This document shows, piece by piece, positions 1 through 64,000 of a DNA stretch of 64,000 bases (the first letter of the stretch is position 1; the number at the start of each line of letters is the position of its first letter). The translations under genes and the position numbers were made by a program. Under the pieces are notes generated by a model, which worked only from the letters and a program-made list of their open reading frames with translations, was not told the origin of the DNA and did not search any database. Source of the DNA: Nitrospira sp. MA-1 (GTDB taxonomy: Bacteria > Nitrospirota > Nitrospiria > Nitrospirales > UBA8639). Location of the stretch: the NCBI GenBank assembly GCA_032139905.1, contig JAQJDB010000007.1, positions 930,001-994,000 of the forward strand, given 5' to 3'.

Positions 1-139
1 CCGCTTCCACGGCCTCTTTCCTTCTTCCCGTAATGATCACCCTTGCTCCTTCGGCCTGAAATAATTTGGCTGTGGCCAAACCAATACCACTGTTTCCACC
101 GGTAACGACGGCCGCTTTGTCTTTAAGTTTTTGAGCCAT
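1..139 (-). CDS. SDR-family oxidoreductase, N-terminus only
   Basis: Only the first 46 codons lie in the window; the gene runs off the left edge. The N-terminus [20 protein letters not shown] shows the glycine-rich TGGxxGIG nucleotide-binding loop of short-chain dehydrogenases/reductases, followed by [19 protein letters not shown], whose arginine after the second strand suggests NADP(H). An AAAGGAA ribosome-binding site lies about 10 bases before the ATG. The substrate cannot be told from this part. The family is clear; the specific function is unknown. Confidence 0.88.
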
Positions 140-310
140 GGGAATGTTCCTTTCAAGGTGTAGGGAAGATTTCAAGACGGGCTATCTTTGTTGCCTGAAA
201 ATGTATAGTGATTCCAATTACTTTCCAAAGACCTCTTTTTATCCGTGTATCTCCCTCGCCGCTGCGGTGACGCCTGCCGGCTGGCCAAAGGGAGGACGCT
301 CTCATGAACC

Positions 311-455
311 GGCGGACCTTGTTTGAGCCCCGCGAGTTGGTCCGCCCTCCCCAAGTTTGCGTCCGTCCCCTCTTATGAGGCCGGACGGGGTGTCAATGGT
401 TTTGGGTCCTTTTGCCGAAACAAAAGGACCTGGGCTGCCGGGCCGAAACCCGGCA
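311..455. repeat. Mosaic intergenic element of serial hairpins
   Basis: The 486-base gap between the SDR gene and the peptidase gene is packed with inverted repeats. GGCGGACC at 311-318 pairs with GGTCCGCC at 339-346. CCTC-ttat-GAGG sits inside a CGTCCG/CGGACG pair around 361-387. GGTCCTTTTG at 405-414 pairs perfectly with 421-430, and TGCCGGG at 436-442 with 449-455. The last two hairpins share the same six-base loop, CCGAAA. This resembles multi-copy intergenic mosaic repeats of proteobacteria and Nitrospira, but no second copy was seen in this window. No gene is supported in 140-625. Confidence 0.6.
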
Positions 456-625
456 ACATTCATGAATTCAAAAAATTCCCGTTGACGAAGTGTGCTTGAG
501 AATATGGTTAATTTCCTTCGGTATCAGTCGGAAAGAAAGGGAAATGCCTATAGATCTGCATTCTCATCTCTCAATCGAAGCCGAATCGATCAAGAAGACC
601 GATGTGAGGGCCGTGATAGAGCCTA

Positions 626-1636
626 TCATAGATCGAAGTCATCTTCTTTCCATTGTCTCTTAATGGCTGCGGCCCTTTTCCGCTGTCTGGTAAACGCCCA
701 AAAGGCCAGGAGGGTGATCGCGAGCCAGACCATTCCGGAACTGGTGGCCACCGGGATCCAGCGACTCCAGAGCGTCTGCCGGCTCCAGAACTGTTCTTCT
801 GCTTGTCTGAGTGTCATAAAGGTGGTTTGAGCAAAGGCTTCAGAAAAGGGGATGCCTTGTCGAACTTTTGCCAAAATCCGTTTTGGGGTATCCTGGCCTG
901 TGTGTTCCAGAAGGTCTAAGGTAAAGGCGTAGGCCAGGACATAGGCCCGTCGGACGGAGGCCTCGTCTTTGACGAAGAGGGTGTTGAGATCATTCAGAGA
1001 AATTTTCGTGTCTGAAACCATCGCCCAGACTAATCTGGCTCGATCTTCTAAATCCCACCTTCGTGCGGTCATCATCGCTAATCCTTCATCAAACCACCGG
1101 GGCAGAGGGTGTTCTCCGGCTGCCCGATGGGCCAGGATATGGCCGATTTCATGCAAGAAGACATCATTGAGTGAATTATTCGGGTAAGTCAAACTCCGGT
1201 CGGTGAGGAGCACAATGGTGGAGGCCCCACCCATTGCGTAACCAGACATCCATGCTGGCGCTTCCTGTGCAACGGGCGATCCGTTTGGCGCCAATATGAC
1301 CCGAATCGGTGGTCCGGGGTGTTGGAGCCCCATAAAGTCCATCATGCGCTGAAGAGACTGTGGATTGATGTCTTTCAGTTGGGCAGCTACTGGTTCCAAC
1401 GATTCCGGGGCTTCCATGATGAATTGGGGGGAAGCCGCTCCCATCAGTAGCCTGGGGTTGGCTATCATGACAATGATCGTCAGGAACAGAAGCTGAAGTC
1501 CAAACCTCCTAATGAACCTATGGGACTTGTGCAAACTATGTTGAATGGTATCAACACACAGGGGCTCGACGAGGGGAGTGAGGAAAGCTTGAGAAACTGG
1601 GTGGTTTTCCGATGACCTGGGTTCAAATCTGTGCAT
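626..1636 (-). CDS. Membrane-anchored gluzincin-type zinc peptidase
   Basis: This 336-residue protein has a membrane segment near residues 47-66 and a second at about 297-315 followed by a basic tail, so most of it should face the periplasm. HEIGH at residues 162-166 with WFDEG at 181-185 forms the HExxH...E zinc site of gluzincin (peptidase MA-like) enzymes. It is the last gene of a tight minus-strand series; its start overlaps the preceding gene by 14 bases, implying translational coupling. The substrate is unknown. A start further inside, nearer the first membrane segment, is possible. Confidence 0.8.
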   Translation of the reverse strand: MHRFEPRSSENHPVSQAFLTPLVEPLCVDTIQHSLHKSHRFIRRFGLQLLFLTIIVMIANPRLLMGAASPQFIMEAPESLEPVAAQLKDINPQSLQRMMDFMGLQHPGPPIRVILAPNGSPVAQEAPAWMSGYAMGGASTIVLLTDRSLTYPNNSLNDVFLHEIGHILAHRAAGEHPLPRWFDEGLAMMTARRWDLEDRARLVWAMVSDTKISLNDLNTLFVKDEASVRRAYVLAYAFTLDLLEHTGQDTPKRILAKVRQGIPFSEAFAQTTFMTLRQAEEQFWSRQTLWSRWIPVATSSGMVWLAITLLAFWAFTRQRKRAAAIKRQWKEDDFDL

Positions 1637-1952
1637 TCAGATGATCAAGAATGATGCGCGCGTCGGTGATGGGATCCGTGGTCATGGGCAACTGAGTTTG
1701 TTCGGTCACTTTAGTCAGGAGTCGTTGCGCGGCAGCTCTCACAGATACAGGTAAAGTCTTTTCTCCTTGGATCTGACGAAGGTGATGCATGGCATCTCCC
1801 TTCCAGGTCGGAAGATTTCGTTCCTCTGCCCAATGCTGCGAGGCCAGTGCCACGGCTCGTCGTGCGCACACTCTGGCCAAACCATCGTTCCCATCCTGGA
1901 GCCCCATGGCAGCCTTGGTAAGTTCGTATTCGATCTGTTCAGACCGATTCAT
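1623..1952 (-). CDS. Conserved hypothetical protein, 109 residues
   Basis: A small soluble, helix-rich protein with no signal peptide or membrane segment. A basic stretch, RVCARRAVALA at about residues 27-37, is its most distinctive part. Its ATG overlaps the stop codon of the upstream toxin gene (ATGA at 1949-1952) and its 3' end overlaps the peptidase gene, so it is almost certainly made from the same transcript. I do not recognise the family. Its position between a toxin and a membrane peptidase suggests it may be a third partner of the module, but this is inference. Confidence 0.7.
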   Translation of the reverse strand: MNRSEQIEYELTKAAMGLQDGNDGLARVCARRAVALASQHWAEERNLPTWKGDAMHHLRQIQGEKTLPVSVRAAAQRLLTKVTEQTQLPMTTDPITDARIILDHLNAQI

Positions 1953-2236
1953 GATTGCTGCTGCGCCGTGCGACCGGCGTAAAGTTCTTTTCTGGTCGCA
2001 ATTCGATAAATGTGGACAATTTGCTCGTCCCGGTCGATGGAATAGAGAATGCGCCAGTCACCGACTGCATATTGGATGAGACCGGGGAGGTCGTCGTGCA
2101 GAGGTTCATGCCGAAGATTGGCAACATTGGAGGCCAGCCACTTGGTCTTATCCAACAAACGCTGAGCCATGCTCTGGTCGGTTGCTTGAAGGTCGTCCAG
2201 AACTGAGGGCAGATAGCTGACACGATACCAGGCCAT
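1949..2236 (-). CDS. RelE/ParE-superfamily toxin
   Basis: This 95-residue basic protein has the RelE/ParE layout: YRVSYLPSVLDDLQ at the start, a central LPGLIQYAVGDWRILYSID strand pair, and VHIYRIATRKELY near the end. RelE-type toxins cleave mRNA on the ribosome; ParE-type toxins poison gyrase, and the sequence alone does not separate them with certainty. It follows its presumed antitoxin with a six-base gap, the usual antitoxin-first order, and overlaps the next gene by four bases. The GGTGA before the ATG lies at the antitoxin stop. Confidence 0.88.
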   Translation of the reverse strand: MAWYRVSYLPSVLDDLQATDQSMAQRLLDKTKWLASNVANLRHEPLHDDLPGLIQYAVGDWRILYSIDRDEQIVHIYRIATRKELYAGRTAQQQS

Positions 2237-2242
2237 GTTATG

Positions 2243-2446
2243 TCACCAGCGGATTCCGAGGCGTTCGGCGACGTTGTCTCCTGTCACCCGTTCCTTGGAC
2301 TCCAAGACCTGTTTCAACTGCGCGCGCACCTTATCGTCAAGGGCCAGGCCAAGATCCGGATCGCCCAGCAGTTCACATAGCCGGTCGTCCACCATACTAT
2401 TCACCAGTTCTTTGAATTCGTTCTGAGAGAGATCTGAAAGTTTCAT
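2243..2446 (-). CDS. RelB-like antitoxin
   Basis: This 67-residue acidic protein lies directly upstream of the RelE-type toxin. The pattern DDRLCELLGDPDLGLALDDK is typical of small antitoxins found beside RelE toxins; such proteins wrap around the toxin and usually repress their own promoter. The promoter should lie in the 75 bases between this gene and the end of the PEP mutase gene. Assignment rests on size, acidity, the motif and gene order. Confidence 0.8.
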   Translation of the reverse strand: MKLSDLSQNEFKELVNSMVDDRLCELLGDPDLGLALDDKVRAQLKQVLESKERVTGDNVAERLGIRW

Positions 2447-2521
2447 TGTGAGGGCTTCCTTTGTGGGAATTACCGAGCATGTTATTGTTCAACACAATTG
2501 AAGAATGTTCTCCAATCCTCA

Positions 2522-4156
2522 TTAAAAGCTTCCGGCCTCAACAACATCATCCAGGCTGTTAATGTCCAGCCAATGCCCGACGGTATAGAGAACCCTTATC
2601 GAATAATTTCTTCGTAATAATTCCTGGAACAGGGTTGCCATTCCAGCTTTCCTGTGAATCGGGTCGGCAAGAAGTTCGGTAAGGATTTCATGTAATTGCG
2701 CCACACCCTGAGCCGAGACTTTAAAGAATCCCATCCACACGCCATGAATCATGTTCGAAGGAACTGCCCTGCCTAATTGTTTGAGATGAATCTGGGCGTT
2801 AAAGGCTTTTCGGGAATTTGGAGCGGTGCATTCGGCAAATCCCCCAAGCCTGGTATAACTTGTTTTGCCTCGCCAGTCACTGTCCACAAAAATCACAAAG
2901 TCATCTTTTTCTTGAAGAAGCGCTTGCGGGATATAGGAATTGAATAGGACATCCCCATAGGAAATGATGATGTCTTGCTCGTGTTTGCCTTTTACCTGAA
3001 GCGCTTTGAAGAGCGAGTTTAATTCCCCGGTTGTGGCAAAGTCATTGTTATCCACGTAGGTCAGATTTACCAGATTCACGGCTTCTTTTTTATATCCTCG
3101 GACAACGGCAATGTTTTTGATTCCTACCGTGTTATAGGCGTCCACAATGTGTGATAAGATCGGAACTCCGCGAATGTTCACCATGGTTTTTGGTTTGTCT
3201 TCCGTCAGTTCCCCCAGCTCATCTCCACGGGAGGCGGCCAGGACGATGGCTGAAGCCCGGTCGGCGCTTTTCGGAAGGTAGCGTTGCTCGGCTTCCATGA
3301 GTTCAGCGGCACCTTGCAGACGAAAGATTTCTGAGACCGGCACAATGTGATCCTCAATTGATAATAGATTTTCTTGTTCCTTGAGGACGCGGGCCGTCGT
3401 TTGCATGGTGGCGACGGCGGCGCGGAGCATGTGGTTTGCCCAAATGACCATGGAAAAGCCATGCTGCCGGAACACATCGGTTGGAGTTGAGTAGTATTTT
3501 GTCGGCACAATCACCACGGGTGATCGATTGCTCCATTCCCGTTTGAATGCCAGAATTTCCTCAGGCACCGCCAGAGCACTGTGAATCAGGATCCCATCAG
3601 CCCCGGCCTGGCGATAGGCCTCAGCCCGGCGCAAGGCTTCAGCCAGTCCCCATCCGCAAATGAACGCTTCGACCCTGGCGATGATGCAGAAATCCGGATC
3701 TGATTGGGCATCTTTTCCGGCTTTAATTTTTCCACAAAATTCTTCCATGTCGGCCATGGGCTGCGTGTCACCCTTGAGAAAACTATTGGTCTTTGGAAAC
3801 AACTTGTCTTCAATGCACACGGCCGCGATATGCCGCTGTTCCAATTTACGAATGAGACGCTGCATATTATTAAAGTTGCCGTAGCCAGTATCTCCATCAA
3901 GGAGAATCGGAATCCGAGCCGCGTCAGACATAAATTCCAGATTGTCCAGGACCTGAGTCCAACTTGCCTCGTTATTATCCCGCACGCCGAATTGAGCTGA
4001 AATGGAGAGACCGCTCGCCCAGATGCCATGGAATCCTGCTTCTTCCACGATCTTGGCGCTGAGCCCATTGTGGGCTTCACAGATAAACTCAAGCTGGGGA
4101 GACAAGAGGAGCTTTTTAAATTGCGTGGATTTTGAAGGCTGGTGTTCGCTTGGCAT
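2522..4156 (-). CDS. pepM: Phosphoenolpyruvate mutase fused to a nucleotidyltransferase
   Basis: Residues about 15-290 form a PEP mutase: SGLSIS at 49-54, D60, the D87/D89 metal pair and [10 protein letters not shown] at 116-125. The last motif separates PEP mutase from isocitrate lyase. PEP mutase makes phosphonopyruvate, the entry step to C-P bond compounds. Residues about 303-544 are a nucleotidyltransferase domain ([20 protein letters not shown]), as in enzymes that activate aminoethylphosphonate or choline phosphate with CTP. The fusion suggests a CMP-activated phosphonate for surface decoration. No phosphonopyruvate decarboxylase or transaminase lies nearby, so the pathway would have to be completed elsewhere. 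Confidence 0.9.
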
Positions 4157-4353
4157 AATCAGTACATGTGACAGAGTTTCTGGTTGCTCAATGATGTACT
4201 GGAGTCTACATCAAGGGGAATCTTGATGCCAAACCTTTCCCGATCTGAAGGAAGGCGGGAATACCTTTGGCCTTGGCATCTGTTGCATGAACGTGTGGGC
4301 AGTCATGGGCCCAAAGCTTGTGACTGTGATTGAGGGTGGTGGAGCCATAAGAT

Positions 4354-4381
4354 AAGGGCATAGCCACGAGACCATGCCCTT
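4354..4381 (-). terminator. Weak terminator-like hairpin after ppiC
   Basis: AAGGGCAT at 4354-4361 pairs with ATGCCCTT at 4374-4381, starting 22 bases past the stop codon of the parvulin gene on the minus strand. There is no good T-run behind it, so it may stabilise RNA rather than end transcription. A second hairpin, CATCAAG/CTTGATG at 4209-4228, lies just upstream of pepM. Confidence 0.35.
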
Positions 4382-4402
4382 GTCCTATGGATAGTGAACG
4401 AT

Positions 4403-4684
4403 TTATGGAGTGCGGCTGGTGATCTCAAGAAGATGATAGCCAAACTGGGTTTTGACAGGGCCGTGGACTTTGCCGAGTTCGCCGCTAAATACGACCGTAT
4501 CAAATTCTTTGACCATTTGACCGGGGCCAAACTCGCCCAAGTCTCCACCTTGCTTGCCTGACGGACAGGTGGAATGTTCCTTAGCGGCGGCGGCAAAATC
4601 GCCTCCATTCTCAATTTGTGTTTTTAAGTTATTGCATGCTTCTTCTGTTGAAACCAAAATGTGACGGGCACGCGCTTTTGCCAT
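4403..4684 (-). CDS. ppiC: Parvulin-type peptidyl-prolyl isomerase
   Basis: A 93-residue single-domain rotamase close to E. coli PpiC in length and sequence: ARHILVSTEEAC, then CPSGKQGGDLGEFGPGQMV and a C-terminal TQFGYHLLEI. It catalyses cis-trans isomerisation of X-Pro bonds. There is no signal peptide, so it should be cytoplasmic. An ATG six bases further upstream is in frame, but AGGAG sits directly against it and about seven bases from the second ATG, so the second (MAKARARHIL) is preferred. Confidence 0.93.
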   Translation of the reverse strand: MAKARARHILVSTEEACNNLKTQIENGGDFAAAAKEHSTCPSGKQGGDLGEFGPGQMVKEFDTVVFSGELGKVHGPVKTQFGYHLLEITSRTP

Positions 4685-4961
4685 GAGCATTCTCCTTTTA
4701 GGCTAAAAATTTGAACAATAGCCTTTTTCCCATGATTGACCAGTCGAGGTCAAATTTCATGAGAATCTATCTATGAAACCAGTGAAATCTCCGGATCCTG
4801 AAGCCTTTGGTAGAAGCGCGAATGTGCCGGTATTCAGGAATGAGTCGGATGGACGAGGCCCGGTCAACGTGTGAGACTGAAGGCCGGTGAAAGGGGGAAA
4901 AAGCCTTAGGAGAAGAGCACGGGATGTGAAAGAACAGTAGGCAATGATTGAGTAGATAGTA

Positions 4962-5378
4962 TTAGTTGTCGGGATTCATGGCCAGATAATCACAAATGAA
5001 ATCCAAAACCAATTCATCAAAATTGTTGAAAATGGTTTTGACCCCACCCGCCGTCACGACGCCTTGTTCCCAGGTAATCGCATGTCCCGTGGAGGAGTTA
5101 TGGACAAGGGCCACCAGTTGGTGGACTTCAAGATCGATTCGACAGGCATAGCGTTTGGGACCTAAGGGAAGGGCCGCCATATTGACATATAAATAGGGCT
5201 CTCCGGGCAATTTGGCGGCTTCGAGTTCTTTGACAAGGCGAATACCCGCGGTTTGTAGTTGTGCCTCCACGCGTTTTCGCACCTCACTTCGGTTTAATAC
5301 CCCTCTCAGTTCCGGTCCCAAGTCCTCGACGACCACATAAATGCCATGTATCCCTTTTAGTGATTCATTCCTCAGCAT
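4962..5378 (-). CDS. Conserved hypothetical protein, 138 residues
   Basis: A soluble protein without signal peptide. It starts GIYVVVEDLGPEL, has a central YVNMAALPLGPKRYACRIDL stretch and ends with a helix FDELVLDFICDYLAMN. The alternating strand pattern suggests a compact alpha/beta fold. GGAGAGG lies about 11 bases before the ATG. I do not recognise a named family. It stands alone, with 277 bases to ppiC downstream and about 75 bases from the yajD stop upstream. Confidence 0.7.
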   Translation of the reverse strand: MLRNESLKGIHGIYVVVEDLGPELRGVLNRSEVRKRVEAQLQTAGIRLVKELEAAKLPGEPYLYVNMAALPLGPKRYACRIDLEVHQLVALVHNSSTGHAITWEQGVVTAGGVKTIFNNFDELVLDFICDYLAMNPDN

Positions 5379-5454
5379 AGAATTATCAACCTCTCCATCA
5401 ATTCGTTAAGCCAATAGCATGTGCTCTTCGTGTGCTAAGGGATTGTAGACTTAT

Positions 5455-5811
5455 TCACTTAGGCTTGTCCTCTTTCGCCTTCCGTAAATAATCACCAAGT
5501 ATGCCCCGGCTGTGTTCATCATCGTGGCAGTAGACGCAGAGGTTTTCCCAATTCGATCCGTCCGGGGGATTGTTATGGTGATTGCCGTCCTTGTGGTGCA
5601 CCGTGAGGAGGTGTCTGGTCTTGAGGTCAAATTCTCTGGCGCATTTGGCACAAATGAGCCCGTGAATCTTGAGTGACTGTTCCCGATAGGAGCTGTTGCT
5701 CGAGGAGGAAGCCTTGGGTCGCAGTCCTTTGAGGAGTTCGTCAATGGGTTTGTCGACTGCGGGTTTTTGAAGCCGTCGCAGTTTATTCCGACCCCGGTAG
5801 GCATTCCCCAT
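5455..5811 (-). CDS. yajD: YajD-family HNH nuclease
   Basis: 118 residues with a C-terminal HNH core: CAKC zinc pair, HHKDGNHHNNPPDGSNWENL carrying the catalytic histidine and asparagine, and a CVYCHDDEH zinc pair. The N-terminal basic segment (GRNKLRRLQKP) matches the YajD proteins of enterobacteria, whose biological role is not known. HNH domains cut DNA with a metal ion. AAAGGA lies about eight bases before the ATG. No partner genes suggest a restriction or mobile system. Confidence 0.88.
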   Translation of the reverse strand: MGNAYRGRNKLRRLQKPAVDKPIDELLKGLRPKASSSSNSSYREQSLKIHGLICAKCAREFDLKTRHLLTVHHKDGNHHNNPPDGSNWENLCVYCHDDEHSRGILGDYLRKAKEDKPK

Positions 5812-6129
5812 GATGTGCGTCCTTTCAAGTGATGGCGTGGATGATCTGTCGCCAGCGATGAATAGCCGCGTAAATCCAATGCCAGGATTCTCAAAGTTTT
5901 CCCGGTCTTTGTCAATGCAATTTGAAAGGAGACCGTTGAGTCTGGCTGATGTGTCGACGATCGTTGAATGCAGCCTTCGAAATGTTTGGGGAAGAATCGT
6001 GTGGTGTGAGGTCTGCGAGTACTATGAGTTTGGTGCTATTATGATGATGAGTTCTACCGAGAAGATTCGTCTGATCATTCCTTTTAAAGGCACCTGCTTT
6101 GAGGCGGGTGCTCTCACCAGGAGGGTGTC

Positions 6130-6522
6130 ATGTTTGGTCCTATTACGCTTCCCTTTGGGGCGAAAATGTTGTTCAACACCGTCAAGCTGAAGCCCGGCAT
6201 TACCTTCGATCAGGTGGAGTTGGCCGTGGGAGAAATGTGCATGGTCGTCAAGGAAAACTATGGCGGTGATAAAGGGGGCTTCATCGCCGGGCAGGTGTTC
6301 AAGTTTTCCGGGTTCGTTTCTGAGGAAGGGTCCCTTAGCGAATCAAAAACCGCAGATGACCATTACGCGATTGTGACCTATTGGAGTTCATTTGAGGATC
6401 ACGAGAAATCTCATGCCGATGAACTGTTCAATAAGACATTCGCTGCTTTGGCTACGATGTGTTCTGAGACGAAAGAACTTGGCTACGATATGCTATGGCA
6501 GGGTGCGGCGAAGACTTCATAA
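6130..6522 (+). CDS. Hypothetical protein, possibly dimeric alpha/beta-barrel (ABM-like)
   Basis: 130 residues, soluble. The order of segments, MLFNTVKLKPGITFDQVE, GFIAGQVFKFSGF, HYAIVTYWSSFEDHEKSH and a C-terminal helix, is like the dimeric alpha/beta-barrel fold of antibiotic-biosynthesis-monooxygenase-type proteins: a substrate strand, a helix, then a strand with W-S-S-F-E-x-H-E. A strong AGGAGG precedes the ATG at 6130 by about six bases. The fold call is inference from pattern; the function is unknown. Confidence 0.75.
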   Translation: MFGPITLPFGAKMLFNTVKLKPGITFDQVELAVGEMCMVVKENYGGDKGGFIAGQVFKFSGFVSEEGSLSESKTADDHYAIVTYWSSFEDHEKSHADELFNKTFAALATMCSETKELGYDMLWQGAAKTS

Positions 6523-6643
6523 TATTTTCGACCTAAGGGGAGGCCCGTCACCCACCTGGCCCGGAGTCGGCCAGTCGGCGGCTGGGGAAATGGGTTCCTC
6601 ATAAAATAAAACAGTGCAGCGCGATATCGAATCCTCTCCTAAT

Positions 6644-7132
6644 TCAGGCATTCCCACAGCATTTTTTATACTTTTTCCCGCTGCCGCAGGGGCACGGATC
6701 GTTCCGTCCAATCTTGGCCTCGGTACGAACGACCGTTCGAACTCCAGGACTTTTGCCGTCGGAGAAATACCAGGTTCCCTCATGTTTCCGAAACTCGGCG
6801 AGTTCATGATGGATTTGAGGGCCTTCCTCTGTTTCAAATGTGGCCTTGAATTCGACGAGGCCCGTTTCATCGTTTAGTCCACCCTGTTGCGTTGCGAGAA
6901 TTTCTAACCCCGCCCACTTCGTTGTTTCCGCCCACTTGCGATTGGCTTCAAGGTCGATGTCGTGTTTGGTTTTGGGGTCATGAGTCTTTTCAATAAAATC
7001 CATCTGGACTTGGGTATAGGCCGAATATCTGGCCCGCATGAGTTGCTCGGCCGTTTCGGCCTGTTTCACTCCGGTGATGAAAGGATCACAGCATTGCTTA
7101 AAGGTCTTTCCACTCTGACACGGACACTGCAT
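6644..7132 (-). CDS. ychJ: YchJ-family protein with two SEC-C zinc motifs
   Basis: 162 residues with a cysteine-rich SEC-C motif at each end: [13 protein letters not shown] at the start and [15 protein letters not shown] at the end, around a YchJ middle domain ([20 protein letters not shown]). SEC-C motifs bind zinc and, in SecA, contact SecB and ribosomes. AAAGGAG sits six bases before the ATG at 7132; longer in-frame extensions upstream lack homology to the family. The exact function of YchJ proteins is not settled. The next gene on the right is divergent. Confidence 0.92.
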
Positions 7133-7321
7133 ATGCGACTCCTTTTCTAAGTGCATGCAAATGGTGATGGAATCTTGTACGTCGGGAGTGCCGGAAAAGT
7201 CAAAATGCTCCGCATATAATTTTTCTCGAAAAGTATGGGTGGGTCCGGTGAGCTGTCTTCCCACGCCCTATCTCTGCTCGCCCCCCCCCTCTGAATCGCT
7301 GGTCTATCTATATGGGGTAAG

Positions 7322-7383
7322 CCATGCTCGGGGGATATGGAAAAATATCCCGTACCCACCCAGATGGCGAGCATGGATTTTTT
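7322..7383 (+). ncRNA. Candidate structured RNA or attenuator with T-run
   Basis: A nine-base perfect inverted repeat, CCATGCTCG (7322-7330) with CGAGCATGG (7368-7376), encloses a second hairpin GGGATAT-ggaaaa-ATATCCC (7332-7351) and is followed by six Ts at 7378-7383. This looks like an intrinsic terminator on the plus strand, yet no plus-strand gene lies upstream in the 557-base gap between the divergent ychJ (start 7132) and the repeat-protein gene (start 7690). It could end a small RNA starting after 7133 or act as a leader attenuator. It does not match a riboswitch I can name. Confidence 0.4.
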
Positions 7384-7689
7384 GGCGGGCAACCGGCTCA
7401 ATAGCCCTTGGTGCCTGCAGACCGGTCATTTCTCTCTATTAATAAAGTGTAGGATTATGATTGGGCCGAAAGCCCGATGAGGGAAATGGGAAATGTGTGG
7501 AAGTTATTTGTCAGTTGAGTTAGGCTTTTTGCACATCTTATGACGTAGCTCCGTATGGAAAGTAGCGTTGAGTGAAAACGATGAAGTGGCATAGGAATTT
7601 GAGCAGGCTGCACTTGGTCATTCGCAGCAGTAATAATTTCATGATTGGCTTTATCCCAAAATTCATTCATGGGCTCCGGAGGAACGAAC

Positions 7690-9867
7690 ATGAAAATGTA
7701 CAACCGAATGCTCCTTGCGTGCATAATCATCCTGATGCTCGCATTCATTGCAACACTGAGCTATGGGGCGGAGACGGTCCGGGTCAGTGTCAGCTCTGGA
7801 AATCTACAGGCCAATAATACGAGTTTTCGTCCAGACCTTAATGAGAATGGCAGACTGGTTTCCTACTATTCCTCCGCAACCAATCTGGTGCCCGGTGATA
7901 CCAATGGGGTACGGGATATATTCGTGTACGATCGGCAAACCCAACAAAACACGCGCATAAGTGTGGCGACGGGCGGAAACCAGGCCAATGGCGAGAGCCT
8001 TGACCCCGCCATCAGTGCCAATGGACGTTATGTGGCATTTCGATCGGCCGCCACGAACCTTGTCCCGGGAGATACCAATGGGGCTATTGATGTGTTCGTC
8101 CACGATCGGCAGACGGGCATGACGAGCCGGGTTAGTGTGGCGACGGGCGGGGGCCAGTCCAATAACAATAGTTTCACTCCATCCTTGAGTGCTGACGGCA
8201 GATTCGTGGCGTTCCACTCCTTTGCGACTAACTTGGTGCCGGGGGACACCAATAGAGTCTTGGATGTGTTCGTTCATGATCGGCAAACAGGGGCGACCAC
8301 CCGCGTGAGTGTGGCCACAGGTGCCATCCAGGGGAATAATACCAGTCGAGCGGGATTTCTCAGTGCGAATGGTCGCTTGGTTGCGTTTGAATCCGATGCG
8401 ACGAATCTGGTCCCTGGGGACACCAATGGTGTGCGAGATATGTTTGTTCACGATCGACAAACCGGGGTGACGACGCGTGTGAGTGTCGCCACAGGCGGAG
8501 GACAGGTAGATGGTGCGAGTGTGGATGCCGAATTGAGTGCGGATGGTCGCTATGTGACATTTCAGTCGGATGCGACGAATCTGGTCGCTGGCGATACCAA
8601 TGGAGTGGGGGATGTGTTTGTCCATGACCGTCAAACAACCACGACCACGCGCGTGAGTGTGGCAAGTGGTGGTCTCCAAGGGGGTGGAGAGAGTTCAGAG
8701 GGGACCATCAGCGGGGATGGACGATTTGTCGCATTTCTTTCTTTTGCCACGAATCTCGTTCCTGGCGATACCAATGGCGAAGGTGATGTGTTTGTGCATG
8801 ATCGTCAGACCAACACCACCACCAGGATGAGTGTGACGACTGGTGGGGTGCAAGGCAATGACTTTAGTTGTAATCCTGCCATCAGTCAGGATGGTCGGAT
8901 AGTCGGATTGTTTTCCGATTCAACCAATCTTGTCCCTGGTGACACGAATGGACTCCGGGATATTTTCATTCATAACCGCACGACGGACTTTGATTTGGAT
9001 GGGGATGGCAAGGCGGACATCGTGTGGCGCCATACGATTACCGGGGCGACGGCCATTTGGTTGATGAATGGGACGACCATTGCTTCCCCACGTTTTCCAG
9101 GAGGAGTTTCTGCGGTTTGGGAAATTGTCGGTATCGGCGATGTAAATGCCGATGGCAAGGCTGATGTCATTTGGCGCAATAGCACCAGTGGCACGGTTGC
9201 CGTGTGGTTAATGAATGGGCATATCATCACCTCAGTCGGCTTCCCGGGCACCGTCCCCACTGGTTGGGTGCTTGAGCAAATTGGAGATGTGGATGGGAAT
9301 GGCACGGCAGACCTCATTTGGCAAAACACCAATAGCACGGTGGTCGTCGTGTGGCTGATGAATGGAGCAACCATTGCTTCATCCAAATCCCTCGGCGGTG
9401 TCCCGGGTGTGTGGAAGATTGTCGGATTGGGTGATGTCAATGCCGATCGCAAAACCGATATTATCTGGTGGAATAGTACCAGCGGGGCGGTGGCCATATG
9501 GTTAATGAACGGGCTTACGGTCCAGTCGATCGGAGTCCCAGGTAGTGCGATTTTGGCCTTTGAGGTAGCCGGGGTGGGGGATGTCGATGGTAACGGGACA
9601 GCTGATTTGATCTGGCGCAATACCGGCAGCGGTGCGCTGGCTTTCTGGTTGATGAATGGACTCACCATTGGGAACACGGGTTCCTTGGCGGGTAAGGTCT
9701 TGGAATGGGAGATTGCCCAGGTTAGTGATCGGGATGGTAGCGGGAAAGACGATATTACCTGGTTCAATACCAATTCAGGTGAGGTCGAAATATGGCTGAT
9801 GAATGGAGTTACGGTTGGTTCAACAGGTTCTCCAGGCACCACCTCTCCGAGTTGGGAGATTCAATAG
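7690..9867 (+). CDS. Secreted repeat protein: seven PD40-like and six FG-GAP-like repeats
   Basis: 725 residues. A signal peptide (LLACIIILMLAFIATLSYGA) leads into seven tandem units of 58 residues (ATNLVPGDTNG, DVFVHDRQT), resembling TolB/WD40-type PD40 blades. Six units of about 49 residues follow, each with a DxDGxGxAD calcium loop and IWxxxxSGxVAxWLMNG, as in FG-GAP/VCBS propellers. Two stacked beta-propellers outside the cytoplasm are likely. GGAGG lies seven bases before the ATG at 7690, which is preferred to an ATG 45 bases upstream. Such proteins usually bind surfaces, glycans or ions; no enzyme motif is visible. Confidence 0.85.
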   Translation: MKMYNRMLLACIIILMLAFIATLSYGAETVRVSVSSGNLQANNTSFRPDLNENGRLVSYYSSATNLVPGDTNGVRDIFVYDRQTQQNTRISVATGGNQANGESLDPAISANGRYVAFRSAATNLVPGDTNGAIDVFVHDRQTGMTSRVSVATGGGQSNNNSFTPSLSADGRFVAFHSFATNLVPGDTNRVLDVFVHDRQTGATTRVSVATGAIQGNNTSRAGFLSANGRLVAFESDATNLVPGDTNGVRDMFVHDRQTGVTTRVSVATGGGQVDGASVDAELSADGRYVTFQSDATNLVAGDTNGVGDVFVHDRQTTTTTRVSVASGGLQGGGESSEGTISGDGRFVAFLSFATNLVPGDTNGEGDVFVHDRQTNTTTRMSVTTGGVQGNDFSCNPAISQDGRIVGLFSDSTNLVPGDTNGLRDIFIHNRTTDFDLDGDGKADIVWRHTITGATAIWLMNGTTIASPRFPGGVSAVWEIVGIGDVNADGKADVIWRNSTSGTVAVWLMNGHIITSVGFPGTVPTGWVLEQIGDVDGNGTADLIWQNTNSTVVVVWLMNGATIASSKSLGGVPGVWKIVGLGDVNADRKTDIIWWNSTSGAVAIWLMNGLTVQSIGVPGSAILAFEVAGVGDVDGNGTADLIWRNTGSGALAFWLMNGLTIGNTGSLAGKVLEWEIAQVSDRDGSGKDDITWFNTNSGEVEIWLMNGVTVGSTGSPGTTSPSWEIQ
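7780..8985 (+). repeat. Seven tandem 174-bp coding repeats
   Basis: Units start at RVSV codons (7780, then every 174 bases to 8824); the seventh is 12 bases short. The strongest conservation is over the ATNLVPGDTNG and DRQT codons. The units differ at many silent positions, so the array is not a recent expansion. Confidence 0.9.
8986..9864 (+). repeat. Six tandem ~147-bp coding repeats (FG-GAP-like)
   Basis: Units begin with the calcium-loop codons for D-x-D/N-x-D/N-G-x-x-D and carry a nearly constant WLMNG core. They follow the first array without a linker. Confidence 0.88.
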
Positions 9868-9994
9868 GAATGAACTCAACCAATGCCCCAAGGAGCAAAT
9901 AAAGTTATAGGACTGGCTAAAGACCGGTGAAAGGAGGTTTCTTAACTAACTGGGGCCTGCTGGAGGAATCCCACTTGGAACAATAGAAATACGA

Positions 9995-10141
9995 ATGGTC
10001 GACCATGATGTGGAAGTGCAACGGGGGCCTGGTTTTGCCAAAGACCAGCCCCCTTCCTTTGTCCAACTATGGAAGAGCATCGTATCCAAAGAATCAGGTT
10101 GTCCATGGCAAAATGATGCCAACAATTGTGAAAAAATGTAA
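9995..10141 (+). other. Short open frame, possible small gene or remnant
   Basis: In the 553-base gap after the repeat protein, a frame that is open from about 9952 reads GPAGGIPLGTIEIRMVDHDV and on to NDANNCEKM, ending at 10141. The amino-acid mix looks protein-like, but the first ATG (9995) has no ribosome-binding site; an AGGAGG lies far upstream at about 9934. It may be a 48-residue protein, a gene with an unusual start or the end of a broken gene. I see no homologue. Nothing else in 9868-10420 is supported. Confidence 0.25.
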
Positions 10142-10420
10142 AAAATTAAACTCATATTTTGAGAGGTGGCAACATCACCTTTATCCGGTAGGAACAGCTT
10201 TGCGAAATGATGTTCCATAATCTGTCGGGTTCAATCATGGGGGAAAGGACAGGACCTATCCCATTTTGCGAATCATTGTCTAGATATTTCTTTCATTTTG
10301 GCAGCTTATCCGTCTATGACATTCCGGCGTCCAATCTGTTGAAATGAAAATCAATCCGAATCTTCCTCATAGGATGAGCAAATGTAATCTTGCAGGAATA
10401 AAAGGAGCAAAAGCCTTATT

Positions 10421-10894
10421 GTGCCACATTCCCGAAAAAATGAAATTGCCAAGTTTCTGGCGGACTTGCTGGATCGGCGTTATTCGATTCCGGGGACTTC
10501 AATCCGGATTGGCTTGGATCCCATCATTGGTCTGATTCCTTATGTGGGTGATGCCATCGTGAGTGTCGCCGGGGCATTCATTCTTATCGTGGCTGCTCAA
10601 TCGCAGCTTCCCAAAATCGTCTTGATCCGCATGAGTCTCAATATTGCGATCAACGGCATGATCGGGGCTATTCCCATTCTCGGTGATCTGTTTTCTATCT
10701 GGTTTAAAAGTAATGTCAGAAACCTTGACCTGTTGGAGCGATATTCCGCTAGGGATCGCCGTCTCTCAACTGTGGGGGATTGGGCTTTCGTGGTGAGCCT
10801 TTTGTTAGGAATCGCTTTCGTGGTCGTGGGTACGGTCGTGGGGATTATCTGGCTTCTCAGACATGTCTGGGAATTTTTACAGGGAATACAATAA
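10421..10894 (+). CDS. DUF4112 membrane protein
   Basis: 157 residues. The N-terminal part matches DUF4112: FLADLLDRRYSIPGTSIRIG, then LDPIIGLIPYVGDAIVSVAG and INGMIGAIPILGDLFSIWFK, where paired P-x-x-GD turns alternate with hydrophobic segments. A further membrane segment lies near residues 124-148. The start is GTG at 10421 with AAAGGAG about 13 bases upstream. The function of DUF4112 proteins is unknown. Its stop is five bases from the stop of the convergent porin gene. Confidence 0.88.
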   Translation: MPHSRKNEIAKFLADLLDRRYSIPGTSIRIGLDPIIGLIPYVGDAIVSVAGAFILIVAAQSQLPKIVLIRMSLNIAINGMIGAIPILGDLFSIWFKSNVRNLDLLERYSARDRRLSTVGDWAFVVSLLLGIAFVVVGTVVGIIWLLRHVWEFLQGIQ

Positions 10895-10899
10895 ACATT

Positions 10900-12291
10900 C
10901 TAATTATTGAGATTGACCTCAAGCCGCATTCCCAATACCAGAGCGTTATTCCTGCCGGGAACCGTTCCGGGATTAATGACGTATTGAAAATCCGGTTGAA
11001 TGACGAGGTTTTGATTCACAAAGATGGAATGTGTCAATTCCAACGTGATCTCCGTACTCTCAACCGTTCGTCCTGCCCGCCGTTGAGACTGTTTATATTC
11101 ATGGCTATTCACTGCCGCGGCCAATCCAATCGCGGTTCGATCAATGGTTCGTTCCGGGATTAATCCCTTATAAATGAACCCGCCGCCATAATACTGGGCA
11201 ATGCGGTTCACATTGGGATCAGCCATTCCGGCTCGACCAAAGAGAGTCAGTCCCTGATCGTTGTCGTCCTTTTCATGAAACACATCATATTCCGCTAACC
11301 CATATATGCCGAAGGTGCCATCTTGCGTCACAGGTTTTCCCGAACTATTGACCTTGTTAAGTTGATCCACAGAAGTAGTGTATCCCCAGAATCCGAGAGC
11401 AACTTTTGCTTCATAGACGAGAGGAGCGGATCTTCCAATCCGGCGGAAGGTCAGGCGCCGAGGGAGCTCTTCAACAGTTTTTTCCTTTGTTTGTGTTAAA
11501 TCAGCCGTGCTGTATTTGTAATATGCCAATTCCATGGAACCGAACAGGCCATCATCTTTTCTTAAGCGAACGTGAGTGCCTCGAGCATCATTGGGATCCC
11601 CCGGTACGCCATCGGCAACCACGGCGCGAACCATGAGCGAATCGGTGAGGATGGCTTGCGTCCTGATTCCCAGAGAGGTCGCAGGAAAGGTGGACAGGTT
11701 GTTTCTTCCACCAGCTCCAAGTTCCGCTCCGGTCCCGAAGGAGCTATTCAGGAAAAGTGTCGACGCGGAGACGATGACATCAAATTCGGAGGTGATATCA
11801 TACAGGCCGGCAAGCAGAGAAAAGCGCTCAAAAAGATTATGCTGATACCAGGCTTCAAACAGTTTCCATGTATTTGGTGCCGCAATGTTGCTCACGCCTT
11901 GGATGTCACCGACATTTTTGCTTGGATCGCCCCCATATAAGCCCAAGCCATACAGAAAAACCGTGCCCCTCCAATTAGGCATTAATTTTTTTATATCGAC
12001 GGTGAGCAAAAGATCCAGATCCCCGGCGAGAGCGGTCTTTCGATGAATGCCGCCGGAAACATTGGAGAGGATATCCATGGTATTGGTGGCTTCCAGGAGG
12101 AGCCCCTGATCCTTTAAACTTTTTCGGACAGCCTTTGGTTTTTCGATGATCTTTTCCATTTGCTCAACCGCCCGACTTTCTTCAGAATGGGCTAACAGGG
12201 GAATCAACAGTACCAATAGAAATAGCCCAGAAAGAAGGAGGAGAATTTTTCTAGATCGACTGAATTTCATTCTGTGGAATGATACTCCCAT
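10900..12291 (-). CDS. Carbohydrate-selective porin, OprB-like
   Basis: 463 residues: a signal peptide (ILLLLSGLFLLVLLIPLLAHS), a short charged linker with EQMEKIIEKPKAVRKSLKDQ, then alternating beta strands. The features LEATNTMDILSNVSGGI, WYQHNLFERFSLLAGLYDI and a C-terminal VLGMRLEVNLNN match OprB-family outer-membrane porins, which let sugars and related solutes across. The start could be 12291 or the internal ATG at 12270 (MKFSRSRK); neither has an ideal ribosome-binding site. The substrate cannot be told from sequence. Confidence 0.83.
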   Translation of the reverse strand: MGVSFHRMKFSRSRKILLLLSGLFLLVLLIPLLAHSEESRAVEQMEKIIEKPKAVRKSLKDQGLLLEATNTMDILSNVSGGIHRKTALAGDLDLLLTVDIKKLMPNWRGTVFLYGLGLYGGDPSKNVGDIQGVSNIAAPNTWKLFEAWYQHNLFERFSLLAGLYDITSEFDVIVSASTLFLNSSFGTGAELGAGGRNNLSTFPATSLGIRTQAILTDSLMVRAVVADGVPGDPNDARGTHVRLRKDDGLFGSMELAYYKYSTADLTQTKEKTVEELPRRLTFRRIGRSAPLVYEAKVALGFWGYTTSVDQLNKVNSSGKPVTQDGTFGIYGLAEYDVFHEKDDNDQGLTLFGRAGMADPNVNRIAQYYGGGFIYKGLIPERTIDRTAIGLAAAVNSHEYKQSQRRAGRTVESTEITLELTHSIFVNQNLVIQPDFQYVINPGTVPGRNNALVLGMRLEVNLNN

Positions 12292-12672
12292 CTTCCTGGG
12301 ACAAGGATTGTAGCCGGGGAAGCCGCCTCCTTCTGAGGGTTACAACTTTTGGCTCATACCATGGATTGCTTTCATCCATTTCTTACGGCTAGATAAAGCA
12401 CTTCTTTCCAATGCGCATGTTCGTCAGAGGCGAGTGTGTCCCTGAAAGTCAGATCATGATAGGTATTTCCCGGTGCAAATTCATGCCTTTGGGTGCAATG
12501 AGTTCGTTGACTATTGTTGGGAAGAACAGTTTTGCAAGCAACAAGCCTAGCAAGCACCTTCCTTATGTCAATGAGCGAGACATTGTTCTTTCATTGCGAT
12601 CAATCAGGCTGCATTGCAGAAAAAAGGTGTTAAATCCTGTATGGCCCGATACCGGTTTCCTTTTCCCAAGCG

Positions 12673-12835
12673 CTATCCCTTCCCATTCTTCTGTTTACCC
12701 AGTTTCGTGAGATTAGTGATCCAGGTGTTTGGTGATTAAATCTCGGTTCCGTTGATTCAGGGCAGACGGTCCACCCGTATCAACCTCGCTGGCTCGAAGC
12801 GTATCCATGAAATCCCGCCGATAAGCCTTAAAAAG
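12673..12835 (-). pseudogene. Broken 3' end of a second yaiI-like gene
   Basis: Read on the minus strand this gives [20 protein letters not shown] and then [15 protein letters not shown], which matches the last third of the intact yaiI at 16272-16739 ([20 protein letters not shown], then [16 protein letters not shown]). DNA similarity carries on through a one-base shift to a TAG at 12673, aligned with the intact gene's stop. About 73 of 100 aligned bases agree across 12721-12820, so this is an old or foreign copy. The 5' two thirds are missing. The rest of the gap 12292-13298 shows no supported gene, only a 61-codon minus-strand frame at 12372-12557 that may be chance. Confidence 0.82.
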
Positions 12836-13298
12836 AACGTGGTCCCACCCTATCCCTTTTTATAAATTGGAATCTTCCATACTTGATTTGTTTAAACTAG
12901 ATCTATTCTTTTCAGCGATTCTCCAAAACGAATCGGCATGCTTTTCAAATTCCCGTTTTCCTCAAAACTAAAAAAGTTATCCAAATTGATACACCGTCGT
13001 ATCCGATTAGATACAGCGTCTCGACAGCAGGCTGCATACTAAAGAAGCCTTCACCATAAGGTATTCGCTTTTCTTATGAAATTCCTGCATAAAAAACCCA
13101 ACTCAAATTCAATGCCTTGGCCTTACCTTTGCAGCTTTTTTCAACAAGTTTCCAATCCGTAATAGCTAAAGAAACAATGAAGAATTTTGAATGCGATTGT
13201 GGCGAAATACATAAGTCCAAAGGGCGGGAAGAACACGTGACACATCATGGGATCGAGTGAAACCCAGAGTCTCCCATTTAGGGGCCAAGGAAGGGACT

Positions 13299-14963
13299 AT
13301 GAATAGACGGAAAACTCCGAGGGTAATAAGGTGGTCAACGGATCTATTGCACTTTCCGCAATTGGTACCTCTTTTAATTTTTCTACTTGTCACGATGACA
13401 AGTTGTACGCTGAATGTGGCAGGGGACGCTCGTCTTCCTAATCACGTCGTCATGTTAGACGAAAAAGGAGAGTTAATCGATATAGGTGAACATGACAAGT
13501 GTCAGCCTGAATCAAGAAATTGCAATTTTAACTATTCTGCTCTGAATCACGACGACGGCAAGAAAAGAATTACCCGTAAAATTGAGGAACTCAGATCTTT
13601 TCAATCCAATAAGGAATTTTGTGAAAATGCAGGATATGAACCAGGCATACCCATAGGCTACCCTTCAGCCACGGATGAATATGAAATTTTAATCTTTGTC
13701 CACGGAGGCTTGAACACCCAAAACGGAAGCCTTGAACGAGCAGCAAGCCTCTTCCCTAAGATTTTGTGTGAAGGGGGGTACTATCCTGTTTTCATTAACT
13801 GGAAGTCATCACTTTGGTCGAGTTATGGAGAACACTTAGTCAATGTCAGACAGGGAACCAGGTACGACTTTCTCCATTGGCAAACGTTACTCGCCCCTAC
13901 TGTCTTCGTTATAGATATTGCTCGAAGTCTTGCCAGAGCCCCGGTAGCTTGGGCTGAGTTATTTAGCAATGATTTCCAGGGTAGTATATTTCATAGTGCA
14001 GCCACCGAACATCAAATGTTGAGGGATCTCATTACAGAAGCAAAGGGCGATCAAGGCAACAACATAACAGTTTCCTCCTTGGATCAAATAACAGAATCTT
14101 CAGGGTTGAAGACTTTATGGTCCACTTTTACGTACTTCCTCACCCTACCCACAAAGCTGGCTTCTGTGCCGTTTATCGATGCGTTCGGGACAAGCGCATG
14201 GTCCAACATGCAACGACGAACGCAGATGCTCTTTCATACCCAAGAGGAATCGGAGTTCAACTCAAAGGTAAGACAATATCATCGAGAGAAGATACTTAAT
14301 TCCGGAACTCTTGAAGATCTGACATACCTTGACGCGCAGGGTGGACTGTCCCTCTTTTTGAATGAACTCATTGAAAAACTCAAGGATGAACCGAAAAAAT
14401 ACAGGATTACGCTCGTGGGCCATAGCGCAGGAACGATAGTTCTGAACCAATTAATCAGAGAATTCGGGGAAAGAATCAAAATAGAGGCCCCTAATATCTC
14501 TGTCTCAAAGATTGTCTATTTGGCAGCCGCATCAACCATTCAGGACTATCGAGGAAGCATTTGGCCCTATCTCAGGATGGACGGGCACACTAAGTTTTAT
14601 AATTTGATGCTACATAACAAATCGGAGGCACAAGACAGCACCGTTGTTCCATTTCCTTTATTGAAGGAATTTGAATGGGATCCAGGGCCCCGTGGCTCCT
14701 TACTAGTTTGGGTTGATGCCTTTCTGTCGAATCCTTTGACGGCAGAGGACCGTACGGTTGGAAAATTCACAAATCTTATGAAAACCGTGCAAGAAACACC
14801 ACGTGATATTCGAGGGCAAATCTATCTGAAAGTGTTCAACATTGGTGGTGAATATGATCCCGTGCACCATGCGGGTTTTGGGGATAAATTTAAATTCTGG
14901 GACGACGGTTGTTTGAATCCTACCCATCAAAATGAAGGAAGATGTTGGACTGAAAAGCCATAA
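13299..14963 (+). CDS. Alpha/beta-hydrolase-like probable lipoprotein
   Basis: 554 residues from the ATG at 13299, which has GGAAGG five bases upstream. A hydrophobic signal ends in VTMTSC, a near-consensus lipobox, so it is probably lipid-anchored. ILIFVHGGLN supplies the oxyanion-side HGG of alpha/beta hydrolases and ITLVGHSAGTIVLNQL the nucleophile elbow G-H-S-A-G. The 200-odd residues between are an insert or lid without a known domain. The DNA is visibly more AT-rich than its neighbours. It is followed after 23 bases by a secreted protein gene, probably in one operon. Esterase or lipase activity is inferred. Confidence 0.78.
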   Translation: MNRRKTPRVIRWSTDLLHFPQLVPLLIFLLVTMTSCTLNVAGDARLPNHVVMLDEKGELIDIGEHDKCQPESRNCNFNYSALNHDDGKKRITRKIEELRSFQSNKEFCENAGYEPGIPIGYPSATDEYEILIFVHGGLNTQNGSLERAASLFPKILCEGGYYPVFINWKSSLWSSYGEHLVNVRQGTRYDFLHWQTLLAPTVFVIDIARSLARAPVAWAELFSNDFQGSIFHSAATEHQMLRDLITEAKGDQGNNITVSSLDQITESSGLKTLWSTFTYFLTLPTKLASVPFIDAFGTSAWSNMQRRTQMLFHTQEESEFNSKVRQYHREKILNSGTLEDLTYLDAQGGLSLFLNELIEKLKDEPKKYRITLVGHSAGTIVLNQLIREFGERIKIEAPNISVSKIVYLAAASTIQDYRGSIWPYLRMDGHTKFYNLMLHNKSEAQDSTVVPFPLLKEFEWDPGPRGSLLVWVDAFLSNPLTAEDRTVGKFTNLMKTVQETPRDIRGQIYLKVFNIGGEYDPVHHAGFGDKFKFWDDGCLNPTHQNEGRCWTEKP

Positions 14964-14986
14964 CCACAAAACAGAAAAGGAAAGTT

Positions 14987-16000
14987 ATGAAAAGGGCCTC
15001 TGTTCGTAACTGCATCTGTTTCTGGAGTGTTCTGGTATTTATGGTTTGGTCATCTCCAGGATTTGCAAAGCCTCCCCTTCAGAGCGGGAATATTCAGCTG
15101 GCTCAGGTTATGCCCATTAGTCCCTCTTCACCAATAAGTGATATGCCAGAAATCGGAGGAAAACCGGTCATGTTCAAGTGGACAAAGCTAAAAAGCCCCG
15201 ACTTGAAAAATTATTATTTGTATGTTGAAGACAGTAAGGGTGACCTCAAAATAACCCAAAGGGTTACGCCCGATGAGGCTGAGTGTAAGCCTGAAGATAA
15301 TTCCGTTATATGTCAATATAAATTACAAATTTCAGACGCTTCAGGCACTTGGTGGATTCGAGCAGAAGGGACGGATGGTGCTGGCAAACCTATATTTGGC
15401 CCATATGGAGAATTACTCTTTCTTGGCGCCGAAAGCCAAGACAACGTCGCGAAATGTATAAAGCGAGATCGGGACTCATTGCGAGGAGACTTGCCTAGTA
15501 TTTTTTCATTCGGGCGGGATGCAGAGTGGTCAGTAGGGCAAGCCGTTTCTGCGCAAATGATTAAGTATAATTTCGCGACAAAGAAGGCGGGCTTTAATAC
15601 TGGAATTGGTGTTGGTGCTGCCTTTCGCCTCTTCGACCATGTCTCTTTTGACCCTAGCGATAAGCTTAAACAAAAAATAGGAGAGACAACTTATGCCCAT
15701 CTACATGACGACTCTCAAACTGGCAAAAAATTGGTCCCTGTCTCTTATATAAAGCAGGATTGTCGGGCCGAGAATTTCAGTCTATCCTCACGGCTAGCGG
15801 CTCCCATAATTTCTGTAACTCCCACCATCTATATCACGAAGTCAGATTCCAAAGAAGAATTGGCTGTCGAGCCCGCAATATTGTTTGGATTCTGGAGGGA
15901 TATTTTAAACTTTGGAGTCGGCTTTAACCTTACTGGGAAAGATGGAGAGGTAGGCGACGTCTTTCTATTGTTTAGTATTGGTGCAGGATTCGATTTCTAG
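14987..16000 (+). CDS. Secreted hypothetical protein, possibly outer-membrane
   Basis: 337 residues. A signal peptide (FWSVLVFMVWSSPGFA) is followed by a domain rich in short strands (VMFKWTKLKSPDLKNYYLYV, TWWIRAEGTDGAGKP) that resembles a fibronectin/Ig-like fold. The C-terminal half has amphipathic strands and ends LLFSIGAGFDF; a terminal phenylalanine is typical of outer-membrane beta proteins. AAAGGAAAG precedes the ATG. It lies 23 bases after the hydrolase gene and shares its AT-rich composition. No named family is recognised. Confidence 0.72.
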   Translation: MKRASVRNCICFWSVLVFMVWSSPGFAKPPLQSGNIQLAQVMPISPSSPISDMPEIGGKPVMFKWTKLKSPDLKNYYLYVEDSKGDLKITQRVTPDEAECKPEDNSVICQYKLQISDASGTWWIRAEGTDGAGKPIFGPYGELLFLGAESQDNVAKCIKRDRDSLRGDLPSIFSFGRDAEWSVGQAVSAQMIKYNFATKKAGFNTGIGVGAAFRLFDHVSFDPSDKLKQKIGETTYAHLHDDSQTGKKLVPVSYIKQDCRAENFSLSSRLAAPIISVTPTIYITKSDSKEELAVEPAILFGFWRDILNFGVGFNLTGKDGEVGDVFLLFSIGAGFDF

Positions 16001-16271
16001 GAAAGTTAAATCCAACGTTCTTCCTATGCACATTTTAATGCAGATAGAAAGGCCGACGAAGGATGATTTTGGAGAACCTTGGTAAATTAAAGTCTTAGAA
16101 TTTTCTGTGGTTAGATTATTCTTTGCATTGACTATTTTACAGTCATCTCTGACCGTTATAGGAGCAACAGGCTCCGCCTTCAACGCAAGGATTCCAAATA
16201 ATGGATTTTGCGAAAGTCTTTCCAAAGCCGGAGCCGACATTCAGTTTCCTAATAAGACTATATAGTGGTCC

Positions 16272-16739
16272 CTAGTCCTTCTCTTTCTCCTGTTTAACAA
16301 GGTTCGTTAAATAGTAGTCGAGGTGTTTGGCGAATAATTGCCGGTCCCTCTGGCTTAAGGACGACGGCCCGCCTGTGTCAACTCCACTGGCTCGAAGTGT
16401 ATCCATAAAATCCCTCATCATGAGACGGGCTTGAATCGTGTCGGGTGAATGCATTTCCCCACGCGGATCAAGCGCATGCCCACCTTTGGCAATCACCTCG
16501 GCGGCAAGCGGAATATCGGCGGTGATCACCAGGTCGCCGGCCTCAAGTCGTTTGACGATTTCGGAATCCGCCACATCAAATCCATCGGCGACTTGGATGG
16601 CCGAAATATAGGGAGATGGCGGGGTATACAGGAGGCGATTGGCGACAAGTGTCACCAGCACCGCTGTCCGGTCCGCCGCACGAAATAATATTTCTTTAAT
16701 CACCTTGGGGCAGGCATCGGCATCAACCCAGATTGGCAT
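16272..16739 (-). CDS. yaiI: YaiI/YqxD family (DUF188, UPF0178) protein
   Basis: 155 residues, a normal length for the family. The N-terminus [20 protein letters not shown] has the family's D-A-D-x-CP signature; [20 protein letters not shown] and [20 protein letters not shown] are the other conserved blocks. The aspartates and fold suggest a PIN/NYN-like nuclease, but no activity is established. AAAGG precedes the ATG. A diverged broken copy of its 3' third lies 3.4 kb to the left in the same orientation, across the hydrolase cassette. Confidence 0.93.
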
Positions 16740-16858
16740 GGTCGACCTTTGTGGTTTAGGAGTGAAAAAGAACCGCTATCTTTGGATGTTTAAAACGTCC
16801 GTCTGGATTGGGAGAAAAGGAAGAGCGATTTTGCCTCACAAGCACCGGAGTCGTCCAT

Positions 16859-17713
16859 TTATTCACACTTCGTGACCCAGACGCCGACATGAAGAGTTGA
16901 ACCTGGAGGGCCAACGAACGATCCCTCGATGGGCGGAACGGATTCGGGCAATCTTGCGACGGCCACGGCAATATGATCGGTTCCGGCCATGGTTCCACCA
17001 GTGGGATCAAACCCCTTCCACCCAGCCCCTGGCAGGTAGACCTCGGCCCAGGCATGGGTGGCGCCATAATCGGTTGCTGATGGTGGTGCGTGGAGATACC
17101 CGCTGACAAAGCGCGCAGCGAGACCTAAGCACCGCGCCGCTTCCATAAAGAGCAAGGCAAAGTCCCGGCATGAGCCGGTGCCGTATTCCAGTGTCTGCCC
17201 CACCGTTTGAACGCCAGGTTCTTCCCGTACTCGATAGGATAGGGTTTGGTTGATGTGGGTGCCAAGGCGCTGCAGGAGCGTGTACGTCTGAATCGGTTCT
17301 TCCGGTTTCCAAAAGTTCGCCATCCATTCAGTCAGTCGATCTTTGGTGTTTTGCTCGGGATATGCCATGTAGGGCAGCAGCATGATCCGGTCATCGGGTT
17401 GATAGGTAAACGGGTAAGCGACAGCGTAGTCGGCGACGAGAAAGTCGAGTGGAGCCTCATTGAATTGCTGGATCATGACTTCGCTCTCAACCACAAGTTG
17501 ATTAGCAGGACTATCGAAGGTGGCAGTGGCCACCGAATTGCCTTCTACATCCCGATGCCAGAGCAGGGTCGCAGGCGGTGTGAGCTTCAAATTTAACGAC
17601 TCAATGTGCAGGTCATAGTCTTCTCTCGGACGCAAACGCAAATGATGCGGTCCAAGTGTCACCGCACCCGAAAAATTATAATACGTCCGATGAAGAATTT
17701 TATAGCGCTGCAT
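16859..17713 (-). CDS. Transglutaminase-like cysteine peptidase family protein
   Basis: 284 residues. The N-terminal bacterial transglutaminase-associated domain (YKILHRTYYNFSGAVTLGPH, then LRLRPREDYDL) is followed by a transglutaminase-like core with Cys in YGTGSCRDFALLFMEAAR, His in GATHAWAEVYLPG and Asp in GFDPTGG, a complete catalytic triad. There is no signal peptide, as is usual for this cytoplasmic group. Such proteins are often encoded beside circularly permuted ATP-grasp and alpha-E genes, which are absent here. The in vivo substrate is unknown. Confidence 0.92.
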   Translation of the reverse strand: MQRYKILHRTYYNFSGAVTLGPHHLRLRPREDYDLHIESLNLKLTPPATLLWHRDVEGNSVATATFDSPANQLVVESEVMIQQFNEAPLDFLVADYAVAYPFTYQPDDRIMLLPYMAYPEQNTKDRLTEWMANFWKPEEPIQTYTLLQRLGTHINQTLSYRVREEPGVQTVGQTLEYGTGSCRDFALLFMEAARCLGLAARFVSGYLHAPPSATDYGATHAWAEVYLPGAGWKGFDPTGGTMAGTDHIAVAVARLPESVPPIEGSFVGPPGSTLHVGVWVTKCE

Positions 17714-17870
17714 CCGGCATCCTATTCTGCAATGTCAGCGGCATCAAATATTTTGTTGAACATGATGATTTAAAAACGACAGAAATTGTTGACCTGCAGA
17801 GGGTTGCAATTAGGAGTTTCCACGCGAAACTTTGTCTGAACTAATTAGAAGGTCATTGGTTTGTTTTAAT

Positions 17871-20018
17871 TTAAGGACAAGGATCTGGGCGTTTAATCCC
17901 CACGGGCAATTTTGTTTTTTTATCGACACAGGCTTCGTCAATTTGTTCTTGCGTTAGCTCAAGGGTCTCACTTAAATCGACATCAAAAAGTTTTGTTTTT
18001 GAAAATGCAACGCCCTTTAAATTGGCCTTATCAAAACTCACGCTCCGAAGGGTGGCATTTGAAAAATTAGCACTTCCTTCCACCGGATCAAAGAAGCCAA
18101 AGTTTGGAAAGTTTTTCGGATCTTTGAACCTTGGATATCCACCTGAAAAGTTAGCTTCATCAAAATTAACCAAAACAAGAGTTGTAGATTGGAAGTTGGC
18201 TCCTGCCAAATATGATTCTGCCATTTTGGTATTTATTATCAATGCCTTTTCTAAATTAGTTCCTCGTAGGTCGGTTTTTTTGTAATTTCCACCCATCAGA
18301 ATCGCATGCGTAAGGTTTGCCCCCGTTAATTTTCCTTCTTCAAGATTAATGTTTAGAAAGGCTCTAGTTAAATTTGCCCTTTCAAAATCAGATTTCCTCA
18401 GATCGACGCCAAATAAATAAGCATAACTTAAATTTGTAGCTGCAAAATTAGAATTTACCCAAAATACTCCTTCTGCTCGGGCGAAACGAAGATTTTTTCC
18501 GCCCAAGTAAGTGCCCTTAACTTTTGATATTTCATTTATTTCATTATTCCAATTGTCTGGTATTTTTGAAAGTTCTTCATTGTGGAATTCTGCGTAGGTT
18601 CTGAGGCCAAGCTTTTGGGAAATTTTTAAGACGGCATTACTAATGCTGGTAAGCCAGAGCAGGTTTTCAGGAATATCAAGAGTAACTCGACTTTCTTGGC
18701 GTGCTTTATATTCCTCGGGTTCCAAAACAATAACCGGCCAGGGTTGGGTTCGAGTTATCCCTAAAGTAGCTAAACCAACTTGGTCCGTGAGAACAAAAAT
18801 GCTAATTCCTAAAATCCAACTTATGATGAGAATCTTAGGGCTGTTTTGAGTTTTGCTAAGTGTTAAACCAGCTAAAGAAAAAAAATAACTCCCAAATCCC
18901 AGGGCAATAGAGAATATTGCCGCCAAAACAGACATGAAAATCCCGTCATGCGTTGGTATGACTCGGACCCAAAAAAGACTAAGAATAAAAGGGGTCAGGC
19001 ACCATGCAAGTAAAAAAGAAGCAATAAATTGCAAAACAAACAAATCCGGGAGATTTGTCTGCAATCGAGGGATATAGGCGCGAATGAAGCCACTAAGCAG
19101 CCATGGGAAAACCTTCTGATCCAAGGGCTTTCCATCCGGGAAGATGGCTGGTAGAAGTGCCATTTCTTCCCATAGGCGTTGTAAATATAAATGAAACCAA
19201 ATGTAGATACCTAGCAAAATGAGGGGTGCCACGTAGAAGAATGGTGTAATGGGAATTGCAGTTTGAATTATGGGTAAATTGTAATATTTTGAATTTAAAA
19301 ATAATTGGGAATCCGTAGTGGTGGCGACAGTTAACCACGAATACAAACAACCCACCAACATTAAAATAAAAAGTTTTCCAGACTTTTTAGAGAGTTCTTC
19401 AATTCGAGTTAGGCCTTCAAATTTCCTAATGTCTTCGGGGATTTTGGCGCCGGAAACATTGGTCCCAGCTAATTGGCTACCAAGAAGCCCAGTAACTTTT
19501 TCAAAATTGGAGTCCTGGAAATTAGATTCATTAAGCTTTGCTCTTAGCAAAGAGGCTTCTTCAAAATTACTCTGGGAAAACTCCGAATTCCTTAGATCGC
19601 TTCCGTCAAGCTTTGCCTTTTTAAAACGGCATTTCTCAAAAGTGGAATTGCCAAGGTTTGCGTCAAGTATGAACGAATTATCGAAAGAACAGTCATAACA
19701 TTTTGCCTTCACAAGGGTTGATTTATTTAAATTGGCACTTTCAAAAATCACTCTTTTGAGATCTGCCTCAATCAGTTTGACGCTCTCAAGATAACTGCCA
19801 GTGAAGTTGACATTTTCTATAAATGCCTTGGAAAGATTTTTCCCGTACAAAGAAAAAGAAATTTCATTTAGGTGAGTTTTTGTGAGGTCAAGGTTTTCTA
19901 AGGTGGCTCGAATTCCCTCGTGTCCATTTGAATGTAGCCATTTCTCATGCTCAATGCATAGGGCCTCCATCTCTTCTTTTGAAGGTGTTTGATAGCCTGT
20001 GTAAAAATCAGCCTCCAT
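17871..20018 (-). CDS. Pentapeptide-repeat membrane protein
   Basis: 715 residues. A block of A(D/N)LxX pentapeptide repeats at about residues 45-195 is followed by some five membrane segments (about 215-410) and a second repeat block (about 505-690). Pentapeptide repeats fold as a right-handed quadrilateral beta-helix; here two helices would flank a membrane domain on the same or opposite sides. The gene is strikingly AT-rich beside yaiI and the transglutaminase gene, with many AAA and TTT codons, suggesting transfer. The ribosome-binding site is weak (AAAGAA). Function unknown; no gyrase-protection features can be claimed. Confidence 0.85.
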   Translation of the reverse strand: MEADFYTGYQTPSKEEMEALCIEHEKWLHSNGHEGIRATLENLDLTKTHLNEISFSLYGKNLSKAFIENVNFTGSYLESVKLIEADLKRVIFESANLNKSTLVKAKCYDCSFDNSFILDANLGNSTFEKCRFKKAKLDGSDLRNSEFSQSNFEEASLLRAKLNESNFQDSNFEKVTGLLGSQLAGTNVSGAKIPEDIRKFEGLTRIEELSKKSGKLFILMLVGCLYSWLTVATTTDSQLFLNSKYYNLPIIQTAIPITPFFYVAPLILLGIYIWFHLYLQRLWEEMALLPAIFPDGKPLDQKVFPWLLSGFIRAYIPRLQTNLPDLFVLQFIASFLLAWCLTPFILSLFWVRVIPTHDGIFMSVLAAIFSIALGFGSYFFSLAGLTLSKTQNSPKILIISWILGISIFVLTDQVGLATLGITRTQPWPVIVLEPEEYKARQESRVTLDIPENLLWLTSISNAVLKISQKLGLRTYAEFHNEELSKIPDNWNNEINEISKVKGTYLGGKNLRFARAEGVFWVNSNFAATNLSYAYLFGVDLRKSDFERANLTRAFLNINLEEGKLTGANLTHAILMGGNYKKTDLRGTNLEKALIINTKMAESYLAGANFQSTTLVLVNFDEANFSGGYPRFKDPKNFPNFGFFDPVEGSANFSNATLRSVSFDKANLKGVAFSKTKLFDVDLSETLELTQEQIDEACVDKKTKLPVGIKRPDPCP

Positions 20019-20176
20019 TTAAAAATTCTTTTTCTTTATACGATTCTTTTTGTTCATGATTCGAAGTGTGAGCCTAAGTTAGGTAGGATAGTGGGTATTG
20101 CCGGATCTGGCGAGTTTCTCATGCTCATACTTTTTCCCTAATGTTTCCAATCAGGACTTGGAGTGCATTAGGAATT

Positions 20177-20202
20177 GTGGGCTTCGCATAGGCGAAGCCC
20201 AC
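20177..20202. terminator. Strong hairpin between two minus-strand genes
   Basis: GTGGGCTTCGC at 20177-20187 pairs perfectly with GCGAAGCCCAC at 20192-20202 around a four-base loop. It starts 27 bases past the stop of the small basic protein gene on the minus strand. No T-run follows on either strand, so it is a stabilising or bidirectional hairpin rather than a textbook terminator. Confidence 0.5.
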
Positions 20203-20228
20203 GACTTCCCTCAAAGGAATCGTTTCAG

Positions 20229-20315
20229 CTATTTCTTCTTATCTTTTTTCTTCTGTTGATCGGCTTTTTGTTTTTGAGCTTTGTCTTTATCCTTTTTTCC
20301 GCCTTTGTCTCCCAT
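20229..20315 (-). CDS. Tiny lysine-rich protein, 28 residues
   Basis: Read on the minus strand: MGDKGGKKDKDKAQKQKADQ followed by QKKKDKKK and TAG. A perfect AGGAGGT lies seven bases before the ATG, the best ribosome-binding site in this part of the window. Half of the residues are lysine and there is no hydrophobic residue after the start apart from alanines, so it cannot fold as a globule; it may bind nucleic acid or ribosomes. Similar tiny MGDKGGKK-type proteins are known in other bacteria as uncharacterised. The strong hairpin downstream supports a separate transcript. Confidence 0.75.
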   Translation of the reverse strand: MGDKGGKKDKDKAQKQKADQQKKKDKKK

Positions 20316-20422
20316 GGTGTACCTCCTTTCTCTTTTAGATTGTCCGTCTTTCCGTGAAGTGTGGGCTGAACTGTTCCGATTCTCTGAGTGCCGATTTTTG
20401 TTATCCTCAGGATCAGCGATTT

Positions 20423-20486
20423 AGCTTACCATGATCCAGGGATAATAGAACCGGTTAGATGCCCATTCAATCCATCGACTGGCTTG
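20423..20486 (+). repeat. Left copy of imperfect direct repeat
   Basis: 20423-20452 matches 22061-22090 at 27 of 30 bases (core agcttaccatgatccag, then ataatagaa). 20474-20486 matches 22140-22152 exactly over 13 bases (atcgactggcttg). About 28 more bases separate the two blocks in the right copy. The pair flanks the trypsin/FGE-like gene. Confidence 0.7.
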
Positions 20487-20532
20487 CCGGTTTTTAGGCC
20501 ATCCTTTCTTCCGTCATGCCCCTTATCTTTTT

Positions 20533-21879
20533 TCATGGGGGCGTATCCGGGTTTTGAGCGCAGCGGAAACCAAGACCTACATCCGTGTGGGTTGGTGAAG
20601 CAGAAGAGCGCAATGCCACCCTCAAATATTCGTCCGTCGCGTTCCATGCTCCACCTCGTAGAACTTTTGGGGAACCCGCGACGGTCTTATCCGCATCACG
20701 GTCTGGATTCCGCAATTCATTCCAGCTATCTGCCGTCCACTCACTCACATTTCCGGCAAAGTCGTACCCTCCATAGGGACTTCTATCCTTTTCGAATGTC
20801 CCGACCGGAGAAAGTTTTGACACGTCAAAGTCACCAAATTTGGCGAAATTCGTGTATTGGCTCGTCGGAGGTTCATTGCCCCATGGATACATGCGTCCGT
20901 CTGTGCCTCGTGCGCTTTTCTCCCATTCATCTTCGGTCGGTAATCTCTTCTTGGCCCAATGGCAGTAGGCTTTGGCCTCCGGCCATGTCACACCGACGAC
21001 AGGACGATTGGCATCCTGAGGCATCTTGATGTGATCCCAGTATTCCGGCGCGGTCCGACCGGTGACTTGGAGAAATTTCCCATACCGTTCAATGGTGACC
21101 TCATACTTGTCGATGAAGAATTCTTCGACATAGATGGTATATCGACTCCCTTCGGTCATGTCCCCCGTTCCTGAGCGTGATTCTATATTCGTTTCAAACT
21201 GTCCTGCAGGGATCCGTACCATCGGTGCACCGTCTTTGCCTGAAATCTCCAGGGAAAACGAGTCGTCTCCCGATGGCTCCACATGCCATCCTTTCAACGC
21301 GATGGACAAGATCGGTGTGGGTACCGCATACCCCAGGCGTCCCTGAGCGTCTGTCACGACACCGATCACTTTGCCATCAAGCAGAAGGGGGCCGCCCGAA
21401 TGACCTTCCTCCACTAACGCCTGAAACATCAGGTGTGGTCCTTTTCTCCCGCTGATATTTCCGGTTGAGACGGTCCAGGGAGCGAGATTCGGTGGAAATC
21501 CGATGAAGGTAATGGTTTCTCCCCCGGATGCCTGGGTGGTCTGATCAAGCGGAAGAGCCACGAGTCCACCAGGAAGGGGTTCGGAAACACGCAATGTGGC
21601 CAACCCATTCTCATTTGTGCCATCGATGCCTAACACCTGTGAGGCAAACGATTGATGAGGAAGAGGAAAGAACCACACCTGTGGCGTGCTATCTCCAAAA
21701 ATCACATGTGCGGCAGTCACGATGTAGGCGGCGTCCTTGTCGAGCCTCACGATAAATCCCGTCCCGACACTTGGTTGCCCATTTACCAGTGCAGTAATTT
21801 TGACGACGCCCCTTTTGAACTCTTCAATCTCCGTGGCGTAAACAAGACCGGGAAAGAGCAGGAAGATAAAGAGGGCCAT
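20533..21879 (-). CDS. Secreted trypsin-like/FGE-sulfatase-domain fusion, probably not catalytic
   Basis: 448 residues from the ATG at 21879, chosen because a signal peptide (MALFIFLLFPGLVYA) starts there. A TTG at 22011 would add 44 residues; neither start has a ribosome-binding site. Residues about 20-205 are trypsin-like: VTAAHV keeps His and EEGHSGGPLL keeps Ser, but the catalytic Asp motif DLAxL reads GLATL. Residues about 225-440 are a formylglycine-generating-enzyme-type domain (RLPTEDEWEKSARG, MYPWGNE, GNVSEWTADSW, LRGGAW, GLGFRCA). After GGAW it reads NATDEYL, so both copper-binding cysteines of true FGE are absent. Likely a binding protein. Confidence 0.83.
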   Translation of the reverse strand: MALFIFLLFPGLVYATEIEEFKRGVVKITALVNGQPSVGTGFIVRLDKDAAYIVTAAHVIFGDSTPQVWFFPLPHQSFASQVLGIDGTNENGLATLRVSEPLPGGLVALPLDQTTQASGGETITFIGFPPNLAPWTVSTGNISGRKGPHLMFQALVEEGHSGGPLLLDGKVIGVVTDAQGRLGYAVPTPILSIALKGWHVEPSGDDSFSLEISGKDGAPMVRIPAGQFETNIESRSGTGDMTEGSRYTIYVEEFFIDKYEVTIERYGKFLQVTGRTAPEYWDHIKMPQDANRPVVGVTWPEAKAYCHWAKKRLPTEDEWEKSARGTDGRMYPWGNEPPTSQYTNFAKFGDFDVSKLSPVGTFEKDRSPYGGYDFAGNVSEWTADSWNELRNPDRDADKTVAGSPKVLRGGAWNATDEYLRVALRSSASPTHTDVGLGFRCAQNPDTPP

Positions 21880-22060
21880 GATGCGGGGGATAAAAGGTAC
21901 CCGTATCCATGAATGGCCCCGCACCCTATTGGAGGATGTCAGTGTTCGGTGCTTCTCGTCTGTTCTGATTGTTTGGACAACCTTTGGGTTCACCGAATAT
22001 TTTCTCTCCAATCGGGAGTGTTTCGGCTACCTGCCCTCTTTTTTTCTTTGGCCGCAACTC

Positions 22061-22152
22061 AGCTTACCATGATCCAGAAATAATAGAATCATTTTGGTGC
22101 CCGTCTGTATTGTGAACCGTTTAGACTCGGTCACGCTCTATCGACTGGCTTG
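22061..22152 (+). repeat. Right copy of imperfect direct repeat
   Basis: Partner of 20423-20486. Its last part (22131-22152) is also the very end of the decayed MFS gene fragment on the minus strand, so the repeat unit seems to be an MFS 3' end plus its downstream flank. Confidence 0.7.
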
Positions 22153-22280
22153 GGGAGATTGAGCCCATGTCCTGGTTGAATGAAGACCCAACATAGTCCA
22201 CCGAGAAATGCAACGCCGGCGGTGATGCCGAGGGTTTACGGGTCAGCCGACAGAAAAGATCTACAATGAAATTGATGTTG
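22131..22280 (-). pseudogene. Decayed 3' end of an MFS transporter gene
   Basis: Read on the minus strand, after an in-frame TAA: TLGITAGVAFLGGLCWVFIQ then PGHGLNLPKPVDRA and TGA at 22131. The intact MFS protein encoded at 22922-24415 ends SLGIAALIALLGGLCWIRIR PGMGIRS, a clear match. DNA similarity continues upstream to about 22280 through an insertion or deletion. The fragment lies in the same orientation as the intact gene and is separated from it by the DUF2442/DUF4160 pair. It cannot be expressed as a transporter. Confidence 0.8.
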
Positions 22281-22309
22281 GAGGATAGGGATGGGTTGAA
22301 TCGCAAGGG

Positions 22310-22567
22310 TTAGACGGAATGTTTGACAGGTCGTGCGGGAAGGCCTTCGAGCATTCCGATAGCGCTAATGTCTTCATCAACATCAGGCCAGTGCACTCCA
22401 TGGCCATTTCCAATAATTTGGAAGTTCTTGCGTTGTGCAGGAGTGGCATTGGTTAACCGCCACGACCATACCAAGGGCACACTGATCATTCGTCCGTCAG
22501 TTAACTGCGCGGTGATGGTCTCATCCGAGATCTCTATCGTGGATATTCTGGGTTCATTCGTGACCAC
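22310..22567 (-). CDS. DUF2442 protein
   Basis: 85 residues: ISTIEISDETITAQLTDGRM, then ISVPLVWSWRLTNATPAQRK, GHGVHWPDVDEDISAIGML, a very close fit to DUF2442, whose members are almost always encoded beside DUF4160 proteins. Its start overlaps the end of the DUF4160 gene by 14 bases. The pair is thought of as toxin-antitoxin-like because of size, linkage and scattered occurrence; no activity is established. Confidence 0.92.
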   Translation of the reverse strand: MVTNEPRISTIEISDETITAQLTDGRMISVPLVWSWRLTNATPAQRKNFQIIGNGHGVHWPDVDEDISAIGMLEGLPARPVKHSV

Positions 22568-22796
22568 AATGTTCCTCCCAGGCTTCGATTATTTTGTCTC
22601 TCTGGTCGAGCAGGATTTTTCGGATTCGATTTAACTCATGTGGCGCAAATCCATCATTACCTGCCAAGGAAATTGGTTCTAGCCAAAATTTGCAGATATG
22701 GCGCTCTCGTTGGACGTGAACATGTTTGGGTTCATTGCAGTCAAAACTATAAAAGAAAAATCGGTAAGGTCCTTCAATCCCTCGAACAGTTGGCAC
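22554..22796 (-). CDS. DUF4160 protein
   Basis: 80 residues: RGIEGPYRFFFYSFDCNEPK then HVHVQRERHICKFWLEPISL, ending with a helix LNRIRKILLDQRDKIIEAWE. This matches DUF4160, a small family with a conserved E-x-x-H-x-H-V motif that could bind a metal or nucleic acid. It is first in a two-gene overlapping operon with DUF2442. The pair sits between an intact MFS gene and a broken copy of that gene's 3' end, so it looks inserted. Confidence 0.92.
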   Translation of the reverse strand: MPTVRGIEGPYRFFFYSFDCNEPKHVHVQRERHICKFWLEPISLAGNDGFAPHELNRIRKILLDQRDKIIEAWEEHCGHE

Positions 22797-22921
22797 GATA
22801 CTTTCCAGTTTTCCTTATGGAACTGTTGTTGACTGACAGTATACGAAAAAACGCAATGAGACTCCAGGTGGCGAGAGAGTTGCTAAGTTGTTATAGCATG
22901 GCACCTGACGTCTGGCTGGTA

Positions 22922-24415
22922 TTAAGATCTTATTCCCATTCCCGGACGAATGCGGATCCAGCACAGTCCACCGAGTAGGGCAATTAAGGCGGCGATGCCG
23001 AGAGAGACCGACCAGCCGAACGTGTCCGCCAGCCATGGCGTCAATGTTGGCGAGAGAGTCCCACCCAGGTTGGCACCGGTGTTCATGAGGCCTGAGAGGG
23101 TGCCGGCGTAGGGTTTGGATAAGTCCGTGGTCGAGGACCAGAACGGGCCGACGGTGAAGTAGAGCCACCCCGCGCCGAGCGAGAGGAAGCCGATTGCGAC
23201 ATAGGGCGCTTCGATGTTGGCGCCGATGATGATGGAGAGCGCGGCCAGAATCATTCCTGCTCCTCCCACCCACGCGCGCCCATGATTGACCCCGTATTGT
23301 TCGGTGAGACGATCCGTGACCCATCCCCCTAATGGGCAGAAGATGGCCATCGCGATGAACGGCGCCGAGGCAAAGAAGGCGCCTTGGAGGATGGCAAACC
23401 CTCTCACGTTGACGAGGTAGAGATAGAACCAGGACATATAGACATAGGCGACATAGCCGAGACAGGTGTAGCTGAGCGTGAGCCACCAGACGGTGGGTGT
23501 GGTGAGGATGGCTTTCCAGGGAACGGTGGTCGTCTTTGATTTGTGAATGGGTGCTGGTTCGCTTTTCCTTCCTGTCCGTGTTGGGGTAGTGGTGTTGGGG
23601 TTGTCCTTCTTCCCACCGGTCCCGTTGCCTTTCGCCTGTGAAGCTGGAGGCCGTCCTTCACGTGTTTCGAATTCGGTGAACACATCATGGACCGTTCCCC
23701 AGGCCTTGCCGGATCGACCTTCCAAGGGAGCAGGAGGGTCGGGTAGCGATTCCGGTCCTTCGATCAGTTCCGCCTCGGCGTTGTTGACATGTGCATGTTG
23801 CCGGGGATGATCGGTTGCATACCAGTACCACAAGAGTGCGATGCCAATGCCCAATCCGCCTGCGACATAGAAGGCCGTTTGCCACCCATAATTGACCATG
23901 ATCCAGGCAGTGATAGGTGGCGTGAGGGCTGAGCCCAGGCCGATCCCTCCAATGGTGATGCCAATGCCTAAGCCCCGTTCATTCGGAGGATGCCAGTTTG
24001 CGACGGCTCGATTGAAATTGGGCAGCGCAGCGGCTTCGCCGATACCGATGAGGAATCGCACGACCATGAGTGAGCCCATAATCCCGATCAGGTTGGCCAG
24101 CGGGAGCGTGGGAGCGACGGCTGTCAGGGCTGTGAAGATCGACCACCAGATGAGGGCGAAGGTCAATACGCGACGTGGTCCCCAGCGATCGCCCAACCAG
24201 CCACCGGGAATTTGAAAGAGGGCGTAGCCAAAGACAAAGGCCGAAAAGATCTGACCCATTTGAAGGTCGGTGAGACCGAGTGCCGGCATCATTTGGCGGG
24301 CGGTGACGGAAATATTCACCCGGTCGATGTAAGTGATAATGCTGATGAGGAGGAGCAGAAGAAGAATTCGCCAGCGGATGCGAGACGGTGGGGGGGGCGA
24401 TGATAGCTGGTGCAT
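22922..24415 (-). CDS. MFS transporter, anion:cation symporter (ACS)-like
   Basis: 497 residues with 12 predicted membrane segments. The first-loop motif GGWLGDRWGPRRVL and the fourth/fifth-helix block GIGEAAALPNFNRAVANWHP with NERGLGIG are typical of ACS-family MFS carriers, which move sugar acids, organic anions or phosphate esters with H+ or Na+. The central cytoplasmic loop (about 210-290) is unusually long and rich in G, T, K and P. The substrate is unknown. Two degraded copies of its 3' end lie to the left at 22131-22280 and, more weakly, 20423-20486. Confidence 0.93.
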   Translation of the reverse strand: MHQLSSPPPPSRIRWRILLLLLLISIITYIDRVNISVTARQMMPALGLTDLQMGQIFSAFVFGYALFQIPGGWLGDRWGPRRVLTFALIWWSIFTALTAVAPTLPLANLIGIMGSLMVVRFLIGIGEAAALPNFNRAVANWHPPNERGLGIGITIGGIGLGSALTPPITAWIMVNYGWQTAFYVAGGLGIGIALLWYWYATDHPRQHAHVNNAEAELIEGPESLPDPPAPLEGRSGKAWGTVHDVFTEFETREGRPPASQAKGNGTGGKKDNPNTTTPTRTGRKSEPAPIHKSKTTTVPWKAILTTPTVWWLTLSYTCLGYVAYVYMSWFYLYLVNVRGFAILQGAFFASAPFIAMAIFCPLGGWVTDRLTEQYGVNHGRAWVGGAGMILAALSIIIGANIEAPYVAIGFLSLGAGWLYFTVGPFWSSTTDLSKPYAGTLSGLMNTGANLGGTLSPTLTPWLADTFGWSVSLGIAALIALLGGLCWIRIRPGMGIRS

Positions 24416-24457
24416 GGGGAAGGTTCAGGGCACTTGCCGGGGGAGCCAACGGGAAGG

Positions 24458-27196
24458 CTACCTCCCACCGCCTTTCCTAACAACGGAAGGGGATTTGGAG
24501 TGGCTTCCTGAAGCGGTTTCTTGTGCAATGAAGGTTTTGGCAAGGCGATATTCATCTTCCTGTGTGGCCACCAGGCTATCCAGTTTGGCCTTGAAGATGC
24601 GATCGAGCACCCGGCGATACGCTGGACCTTTGGGAAGGCCCATGTCTTCCAGGTCATGGCCGGTTAAGGTGATGGCGATATGTTGGAACGTGGTGAGATA
24701 ATCCCGGATCCGTTCCATGGCCGCATGAATTGTCGGCTTACTTTGCGCCTTGGCCATGAGAAACAACACGAGTTCCTTCGGCCATGGCGTGAGGAGATCG
24801 TAGATTTCTGAAGGAGCCAGGTGCTTTCTGTTGAGGGTCCTTATCAACGTGGACTGGGCCTGTAAGAACTCTCCGACGGTTGCGGTGGTTCGTTGTGGGA
24901 ATCCCAATCGTTTCCAGGTTTTGATCAATTCGGTTTTGCCCAATGATTCGAACCAGGCCAGGGCATAGAGCAGCCATCGCTCGGTTCCTGATCTGGCGCT
25001 TTCCACCTCATGCCAGGCCAGGATTTTTTCTCCGGATGCAAAGAGCGTCGGAGCCGGTTCTTTCCATTGCAGCTTGGGATGAATGAAGGGGAAGAGTTTA
25101 AATTGACTCAATCGCTGGATGCCTTTGGCCGGCTCGGGTTCCTCTAGAATATGGATCAGTTCATTCCCTAATCGTGTGCCGGAGAGCCGGTGAAACAGTT
25201 CCATGGTTTCGGCCTGTTGAATGAAATGCTGCGTTTCCTTACTGATCTGGAAACCGAACCGCTGTTCGAAGCGAATGGCCCGAAAGACCCGGGTGGGATC
25301 TTCCACGAAGCTGAGGCTGTGTAGGACCCGAACGATTCTATCCTTGAGGTCCCGCCGGCCCCCGAAAAAGTCCAGGAGTTCACCGGGCGTCCGGTTTAAG
25401 CGAATGGCCAGGGCATTGATGGTGAAATCCCGCCGGTAGAGGTCTTTTTTTATTGAACTGCGTTCCACGGTCGGTAGCGCGGTGGGATATTCATAATATT
25501 CCGTTCGAGCCGTGGCAATGTCCAGGTGATGCATCTGTGGAATATTGAGAGTCTTGGGGAGTGCGATCGAGACGGTGCCAAATCGCTCATGAATGGTCCA
25601 TTCCGCTTTGAGTTCTTGCGCCAGGGCTTTCCCAAAACGAATGCCGTCACCTTCGATGACCACGTCCAGATCGAAATTGGGAATATTCATCAGAAAATCC
25701 CGGACGAATCCGCCAACGAGGAAGGCGGCGACATCCTGTGTGTCGGCGAGCTTTTCGATGGTCTGGAGGAGGGCCAGAAGGGGCGGAGGTAAACGGGTTG
25801 CCAATTGTTTGTGGAGATTGGAGGTCCGCAACGTATTCGAGGGGACCGTCGCGGCGAGTGAAACCGGTTTGTCAGAGCGCTCGCCGTCGCCTTCCTGCGA
25901 AGGGAGCGCCTGGTGCATGGCTCGAAGCAAATCGGTCCGGCTAAATATGCCAACGACCTGGTCGTGATCCAATACCGGGACGATCCGCTGATTCCGCTCG
26001 ATCATTTGCTGTTCGACCTCGTCAAACGGCGTGGCGGGTGTAGCCAGAAAGATATCTCTCAACATGATGTGATCAATGGGATGGGTGGTCAGTTTATGAT
26101 ACAAGGCTTTTTGCACGGATTCCCTTGTGGCGAGCCCCATGAAGCCGCCCTTGTCATTCACAACCGGGAGGGCATTGACTTCGTATTGCGTCATGAGGCG
26201 TTCCGTCTGTTTGATCGTGGTGTTAAGGTCCACCGTCCTGACAGGAGTCGTCATGAGACGCTTGATGGGAAGCCAGGTTCTGGCTTGTTCCTGCAAAAGG
26301 GTGCGGATTTTCTGTTCCACCTCGACGATGGTGAGTTTCTTAATGCTGGCGGCGGCAGCCATGGTGTGTCCGCCACCACCAAAGGCCTGGGTGATCTGAT
26401 TCATATCCATGTCGGGATGGCGGCTGCGCCCGATGATTTGTACCTTGCCTTCCATGGCGACAGCGGCGATGATGGCATCGGCACCATGTAATTGCGCCAG
26501 TTGTTGAACAATCGGCGCCATGTCCTGCACATAGTCCGGCCAGGTGAGGGTGATGAGCAGAATCCTCCGATGCCCGAGGTCCAGTGTTTGCGCCGATTGC
26601 AACAATGCATGAAATAATTCCAGTTGCGGGGGCGTCCAGGGACGCGCGATGTACTTGGTGACCTGGTTTAAATCGGCTCCTGTTTGCACGAGGACCGCCC
26701 CGAGTTGGAAATCACGGGGCGTGGTATTCCGGTAGACGAATTGACCGGTCTCCTCATACAGGGCTATGGCGAATAAGGTGGCTTCCTCAGGTGTCCATGT
26801 GAGTGCTCTGGTTTGAAGTTCCTCGCAGAGGAGTGTGATGGTGGCCCCCACTGAATCCACTTGGCAGTGGTCTGCCCGCGGGAGTAGGGGATTGGTGGAC
26901 TCCATGGGGTGATGGTCATAAATATGAACTGAAATGTGTTGATTTTTAAGAGCTTTTTCAAGCGGTCCCAATCGGTCCTGATGCTGGGCATCAACTAATA
27001 TCAGGCGGGTGATATCCGGAATGTTCAGACTCGAAAGTGCCGTGAAGGAAAAGTGATGCTCAGCGAGATAGGCCCGCTCCCGGGATTGGGCTCCCGCCGG
27101 GAGGACGAGTTGTGCCTCCGGGTAGAGCTTTTTGGCGGCCACCATTGAGGCGAGGCCATCGAAATCCGCCTCGAGATGCGTGGTAATAATTTCCAT
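24458..27196 (-). CDS. DHH-CBS-poly(A) polymerase/tRNA nucleotidyltransferase fusion
   Basis: 912 residues in three parts. Residues about 1-300 form a DHH phosphoesterase (DFDG at 11-14, DHH at 94-96, GGGGHTMAAAASI near 270). Residues about 310-430 hold two CBS domains (LMTTPVRTVDLNTTI, IMLRDIFLATP) that usually sense adenine nucleotides. Residues about 480-890 form a class II nucleotidyltransferase (FLVGGFVRDFL, FDLDVVIEGDG, RRDFTINALAIRLN) with its RNA-binding tail. This arrangement is known in several phyla and is associated with CCA- or A-adding tRNA maturation; the DHH part may remove nucleotides. Probably essential if no other CCA enzyme exists. Confidence 0.93.
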   Translation of the reverse strand: MEIITTHLEADFDGLASMVAAKKLYPEAQLVLPAGAQSRERAYLAEHHFSFTALSSLNIPDITRLILVDAQHQDRLGPLEKALKNQHISVHIYDHHPMESTNPLLPRADHCQVDSVGATITLLCEELQTRALTWTPEEATLFAIALYEETGQFVYRNTTPRDFQLGAVLVQTGADLNQVTKYIARPWTPPQLELFHALLQSAQTLDLGHRRILLITLTWPDYVQDMAPIVQQLAQLHGADAIIAAVAMEGKVQIIGRSRHPDMDMNQITQAFGGGGHTMAAAASIKKLTIVEVEQKIRTLLQEQARTWLPIKRLMTTPVRTVDLNTTIKQTERLMTQYEVNALPVVNDKGGFMGLATRESVQKALYHKLTTHPIDHIMLRDIFLATPATPFDEVEQQMIERNQRIVPVLDHDQVVGIFSRTDLLRAMHQALPSQEGDGERSDKPVSLAATVPSNTLRTSNLHKQLATRLPPPLLALLQTIEKLADTQDVAAFLVGGFVRDFLMNIPNFDLDVVIEGDGIRFGKALAQELKAEWTIHERFGTVSIALPKTLNIPQMHHLDIATARTEYYEYPTALPTVERSSIKKDLYRRDFTINALAIRLNRTPGELLDFFGGRRDLKDRIVRVLHSLSFVEDPTRVFRAIRFEQRFGFQISKETQHFIQQAETMELFHRLSGTRLGNELIHILEEPEPAKGIQRLSQFKLFPFIHPKLQWKEPAPTLFASGEKILAWHEVESARSGTERWLLYALAWFESLGKTELIKTWKRLGFPQRTTATVGEFLQAQSTLIRTLNRKHLAPSEIYDLLTPWPKELVLFLMAKAQSKPTIHAAMERIRDYLTTFQHIAITLTGHDLEDMGLPKGPAYRRVLDRIFKAKLDSLVATQEDEYRLAKTFIAQETASGSHSKSPSVVRKGGGR

Positions 27197-27376
27197 GGAA
27201 GTCGGATTCTAACAGGGATCCCGAATGACCGGAAGTTTCTTGAAAAGGCGAAGAATTTCCTCATTGCAAATATTCAGTTGCTTGAGAGGGTCCCTCCATG
27301 TTAGATGGGGGCAACTCAGGAGGCGATCCATCCCAGATGGATCATTGGTCGATCACATAAATCAGGAGGGTGACAC

Positions 27377-28249
27377 ATGGCTGCCAAGGCTAAGCCCAAG
27401 TCAAAGGCCAAGCCCAAACAGAAGCCTACGGGAAAGCAATCGGCTCAAGCAAAAGCTAAGCCGAAGACGAAAGCCAAACCGAAGACGATGGCCAAATCGA
27501 AGACGAAAGCCAAACCAAAGAAGCCTGTGAAGCCTCAACGATCACCGTCTATCAAAGCGAAGTCTAAGAATACGAAGGTCGGCTCCAAGGCTCGGGCCAA
27601 GGGAACTGCCAAGGCTGGAATGAAGGGTACTCCCAAAGCCGTGGCCCAAGCTCAACCACGATCCAAAGCGACGCCGAAAAAGGTGGTGAAAGGGAAAGAG
27701 AAAAAGTTGACTACATCTGACAATGTTTCAAAAACGACAACGGCGGCCAAAACAGGGGCGAATCGTACCAAGTCTGCTCCCACCAAGAAAACGGCGGTGA
27801 AGCCGGCGCTATCCGAGGCCAAAAAGAGCCCAGGAAGACCTAAAAAAGAATCAACTGAGGCAAAAGGTCTTAACGACAAAAAGAAAAAAATTACCTCACC
27901 TGTTCCTGCCGATGAGGACGTGAGTTTGATCAATGCTGATGATTCGGATTTGGAGGATGCATCTCTGCCGGATGACATTGATTCCGAATTGGATATTGAA
28001 GTGGAAACCGATGGTGATATCACCCTGGATTCATTGACTACCGGACTCGATGATGTTAGCGATGATCTGGACGTGGATGATCTTGCGGATGATTTTGATG
28101 ATGAGTTCTCCGAGGACTCCACAGATGATGCCGATGAAGATTTAGATCTGACGGAGGACTTATCAGAAGAATTGGGCACCGATAAGTTTTTTCGGGACAC
28201 CGAATCTAATCATGAGGATGATGAAGAGGAAATTCCTCGCTCCTGGTAG
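27377..28249 (+). CDS. Histone H1-like basic protein with AT-hook and acidic tail
   Basis: 290 residues in two halves of opposite charge. Residues 1-175 are K/A/P-rich with repeated KAKPKTKAKPK-like units, as in eukaryotic H1 tails and bacterial H1-like proteins, and include an AT-hook-like SPGRPKK near residue 151. Residues about 178-285 are D/E-rich (DDLDVDDLADDFDDEF). AGGAGGGTG precedes the ATG at an ideal distance. The basic part should bind DNA; the acidic tail could mask it or recruit partners, as in HMGB proteins. An open frame on the opposite strand is a by-product of the codon bias. Confidence 0.85.
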   Translation: MAAKAKPKSKAKPKQKPTGKQSAQAKAKPKTKAKPKTMAKSKTKAKPKKPVKPQRSPSIKAKSKNTKVGSKARAKGTAKAGMKGTPKAVAQAQPRSKATPKKVVKGKEKKLTTSDNVSKTTTAAKTGANRTKSAPTKKTAVKPALSEAKKSPGRPKKESTEAKGLNDKKKKITSPVPADEDVSLINADDSDLEDASLPDDIDSELDIEVETDGDITLDSLTTGLDDVSDDLDVDDLADDFDDEFSEDSTDDADEDLDLTEDLSEELGTDKFFRDTESNHEDDEEEIPRSW

Positions 28250-28407
28250 CTCTGCAGGCCTATAATGGGTCCAGGTTTGGTCAAGGTCTCTTTCTCAGCC
28301 ATCTCGATCGTGTTGATCGTATTGCCGGTTTCATAATAAACCGGGATTTCTCCATTCGCCTGAAGCGGAGCCGGAGCGTTATTGTATTGCCAACTGAAGG
28401 AGGATTC

Positions 28408-29217
28408 ATGTCGGAAGAACGAGGGTTGCCTCGCATAGGAGATCATGCACCGGACTTTTCCGCGGTGACGACGCAACAGACTGATTTTAATTTTAGCGTA
28501 TGGCAGGAACAGCATTGGGTGGTACTGTTTTCTCATCCGGCGGATTTTACTCCGGTGTGTACGACGGAATTGATAGCCTTTAGCCAACTCAACGAACAAT
28601 TTCGTCAGCGGGGGGTGAAGCTCATTGGACTTAGTGTGGATAGCATTCATGCCCATTTAGCCTGGCTGCGAAATATTCACGATAAAATGGGTGCCATTAT
28701 TTCGTTTCCCATGATTGCCGATGCTGATATGCGCGTCGCCAGACTGTATGGAATGATTCATGCCAACGCGAGCTCGACCGCGACGGTGCGTGCGGTGTTT
28801 ATTATTGACCCGAAACGAGTGATCCGGGCGTTGCTGTATTACCCACTCAATGCGGGACGTAATGTGGATGAAATTCTTCGGTTGGTCACCGCCCTGCAAG
28901 CGACTGACCGGTTTGCCTGTGCGACGCCAGCCAATTGGGTGGAAGGAGAAAAGGTGGTGGTGCCTCCGCCCAAGACGGTGCAAGAAGCCGATCAGATGTT
29001 AGCGAAAACCGAATACGAACATCGGGACTTTTATTTAGCGCTCAAGGACGTTTCTCCGGCTGCGACGGCAAAGCCGGTGGAAGTGACGGTGCCTAAATCT
29101 GCGGAAGTCGCGGCTCCCGAGCCAGTTAAGCCCGATCCGGCTAAACCCGATTCAATTAAGTCCGAGCCAGCTAAATCCGAGCCGGCTCAACCTGCTGAGC
29201 CCACCCCTTCTACTTAG
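28408..29217 (+). CDS. Peroxiredoxin (1-Cys/Prx6-like) with a Pro/Lys/Glu tail
   Basis: 269 residues. The peroxidatic Cys51 lies in HPADFTPVCTTE; VKLIGLSVDS, RAVFIIDPKRVIRALLYYPL and CATPANWVEGEKVVVPP follow the Prx6 group, which reduces hydroperoxides with thiols. After residue 215 comes a low-complexity tail of PKPDPAKPD/SEPAKSEPA units not found in ordinary Prx6 proteins. AAGGAGG lies five bases before the ATG at 28408, which is preferred to an in-frame ATG 21 bases upstream. Cytoplasmic, since no signal peptide is present. Confidence 0.92.
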   Translation: MSEERGLPRIGDHAPDFSAVTTQQTDFNFSVWQEQHWVVLFSHPADFTPVCTTELIAFSQLNEQFRQRGVKLIGLSVDSIHAHLAWLRNIHDKMGAIISFPMIADADMRVARLYGMIHANASSTATVRAVFIIDPKRVIRALLYYPLNAGRNVDEILRLVTALQATDRFACATPANWVEGEKVVVPPPKTVQEADQMLAKTEYEHRDFYLALKDVSPAATAKPVEVTVPKSAEVAAPEPVKPDPAKPDSIKSEPAKSEPAQPAEPTPST

Positions 29218-29402
29218 GGGCTATTTGAGATGAGATTGAGGTCTACGATTGTGCCGGATTCAGCCAAATTCTCCGATCATGCTGTTCAAGAGGCCCACAC
29301 GCCCAACCCGATCGAAAATTTGACTCAACCCGACGCTGCCTCGTGAGGATCATCTATCTTCAACCCGTTACTTGGGTATGTGCTCAAGGGATGTGGGCAT
29401 AG

Positions 29403-30494
29403 ATGAAATTGCGGGGCGTGAATTATTGTCTGCTGATTGCCTTGCTGCTCGTCCTGCCGGGGCTGTCTCCTATCAATGCCGAGGCTTGCCGTCTTCTTCC
29501 AATTCCTCCGGGAAGCGAAAATGTTTTCTGGGTGCATGTTGAGGGACCTTGTTTGCCTGGAGAAGAGGAAGCCTTGGCCGTAAAGGGGGCTGATCTTTTT
29601 GGTGCTCTCCTGCAGGGAAAACGCATTGATCTTGACCACGTGTTGGTGGTTGATCCGATAATGCTTGATCTCCTGCCGCAACAAACCCTTTCGGAATATC
29701 CCGCCATTCCCCCTGCAGTGAGGCAGCGCCTGCAAGAGCAGGGTGTCACTGCGGTTCGCGTCATTCCAGAGGCTGTTTCCATCAGGCATTCTCGTTTCGA
29801 AAAAGTGCTTGCCACCAATCTGGTCGAAGGTGCTCTCCTGGTCCTGGGACCGGTAGATTTCACGGGAACCGTCTTTCAGCAATCCATTGATCTTTCTAAG
29901 ACTGTGTTTGTGGGTCCGGTAACATTTTTAAACGCGCGTGTGGATTTTGAAGGGTTTTTTATTGGATCGCAATTTACCCAAGGCGCGGATTTCTCTTACG
30001 TCACTTTTGGGACACATTCCCGTTTTCACCAGGCTCGATTTTGGGATCGTGTCACCTTTGCCGATGCTCATTTCACCGGAGTTGCGGAGTTTTTGGAAGT
30101 CGAGTTCCAGCAGACGGCAGATTTCTCCCGATCGGTTTTTGCCAGTGGGACAGGCTTTTCAGGGTCGGTATTTAGAGGACCTGCCGATTTTTCAGCCATC
30201 GCGGCTGCTCAGGAAATCTATTTTCGGTTCACCGAATTTCGAGAGTCGGTGACATTTGTTAATGCTCAAATTCACTCAGTGGTCGATTTTACGAACGCCA
30301 GGTTTGACGGAGCGCAGGATTTTGCAGGGGTAGAGTTCCGTACCCTGCCGGAATTAAGCGGGAGTAATCTCCCGCTTAATGTGGCGTCGGTTCAAAATGT
30401 CAGGAGCCTATCTAGTCAGGTGGGAATATTTTTGGGATTGGTCATTTTGGTGCTCTGTTACCTCTGGTTTACAAAAGAAAAGAAGTCCGCTTGA
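29403..30494 (+). CDS. Secreted pentapeptide-repeat-like protein with C-terminal anchor
   Basis: 363 residues. A signal peptide (LLIALLLVLPGLSPINA) precedes a domain of about 120 residues with two cysteines (EACRLL, EGPCLPG). A long run of degenerate pentapeptide-type repeats (xxDFSxxxF, TFxNAxF, ADFSxVF) spans about residues 145-320. A membrane helix at about 339-357 is followed by KEKKSA, anchoring the protein with its repeat domain outside the cytoplasm. The ribosome-binding site is weak. Its architecture differs from the other repeat protein at 17871-20018. Function unknown. Confidence 0.82.
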   Translation: MKLRGVNYCLLIALLLVLPGLSPINAEACRLLPIPPGSENVFWVHVEGPCLPGEEEALAVKGADLFGALLQGKRIDLDHVLVVDPIMLDLLPQQTLSEYPAIPPAVRQRLQEQGVTAVRVIPEAVSIRHSRFEKVLATNLVEGALLVLGPVDFTGTVFQQSIDLSKTVFVGPVTFLNARVDFEGFFIGSQFTQGADFSYVTFGTHSRFHQARFWDRVTFADAHFTGVAEFLEVEFQQTADFSRSVFASGTGFSGSVFRGPADFSAIAAAQEIYFRFTEFRESVTFVNAQIHSVVDFTNARFDGAQDFAGVEFRTLPELSGSNLPLNVASVQNVRSLSSQVGIFLGLVILVLCYLWFTKEKKSA

Positions 30495-30600
30495 AATAAG
30501 GCTCAACCACTATATTTGGTTAGGATATTGCGGCTTTACACAAAAGATGGTATACCAATTCAATTATCTGCACTGTGGAACCCAGTCGAAAGGCTCCTGA

Positions 30601-31419
30601 TTGGAATCCGTCCCCTCCCTGATAGTTTCTGACCTTGAAGATGACGATGCCTATCAGGTCAAACTTGAGGCCTTTACCGGCCCCATGGATTTGCTCCTCC
30701 ACCTGATTCGGAAACACCAGATTAATATTTATGATATTCCGATTGCGCTGATTACTCAGCAATACTTGGAATATTTGTCTATGATGAAGACGTTAAACCT
30801 ATCGCTTGCCGGGGATTTTCTGGTTATGGCCGCCACGCTTCTCTACATTAAATCCAGGATGCTTCTTCCCAAAGAGGAAAAACCGGAGAAGGAGGATGAG
30901 GAAGGTCTCGATCCTCGCGCCGAATTGGTCAGGCAATTGGTCGAATATGAGCGTTTTAAGGAAGCGGCCGGGACTCTGGTTGTCCGAGAACAACTTTGGC
31001 GAGAGTCCTTTAGTCGTGATCCGCTCCCCTTGTCTCCGGAAGCCGTGATCGAAGAGGATATGGCTACAGAAGATCTCCAGTTATTTGATCTTCTGAGTGC
31101 GTTCCAGGATGTACTGGATCGAGCTCCTACCGATACAATCGTCGAATTGTCCAGGGAAACCTGGACGGTTCAGGACCGTATTCAAGGCATTTTGGAGCGG
31201 TTGGAAGGGGAGTCAACAGTTCCTTTTGAAGAGTTATTTGAACACCATTGGTCCAAGCCATTGGTCATTGTCACATTTCTGGCTTTGTTAGAGCTGGTCA
31301 GGATGAACCTGGTTCGTTTGTTTCAAGGAGAATGGATGGGTCCCATCCAGGTGACGAGGCGTTTTGTGCCAGCCGAAGGACCTGATTCCACTGGAAGTCT
31401 TCAGGCGGAGCAGGGGTGA
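30601..31419 (+). CDS. scpA: Segregation and condensation protein A
   Basis: 272 residues. The ScpA (kleisin) signature YQVKLEAFTGPMDLLLHLIR then KHQINIYDIPIALITQQYLE opens the protein, and VTFLALLELVRMNLVRLFQG is the C-terminal winged-helix part that contacts Smc. ScpA bridges Smc heads and works with ScpB in chromosome folding and segregation. The start is TTG at 30601 with AAAGG about eight bases upstream. scpB follows 121 bases later. No smc gene is in the window. Confidence 0.95.
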   Translation: MESVPSLIVSDLEDDDAYQVKLEAFTGPMDLLLHLIRKHQINIYDIPIALITQQYLEYLSMMKTLNLSLAGDFLVMAATLLYIKSRMLLPKEEKPEKEDEEGLDPRAELVRQLVEYERFKEAAGTLVVREQLWRESFSRDPLPLSPEAVIEEDMATEDLQLFDLLSAFQDVLDRAPTDTIVELSRETWTVQDRIQGILERLEGESTVPFEELFEHHWSKPLVIVTFLALLELVRMNLVRLFQGEWMGPIQVTRRFVPAEGPDSTGSLQAEQG

Positions 31420-31540
31420 TACGCATGAGCCGGATATTAAATTGGAGGATGCATGGGGGGACTTAGGAATAGCCTGGGTGAATGTTGCCTGTGGCAGCGT
31501 GGGATGAATCGGATCAGTCCGCAGGGGAGGACTATATAAC

Positions 31541-32299
31541 ATGATGGACGCACTCACCAATGGACACCAACCTTCAGATACTCTCGATGCCGAGGTGAAG
31601 GAAGTCTCCACCCTATGTGAGCCATCAGAGGGGGGTTGTGACGCAGAAGAGGTCACGATTTCCGAAAACGTAGACCAGAAGATCACGTTAGACCTTGATG
31701 AACTCAGAGGTGCGTTTGAGGCCCTGCTTTTTGTTTCGCATGATCCTCTGAGTCTTGAAAAGCTGGCTCTGGTCCTCGAAGGAGTCCCTAAATCGGCTGT
31801 TAAAACCGCGATGGAATATCTCCAAGCGGAGTATGAGGCGGCTGGGCGTGGCTTGCAGATATTGGAAGTGGCCGGTGGGTATGTCATGGTGACGCGACCT
31901 GAGCAGAGTCTGTATATCAAGCGATTAACCAGCAAGGCCAAACCGGCAGCCAAGGTTTCCCGGTCAGCACTGGAAGCCCTGGCCATTGTGAGTTATAAAC
32001 AGCCCATTACCAGAGCAGATATTGAAAAAATTCGGGGTGTAGAAACCTCGGGAGTATTGCGGACTCTCCTGGATCAGAAGTTAATCCGGATCGTCGGACG
32101 GCAGGATATCCCCGGTCGACCGATTTTGTATGGAACGAGCAAGCAGTTTCTTCAACGGTTTGGCCTGCGGGACTTGCGAGATCTGCCTCCACTGAAAGAA
32201 CTCAAAGAGTTGGGTAACCCTGAGCAATTCCCTATGGAGCTTCCCTTTGCACCTGAGGAAAATGAGGGAGAATCCCGGGTCACCGATCTTTCCGCCTAA
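31541..32299 (+). CDS. scpB: Segregation and condensation protein B
   Basis: 252 residues. Two winged-helix domains, LRGAFEALLFVSHDPLSLEK and SRSALEALAIVSYKQPITRA then DIEKIRGVETSGVLRTLLDQ, match ScpB; IVGRQDIPGRPILYGTSKQF is its most conserved stretch. It binds ScpA in the Smc complex. The first 45 residues are an acidic extension. GGGGAGG precedes the ATG by nine bases. Confidence 0.96.
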   Translation: MMDALTNGHQPSDTLDAEVKEVSTLCEPSEGGCDAEEVTISENVDQKITLDLDELRGAFEALLFVSHDPLSLEKLALVLEGVPKSAVKTAMEYLQAEYEAAGRGLQILEVAGGYVMVTRPEQSLYIKRLTSKAKPAAKVSRSALEALAIVSYKQPITRADIEKIRGVETSGVLRTLLDQKLIRIVGRQDIPGRPILYGTSKQFLQRFGLRDLRDLPPLKELKELGNPEQFPMELPFAPEENEGESRVTDLSA

Positions 32300-32403
32300 A
32301 TCGACAGGGAGGCCATGCGTTCTGCTGGTCTGCTTGTTTTCCTCCCTGTTTTCTCTCTGACAAGGGTTGTGTCCGATCCGCGTAGGAAGCAGAAAGAGTT
32401 CCT

Positions 32404-35211
32404 ATGACCCTGTTACTACCTGAAAAGAAACCTTCCCTGGGCTCCGATTTAGCCAAAAGATTGGGGCCGGATAAAGTTCGGTGGGATTGGGCCACGCTGA
32501 AAGCCTATTCCGTCGATGCCAGTATCTACAAAATTCCCCCGCAAGTGGTTGTGATTCCTGAAACAGAAGAGGACATTGATGCCGTGATGGACTATGCCGT
32601 CAAGGCCGGAGTGCCTCTGACTCCACGGGCAGCCGGAACGAATCTGACCGGATCGGCCATCGGGGCCGGTATTATCGTGGATATCTCCAGAATGAATCGC
32701 TTACTTGAGGTGAATCGAGACGAGCAGTGGGCCAGAATACAACCAGGCCTGGTGCTATCCGAATTCAATAAGCAGTTGGCACCTGTGGGGTTGATGTATG
32801 GGCCGGATCCTTCAAGCGGGGATATGTGCAAATTAGGAGGCATGCTCGGCAACAATTCCGCTGGTCCACATACGCTTCGTTATGGATCGGTCAAGGACAA
32901 TGTTCATACTCTCCGAGTTCGGCTGCTCACTGAGGGTTGGCTTGATGCTCGGTCTGTTGATATTGGAGGACCGGTTCATACCTCCTTGTTGAAAGGGTAT
33001 CCATCCTTAAAGGCGGTGTGGACCATGATTCAAGATGACCAAGAGTTGATCCGCGCCAGACGCCCCAAGGTGAGTAAGAATAGTTCAGGCTATAACGTCT
33101 TTGATTTGGTCGATGGACTGGACCGAGGAGTATTTGATGTCCCAAAATTATTTATCGGCAGTGAGGGAACCCTTGGCATTGTCAGTGAAGCGAGAGTCAA
33201 GTTGGTTAAACGACCTGATGCCACCGTGACGGGGCTGATCCATTTTCGACACCTGGAGGGTATGGGCGAATCGGTTCCCCACTTATTGGAGTTGAGCCCC
33301 AATGCGTTGGAGGTGATGGATGGGAATTCGTTGAATTTAATCGGGCGAGATCGCTATAGCATTCCATCAGATGCGGCGGCCACGCTGCTCATAGAATTTG
33401 ATGAAGGCGAAGGCACCGAGCGTCGTAATCGGCTGCTGGAGATGTGCCGACGGTTTCCACTCACCGGGGAAGTGAGGTTGGCCTCCGACCCGGTCCAGCA
33501 AGCGGAATTGTGGAAGGCCCGCAAGGCATTATTTCCAATGCTCTATCGATTTGATCCTCAAAAAAAACCCATCAATTTTGTCGATGATGTCGTGGTGCCC
33601 GCCTCCCGCACCGGAGAGTTGATCCGGTATTTGGAAGAGTATTTTGGACGACGATCAGTACCGGTCGCCATTTTTGGACATGTGGGAAATGGCAACGCTC
33701 ATATTGTGCCGTTGCTCGATTTGCACAATCAACATGATGTTGATGCGATGGTCGAGGCCCACCGGGAGATTCACCGGACGATTTTAGACCGGTTTGACGG
33801 ATCTATTTGTGGAGAGCATGGAGACGGGCGTATTCGGGCCGAGACCGTTCGTTTGATGTATGGCGAAGAGGTGTATCAGATTTTTGTTCGAGTGAAGCAG
33901 GCGTTCGATTCGCAGGGGATGATGAATCCTGGAGTGAAAATCAGTGAAACGTCGTTTACGGAACATATTGATGTGGAGCGTATGGGCAAATCCTGTGCAA
34001 CGTGCGCCAAATGTAATTCCGTGTGTCCCGTGTATGATGTGTTTCAGTCTGAAGATATGAGTGCGCGCGGATGGTTCGAGATTGTGACGGCTTCGGATTA
34101 CTCCTACCTTCAATCCGAACGGGTGGTCGAAGCCTGTTTGAATTGCAAGTCCTGCCGGACCATTTGTCCGGCCGGGGTCGATGTGTCCGAACTGATTCTT
34201 CAGCGACGTGCGGAACATCCCAACCGGCTGGCCGGTTGGATCTTTGCCCTCCATGCCCGTCAATGGTTTTTTCATCCCTTATTGAAGCTCATGGCATGGA
34301 CCCAGTCTTTTTGGGATCGTCCGGTTATTCGAGGCATGTTGGAAAAGCTGACTCGCCCGTTGTTGCGAAAGTTGGCTCTCACCGCAAAGGTTCCCCAAGA
34401 TATGATTCTGCCGACCCTTGCTAAACGGCATTTGCGTGATCGGTATCCGGAACTGAGTCATTCCGAACATCTCCGACAGGCCTCAGTTGCGTATTTTCAT
34501 GGGTGTGCGGCCAACTATTTTGAGGATGGAGTGGGGGATGCGGTGATCGGGCTTTTAGCCGATTATGGTGTGACGGTCGCTCTTCCTCCACAACGATGCT
34601 CTGGTACCCCGATTGAAACCTACGGGTTGAGGGATTTGGTCAAAGAAGGCGCGCGAGAAAATCTGGCTCACCTGGCGTCATTCTCCACCGTGGTCACCAG
34701 CTGTGCTTCCTGTACGTTAAGCCTGAAAGATTATGCCACCCTGTTTCATGGGGAGCCGGAGGAAGCCGCAGCTATTGATTTACGTAAACGAGTGAAGCAT
34801 ATCTCTGAATTTCTTGTTGAACAGGGGATGGTGTCAGACAATACGCGCCGAACTCCGACGCCGCCTGATGGAAAGTCGGCGAAAGTGACCTACCATTCGT
34901 CCTGCCATCTTCGTGCCGCCGGTGTGTCCCAAGCCCCTCGAGATCTGCTAGCCTCGGTGGCCGACCTTGAATTTGTCGAAATGCAGGACGCCGATCGATG
35001 CGCGGGAGGAGCGGGTACGTATATGATCAAGAATTATGAAACCTCTCAGAAAATTTTCCAGCGTAAGAAGCGGGCTATTCAAGAGAGCGGGGCTCAGGTG
35101 GTGGCAACGAGTTGCCCTGCCTGTATGATTCAGTTGAAAAATGGACTTCGTGGGATAGCAGAGGTCAAACATATTGCGCAGGTCATGCGGGACCATTCAA
35201 AAAGGAAATAA
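32404..35211 (+). CDS. FAD-linked oxidase fused to Fe-S/CCG domains (D-lactate/glycolate dehydrogenase type)
   Basis: 935 residues. Residues about 40-215 are an FAD-binding type 4 domain (TPRAAGTNLTGSAIGAG), followed by the FAD-oxidase C-terminal domain (GHVGNGNAHIVPL, GEHGDGRIR). Near 530-600 two [4Fe-4S] motifs appear, CATCAKCNSVCP and CLNCKSCRTICP. The last 230 residues hold two CCG cysteine-rich domains (FHGCAANYFEDG, CHLRAAG, SCPACMIQL). This joins GlcD- and GlcF-like parts in one chain, oxidising a 2-hydroxy acid and passing electrons to the quinone pool or a cytochrome. The exact substrate cannot be read from sequence. Confidence 0.92.
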   Translation: MTLLLPEKKPSLGSDLAKRLGPDKVRWDWATLKAYSVDASIYKIPPQVVVIPETEEDIDAVMDYAVKAGVPLTPRAAGTNLTGSAIGAGIIVDISRMNRLLEVNRDEQWARIQPGLVLSEFNKQLAPVGLMYGPDPSSGDMCKLGGMLGNNSAGPHTLRYGSVKDNVHTLRVRLLTEGWLDARSVDIGGPVHTSLLKGYPSLKAVWTMIQDDQELIRARRPKVSKNSSGYNVFDLVDGLDRGVFDVPKLFIGSEGTLGIVSEARVKLVKRPDATVTGLIHFRHLEGMGESVPHLLELSPNALEVMDGNSLNLIGRDRYSIPSDAAATLLIEFDEGEGTERRNRLLEMCRRFPLTGEVRLASDPVQQAELWKARKALFPMLYRFDPQKKPINFVDDVVVPASRTGELIRYLEEYFGRRSVPVAIFGHVGNGNAHIVPLLDLHNQHDVDAMVEAHREIHRTILDRFDGSICGEHGDGRIRAETVRLMYGEEVYQIFVRVKQAFDSQGMMNPGVKISETSFTEHIDVERMGKSCATCAKCNSVCPVYDVFQSEDMSARGWFEIVTASDYSYLQSERVVEACLNCKSCRTICPAGVDVSELILQRRAEHPNRLAGWIFALHARQWFFHPLLKLMAWTQSFWDRPVIRGMLEKLTRPLLRKLALTAKVPQDMILPTLAKRHLRDRYPELSHSEHLRQASVAYFHGCAANYFEDGVGDAVIGLLADYGVTVALPPQRCSGTPIETYGLRDLVKEGARENLAHLASFSTVVTSCASCTLSLKDYATLFHGEPEEAAAIDLRKRVKHISEFLVEQGMVSDNTRRTPTPPDGKSAKVTYHSSCHLRAAGVSQAPRDLLASVADLEFVEMQDADRCAGGAGTYMIKNYETSQKIFQRKKRAIQESGAQVVATSCPACMIQLKNGLRGIAEVKHIAQVMRDHSKRK

Positions 35212-35310
35212 AGGTGATGGGACATTGGGTCTCAGGTGTGTGCTTCGGCAGGATAACGTTGTTATAGTTGGGATTGGGATCGAAATGTATTTTTGGACGA
35301 GGGACTTCGA

Positions 35311-35592
35311 ATGGTAAAAATTTTGATATTTGGTCTTTCACTTCGTGAAGCGGTTGAAGACCCTGAGGTGGAGATTTCGTTAGAGAGCCCAACCACTATC
35401 GGCCAATTGCTAGAGGACTTTCCAGATCACTTTCAAGGGTTAATGCCTTTCCTCCATGCCAATGAACTCATGTTGACAATTAATCAGAAAATTTCCACCT
35501 TGGAAGCCATGGTAAAAAATGGGGATACCCTGAAAATTACTCATCAGGGAGGTGACCAAGGGGCGGACGGAGCGATGTGGCACAACCCTTAA
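35311..35592 (+). CDS. MoaD/ThiS-like ubiquitin-fold protein with masked diglycine
   Basis: 93 residues: VKILIFGLSLREAVEDPEVE, TTIGQLLEDFPDHFQGLMPF, ANELMLTINQKIS and NGDTLKITHQGGD follow the beta-grasp pattern of sulfur-carrier proteins. The diglycine is not terminal; a tail DQGADGAMWHNP follows it. Sulfur carriers need a free C-terminal GG, so this protein either requires processing or does another job. GAGGG is seven bases before the ATG; an upstream TTG would add six residues. Confidence 0.72.
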   Translation: MVKILIFGLSLREAVEDPEVEISLESPTTIGQLLEDFPDHFQGLMPFLHANELMLTINQKISTLEAMVKNGDTLKITHQGGDQGADGAMWHNP

Positions 35593-35658
35593 TTCTGCAC
35601 GGGTTGCGATGAATATTTTGTTTGGTGGGGAGAAAAGTTATGGATTAGGAAATGTTGG

Positions 35659-35874
35659 TTAGATTGACCCTTTTGAGGGGAGGGGTGATTCCTCGTCACA
35701 TTTTTTGCAATTGAGAATCGCTTTGAGATGTGCTCGCCGGCCTTCTGGCGATAAGACCCAGGGCCGAAAACTGAGTGGGGGTTGATGTCGGACATGCTGC
35801 CCGTGGCCACAGGCCAGATCGGCTACCCAATCATCTACATCATCCTGATGGAATCCGATAATCGGTTGGTTCAT
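35659..35874 (-). CDS. DUF3565 zinc-binding-like small protein
   Basis: 71 residues. MNQPIIGFHQDDVDDWVADL, then ACGHGQHVRHQPP, RPWVLSPEGRRAH and NCKKCDEE match DUF3565 closely. The conserved C-x-H-x-x-H and C-x-x-C could bind one zinc ion. The function is unknown. It lies between the convergent MoaD-like gene and the DUF4197 gene. Confidence 0.88.
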   Translation of the reverse strand: MNQPIIGFHQDDVDDWVADLACGHGQHVRHQPPLSFRPWVLSPEGRRAHLKAILNCKKCDEESPLPSKGSI

Positions 35875-35916
35875 TTTCCCTAAGACCTCTATAATTTTGG
35901 ATGATAAATTTGCAAA

Positions 35917-36639
35917 TTATTTTCCGAACACATCCTTGAGTAAATCTGTGACGCGTGCTGTGGGGTTTGTTCGAATTTTTTTCTCTTCCTCCCCCAGAAT
36001 GAGAAACAGCCCGTCCAAGCTTTTCCCGACAACATAGTCGTCCAAATTAAACGCGGGTACTGTGACAAACGGTAGGGTCGTATACTGTCCAACCAAATCC
36101 TTATATTGTTTGGTTACCCCGACTTGACTCATGGTCTTCTCCACTTCAGGCTTAAAGGCTATGGCCAGTTGATCGCGGGTTTTTCCTTGGAAGTAATCGG
36201 TTGCTGCGGTATCTTTTCCATTCAGAATTTTCTTGGCATCGTCAAAGCTCATGTTGGCGACCGCATCTTTAAATATAGGCTTAGCCAAGGGAGCCGCCTG
36301 TTCAGCGGCTCGGTTCATGCTGACCACCAACTCATCAACCTGAGGGCCGAATCCAGCTAGTCGAAGAGCTTTGTCCATGGATTGAAGTTCCTCCGGTAGT
36401 AAGATTCTAATGGCTTCATTTTTTAGAAAGCCGTCTGGGTTGCCAGTGAGTTTCACGGTATTTTCCGTCCCGACGGTGAGAGCTTCTTTAAGACCGGATA
36501 TGATTTTGTCATCACCGAGGGTTTTTGCGCCAGGAAGAGATAATTTATCGATCCCTTTCAAAAAATCATCAAATTGTGCCGAGGCGATTTGTGGAAGGAG
36601 TAAAAGGAGAAAACTCATGATGACGCGAAAAATGGTCAT
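35917..36639 (-). CDS. DUF4197 periplasmic protein
   Basis: 240 residues with a signal peptide (VIMSFLLLLLPQIASA). ISGLKEALTVGTENTVKLTG, FGPQVDELVVSMNRAAEQAA, AKPIFKDAVANMSFDDAKKI and LDGLFLILGEEEKKIRTNPT are conserved DUF4197 blocks; the protein should be all-helical in the periplasm. AAAGGAGAG precedes the ATG. Function unknown. Its 5' neighbour region (36640-36900) has no supported gene. Confidence 0.92.
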   Translation of the reverse strand: MTIFRVIMSFLLLLLPQIASAQFDDFLKGIDKLSLPGAKTLGDDKIISGLKEALTVGTENTVKLTGNPDGFLKNEAIRILLPEELQSMDKALRLAGFGPQVDELVVSMNRAAEQAAPLAKPIFKDAVANMSFDDAKKILNGKDTAATDYFQGKTRDQLAIAFKPEVEKTMSQVGVTKQYKDLVGQYTTLPFVTVPAFNLDDYVVGKSLDGLFLILGEEEKKIRTNPTARVTDLLKDVFGK

Positions 36640-36900
36640 TGTTCTCTCCTTTTATATGCAGAAACGGTAAGAGGGTCGTATGAGGAAAAAGGGAATAAGA
36701 GGGGGAAAGACTGTCAGAAACGCTCATCTCATCTTCCTCTGAGATGGGACCCACAAGGAAGAGGGGAGCGTTGCGCCCTGGGATTATCCTGGGGAGGATA
36801 GACTAAACAACCTAAGCAGTCTTCAAATCCTCAGGAGGCAAATTCCGGCTCTTCCTCGTGGGTGGTTCAAAAAGCACCCTCGAGTATGAGATGCCTAAAG

Positions 36901-37266
36901 TTAAGCGATAGGAGTACAACTCATCCCTGATCTCTTGCCTTTCGTCGATGACGCTAAAGGCCTGGAGAGGAGCGGACGAGTCTTTTTCTTCATCGCCTCT
37001 CGTTGAGGGTTGAGGCGATTTTCCAATATTACGGGATCAATGACTTCGCCGCATTGCAAGCATCGCTTGGTCAAAATTTCCATTCCACCAGCATCATAGT
37101 TCACATTCATGCACCAATGGGAGACCATAAACCCTCCGCACCGTGTGCATGTATCCGAATGCCTTGGATCCCCCACTTTTGTTGAAGGATTGGCTTCAGC
37201 CGTTTCATGCTTGATGGGACTTTTCCCTGCTGTCGGGGTCTTTTTTTGTATTCCAAAATGTCCCAT
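36901..37266 (-). CDS. Small zinc-ribbon protein
   Basis: 121 residues from the ATG at 37266 (MGHFGIQKK), which has AAAAAGGAG six bases upstream; a start nine codons earlier lacks such a site. CTRCGG and, 31 residues later, CLQCGE form a four-cysteine zinc ribbon. Both flanks are basic and low in complexity, so nucleic acid contact is plausible. I do not recognise a named family. It is preceded by a very AT-rich gap of about 345 bases (37267-37611). Confidence 0.75.
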   Translation of the reverse strand: MGHFGIQKKTPTAGKSPIKHETAEANPSTKVGDPRHSDTCTRCGGFMVSHWCMNVNYDAGGMEILTKRCLQCGEVIDPVILENRLNPQREAMKKKTRPLLSRPLASSTKGKRSGMSCTPIA

Positions 37267-37521
37267 ATGTATCTCCTTTTTCCTGATTGTCATGACATAT
37301 CTAATATGATGTCTTGTTGTTAGATATAGCTCTTTGAGCTTAAGTCAAGATTAATCCAATATTAAAAAATCCTCATAATTGTATTTACAGAACAACAATA
37401 ACTTTCATAAGTGGGAATAAACCTTTAAGAATTAAACAGATTGAATCGATAATTAGTATATACAGCTACGTCATTAATGCTAAGTAAAAAAACCCATAAA
37501 ATAAAAGAACGAAAAAATGAG

Positions 37522-37543
37522 GAGACCAAGGGGAATTGGTCTC
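37522..37543 (-). terminator. Intrinsic terminator of the gene at 37612-38169
   Basis: GAGACCAA at 37522-37529 pairs perfectly with TTGGTCTC at 37536-37543. On the minus strand the hairpin is followed by CTCATTTTTTCG, a T-run, and it lies 68 bases past the stop codon. The AT-rich remainder of 37294-37520 could hold the promoter of the zinc-ribbon gene; no gene is seen there. Confidence 0.75.
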
Positions 37544-37611
37544 TCAAGAGCCTGAGTTTGGGGGTAAATTACGGAAAATCCCGAAAATTCCTGGAGATGA
37601 AAACGGTCCAA

Positions 37612-38169
37612 CTACCAGCGAAAGTGGACAGGTGTGGTCTTTCCCCCTGATAGGGTAATGCTTTTTTCAATAGTGGCCCCACTTGAATCGGTTGCTTTGA
37701 CCACATATTTTCCCGGAGGAAGGTTGAGAAATAACCAAGGACCTTGTACCTCCTCACCCGGAATAGACACGAGCGTCGCCTCCTCCGAGTTGATCACTTC
37801 AACTGCCACGCCAGCTAAGAAAGCACGTTCACCTTTCACAAAGATCAATTTAAGGGAATAGGGTGGGTATGACAGGCTCCGTTCCTCTTTACCTAATCCG
37901 GCGCTGAAATATTGAACACCATTCTGCTCATGCAGAGGGAATCTGAGTTTATCAGGGATACTTGTACCTTCCAGTGGAATTTCTAAAAATTTGGAGAGAG
38001 GTGCCGAGCTTTCACCTGTGGCGGCCCAGGTTGACGTTGAAGGAGCCACCAAAGTCAGGATCATCAAAAGACATGCACTTAGTCTCAATCTGGCAGACAA
38101 CTGTTTCCTTGCTGCTTCCAGGCCATTTTCCCTATCTGTTGTCAATCTGCTAGTGATTCCTGCTCTCAC
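37612..38169 (-). CDS. Secreted hypothetical protein with a carboxypeptidase-regulatory-like end
   Basis: 185 residues from a GTG start with GATGAGG upstream. A signal peptide (LSACLLMILTLVAPSTSTWA) follows a 28-residue basic N-terminus. The mature part is beta-rich and ends GPWLFLNLPPGKYVVKATDS, SITLSGGKTTPVHFRW, the typical last strands of a carboxypeptidase-regulatory (Ig-like) domain. No catalytic motif is seen. A good terminator follows. Confidence 0.72.
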   Translation of the reverse strand: MRAGITSRLTTDRENGLEAARKQLSARLRLSACLLMILTLVAPSTSTWAATGESSAPLSKFLEIPLEGTSIPDKLRFPLHEQNGVQYFSAGLGKEERSLSYPPYSLKLIFVKGERAFLAGVAVEVINSEEATLVSIPGEEVQGPWLFLNLPPGKYVVKATDSSGATIEKSITLSGGKTTPVHFRW

Positions 38170-38926
38170 GTGCGATACCTCATCCTTTCCAATAAAGAAA
38201 AATCTTTAACCAAAACTTGGAATTACTAGGGATATAATACCAATTTCAGGTTACTTAAGAAAGAATAGCGCAAACATTCAAAAGGCCAAGTTCCAGGCTC
38301 ATTAGCAATTGAAAGAAGCGAGGTGGCATGGAATTCTCTAGCGCGTCAGGCAAAAAGGAAGGCCGAGGAATGCATCTAAGGCGATATTTCCTCGAGCGTC
38401 AGCACGCTACCCACCGAATGAATCTAAATATATGGCATGTCAACAAAACAGTGATTCTTGGTTTTCAATGATCAGTCGTTGATAGCAGAGTCCTTCGGGA
38501 AAATCATTGGGCCTGAGCAATGCGGCGAGTAAATCACTCTTAACGTAACCATTCCCCATTCTGTGTTTGAGGTCAGCCGGAGACCTAATATGTGACCGGG
38601 GTGAGTGTGTTATCCCAGTTGTGCTTGATGGCATAAGACTCAAACTTAAAGGATGGCCTTGGTTATATCGAGAGAGGGACCAACGGATGTTGGCAAAAAC
38701 TCGTGCTTGGGCTATTACATCTGATCTTTTCCAATCGAGAGCAGAGCTCGAAACTAGGTCGGGGGCATGTCTGAGTGTGTTTGTTTTGGTAATCTACTAC
38801 TCCTGGAGGCTGAGGTTGATTTCTGAATCGATTTTTGACGGATTGTGAGCGTTGCAAATTAGCTAAAATGAAATGTGTTTCGTTCCTCAATCAGATTGAT
38901 ATTCCTGACAAGGAAATGATTGCTCG
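38170..38926. other. Gap of 757 bases without a supported gene
   Basis: Two overlapping frames occur: 67 codons on the minus strand (38440-38643; HRMGNGYVKSDLLAALLRPN) and 93 codons on the plus strand (38567-38848). Neither has a ribosome-binding site or a family I recognise. The minus-strand frame has the more protein-like composition and could be the end of a lost gene. Confidence 0.4.
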
Positions 38927-39843
38927 ATGATTGTCAGACGAACGCTTCCGTTCAAGTGGTTTTTGCAAATTGACGGTTGGGCTGTCTTGTTTTATATCCT
39001 GTACGGCTACGGAGTCTGCATACTAAATTTAGAATTCTTTTTTGAAAAACTCGCATTTCCCTTTACCGGAATCAGTGTATTTGGAACGGCTGTCGCAATT
39101 TTATTGGCGTTTCGAAATAATTCGGCCTATGAACGGTACTGGGAGGCCAGGATCATATGGGGTGAATTGACGAATTATTCAAGAAATTTTGCCTCACAAG
39201 TTCTTGTCTATATTCAACCGCCTCTAGGCAGCGATGCCCAACCTGGGCAAGTCGAGGAACTACATCGAGAGTTTATTTATCGGCACCTCGCATTTTTGCA
39301 GGCTTTGCGCTGCGGGAGGAGTACGTGTCGAATTTCCTTTCTCCATTCATCACGAAGACTGAGTTAAATCGGTTGGAGAATGTTGCCAATAAAGCCACGC
39401 AGCTGAATCATTGGCAAGCGAAGCGATTACAGGAAGTGTTTGACGCTGGCTGGATTGCCCCGCGTGCCTATGTGATGGGACTGATGGATTCACTTAAGCA
39501 TTTTTACGTTGCTCAAGGGAAATGTGAACGAATAAAGAATACACCCTTGCCTCGGCAGTATGGGTTTTTCACCAAGGTTTTTGTGTGGATGTTTCTGTTA
39601 CTTCTTCCCTTCTCATTGGTGCAACATTTGGGATGGGAAATGCTTCCTATTTATGTGATGCTGGCATTCATGTTTACGGTTATGGAACGAGTGGGAAGTC
39701 GAACTGAAGATCCCTTTGATGGAAAAAACGAGGATGTTCCCATGAATGCTATTTGCCGAAATATTGAAATTGATTTACGACAACAACTGGGAGAAACGTC
39801 TGTGCCACCTAAAATTGAACCTATAAATGGTGTATTAATGTAA
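38927..39843 (+). pseudogene. Bestrophin-family (UPF0187) channel gene with one-base frameshift
   Basis: Frame one gives the N-terminal half (MIVRRTLPFKWFLQIDGWAV, FRNNSAYERYWEARIIWGEL) up to HLAFLQALR. The next frame continues LREEYVSNFLSPFITKTELN and on through YGFFTKVFVWMFLLLLPFSL and EDPFDGKNEDVPMNAICRNI to the stop at 39843. The break lies at gctttgcgctgcggg (about 39302-39316). The span of 917 bases is one short of 306 codons, so restoring one base gives a normal-length bestrophin, a membrane anion channel-like protein. It is either a recent pseudogene or a sequencing error. Confidence 0.9.
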
Positions 39844-39854
39844 AGGATGCCTGT

Positions 39855-41309
39855 TTATGAGGAAGAAGGAAAGTCTTCCGGCTGGGAATCCATGCTACCA
39901 GGTGGCCTGGGCATGTGTTCTACGGATTTTAGGTCCATGAGGTCTTTTTTTGCGCTGATTCCGAGTGATTTGAATTTTCTGGCCGTGGGCCATATCCGAT
40001 TTTCCAATGAAGTGACAGTCGCATTATAGGACTCCACTGTCCGACCCAAGGCCTGTCCAATTCTCCCAAAATGCTCTGCCAGTGTGCTCAGGCGATCAGC
40101 GAGTTCTTGTCCGAGAATGCTGATGCGTTGGGCCCCTTCAGCTACTTGTTCCTGACGCCATCCATAGGCAATGGCTCGCAATAAGGCAATGAATGTGGTG
40201 GGTGTGGCGATTACGACTTTTTTCGTTAAGGCCGACTCGACGAGTGAAGGGTCCCGCTCTGCGGCGGCCGCTAAGAACGAATCATTGGGGATAAATAAGA
40301 CCACAAATTCCGGAGCGGCTGGAAATTGATCCCAATATTCCTTTGAGGCTAATTGATTGATATGCCGTTTCACCTGACCAAGATGCCGATTGAGCGCGGC
40401 TTCCCGGTCTTCGTCTGTATGTGTTTCCAGGCTATCTAAAAACGCATTGAGCGGTACTTTGGAATCGACCACCACATCTCTTCCTGCCGGGAGCCTGACG
40501 ATCATATCTGGACGCAACCGTCCTGTTTCGGTGGAGACGCTTTCCTGTTCAAAAAAATCGCAGTTGGCTGACATGCCGGCTAATTCAGCGGTTCTTCGAA
40601 GTGCGATTTCCCCCCAGCGTCCTCGAACCTGTGGTGACCGTAAGGCATTGACCAATTTAGATGTTTCCGCCTGGAGTATGGCCTGGGAAGAGGCTAATTG
40701 CCGTAACTGTTCTCCCACGACACTGAGTTCACGCAGCCGCTTATCTTCTAATGCTTGAGATTCTTTTTGGTAGGTACGTAGGGATTCGGTGAGCGGCTGC
40801 AATAAGGATTCAATGGAGGTGTGGCGTTGGTCGAAGGAAGCCGTCGCTTCTTCTTTGAGAGCTTTAAATTTTTCCTCGGCCAGGGTCAAGAATCCCCTAT
40901 TGTTTCCTGCCAGGGCTTCCGAGGCTAACGATCGAAAGGTATCCGATAAGGCCAATTTTGCATCTTCCAATAAGGCCCGCTGTTCGGCTAAGTGCCGTTG
41001 CGTATTTTCAAGATTTGTTTCGGCTGACACTTTGGCCACTTCCATCAGACGGAATTCTTGATGAACCCGATCACGTTCCTGCTGCAGGGTGGCTAATTGG
41101 GTCCGAAGTTCTCCGGTTTGGGCCTGCGCCGAGGCGAATCGAGTGGCGGTCTCTTGTAGGGCTTGGATCTTCCTTCCTCGATAGAGAATGGAACAGATGA
41201 CCCATGCGATTGTCCCTCCAACCAGCAAGCCGGCCAGGAGAATCCATAATAGCTGAGGGTTGAAATTGGCGATCATGCTTGACAAAAGAGGCCTTTCCCG
41301 GACGATCAA
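39855..41309 (-). CDS. rmuC: RmuC-family DNA recombination protein
   Basis: 484 residues. An N-terminal membrane helix (LLWILLAGLLVGGTIAWVIC) is followed by a long coiled coil (about 50-200) and the RmuC nuclease-like domain: VRGRWGEIALRRTAELAGM, RPDMIVRLPAGRDVVVDSKV, FLDSLETH, PTTFIALLRAIAYGWRQEQV. RmuC restrains rearrangement at inverted repeats in E. coli. TTG at 41309 has AAGGA close upstream; an internal ATG at 41276 has none, so the longer form is given. Confidence 0.95.
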   Translation of the reverse strand: MIVRERPLLSSMIANFNPQLLWILLAGLLVGGTIAWVICSILYRGRKIQALQETATRFASAQAQTGELRTQLATLQQERDRVHQEFRLMEVAKVSAETNLENTQRHLAEQRALLEDAKLALSDTFRSLASEALAGNNRGFLTLAEEKFKALKEEATASFDQRHTSIESLLQPLTESLRTYQKESQALEDKRLRELSVVGEQLRQLASSQAILQAETSKLVNALRSPQVRGRWGEIALRRTAELAGMSANCDFFEQESVSTETGRLRPDMIVRLPAGRDVVVDSKVPLNAFLDSLETHTDEDREAALNRHLGQVKRHINQLASKEYWDQFPAAPEFVVLFIPNDSFLAAAAERDPSLVESALTKKVVIATPTTFIALLRAIAYGWRQEQVAEGAQRISILGQELADRLSTLAEHFGRIGQALGRTVESYNATVTSLENRIWPTARKFKSLGISAKKDLMDLKSVEHMPRPPGSMDSQPEDFPSSS

Positions 41310-41535
41310 AATTCCTTACATCATGATGTACTTGCAAGAGATCCTGGGATTTTTCAACTCCTGGCCAATGCCTGAACAAAGAAGTTGGCAAGATTTGCCG
41401 CTAGGCAGGAATAACGAATCAGTGAAGAATTTTGTCCAATGTGGATAGACGTATTTCTCATTCTTGGGTACAGTAAGATAATGTTCACCACTAGCGATTC
41501 AGCGTCACACAGGAATAGAGGTTAGGATAGCAAAT

Positions 41536-60400: not shown

Positions 60401-61825
60401 ATGGCCGGATCGTTTCTGAATCAGGATTCTAATTCTGACGTGTCCTTGAGTGCGCGGATTGAAGGATTAACGTTTCTGGCGCATCATTTGGATGAGCCGG
60501 TCGTGATTTTCAATCCTCGGAAGGAATTAGTGTATGCCAATCCCGCGGCCAATAAAATTGCGAAAGACTGCCCATTAATTCCTTCACCATCCATTCCTTC
60601 TTCCGATTCACTCGTTTCCAACCCTCAAACTCCCTGTGACCCCTGTCACGCAATGGAACTGTTTCAGGCTGATATGCAAGTTCAGGATACATTCTCCTGT
60701 CCGTCCCCTTCTCCCGTTGCCACGCCTGGATGTCCGTTTCCACGCGCGGTGCCATTGAAAAGCGGGACCGGCATGACCCATTTTGCCATATTGATGGGGG
60801 CTCGTGGGAGTGAGACCGTTATGGTGGCTCCACCGGACCAGGTATCATCGGATCTGTCACTACAGCAGCATGGGGATTCCTTCCCGGAGACTTTTCCCCG
60901 GACGATCATAGGAGACAGTGAGCCGATTCAACGATTGGTGGAAATGGTTCGATTGATTGCGGCGAGTGAGGCCACGGTGCTCATCCAAGGAGAAAGTGGA
61001 ACCGGTAAGGAATTGGTGGCGAAAACCATTCATGCCTTGAGTCGTCGATGCCTCCGGCCCTTTGTTGTGGTGGAATGTAGCGCATTGCCCGAAACCTTGC
61101 TTGAAAGCGAATTATTCGGCCATGTGCGTGGATCCTTTACCGGAGCGGTTGCCGATCGAAAAGGCTTGTTTGAAGAAGCCGAAGGCGGCACGATTTTTTT
61201 GGATGAAATTTCCGATACCACTCCTGCATTCCAAGCCCGTTTACTTCGCGTTTTGCAGGAAGGCGAAATCAAACCCGTGGGGAGTAATGTATCCATTAAG
61301 GTGAATGTGAGGGTCATCTCCGCCGGCAATAAGCCTCTGGAAGGTCTTGTGGCAACCAAGTTGTTTCGTGCCGATTTATACTATCGACTCGCCGTCCTCC
61401 CGCTAACCGTGCCGCCGTTAAGGGAGCGGAGAGAAGATGTCCACCTGTTGGTGAAGCATTTTCTGGTGCAATCCGCCAAAAAGCATGGGCGCAATCCGAT
61501 GGATGTCAGTCCGGATGCCCAAACGGCACTGGCACAGCATCCGTGGCCTGGGAATGTCCGGGAGTTAGAAAACTTGATTGAACGGGCGGTGGTCACCAGC
61601 CGGCATTCCACAATTGAAGTAAAAGATTTGTTTGCCGATCATCCGTTGCAACCAGGCAAAAACGATTTGAGTTCGATCGGGAAAACTGCTCGTCAGGAAG
61701 CCGAACGGTCAAGAATCCTCCAAGCCCTTCGGGATGCGAAGGGAGATAAGACCCGCGCAGCCCGCACCTTGAGTATTAGTCGCTCCAGCCTCTACAACAA
61801 AATACGGGACTATCACATTTCGTAA
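60401..61825 (+). CDS. Sigma-54-dependent activator with Cys-rich PAS-like sensor
   Basis: 474 residues. Residues about 15-140 form a PAS-like sensor with C57, C79, C82, C100 and C111. The AAA+ domain starts near 170: Walker A GESGTGKE at 197-204, sigma-54 contact loop GSFTGA at 244-249 (consensus GAFTGA), Walker B GGTIFLDEI at 262-270, and WPGNVRELENLIERAVVTSR. A Fis-type helix-turn-helix ends the protein (KTRAARTLSISRSSLYNKIR). The cysteines suggest a redox or metal signal. A sigma-54 promoter precedes the next gene, the multicopper oxidase, its likely target. GAAAGG lies before the ATG. Confidence 0.93.
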   Translation: MAGSFLNQDSNSDVSLSARIEGLTFLAHHLDEPVVIFNPRKELVYANPAANKIAKDCPLIPSPSIPSSDSLVSNPQTPCDPCHAMELFQADMQVQDTFSCPSPSPVATPGCPFPRAVPLKSGTGMTHFAILMGARGSETVMVAPPDQVSSDLSLQQHGDSFPETFPRTIIGDSEPIQRLVEMVRLIAASEATVLIQGESGTGKELVAKTIHALSRRCLRPFVVVECSALPETLLESELFGHVRGSFTGAVADRKGLFEEAEGGTIFLDEISDTTPAFQARLLRVLQEGEIKPVGSNVSIKVNVRVISAGNKPLEGLVATKLFRADLYYRLAVLPLTVPPLRERREDVHLLVKHFLVQSAKKHGRNPMDVSPDAQTALAQHPWPGNVRELENLIERAVVTSRHSTIEVKDLFADHPLQPGKNDLSSIGKTARQEAERSRILQALRDAKGDKTRAARTLSISRSSLYNKIRDYHIS

Positions 61826-61935
61826 TCTGCCACGGTTTTTCTTGTCCCCAAAATCCCCATTTTAGTTTTTTTCTTGTCCATTTTTTTGGACGCACAACTG
61901 GTTGATTTTTTGTTGAAATTTTTCGCGCATTGAAA

Positions 61936-61961
61936 AGAATGTCAAATGTGTTGGACATTCT
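61936..61961. promoter_or_regulatory. Candidate activator-binding palindrome (UAS)
   Basis: AGAATGTC at 61936-61943 and GACATTCT at 61954-61961 are perfect eight-base arms around ten bases. The site lies about 95-120 bases upstream of the sigma-54 promoter, the usual distance for enhancer sites of NtrC-type activators. GTCCA/TGGAC half-sites and two copies of tttttcttgtcc lie just upstream (about 61837-61890). Confidence 0.5.
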
Positions 61962-62055
61962 GCCCTGTTGGGCGATTTTCCATTTCTTCCTGCCTATCTC
62001 CTGAAGTCCCCTCCAGTACCGACTTCTGCGTTTTGTAGCATGGATGAGTGTTCGT

Positions 62056-62070
62056 TGGCATCGATGTTGC
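62056..62070 (+). promoter_or_regulatory. Sigma-54 (-24/-12) promoter
   Basis: TGGCAT-cgatg-TTGC fits the consensus TGGCAC-N5-TTGC with one mismatch; the invariant GG and GC are ten bases apart. Transcription would start near 62082, leaving a leader of about 205 bases before the multicopper oxidase ATG. A weaker -24/-12-like site, CGGCAC-ttaat-TGGC, lies at 62155-62169. Confidence 0.6.
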
Positions 62071-62124
62071 GGGGTCAATGAATTGCCGGCGCTGGTTTGG
62101 GTGTGATGGACCGGCCTCCGAAAT

Positions 62125-62192
62125 GCCCGACCTCTCAAAGAGGAATTCTGGCGTCGGCACTTAATTGGCACTCAAAGGGTAGGAGGTCGGGC
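62125..62192 (+). promoter_or_regulatory. Long inverted repeat in the oxidase leader
   Basis: GCCCGACCTC at 62125-62134 is the exact complement of GAGGTCGGGC at 62183-62192, with 48 bases between. It would form a stable stem in the leader RNA, or it could be two half-sites of an operator. The loop contains the weaker sigma-54-like site. Confidence 0.45.
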
Positions 62193-62288
62193 TGTTCTTC
62201 GAGATACCGGAAATGTTGAAACGAGTTGGTTGGTTGAGAGTAAAAAAAACTGAAGTTTTATTCACCCCATAAGTAAGGAGGCCGGAGA

Positions 62289-64000
62289 ATGTATCACGGC
62301 AAGAGTAGATTTCTCACTGCGTCGGTATTTTTGGCGCTGATGGGAGGGGGGACCTTCTGGGCTTCCCCATCCTTTGTCAGTGCGGAAAATGCCTCTCCTC
62401 CACATGCCCACCAGACAGGGATGCCCTCGCAGTCTCCTGGTTGGGCAGAACAGCTCAAGGGCCAGACCATTGTGGAAGATGCGATGGAAGGTCGAGCGGA
62501 ACGGGCGGCTCTGGTTGAGCAGCAGCATCAACGCATGATGCAGCAAATGCAGAAAGACATGGAGCATAAGGGTGCCGATACGGGTGCGTTCGATTCCATG
62601 TCGATGATTCATCAATATGGCGGAGGCCCTGAAAACGGCTTGCTGGCGAGTACGGTCGGTGCCGAGCCGGTATCCATGAATGGGGGGCTCTGTCCCAAGA
62701 CCGCACCTGTCCGGAATTACGATGTGGCAGCGATCAACGTGGAAATCAGTTTGAATCAATGGCTGGATTATTATCCGGGATACATGTATGCCTTGACCGA
62801 AAATATTGACAAGATTCGTGAGGAAGAAGCCAAAAATGCCGCAGCACGGGAAGCGGAAGGGCATGCGGATCCGGGAGCCGTCAAAAACGGGATTCAGGAT
62901 CAGTGGATTCAACCGTTGGTGATTCGCGGAAATCAAGGCGATTGCGTCAAAATCACTCTCCGGAACCAGTTGGAATTTGGCGAAGAAGTCAGTTTGCACA
63001 TTAATGGTTCGGATATGGTTATGAGCCAAACCGGTCAACCGGCGCTCACCACGAATCCTGACACGGTGGCGGAGGAAGGCCAGGCCATTGAAATGGAGTG
63101 GTACATCCATCCCGATACGCAAGAAGGCGGAAAGCAATTTCATACCTTCAGCAATGATCGAGAGCTAACAGTCATGGGGCTGTTCGGTGTCTTTGTCGTA
63201 GAACCCCGTGGATCGAAATATTATGAACCCTTAGGCACGGGACCAGCCACCGAAGCCACGAGTGGATGGCAGGTGATGATCGATAATGAGGACGGTCCGG
63301 ACTTTCGGGAATTTGTCCTGATTTATCATGAGGTCGGTGATGAAGCTTTCCGTCCCGTTAATAAGCATGGAGATTTCCTGCCACAACGGGATCCCCTTAC
63401 CGATGCCTACCGTCCGGGTGCGCGGGCGCTCAACTATCGCAGTGAGCCGTTCGGCATCAATAACATGCATGTGCAACATGAGTATTTCGGGTTTGAAGAT
63501 GAATCGATGGCGTATGATGCCTATACCTTCGGCGATGCGGCTCCGACCATTCCACGAAGTTATTTGGGAGATCCTGCTAAATTCCGTGTGGTGCATGGCG
63601 GATCGGAAGTCTTCCATTCGCATCATCCTCATGGTGGGTCGATTCGATGGCAACGCAGCCCACGGGCAACCCAAATGCCTGTCTGGAATACCGGGCAAAA
63701 CGGGCCGGTGAAATATCCCATCGTCCGTACGAAGTCCGACCGGGTTGATGTGGAAGCCATTGGGCCATCGGAAGCGTTGGATCTGGAAACCGAATGCGGT
63801 TCGGGTCTGTGTCAATGGTTGGCGGGAGATTTTCTCTTCCATTGCCATGTGGCGCATCACTATGTGGCCGGGATGTGGGGCTACTGGCGCGTCTATAACA
63901 GCATGCAAGAGCCTGGGTATCAAAATGACGTGATGGCGCCGTTACGGGAATTGCCGGATCGGATCGGCCGAATCCACAAGTCGGTAACATCGGATCAACT
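62289..64000 (+). CDS. Periplasmic multicopper oxidase, C-terminus cut by window end
   Basis: The first 570 codons are seen; no stop before 64000. A signal peptide (FLTASVFLALMGGGTFWASP...VSA) is followed by a Met/His/Gln-rich segment (about 60-95: HQRMMQQMQKDMEHK). Cupredoxin-type domains follow; VFHSHHPHGG (about 440) and FHCHVAHHYVAGMWGYWRV (from about 517) carry the H-x-H and HCHxxxHxxxGM copper ligands of the trinuclear and type 1 centres. The N-terminal copper motif is less standard (FHTFSNDRELTVMGLFG). It oxidises a substrate with O2; metal, phenol or other donor is undetermined. AAGGAGG lies seven bases before the ATG. Confidence 0.88.
   Translation, partial: MYHGKSRFLTASVFLALMGGGTFWASPSFVSAENASPPHAHQTGMPSQSPGWAEQLKGQTIVEDAMEGRAERAALVEQQHQRMMQQMQKDMEHKGADTGAFDSMSMIHQYGGGPENGLLASTVGAEPVSMNGGLCPKTAPVRNYDVAAINVEISLNQWLDYYPGYMYALTENIDKIREEEAKNAAAREAEGHADPGAVKNGIQDQWIQPLVIRGNQGDCVKITLRNQLEFGEEVSLHINGSDMVMSQTGQPALTTNPDTVAEEGQAIEMEWYIHPDTQEGGKQFHTFSNDRELTVMGLFGVFVVEPRGSKYYEPLGTGPATEATSGWQVMIDNEDGPDFREFVLIYHEVGDEAFRPVNKHGDFLPQRDPLTDAYRPGARALNYRSEPFGINNMHVQHEYFGFEDESMAYDAYTFGDAAPTIPRSYLGDPAKFRVVHGGSEVFHSHHPHGGSIRWQRSPRATQMPVWNTGQNGPVKYPIVRTKSDRVDVEAIGPSEALDLETECGSGLCQWLAGDFLFHCHVAHHYVAGMWGYWRVYNSMQEPGYQNDVMAPLRELPDRIGRIHKSVTSDQ

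Follow-up and report, generated by a model that had tools for sequence, protein, structure and literature searches.

It has long been asked how solitary toxin-antitoxin (TA) and defence modules of the chromosome can move when no mobile element carries them. Stacking at the 3' end of a protein gene is known from the CIMEs at fda in Streptococcus thermophilus, integrase-less elements that lie in tandem and are associated with a fixed att core and a known integrase family; the loci that we describe here are stacked in a similar manner but show, instead, fragment starts that coincide in some cases and differ in others, and integrase traces only as short remnants in two uvrA loci.

The rhs C-terminal tips are a closer case (Jackson et al. 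2009, PMC2935791): a new tip shunts the old 3' end, together with part of the gene, downstream, attached and displaced copies agree in the gene part that they share while the tips differ, the length of the fragments varies, and circular intermediates have been proposed. A displaced native end downstream of a new end and its cargo is likewise found at an MFS transporter gene and at another locus of the same contig (locus 7, C7:625167-626288), and the length of the shared part also varies here (uvrA, MFS). However, an rhs gene is a polymorphic toxin and its tip is the payload, whereas the anchors considered here are ordinary genes (MFS, uvrA, yaiI, wecB) with a separate TA or defence payload. 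The effector/immunity arrays of the Vibrio cholerae T6SS (Kirchberger et al. 2017, PMC5361080) have an upstream homology anchor, an illegitimate far end, a serial arrangement and displaced 3' ends; the present loci share this anatomy, but the T6SS arrays are confined to effector-immunity modules with a T6SS anchor. As our anchors are not polymorphic toxins or effectors, the present loci work like the rhs and T6SS displacements without being members of either.

One-sided homology, as proposed below, was studied experimentally, unlike the present loci, in an E. coli test of homology-facilitated illegitimate recombination (HFIR; PMC3240628), in which most recombinants carried duplications of 109-950 bp of the anchor-gene end through a single crossover, while true HFIR events led to deletions and were rare in E. 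coli. Finally, Helicobacter restriction-modification genes are inserted with a long target duplication (Nobusato et al. 2000; reviewed in PMC3874152), and the accessible portion of this literature describes addictive gene pairs without transposase and variable flanking direct repeats of about 100 bp, as at our loci, but not a new homologous tail on the target gene (PMC3874152). The architecture is already known for polymorphic toxins and, more loosely, for restriction-modification genes. The preliminary description had hinted at one unnamed route; the need for a new one finds no support so far: rhs, the T6SS arrays, HFIR and long target duplication together cover the anatomy. In the open-access literature, we found no account of gene-end displacement at ordinary genes whose cargo is of the TA or defence type, nor any from Nitrospira.

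The window, that is the whole stretch of 64,000 nucleotides that was analysed, corresponds to contig C7:930001-994000 of the source genome (G000, 4.76 Mb), which is Nitrospira-like to judge by its genes. It contains two anchors, the MFS gene and yaiI, the features of which are collected in Table 1.

Table 1. Features of the MFS and yaiI loci, in positions of the window
Feature	Position	Strand	Evidence
Intact MFS transporter gene (anchor)	22922..24415	-	Pfam MFS_1 5e-70; C-terminal comparison with 18 orthologues
Point J inside the intact MFS gene (CGGCTGG..., codons F-G-W), start of the match to the displaced copies	22998..23018	-	
Foreign spacer (125 bp) after the new MFS stop, running into the DUF pair	22797..22921	-	blastn
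DUF4160 gene, probable TA-pair partner	22554..22796	-	Pfam PF13711 6e-18
DUF2442 gene, probable TA-pair partner	22310..22567	-	Pfam PF10387 3e-18
Displaced copy 1, native 3' end of MFS, beginning at CGGCTG and reaching the native stop (ending WVFIQPGHGLNLPKPVDRA, then stop), decaying	22131..22249	-	Alignments; C-terminus of the type in empty sites G002, G009 and G017b
Flank R, native downstream flank of the MFS gene, joined to displaced copy 1	22039..22130	-	
Second cargo, trypsin-like and FGE-sulfatase-domain protein	20533..22011	-	Pfam FGE-sulfatase 2e-49, Trypsin_2 6e-16
Displaced copy 2, older MFS-end remnant (GLKTGKPVDG..) with the same flank, gene end shortened	20396..20505	-	
Small Lys-rich ORF, about 28 aa (MGDKGGKKDK...), native right border marker	20226..20315 (approximate)	-	tblastn 96-100% in G002, G010, G016a, G017 and G018
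yaiI (DUF188)	16272..16739	-	Pfam DUF188 2e-45
Displaced yaiI 3' end, 3.5 kb downstream, starting GGGATTTCATGG	12678..12816	-	

Read from the MFS gene on the minus strand, the locus consists of the spacer, the adjacent DUF4160 and DUF2442 genes (the combination listed as dhiTA in Dickeya in a literature table), displaced copy 1 with its flank, the trypsin/FGE gene, displaced copy 2 with its flank and the Lys-rich ORF. Nested MFS gene ends separating two cargoes had been reported in the preliminary description, and de novo repeats (22170-22232 with 22940-23002, 75%; 22054-22102 with 20416-20464, 80%; 22137-22168 with 20471-20502, 75%), pairwise alignment and Pfam confirm this reading. Its coordinates fit with a single exception, the limit of copy 1 at 22280, which is about 30 nt too far: in the pairwise alignment this copy begins at 22249 with CGGCTG, the equivalent of 23018 in the intact gene, and runs to the native stop at 22131. 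The yaiI gene, for which the same logic had been claimed, supports it with a 75% repeat between 16312-16414 and 12714-12816. The MFS-end repeats are not a matter of chance, because several species have orthologous fragments at the corresponding position and there are also empty sites.

The MFS locus was searched in 20/20 genus members and read wherever the hit was usable, and these relatives show both empty and INTERMEDIATE sites: no cargo, either cargo alone, both cargoes, or a third cargo that is another DUF4160/DUF2442 pair. In the empty sites (G002, G009, G017b, G006 and G007) a single MFS end is followed directly by the native flank or the Lys-rich ORF. The trypsin/FGE gene alone is present in G018 and G017a and is missing from the locus in G002, G009, G016a and G019, the last two of which carry the DUF pair only; both cargoes occur in the source genome, G010, G003b and G004 (the G004 contig being incomplete). 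The different DUF4160/DUF2442 pair is found in G005, G012 and G015, with a clear DUF2442 ORF retained in G015, and is followed in G012 and G015 by the trypsin/FGE gene, while G003a carries the first DUF pair and then a DUF2442 of the second kind. A longer form of displaced copy 2 is still present in G017c. The cargo consists of two TIR proteins in G011 and of a 1355-aa protein with weak LmuA/DUF4297 similarity in G008, where the native MFS flank is lost; a displaced or duplicated MFS end is visible in neither genome. These empty and intermediate states support the view that one gene end has taken up different cargoes in series, and the comparison of empty sites, suggested at the outset as a check, gave no stepwise gene duplication.

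Comparison of the tails indicates which gene end arrived with the cargo. The last codons of the intact MFS gene, WIRIRPGMGIRS and the stop, are of a type found, among the 18 orthologues compared, only in DUF-pair carriers, and the spacer behind them is likewise restricted to these carriers (blastn in the source genome, G010, G016, G003, G004 and G019). In every genome with the first DUF pair, the C-terminus encoded by the intact MFS gene is ..RIRPGMGIRS or a close variant (IFIRPGTGIRS in G019), a tail homologous to the native one, whereas ..xFIQPGHGLN.. or a close variant is found in the displaced copies downstream of the cargo and also at the empty sites of G002, G009 and G017b. The difference implies that the cargo came with its own gene end and that the native tail was shunted downstream; judged from these alignments, the intact MFS end of DUF-pair carriers is foreign and the displaced fragment is native, which corrects the preliminary description. 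In the MFS copies of G005, about 75 nt are common with one mismatch (about 74/75) and are followed by synonymous changes in the tail IRPGLGLK; since it is synonymously recoded, this tail is a homologous gene end and not random cargo. At locus 7, the empty sites and the displaced copy end in CCACCCGAATAA-like sequences (QPPE-stop type) and the TA carriers in ..CCCTCGTAA (QPS-stop type). The intact end of locus 0 (C7:67975-69714) is GAACCCCTCTTATAA versus the native GAACCCTTGCTCTAA, with the residues EPLL and the stop identical but recoded, and at locus 5 (C7:1117480-1120005) the G003/G017 type is seen in the displaced end and flank, the bases downstream of the intact gene being a diverged version. 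The argument rests on such alignments, as the table of tail identities separates the copies only in part: the displaced copy is clearly nearer to the empty sites than the intact copy only at loci 0 and 7, at uvrA versus G018 and at locus 5 versus G003, and the MFS rows do not separate the two.

The source genome contains about ten events with displaced native ends. We scanned C7:1-1,600,000 (1420 called genes) for gene-end fragments within 8 kb of their genes, after removal of repeats and paralogues, and obtained the genome-wide excess of downstream 3'-end fragments that had been predicted: 11 lie downstream on the same strand, against 3 5'-end fragments upstream of their genes as the mirror image, which as a bare count is a modest excess (two-sided p = 0.057), two of the 11 being very short and one lying in a repeat-rich stretch. 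Upstream lay three 3'-end fragments, 2/3 of which are connected with paralogues or with another case; nearby on the opposite strand there was no gene-end fragment. Locus 8 (C7:73776), in a repeat-rich stretch, is not counted as a clean case, and locus 1 (C7:19010-20344) was left aside because of a dispersed repeat within its cargo. Several displaced-end cargoes are TA pairs or defence genes, such as the ParE-like/Unstab_antitox pair behind uvrA and the ParE/RHH pair of locus 7; the smallest cargoes measure 0.4-0.7 kb. A test for enrichment of TA-like cargo had also been proposed: bridging direct repeats are present at 3/8 of the TA-type toxin genes recognized by profile on C7 (ParE and PIN families) against 18/300 random positions (Fisher p = 0.012).

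Displaced 3' ends of uvrA were found in the source genome and in G002, G004, G006, G009, G011, G016 and G017, and uvrA is a genus-wide hotspot. Its cargoes include PIN/antitoxin, HigA, TIR, FRG and HNH proteins, and near the uvrA end of G008 lies a DUF4917 protein that belongs to PDC-S21, a candidate defence family. Beyond the genus, G046, of another family of the same order, carries the DUF pair after a wecB-like gene (named by its sequence, not by profile) with three displaced wecB ends; the DUF pair of G026, G029 and G033, from other genera, has no flanking repeat.

We consider homology-anchored gene-end displacement, by one-sided (homology-facilitated illegitimate) or circle-mediated recombination, to be the best explanation and probably the correct one; rhs tips and T6SS effector arrays have been ascribed to such a process. 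Small cargo modules (TA pairs, defence genes and others) would enter the chromosome from a related donor, joined to the 3' end of one of its conserved genes, and homologous recombination in the gene end would couple the resident gene to the last codons and the cargo of the donor, the far side being closed by an illegitimate join or by a single crossover of a circle in which the gene end is only partly present. With its new tail the resident gene would remain intact, its old 3' end and flank would be displaced downstream of the cargo, and repeated rounds would produce nested displaced ends (MFS, uvrA and wecB). On the gene side the junction would be homologous and donor-like near the stop, and the far join would be located 50-260 nt upstream within the resident gene, or at some other place. 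The empty and intermediate states, the foreign versus native tails, the several start points and the genome-wide recurrence support this directly; the donor, the form of the DNA (linear or circular), the uptake route and a TA addiction favouring retention are what we infer.

The start points of the displaced ends bear on this mechanism in both directions. At uvrA they vary widely, between about 112 and 413 within the final 500 nt (own coordinates), and at MFS there are at least two classes, which fits a homology anchor with an illegitimate or circle-made far end. The variation at uvrA led us to reject a single fixed att site common to every event, but not one such site for each gene. The strongest counter-evidence is that different cargoes have starts in common, something not expected of a random join. 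This is so at MFS (for DUF A and DUF C, and approximately also for trypsin/FGE), wecB (three copies), uvrA (two) and yaiI, where the start is, by eye, the same in the source genome and G016. These common starts may be inherited, from a later cargo placed in front of an older one or from circles with the same piece, or may be due to a site-specific recombinase. By eye, TGCG..GAT occurs at start points of uvrA, yaiI and wecB, and we do not claim it as a common motif.

Substitute gene ends are typical of site-specific integrative elements. Because different cargoes often share a fragment start, the main rival is site-specific integration, in which gene 3' ends are attachment sites for elements that bring a substitute gene end, have lost their integrases (cis-mobilizable) and accrete in tandem. 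It is kept alive by integrase C-terminal remnants in the uvrA-locus cargoes of G006 and G016, but these fragments of about 60 codons from the 3' end look like displaced ends themselves, and no integrase or remnant was detected at the MFS hotspot loci by tblastn, nor any PF00589 match in the source genome close to its MFS, uvrA or yaiI cargo. The start points that differ within uvrA and within MFS, the cargoes as small as 0.4-0.7 kb, the mirror-image 5' fragments and the near-identical common part of G005 with its recoded tail also speak against it, and we regard it as possible but rather unlikely. More doubtful still is a dedicated, unnamed recombination system that would act in trans at preferred points in protein-gene 3' ends and move integrase-less TA and defence cassettes, with gene-specific replacement tails, through the order Nitrospirales, ordinary genes serving as docking sites.

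Insertion with long target duplication would have the cargo caught at a break whose nicks lie far apart, so that a native stretch of about 50-260 bp is doubled, gene-end sites surviving as harmless ones. It accounts for variable, roughly 100-bp direct repeats with no transposase, for the 5'-end cases and for the G005 repeat, but a pure duplication of native sequence does not produce foreign, synonymously recoded tails such as those of locus 0 and of MFS in G005; the two copies were thus not both native at birth, and we judge this origin improbable. The three tandem copies of one gene end could also recall an entire gene duplicated in tandem step by step, the copies then decaying and unrelated genes being inserted between them later, but no genome read has a 5' part of an extra copy at the locus and the empty sites have a single end, which makes this scenario highly improbable.

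The displaced native ends of the source genome, together with empty sites in relatives, make the borders of the cargo and its order of arrival readable and its donors searchable, and displaced gene ends provide a simple search rule for integrase-free cargo. In this Nitrospira-like bacterium and its relatives, ordinary genes have time and again received small TA and defence cassettes at their 3' ends, which suggests a possible route of spread that requires neither a transposon nor an integrase on the cassette, and passing cargo can exchange the C-termini of such genes.

The cargo of the uvrA locus, a gene-end hotspot across the genus, carries an integrase 3' fragment in each of two relatives, G006 and G016; each has about 60 codons, and they share 77% identity across 154 bp. 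Compared by eye, both look like the C-terminus of an integron-type integrase.

A dispersed repeat, with 38 matches in the Nitrospira sp. MA-1 genome and tens of copies in each of most genomes of the genus, starts with a conserved stretch of two hairpins (AGCCGGGTTTCGCCCCGGCAGCCGAGGTCCTTTTG...), and one copy lies between a gene and the displaced 3' end of the same gene. Mirror-image cases were also found on contig C7, where three 5'-end fragments have the intact gene 1.0-3.1 kb downstream. The DNA of a 740-aa ORF (window 7645-9867) is built in part of regular internal repeats, 174 and 147 bp long, and a repeated segment (~400 and ~300 bp, 78-82% identity) encloses a ParE toxin gene (C7:112903-115428).

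Features discussed, with coordinates (L, stretches taken from genomes, own numbering)
Feature	Coordinates	Location or strand
Integrase 3' fragment	L146:7570-7730	uvrA-locus cargo, G006
Integrase 3' fragment	L144:3300-3460	uvrA-locus cargo, G016
Displaced MFS fragment, 55-codon	L054 4080-4244 (oriented)	G005
Displaced MFS fragment, 55-codon	L055 3596-3760 (oriented)	G006
Two neighbouring ORFs	L047:2284-5894	G019, MFS-transglutaminase interval
Dispersed repeat	L057:361-705 = C7:20361-20705	Nitrospira sp. MA-1, contig C7
5'-end fragment	C7:640406-640497	same strand as intact gene
5'-end fragment	C7:352873-352957	same strand as intact gene
5'-end fragment	C7:114347-114410	same strand as intact gene

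At the MFS locus of G019, a relative, two neighbouring ORFs each match one half of Dsr1, a SIR2 defence protein. In G005 and G006, displaced MFS fragments of a longer form lie past the region of the Lys-rich ORF, the small ORF taken as the native right border, which suggests that this ORF is itself a piece of older cargo.
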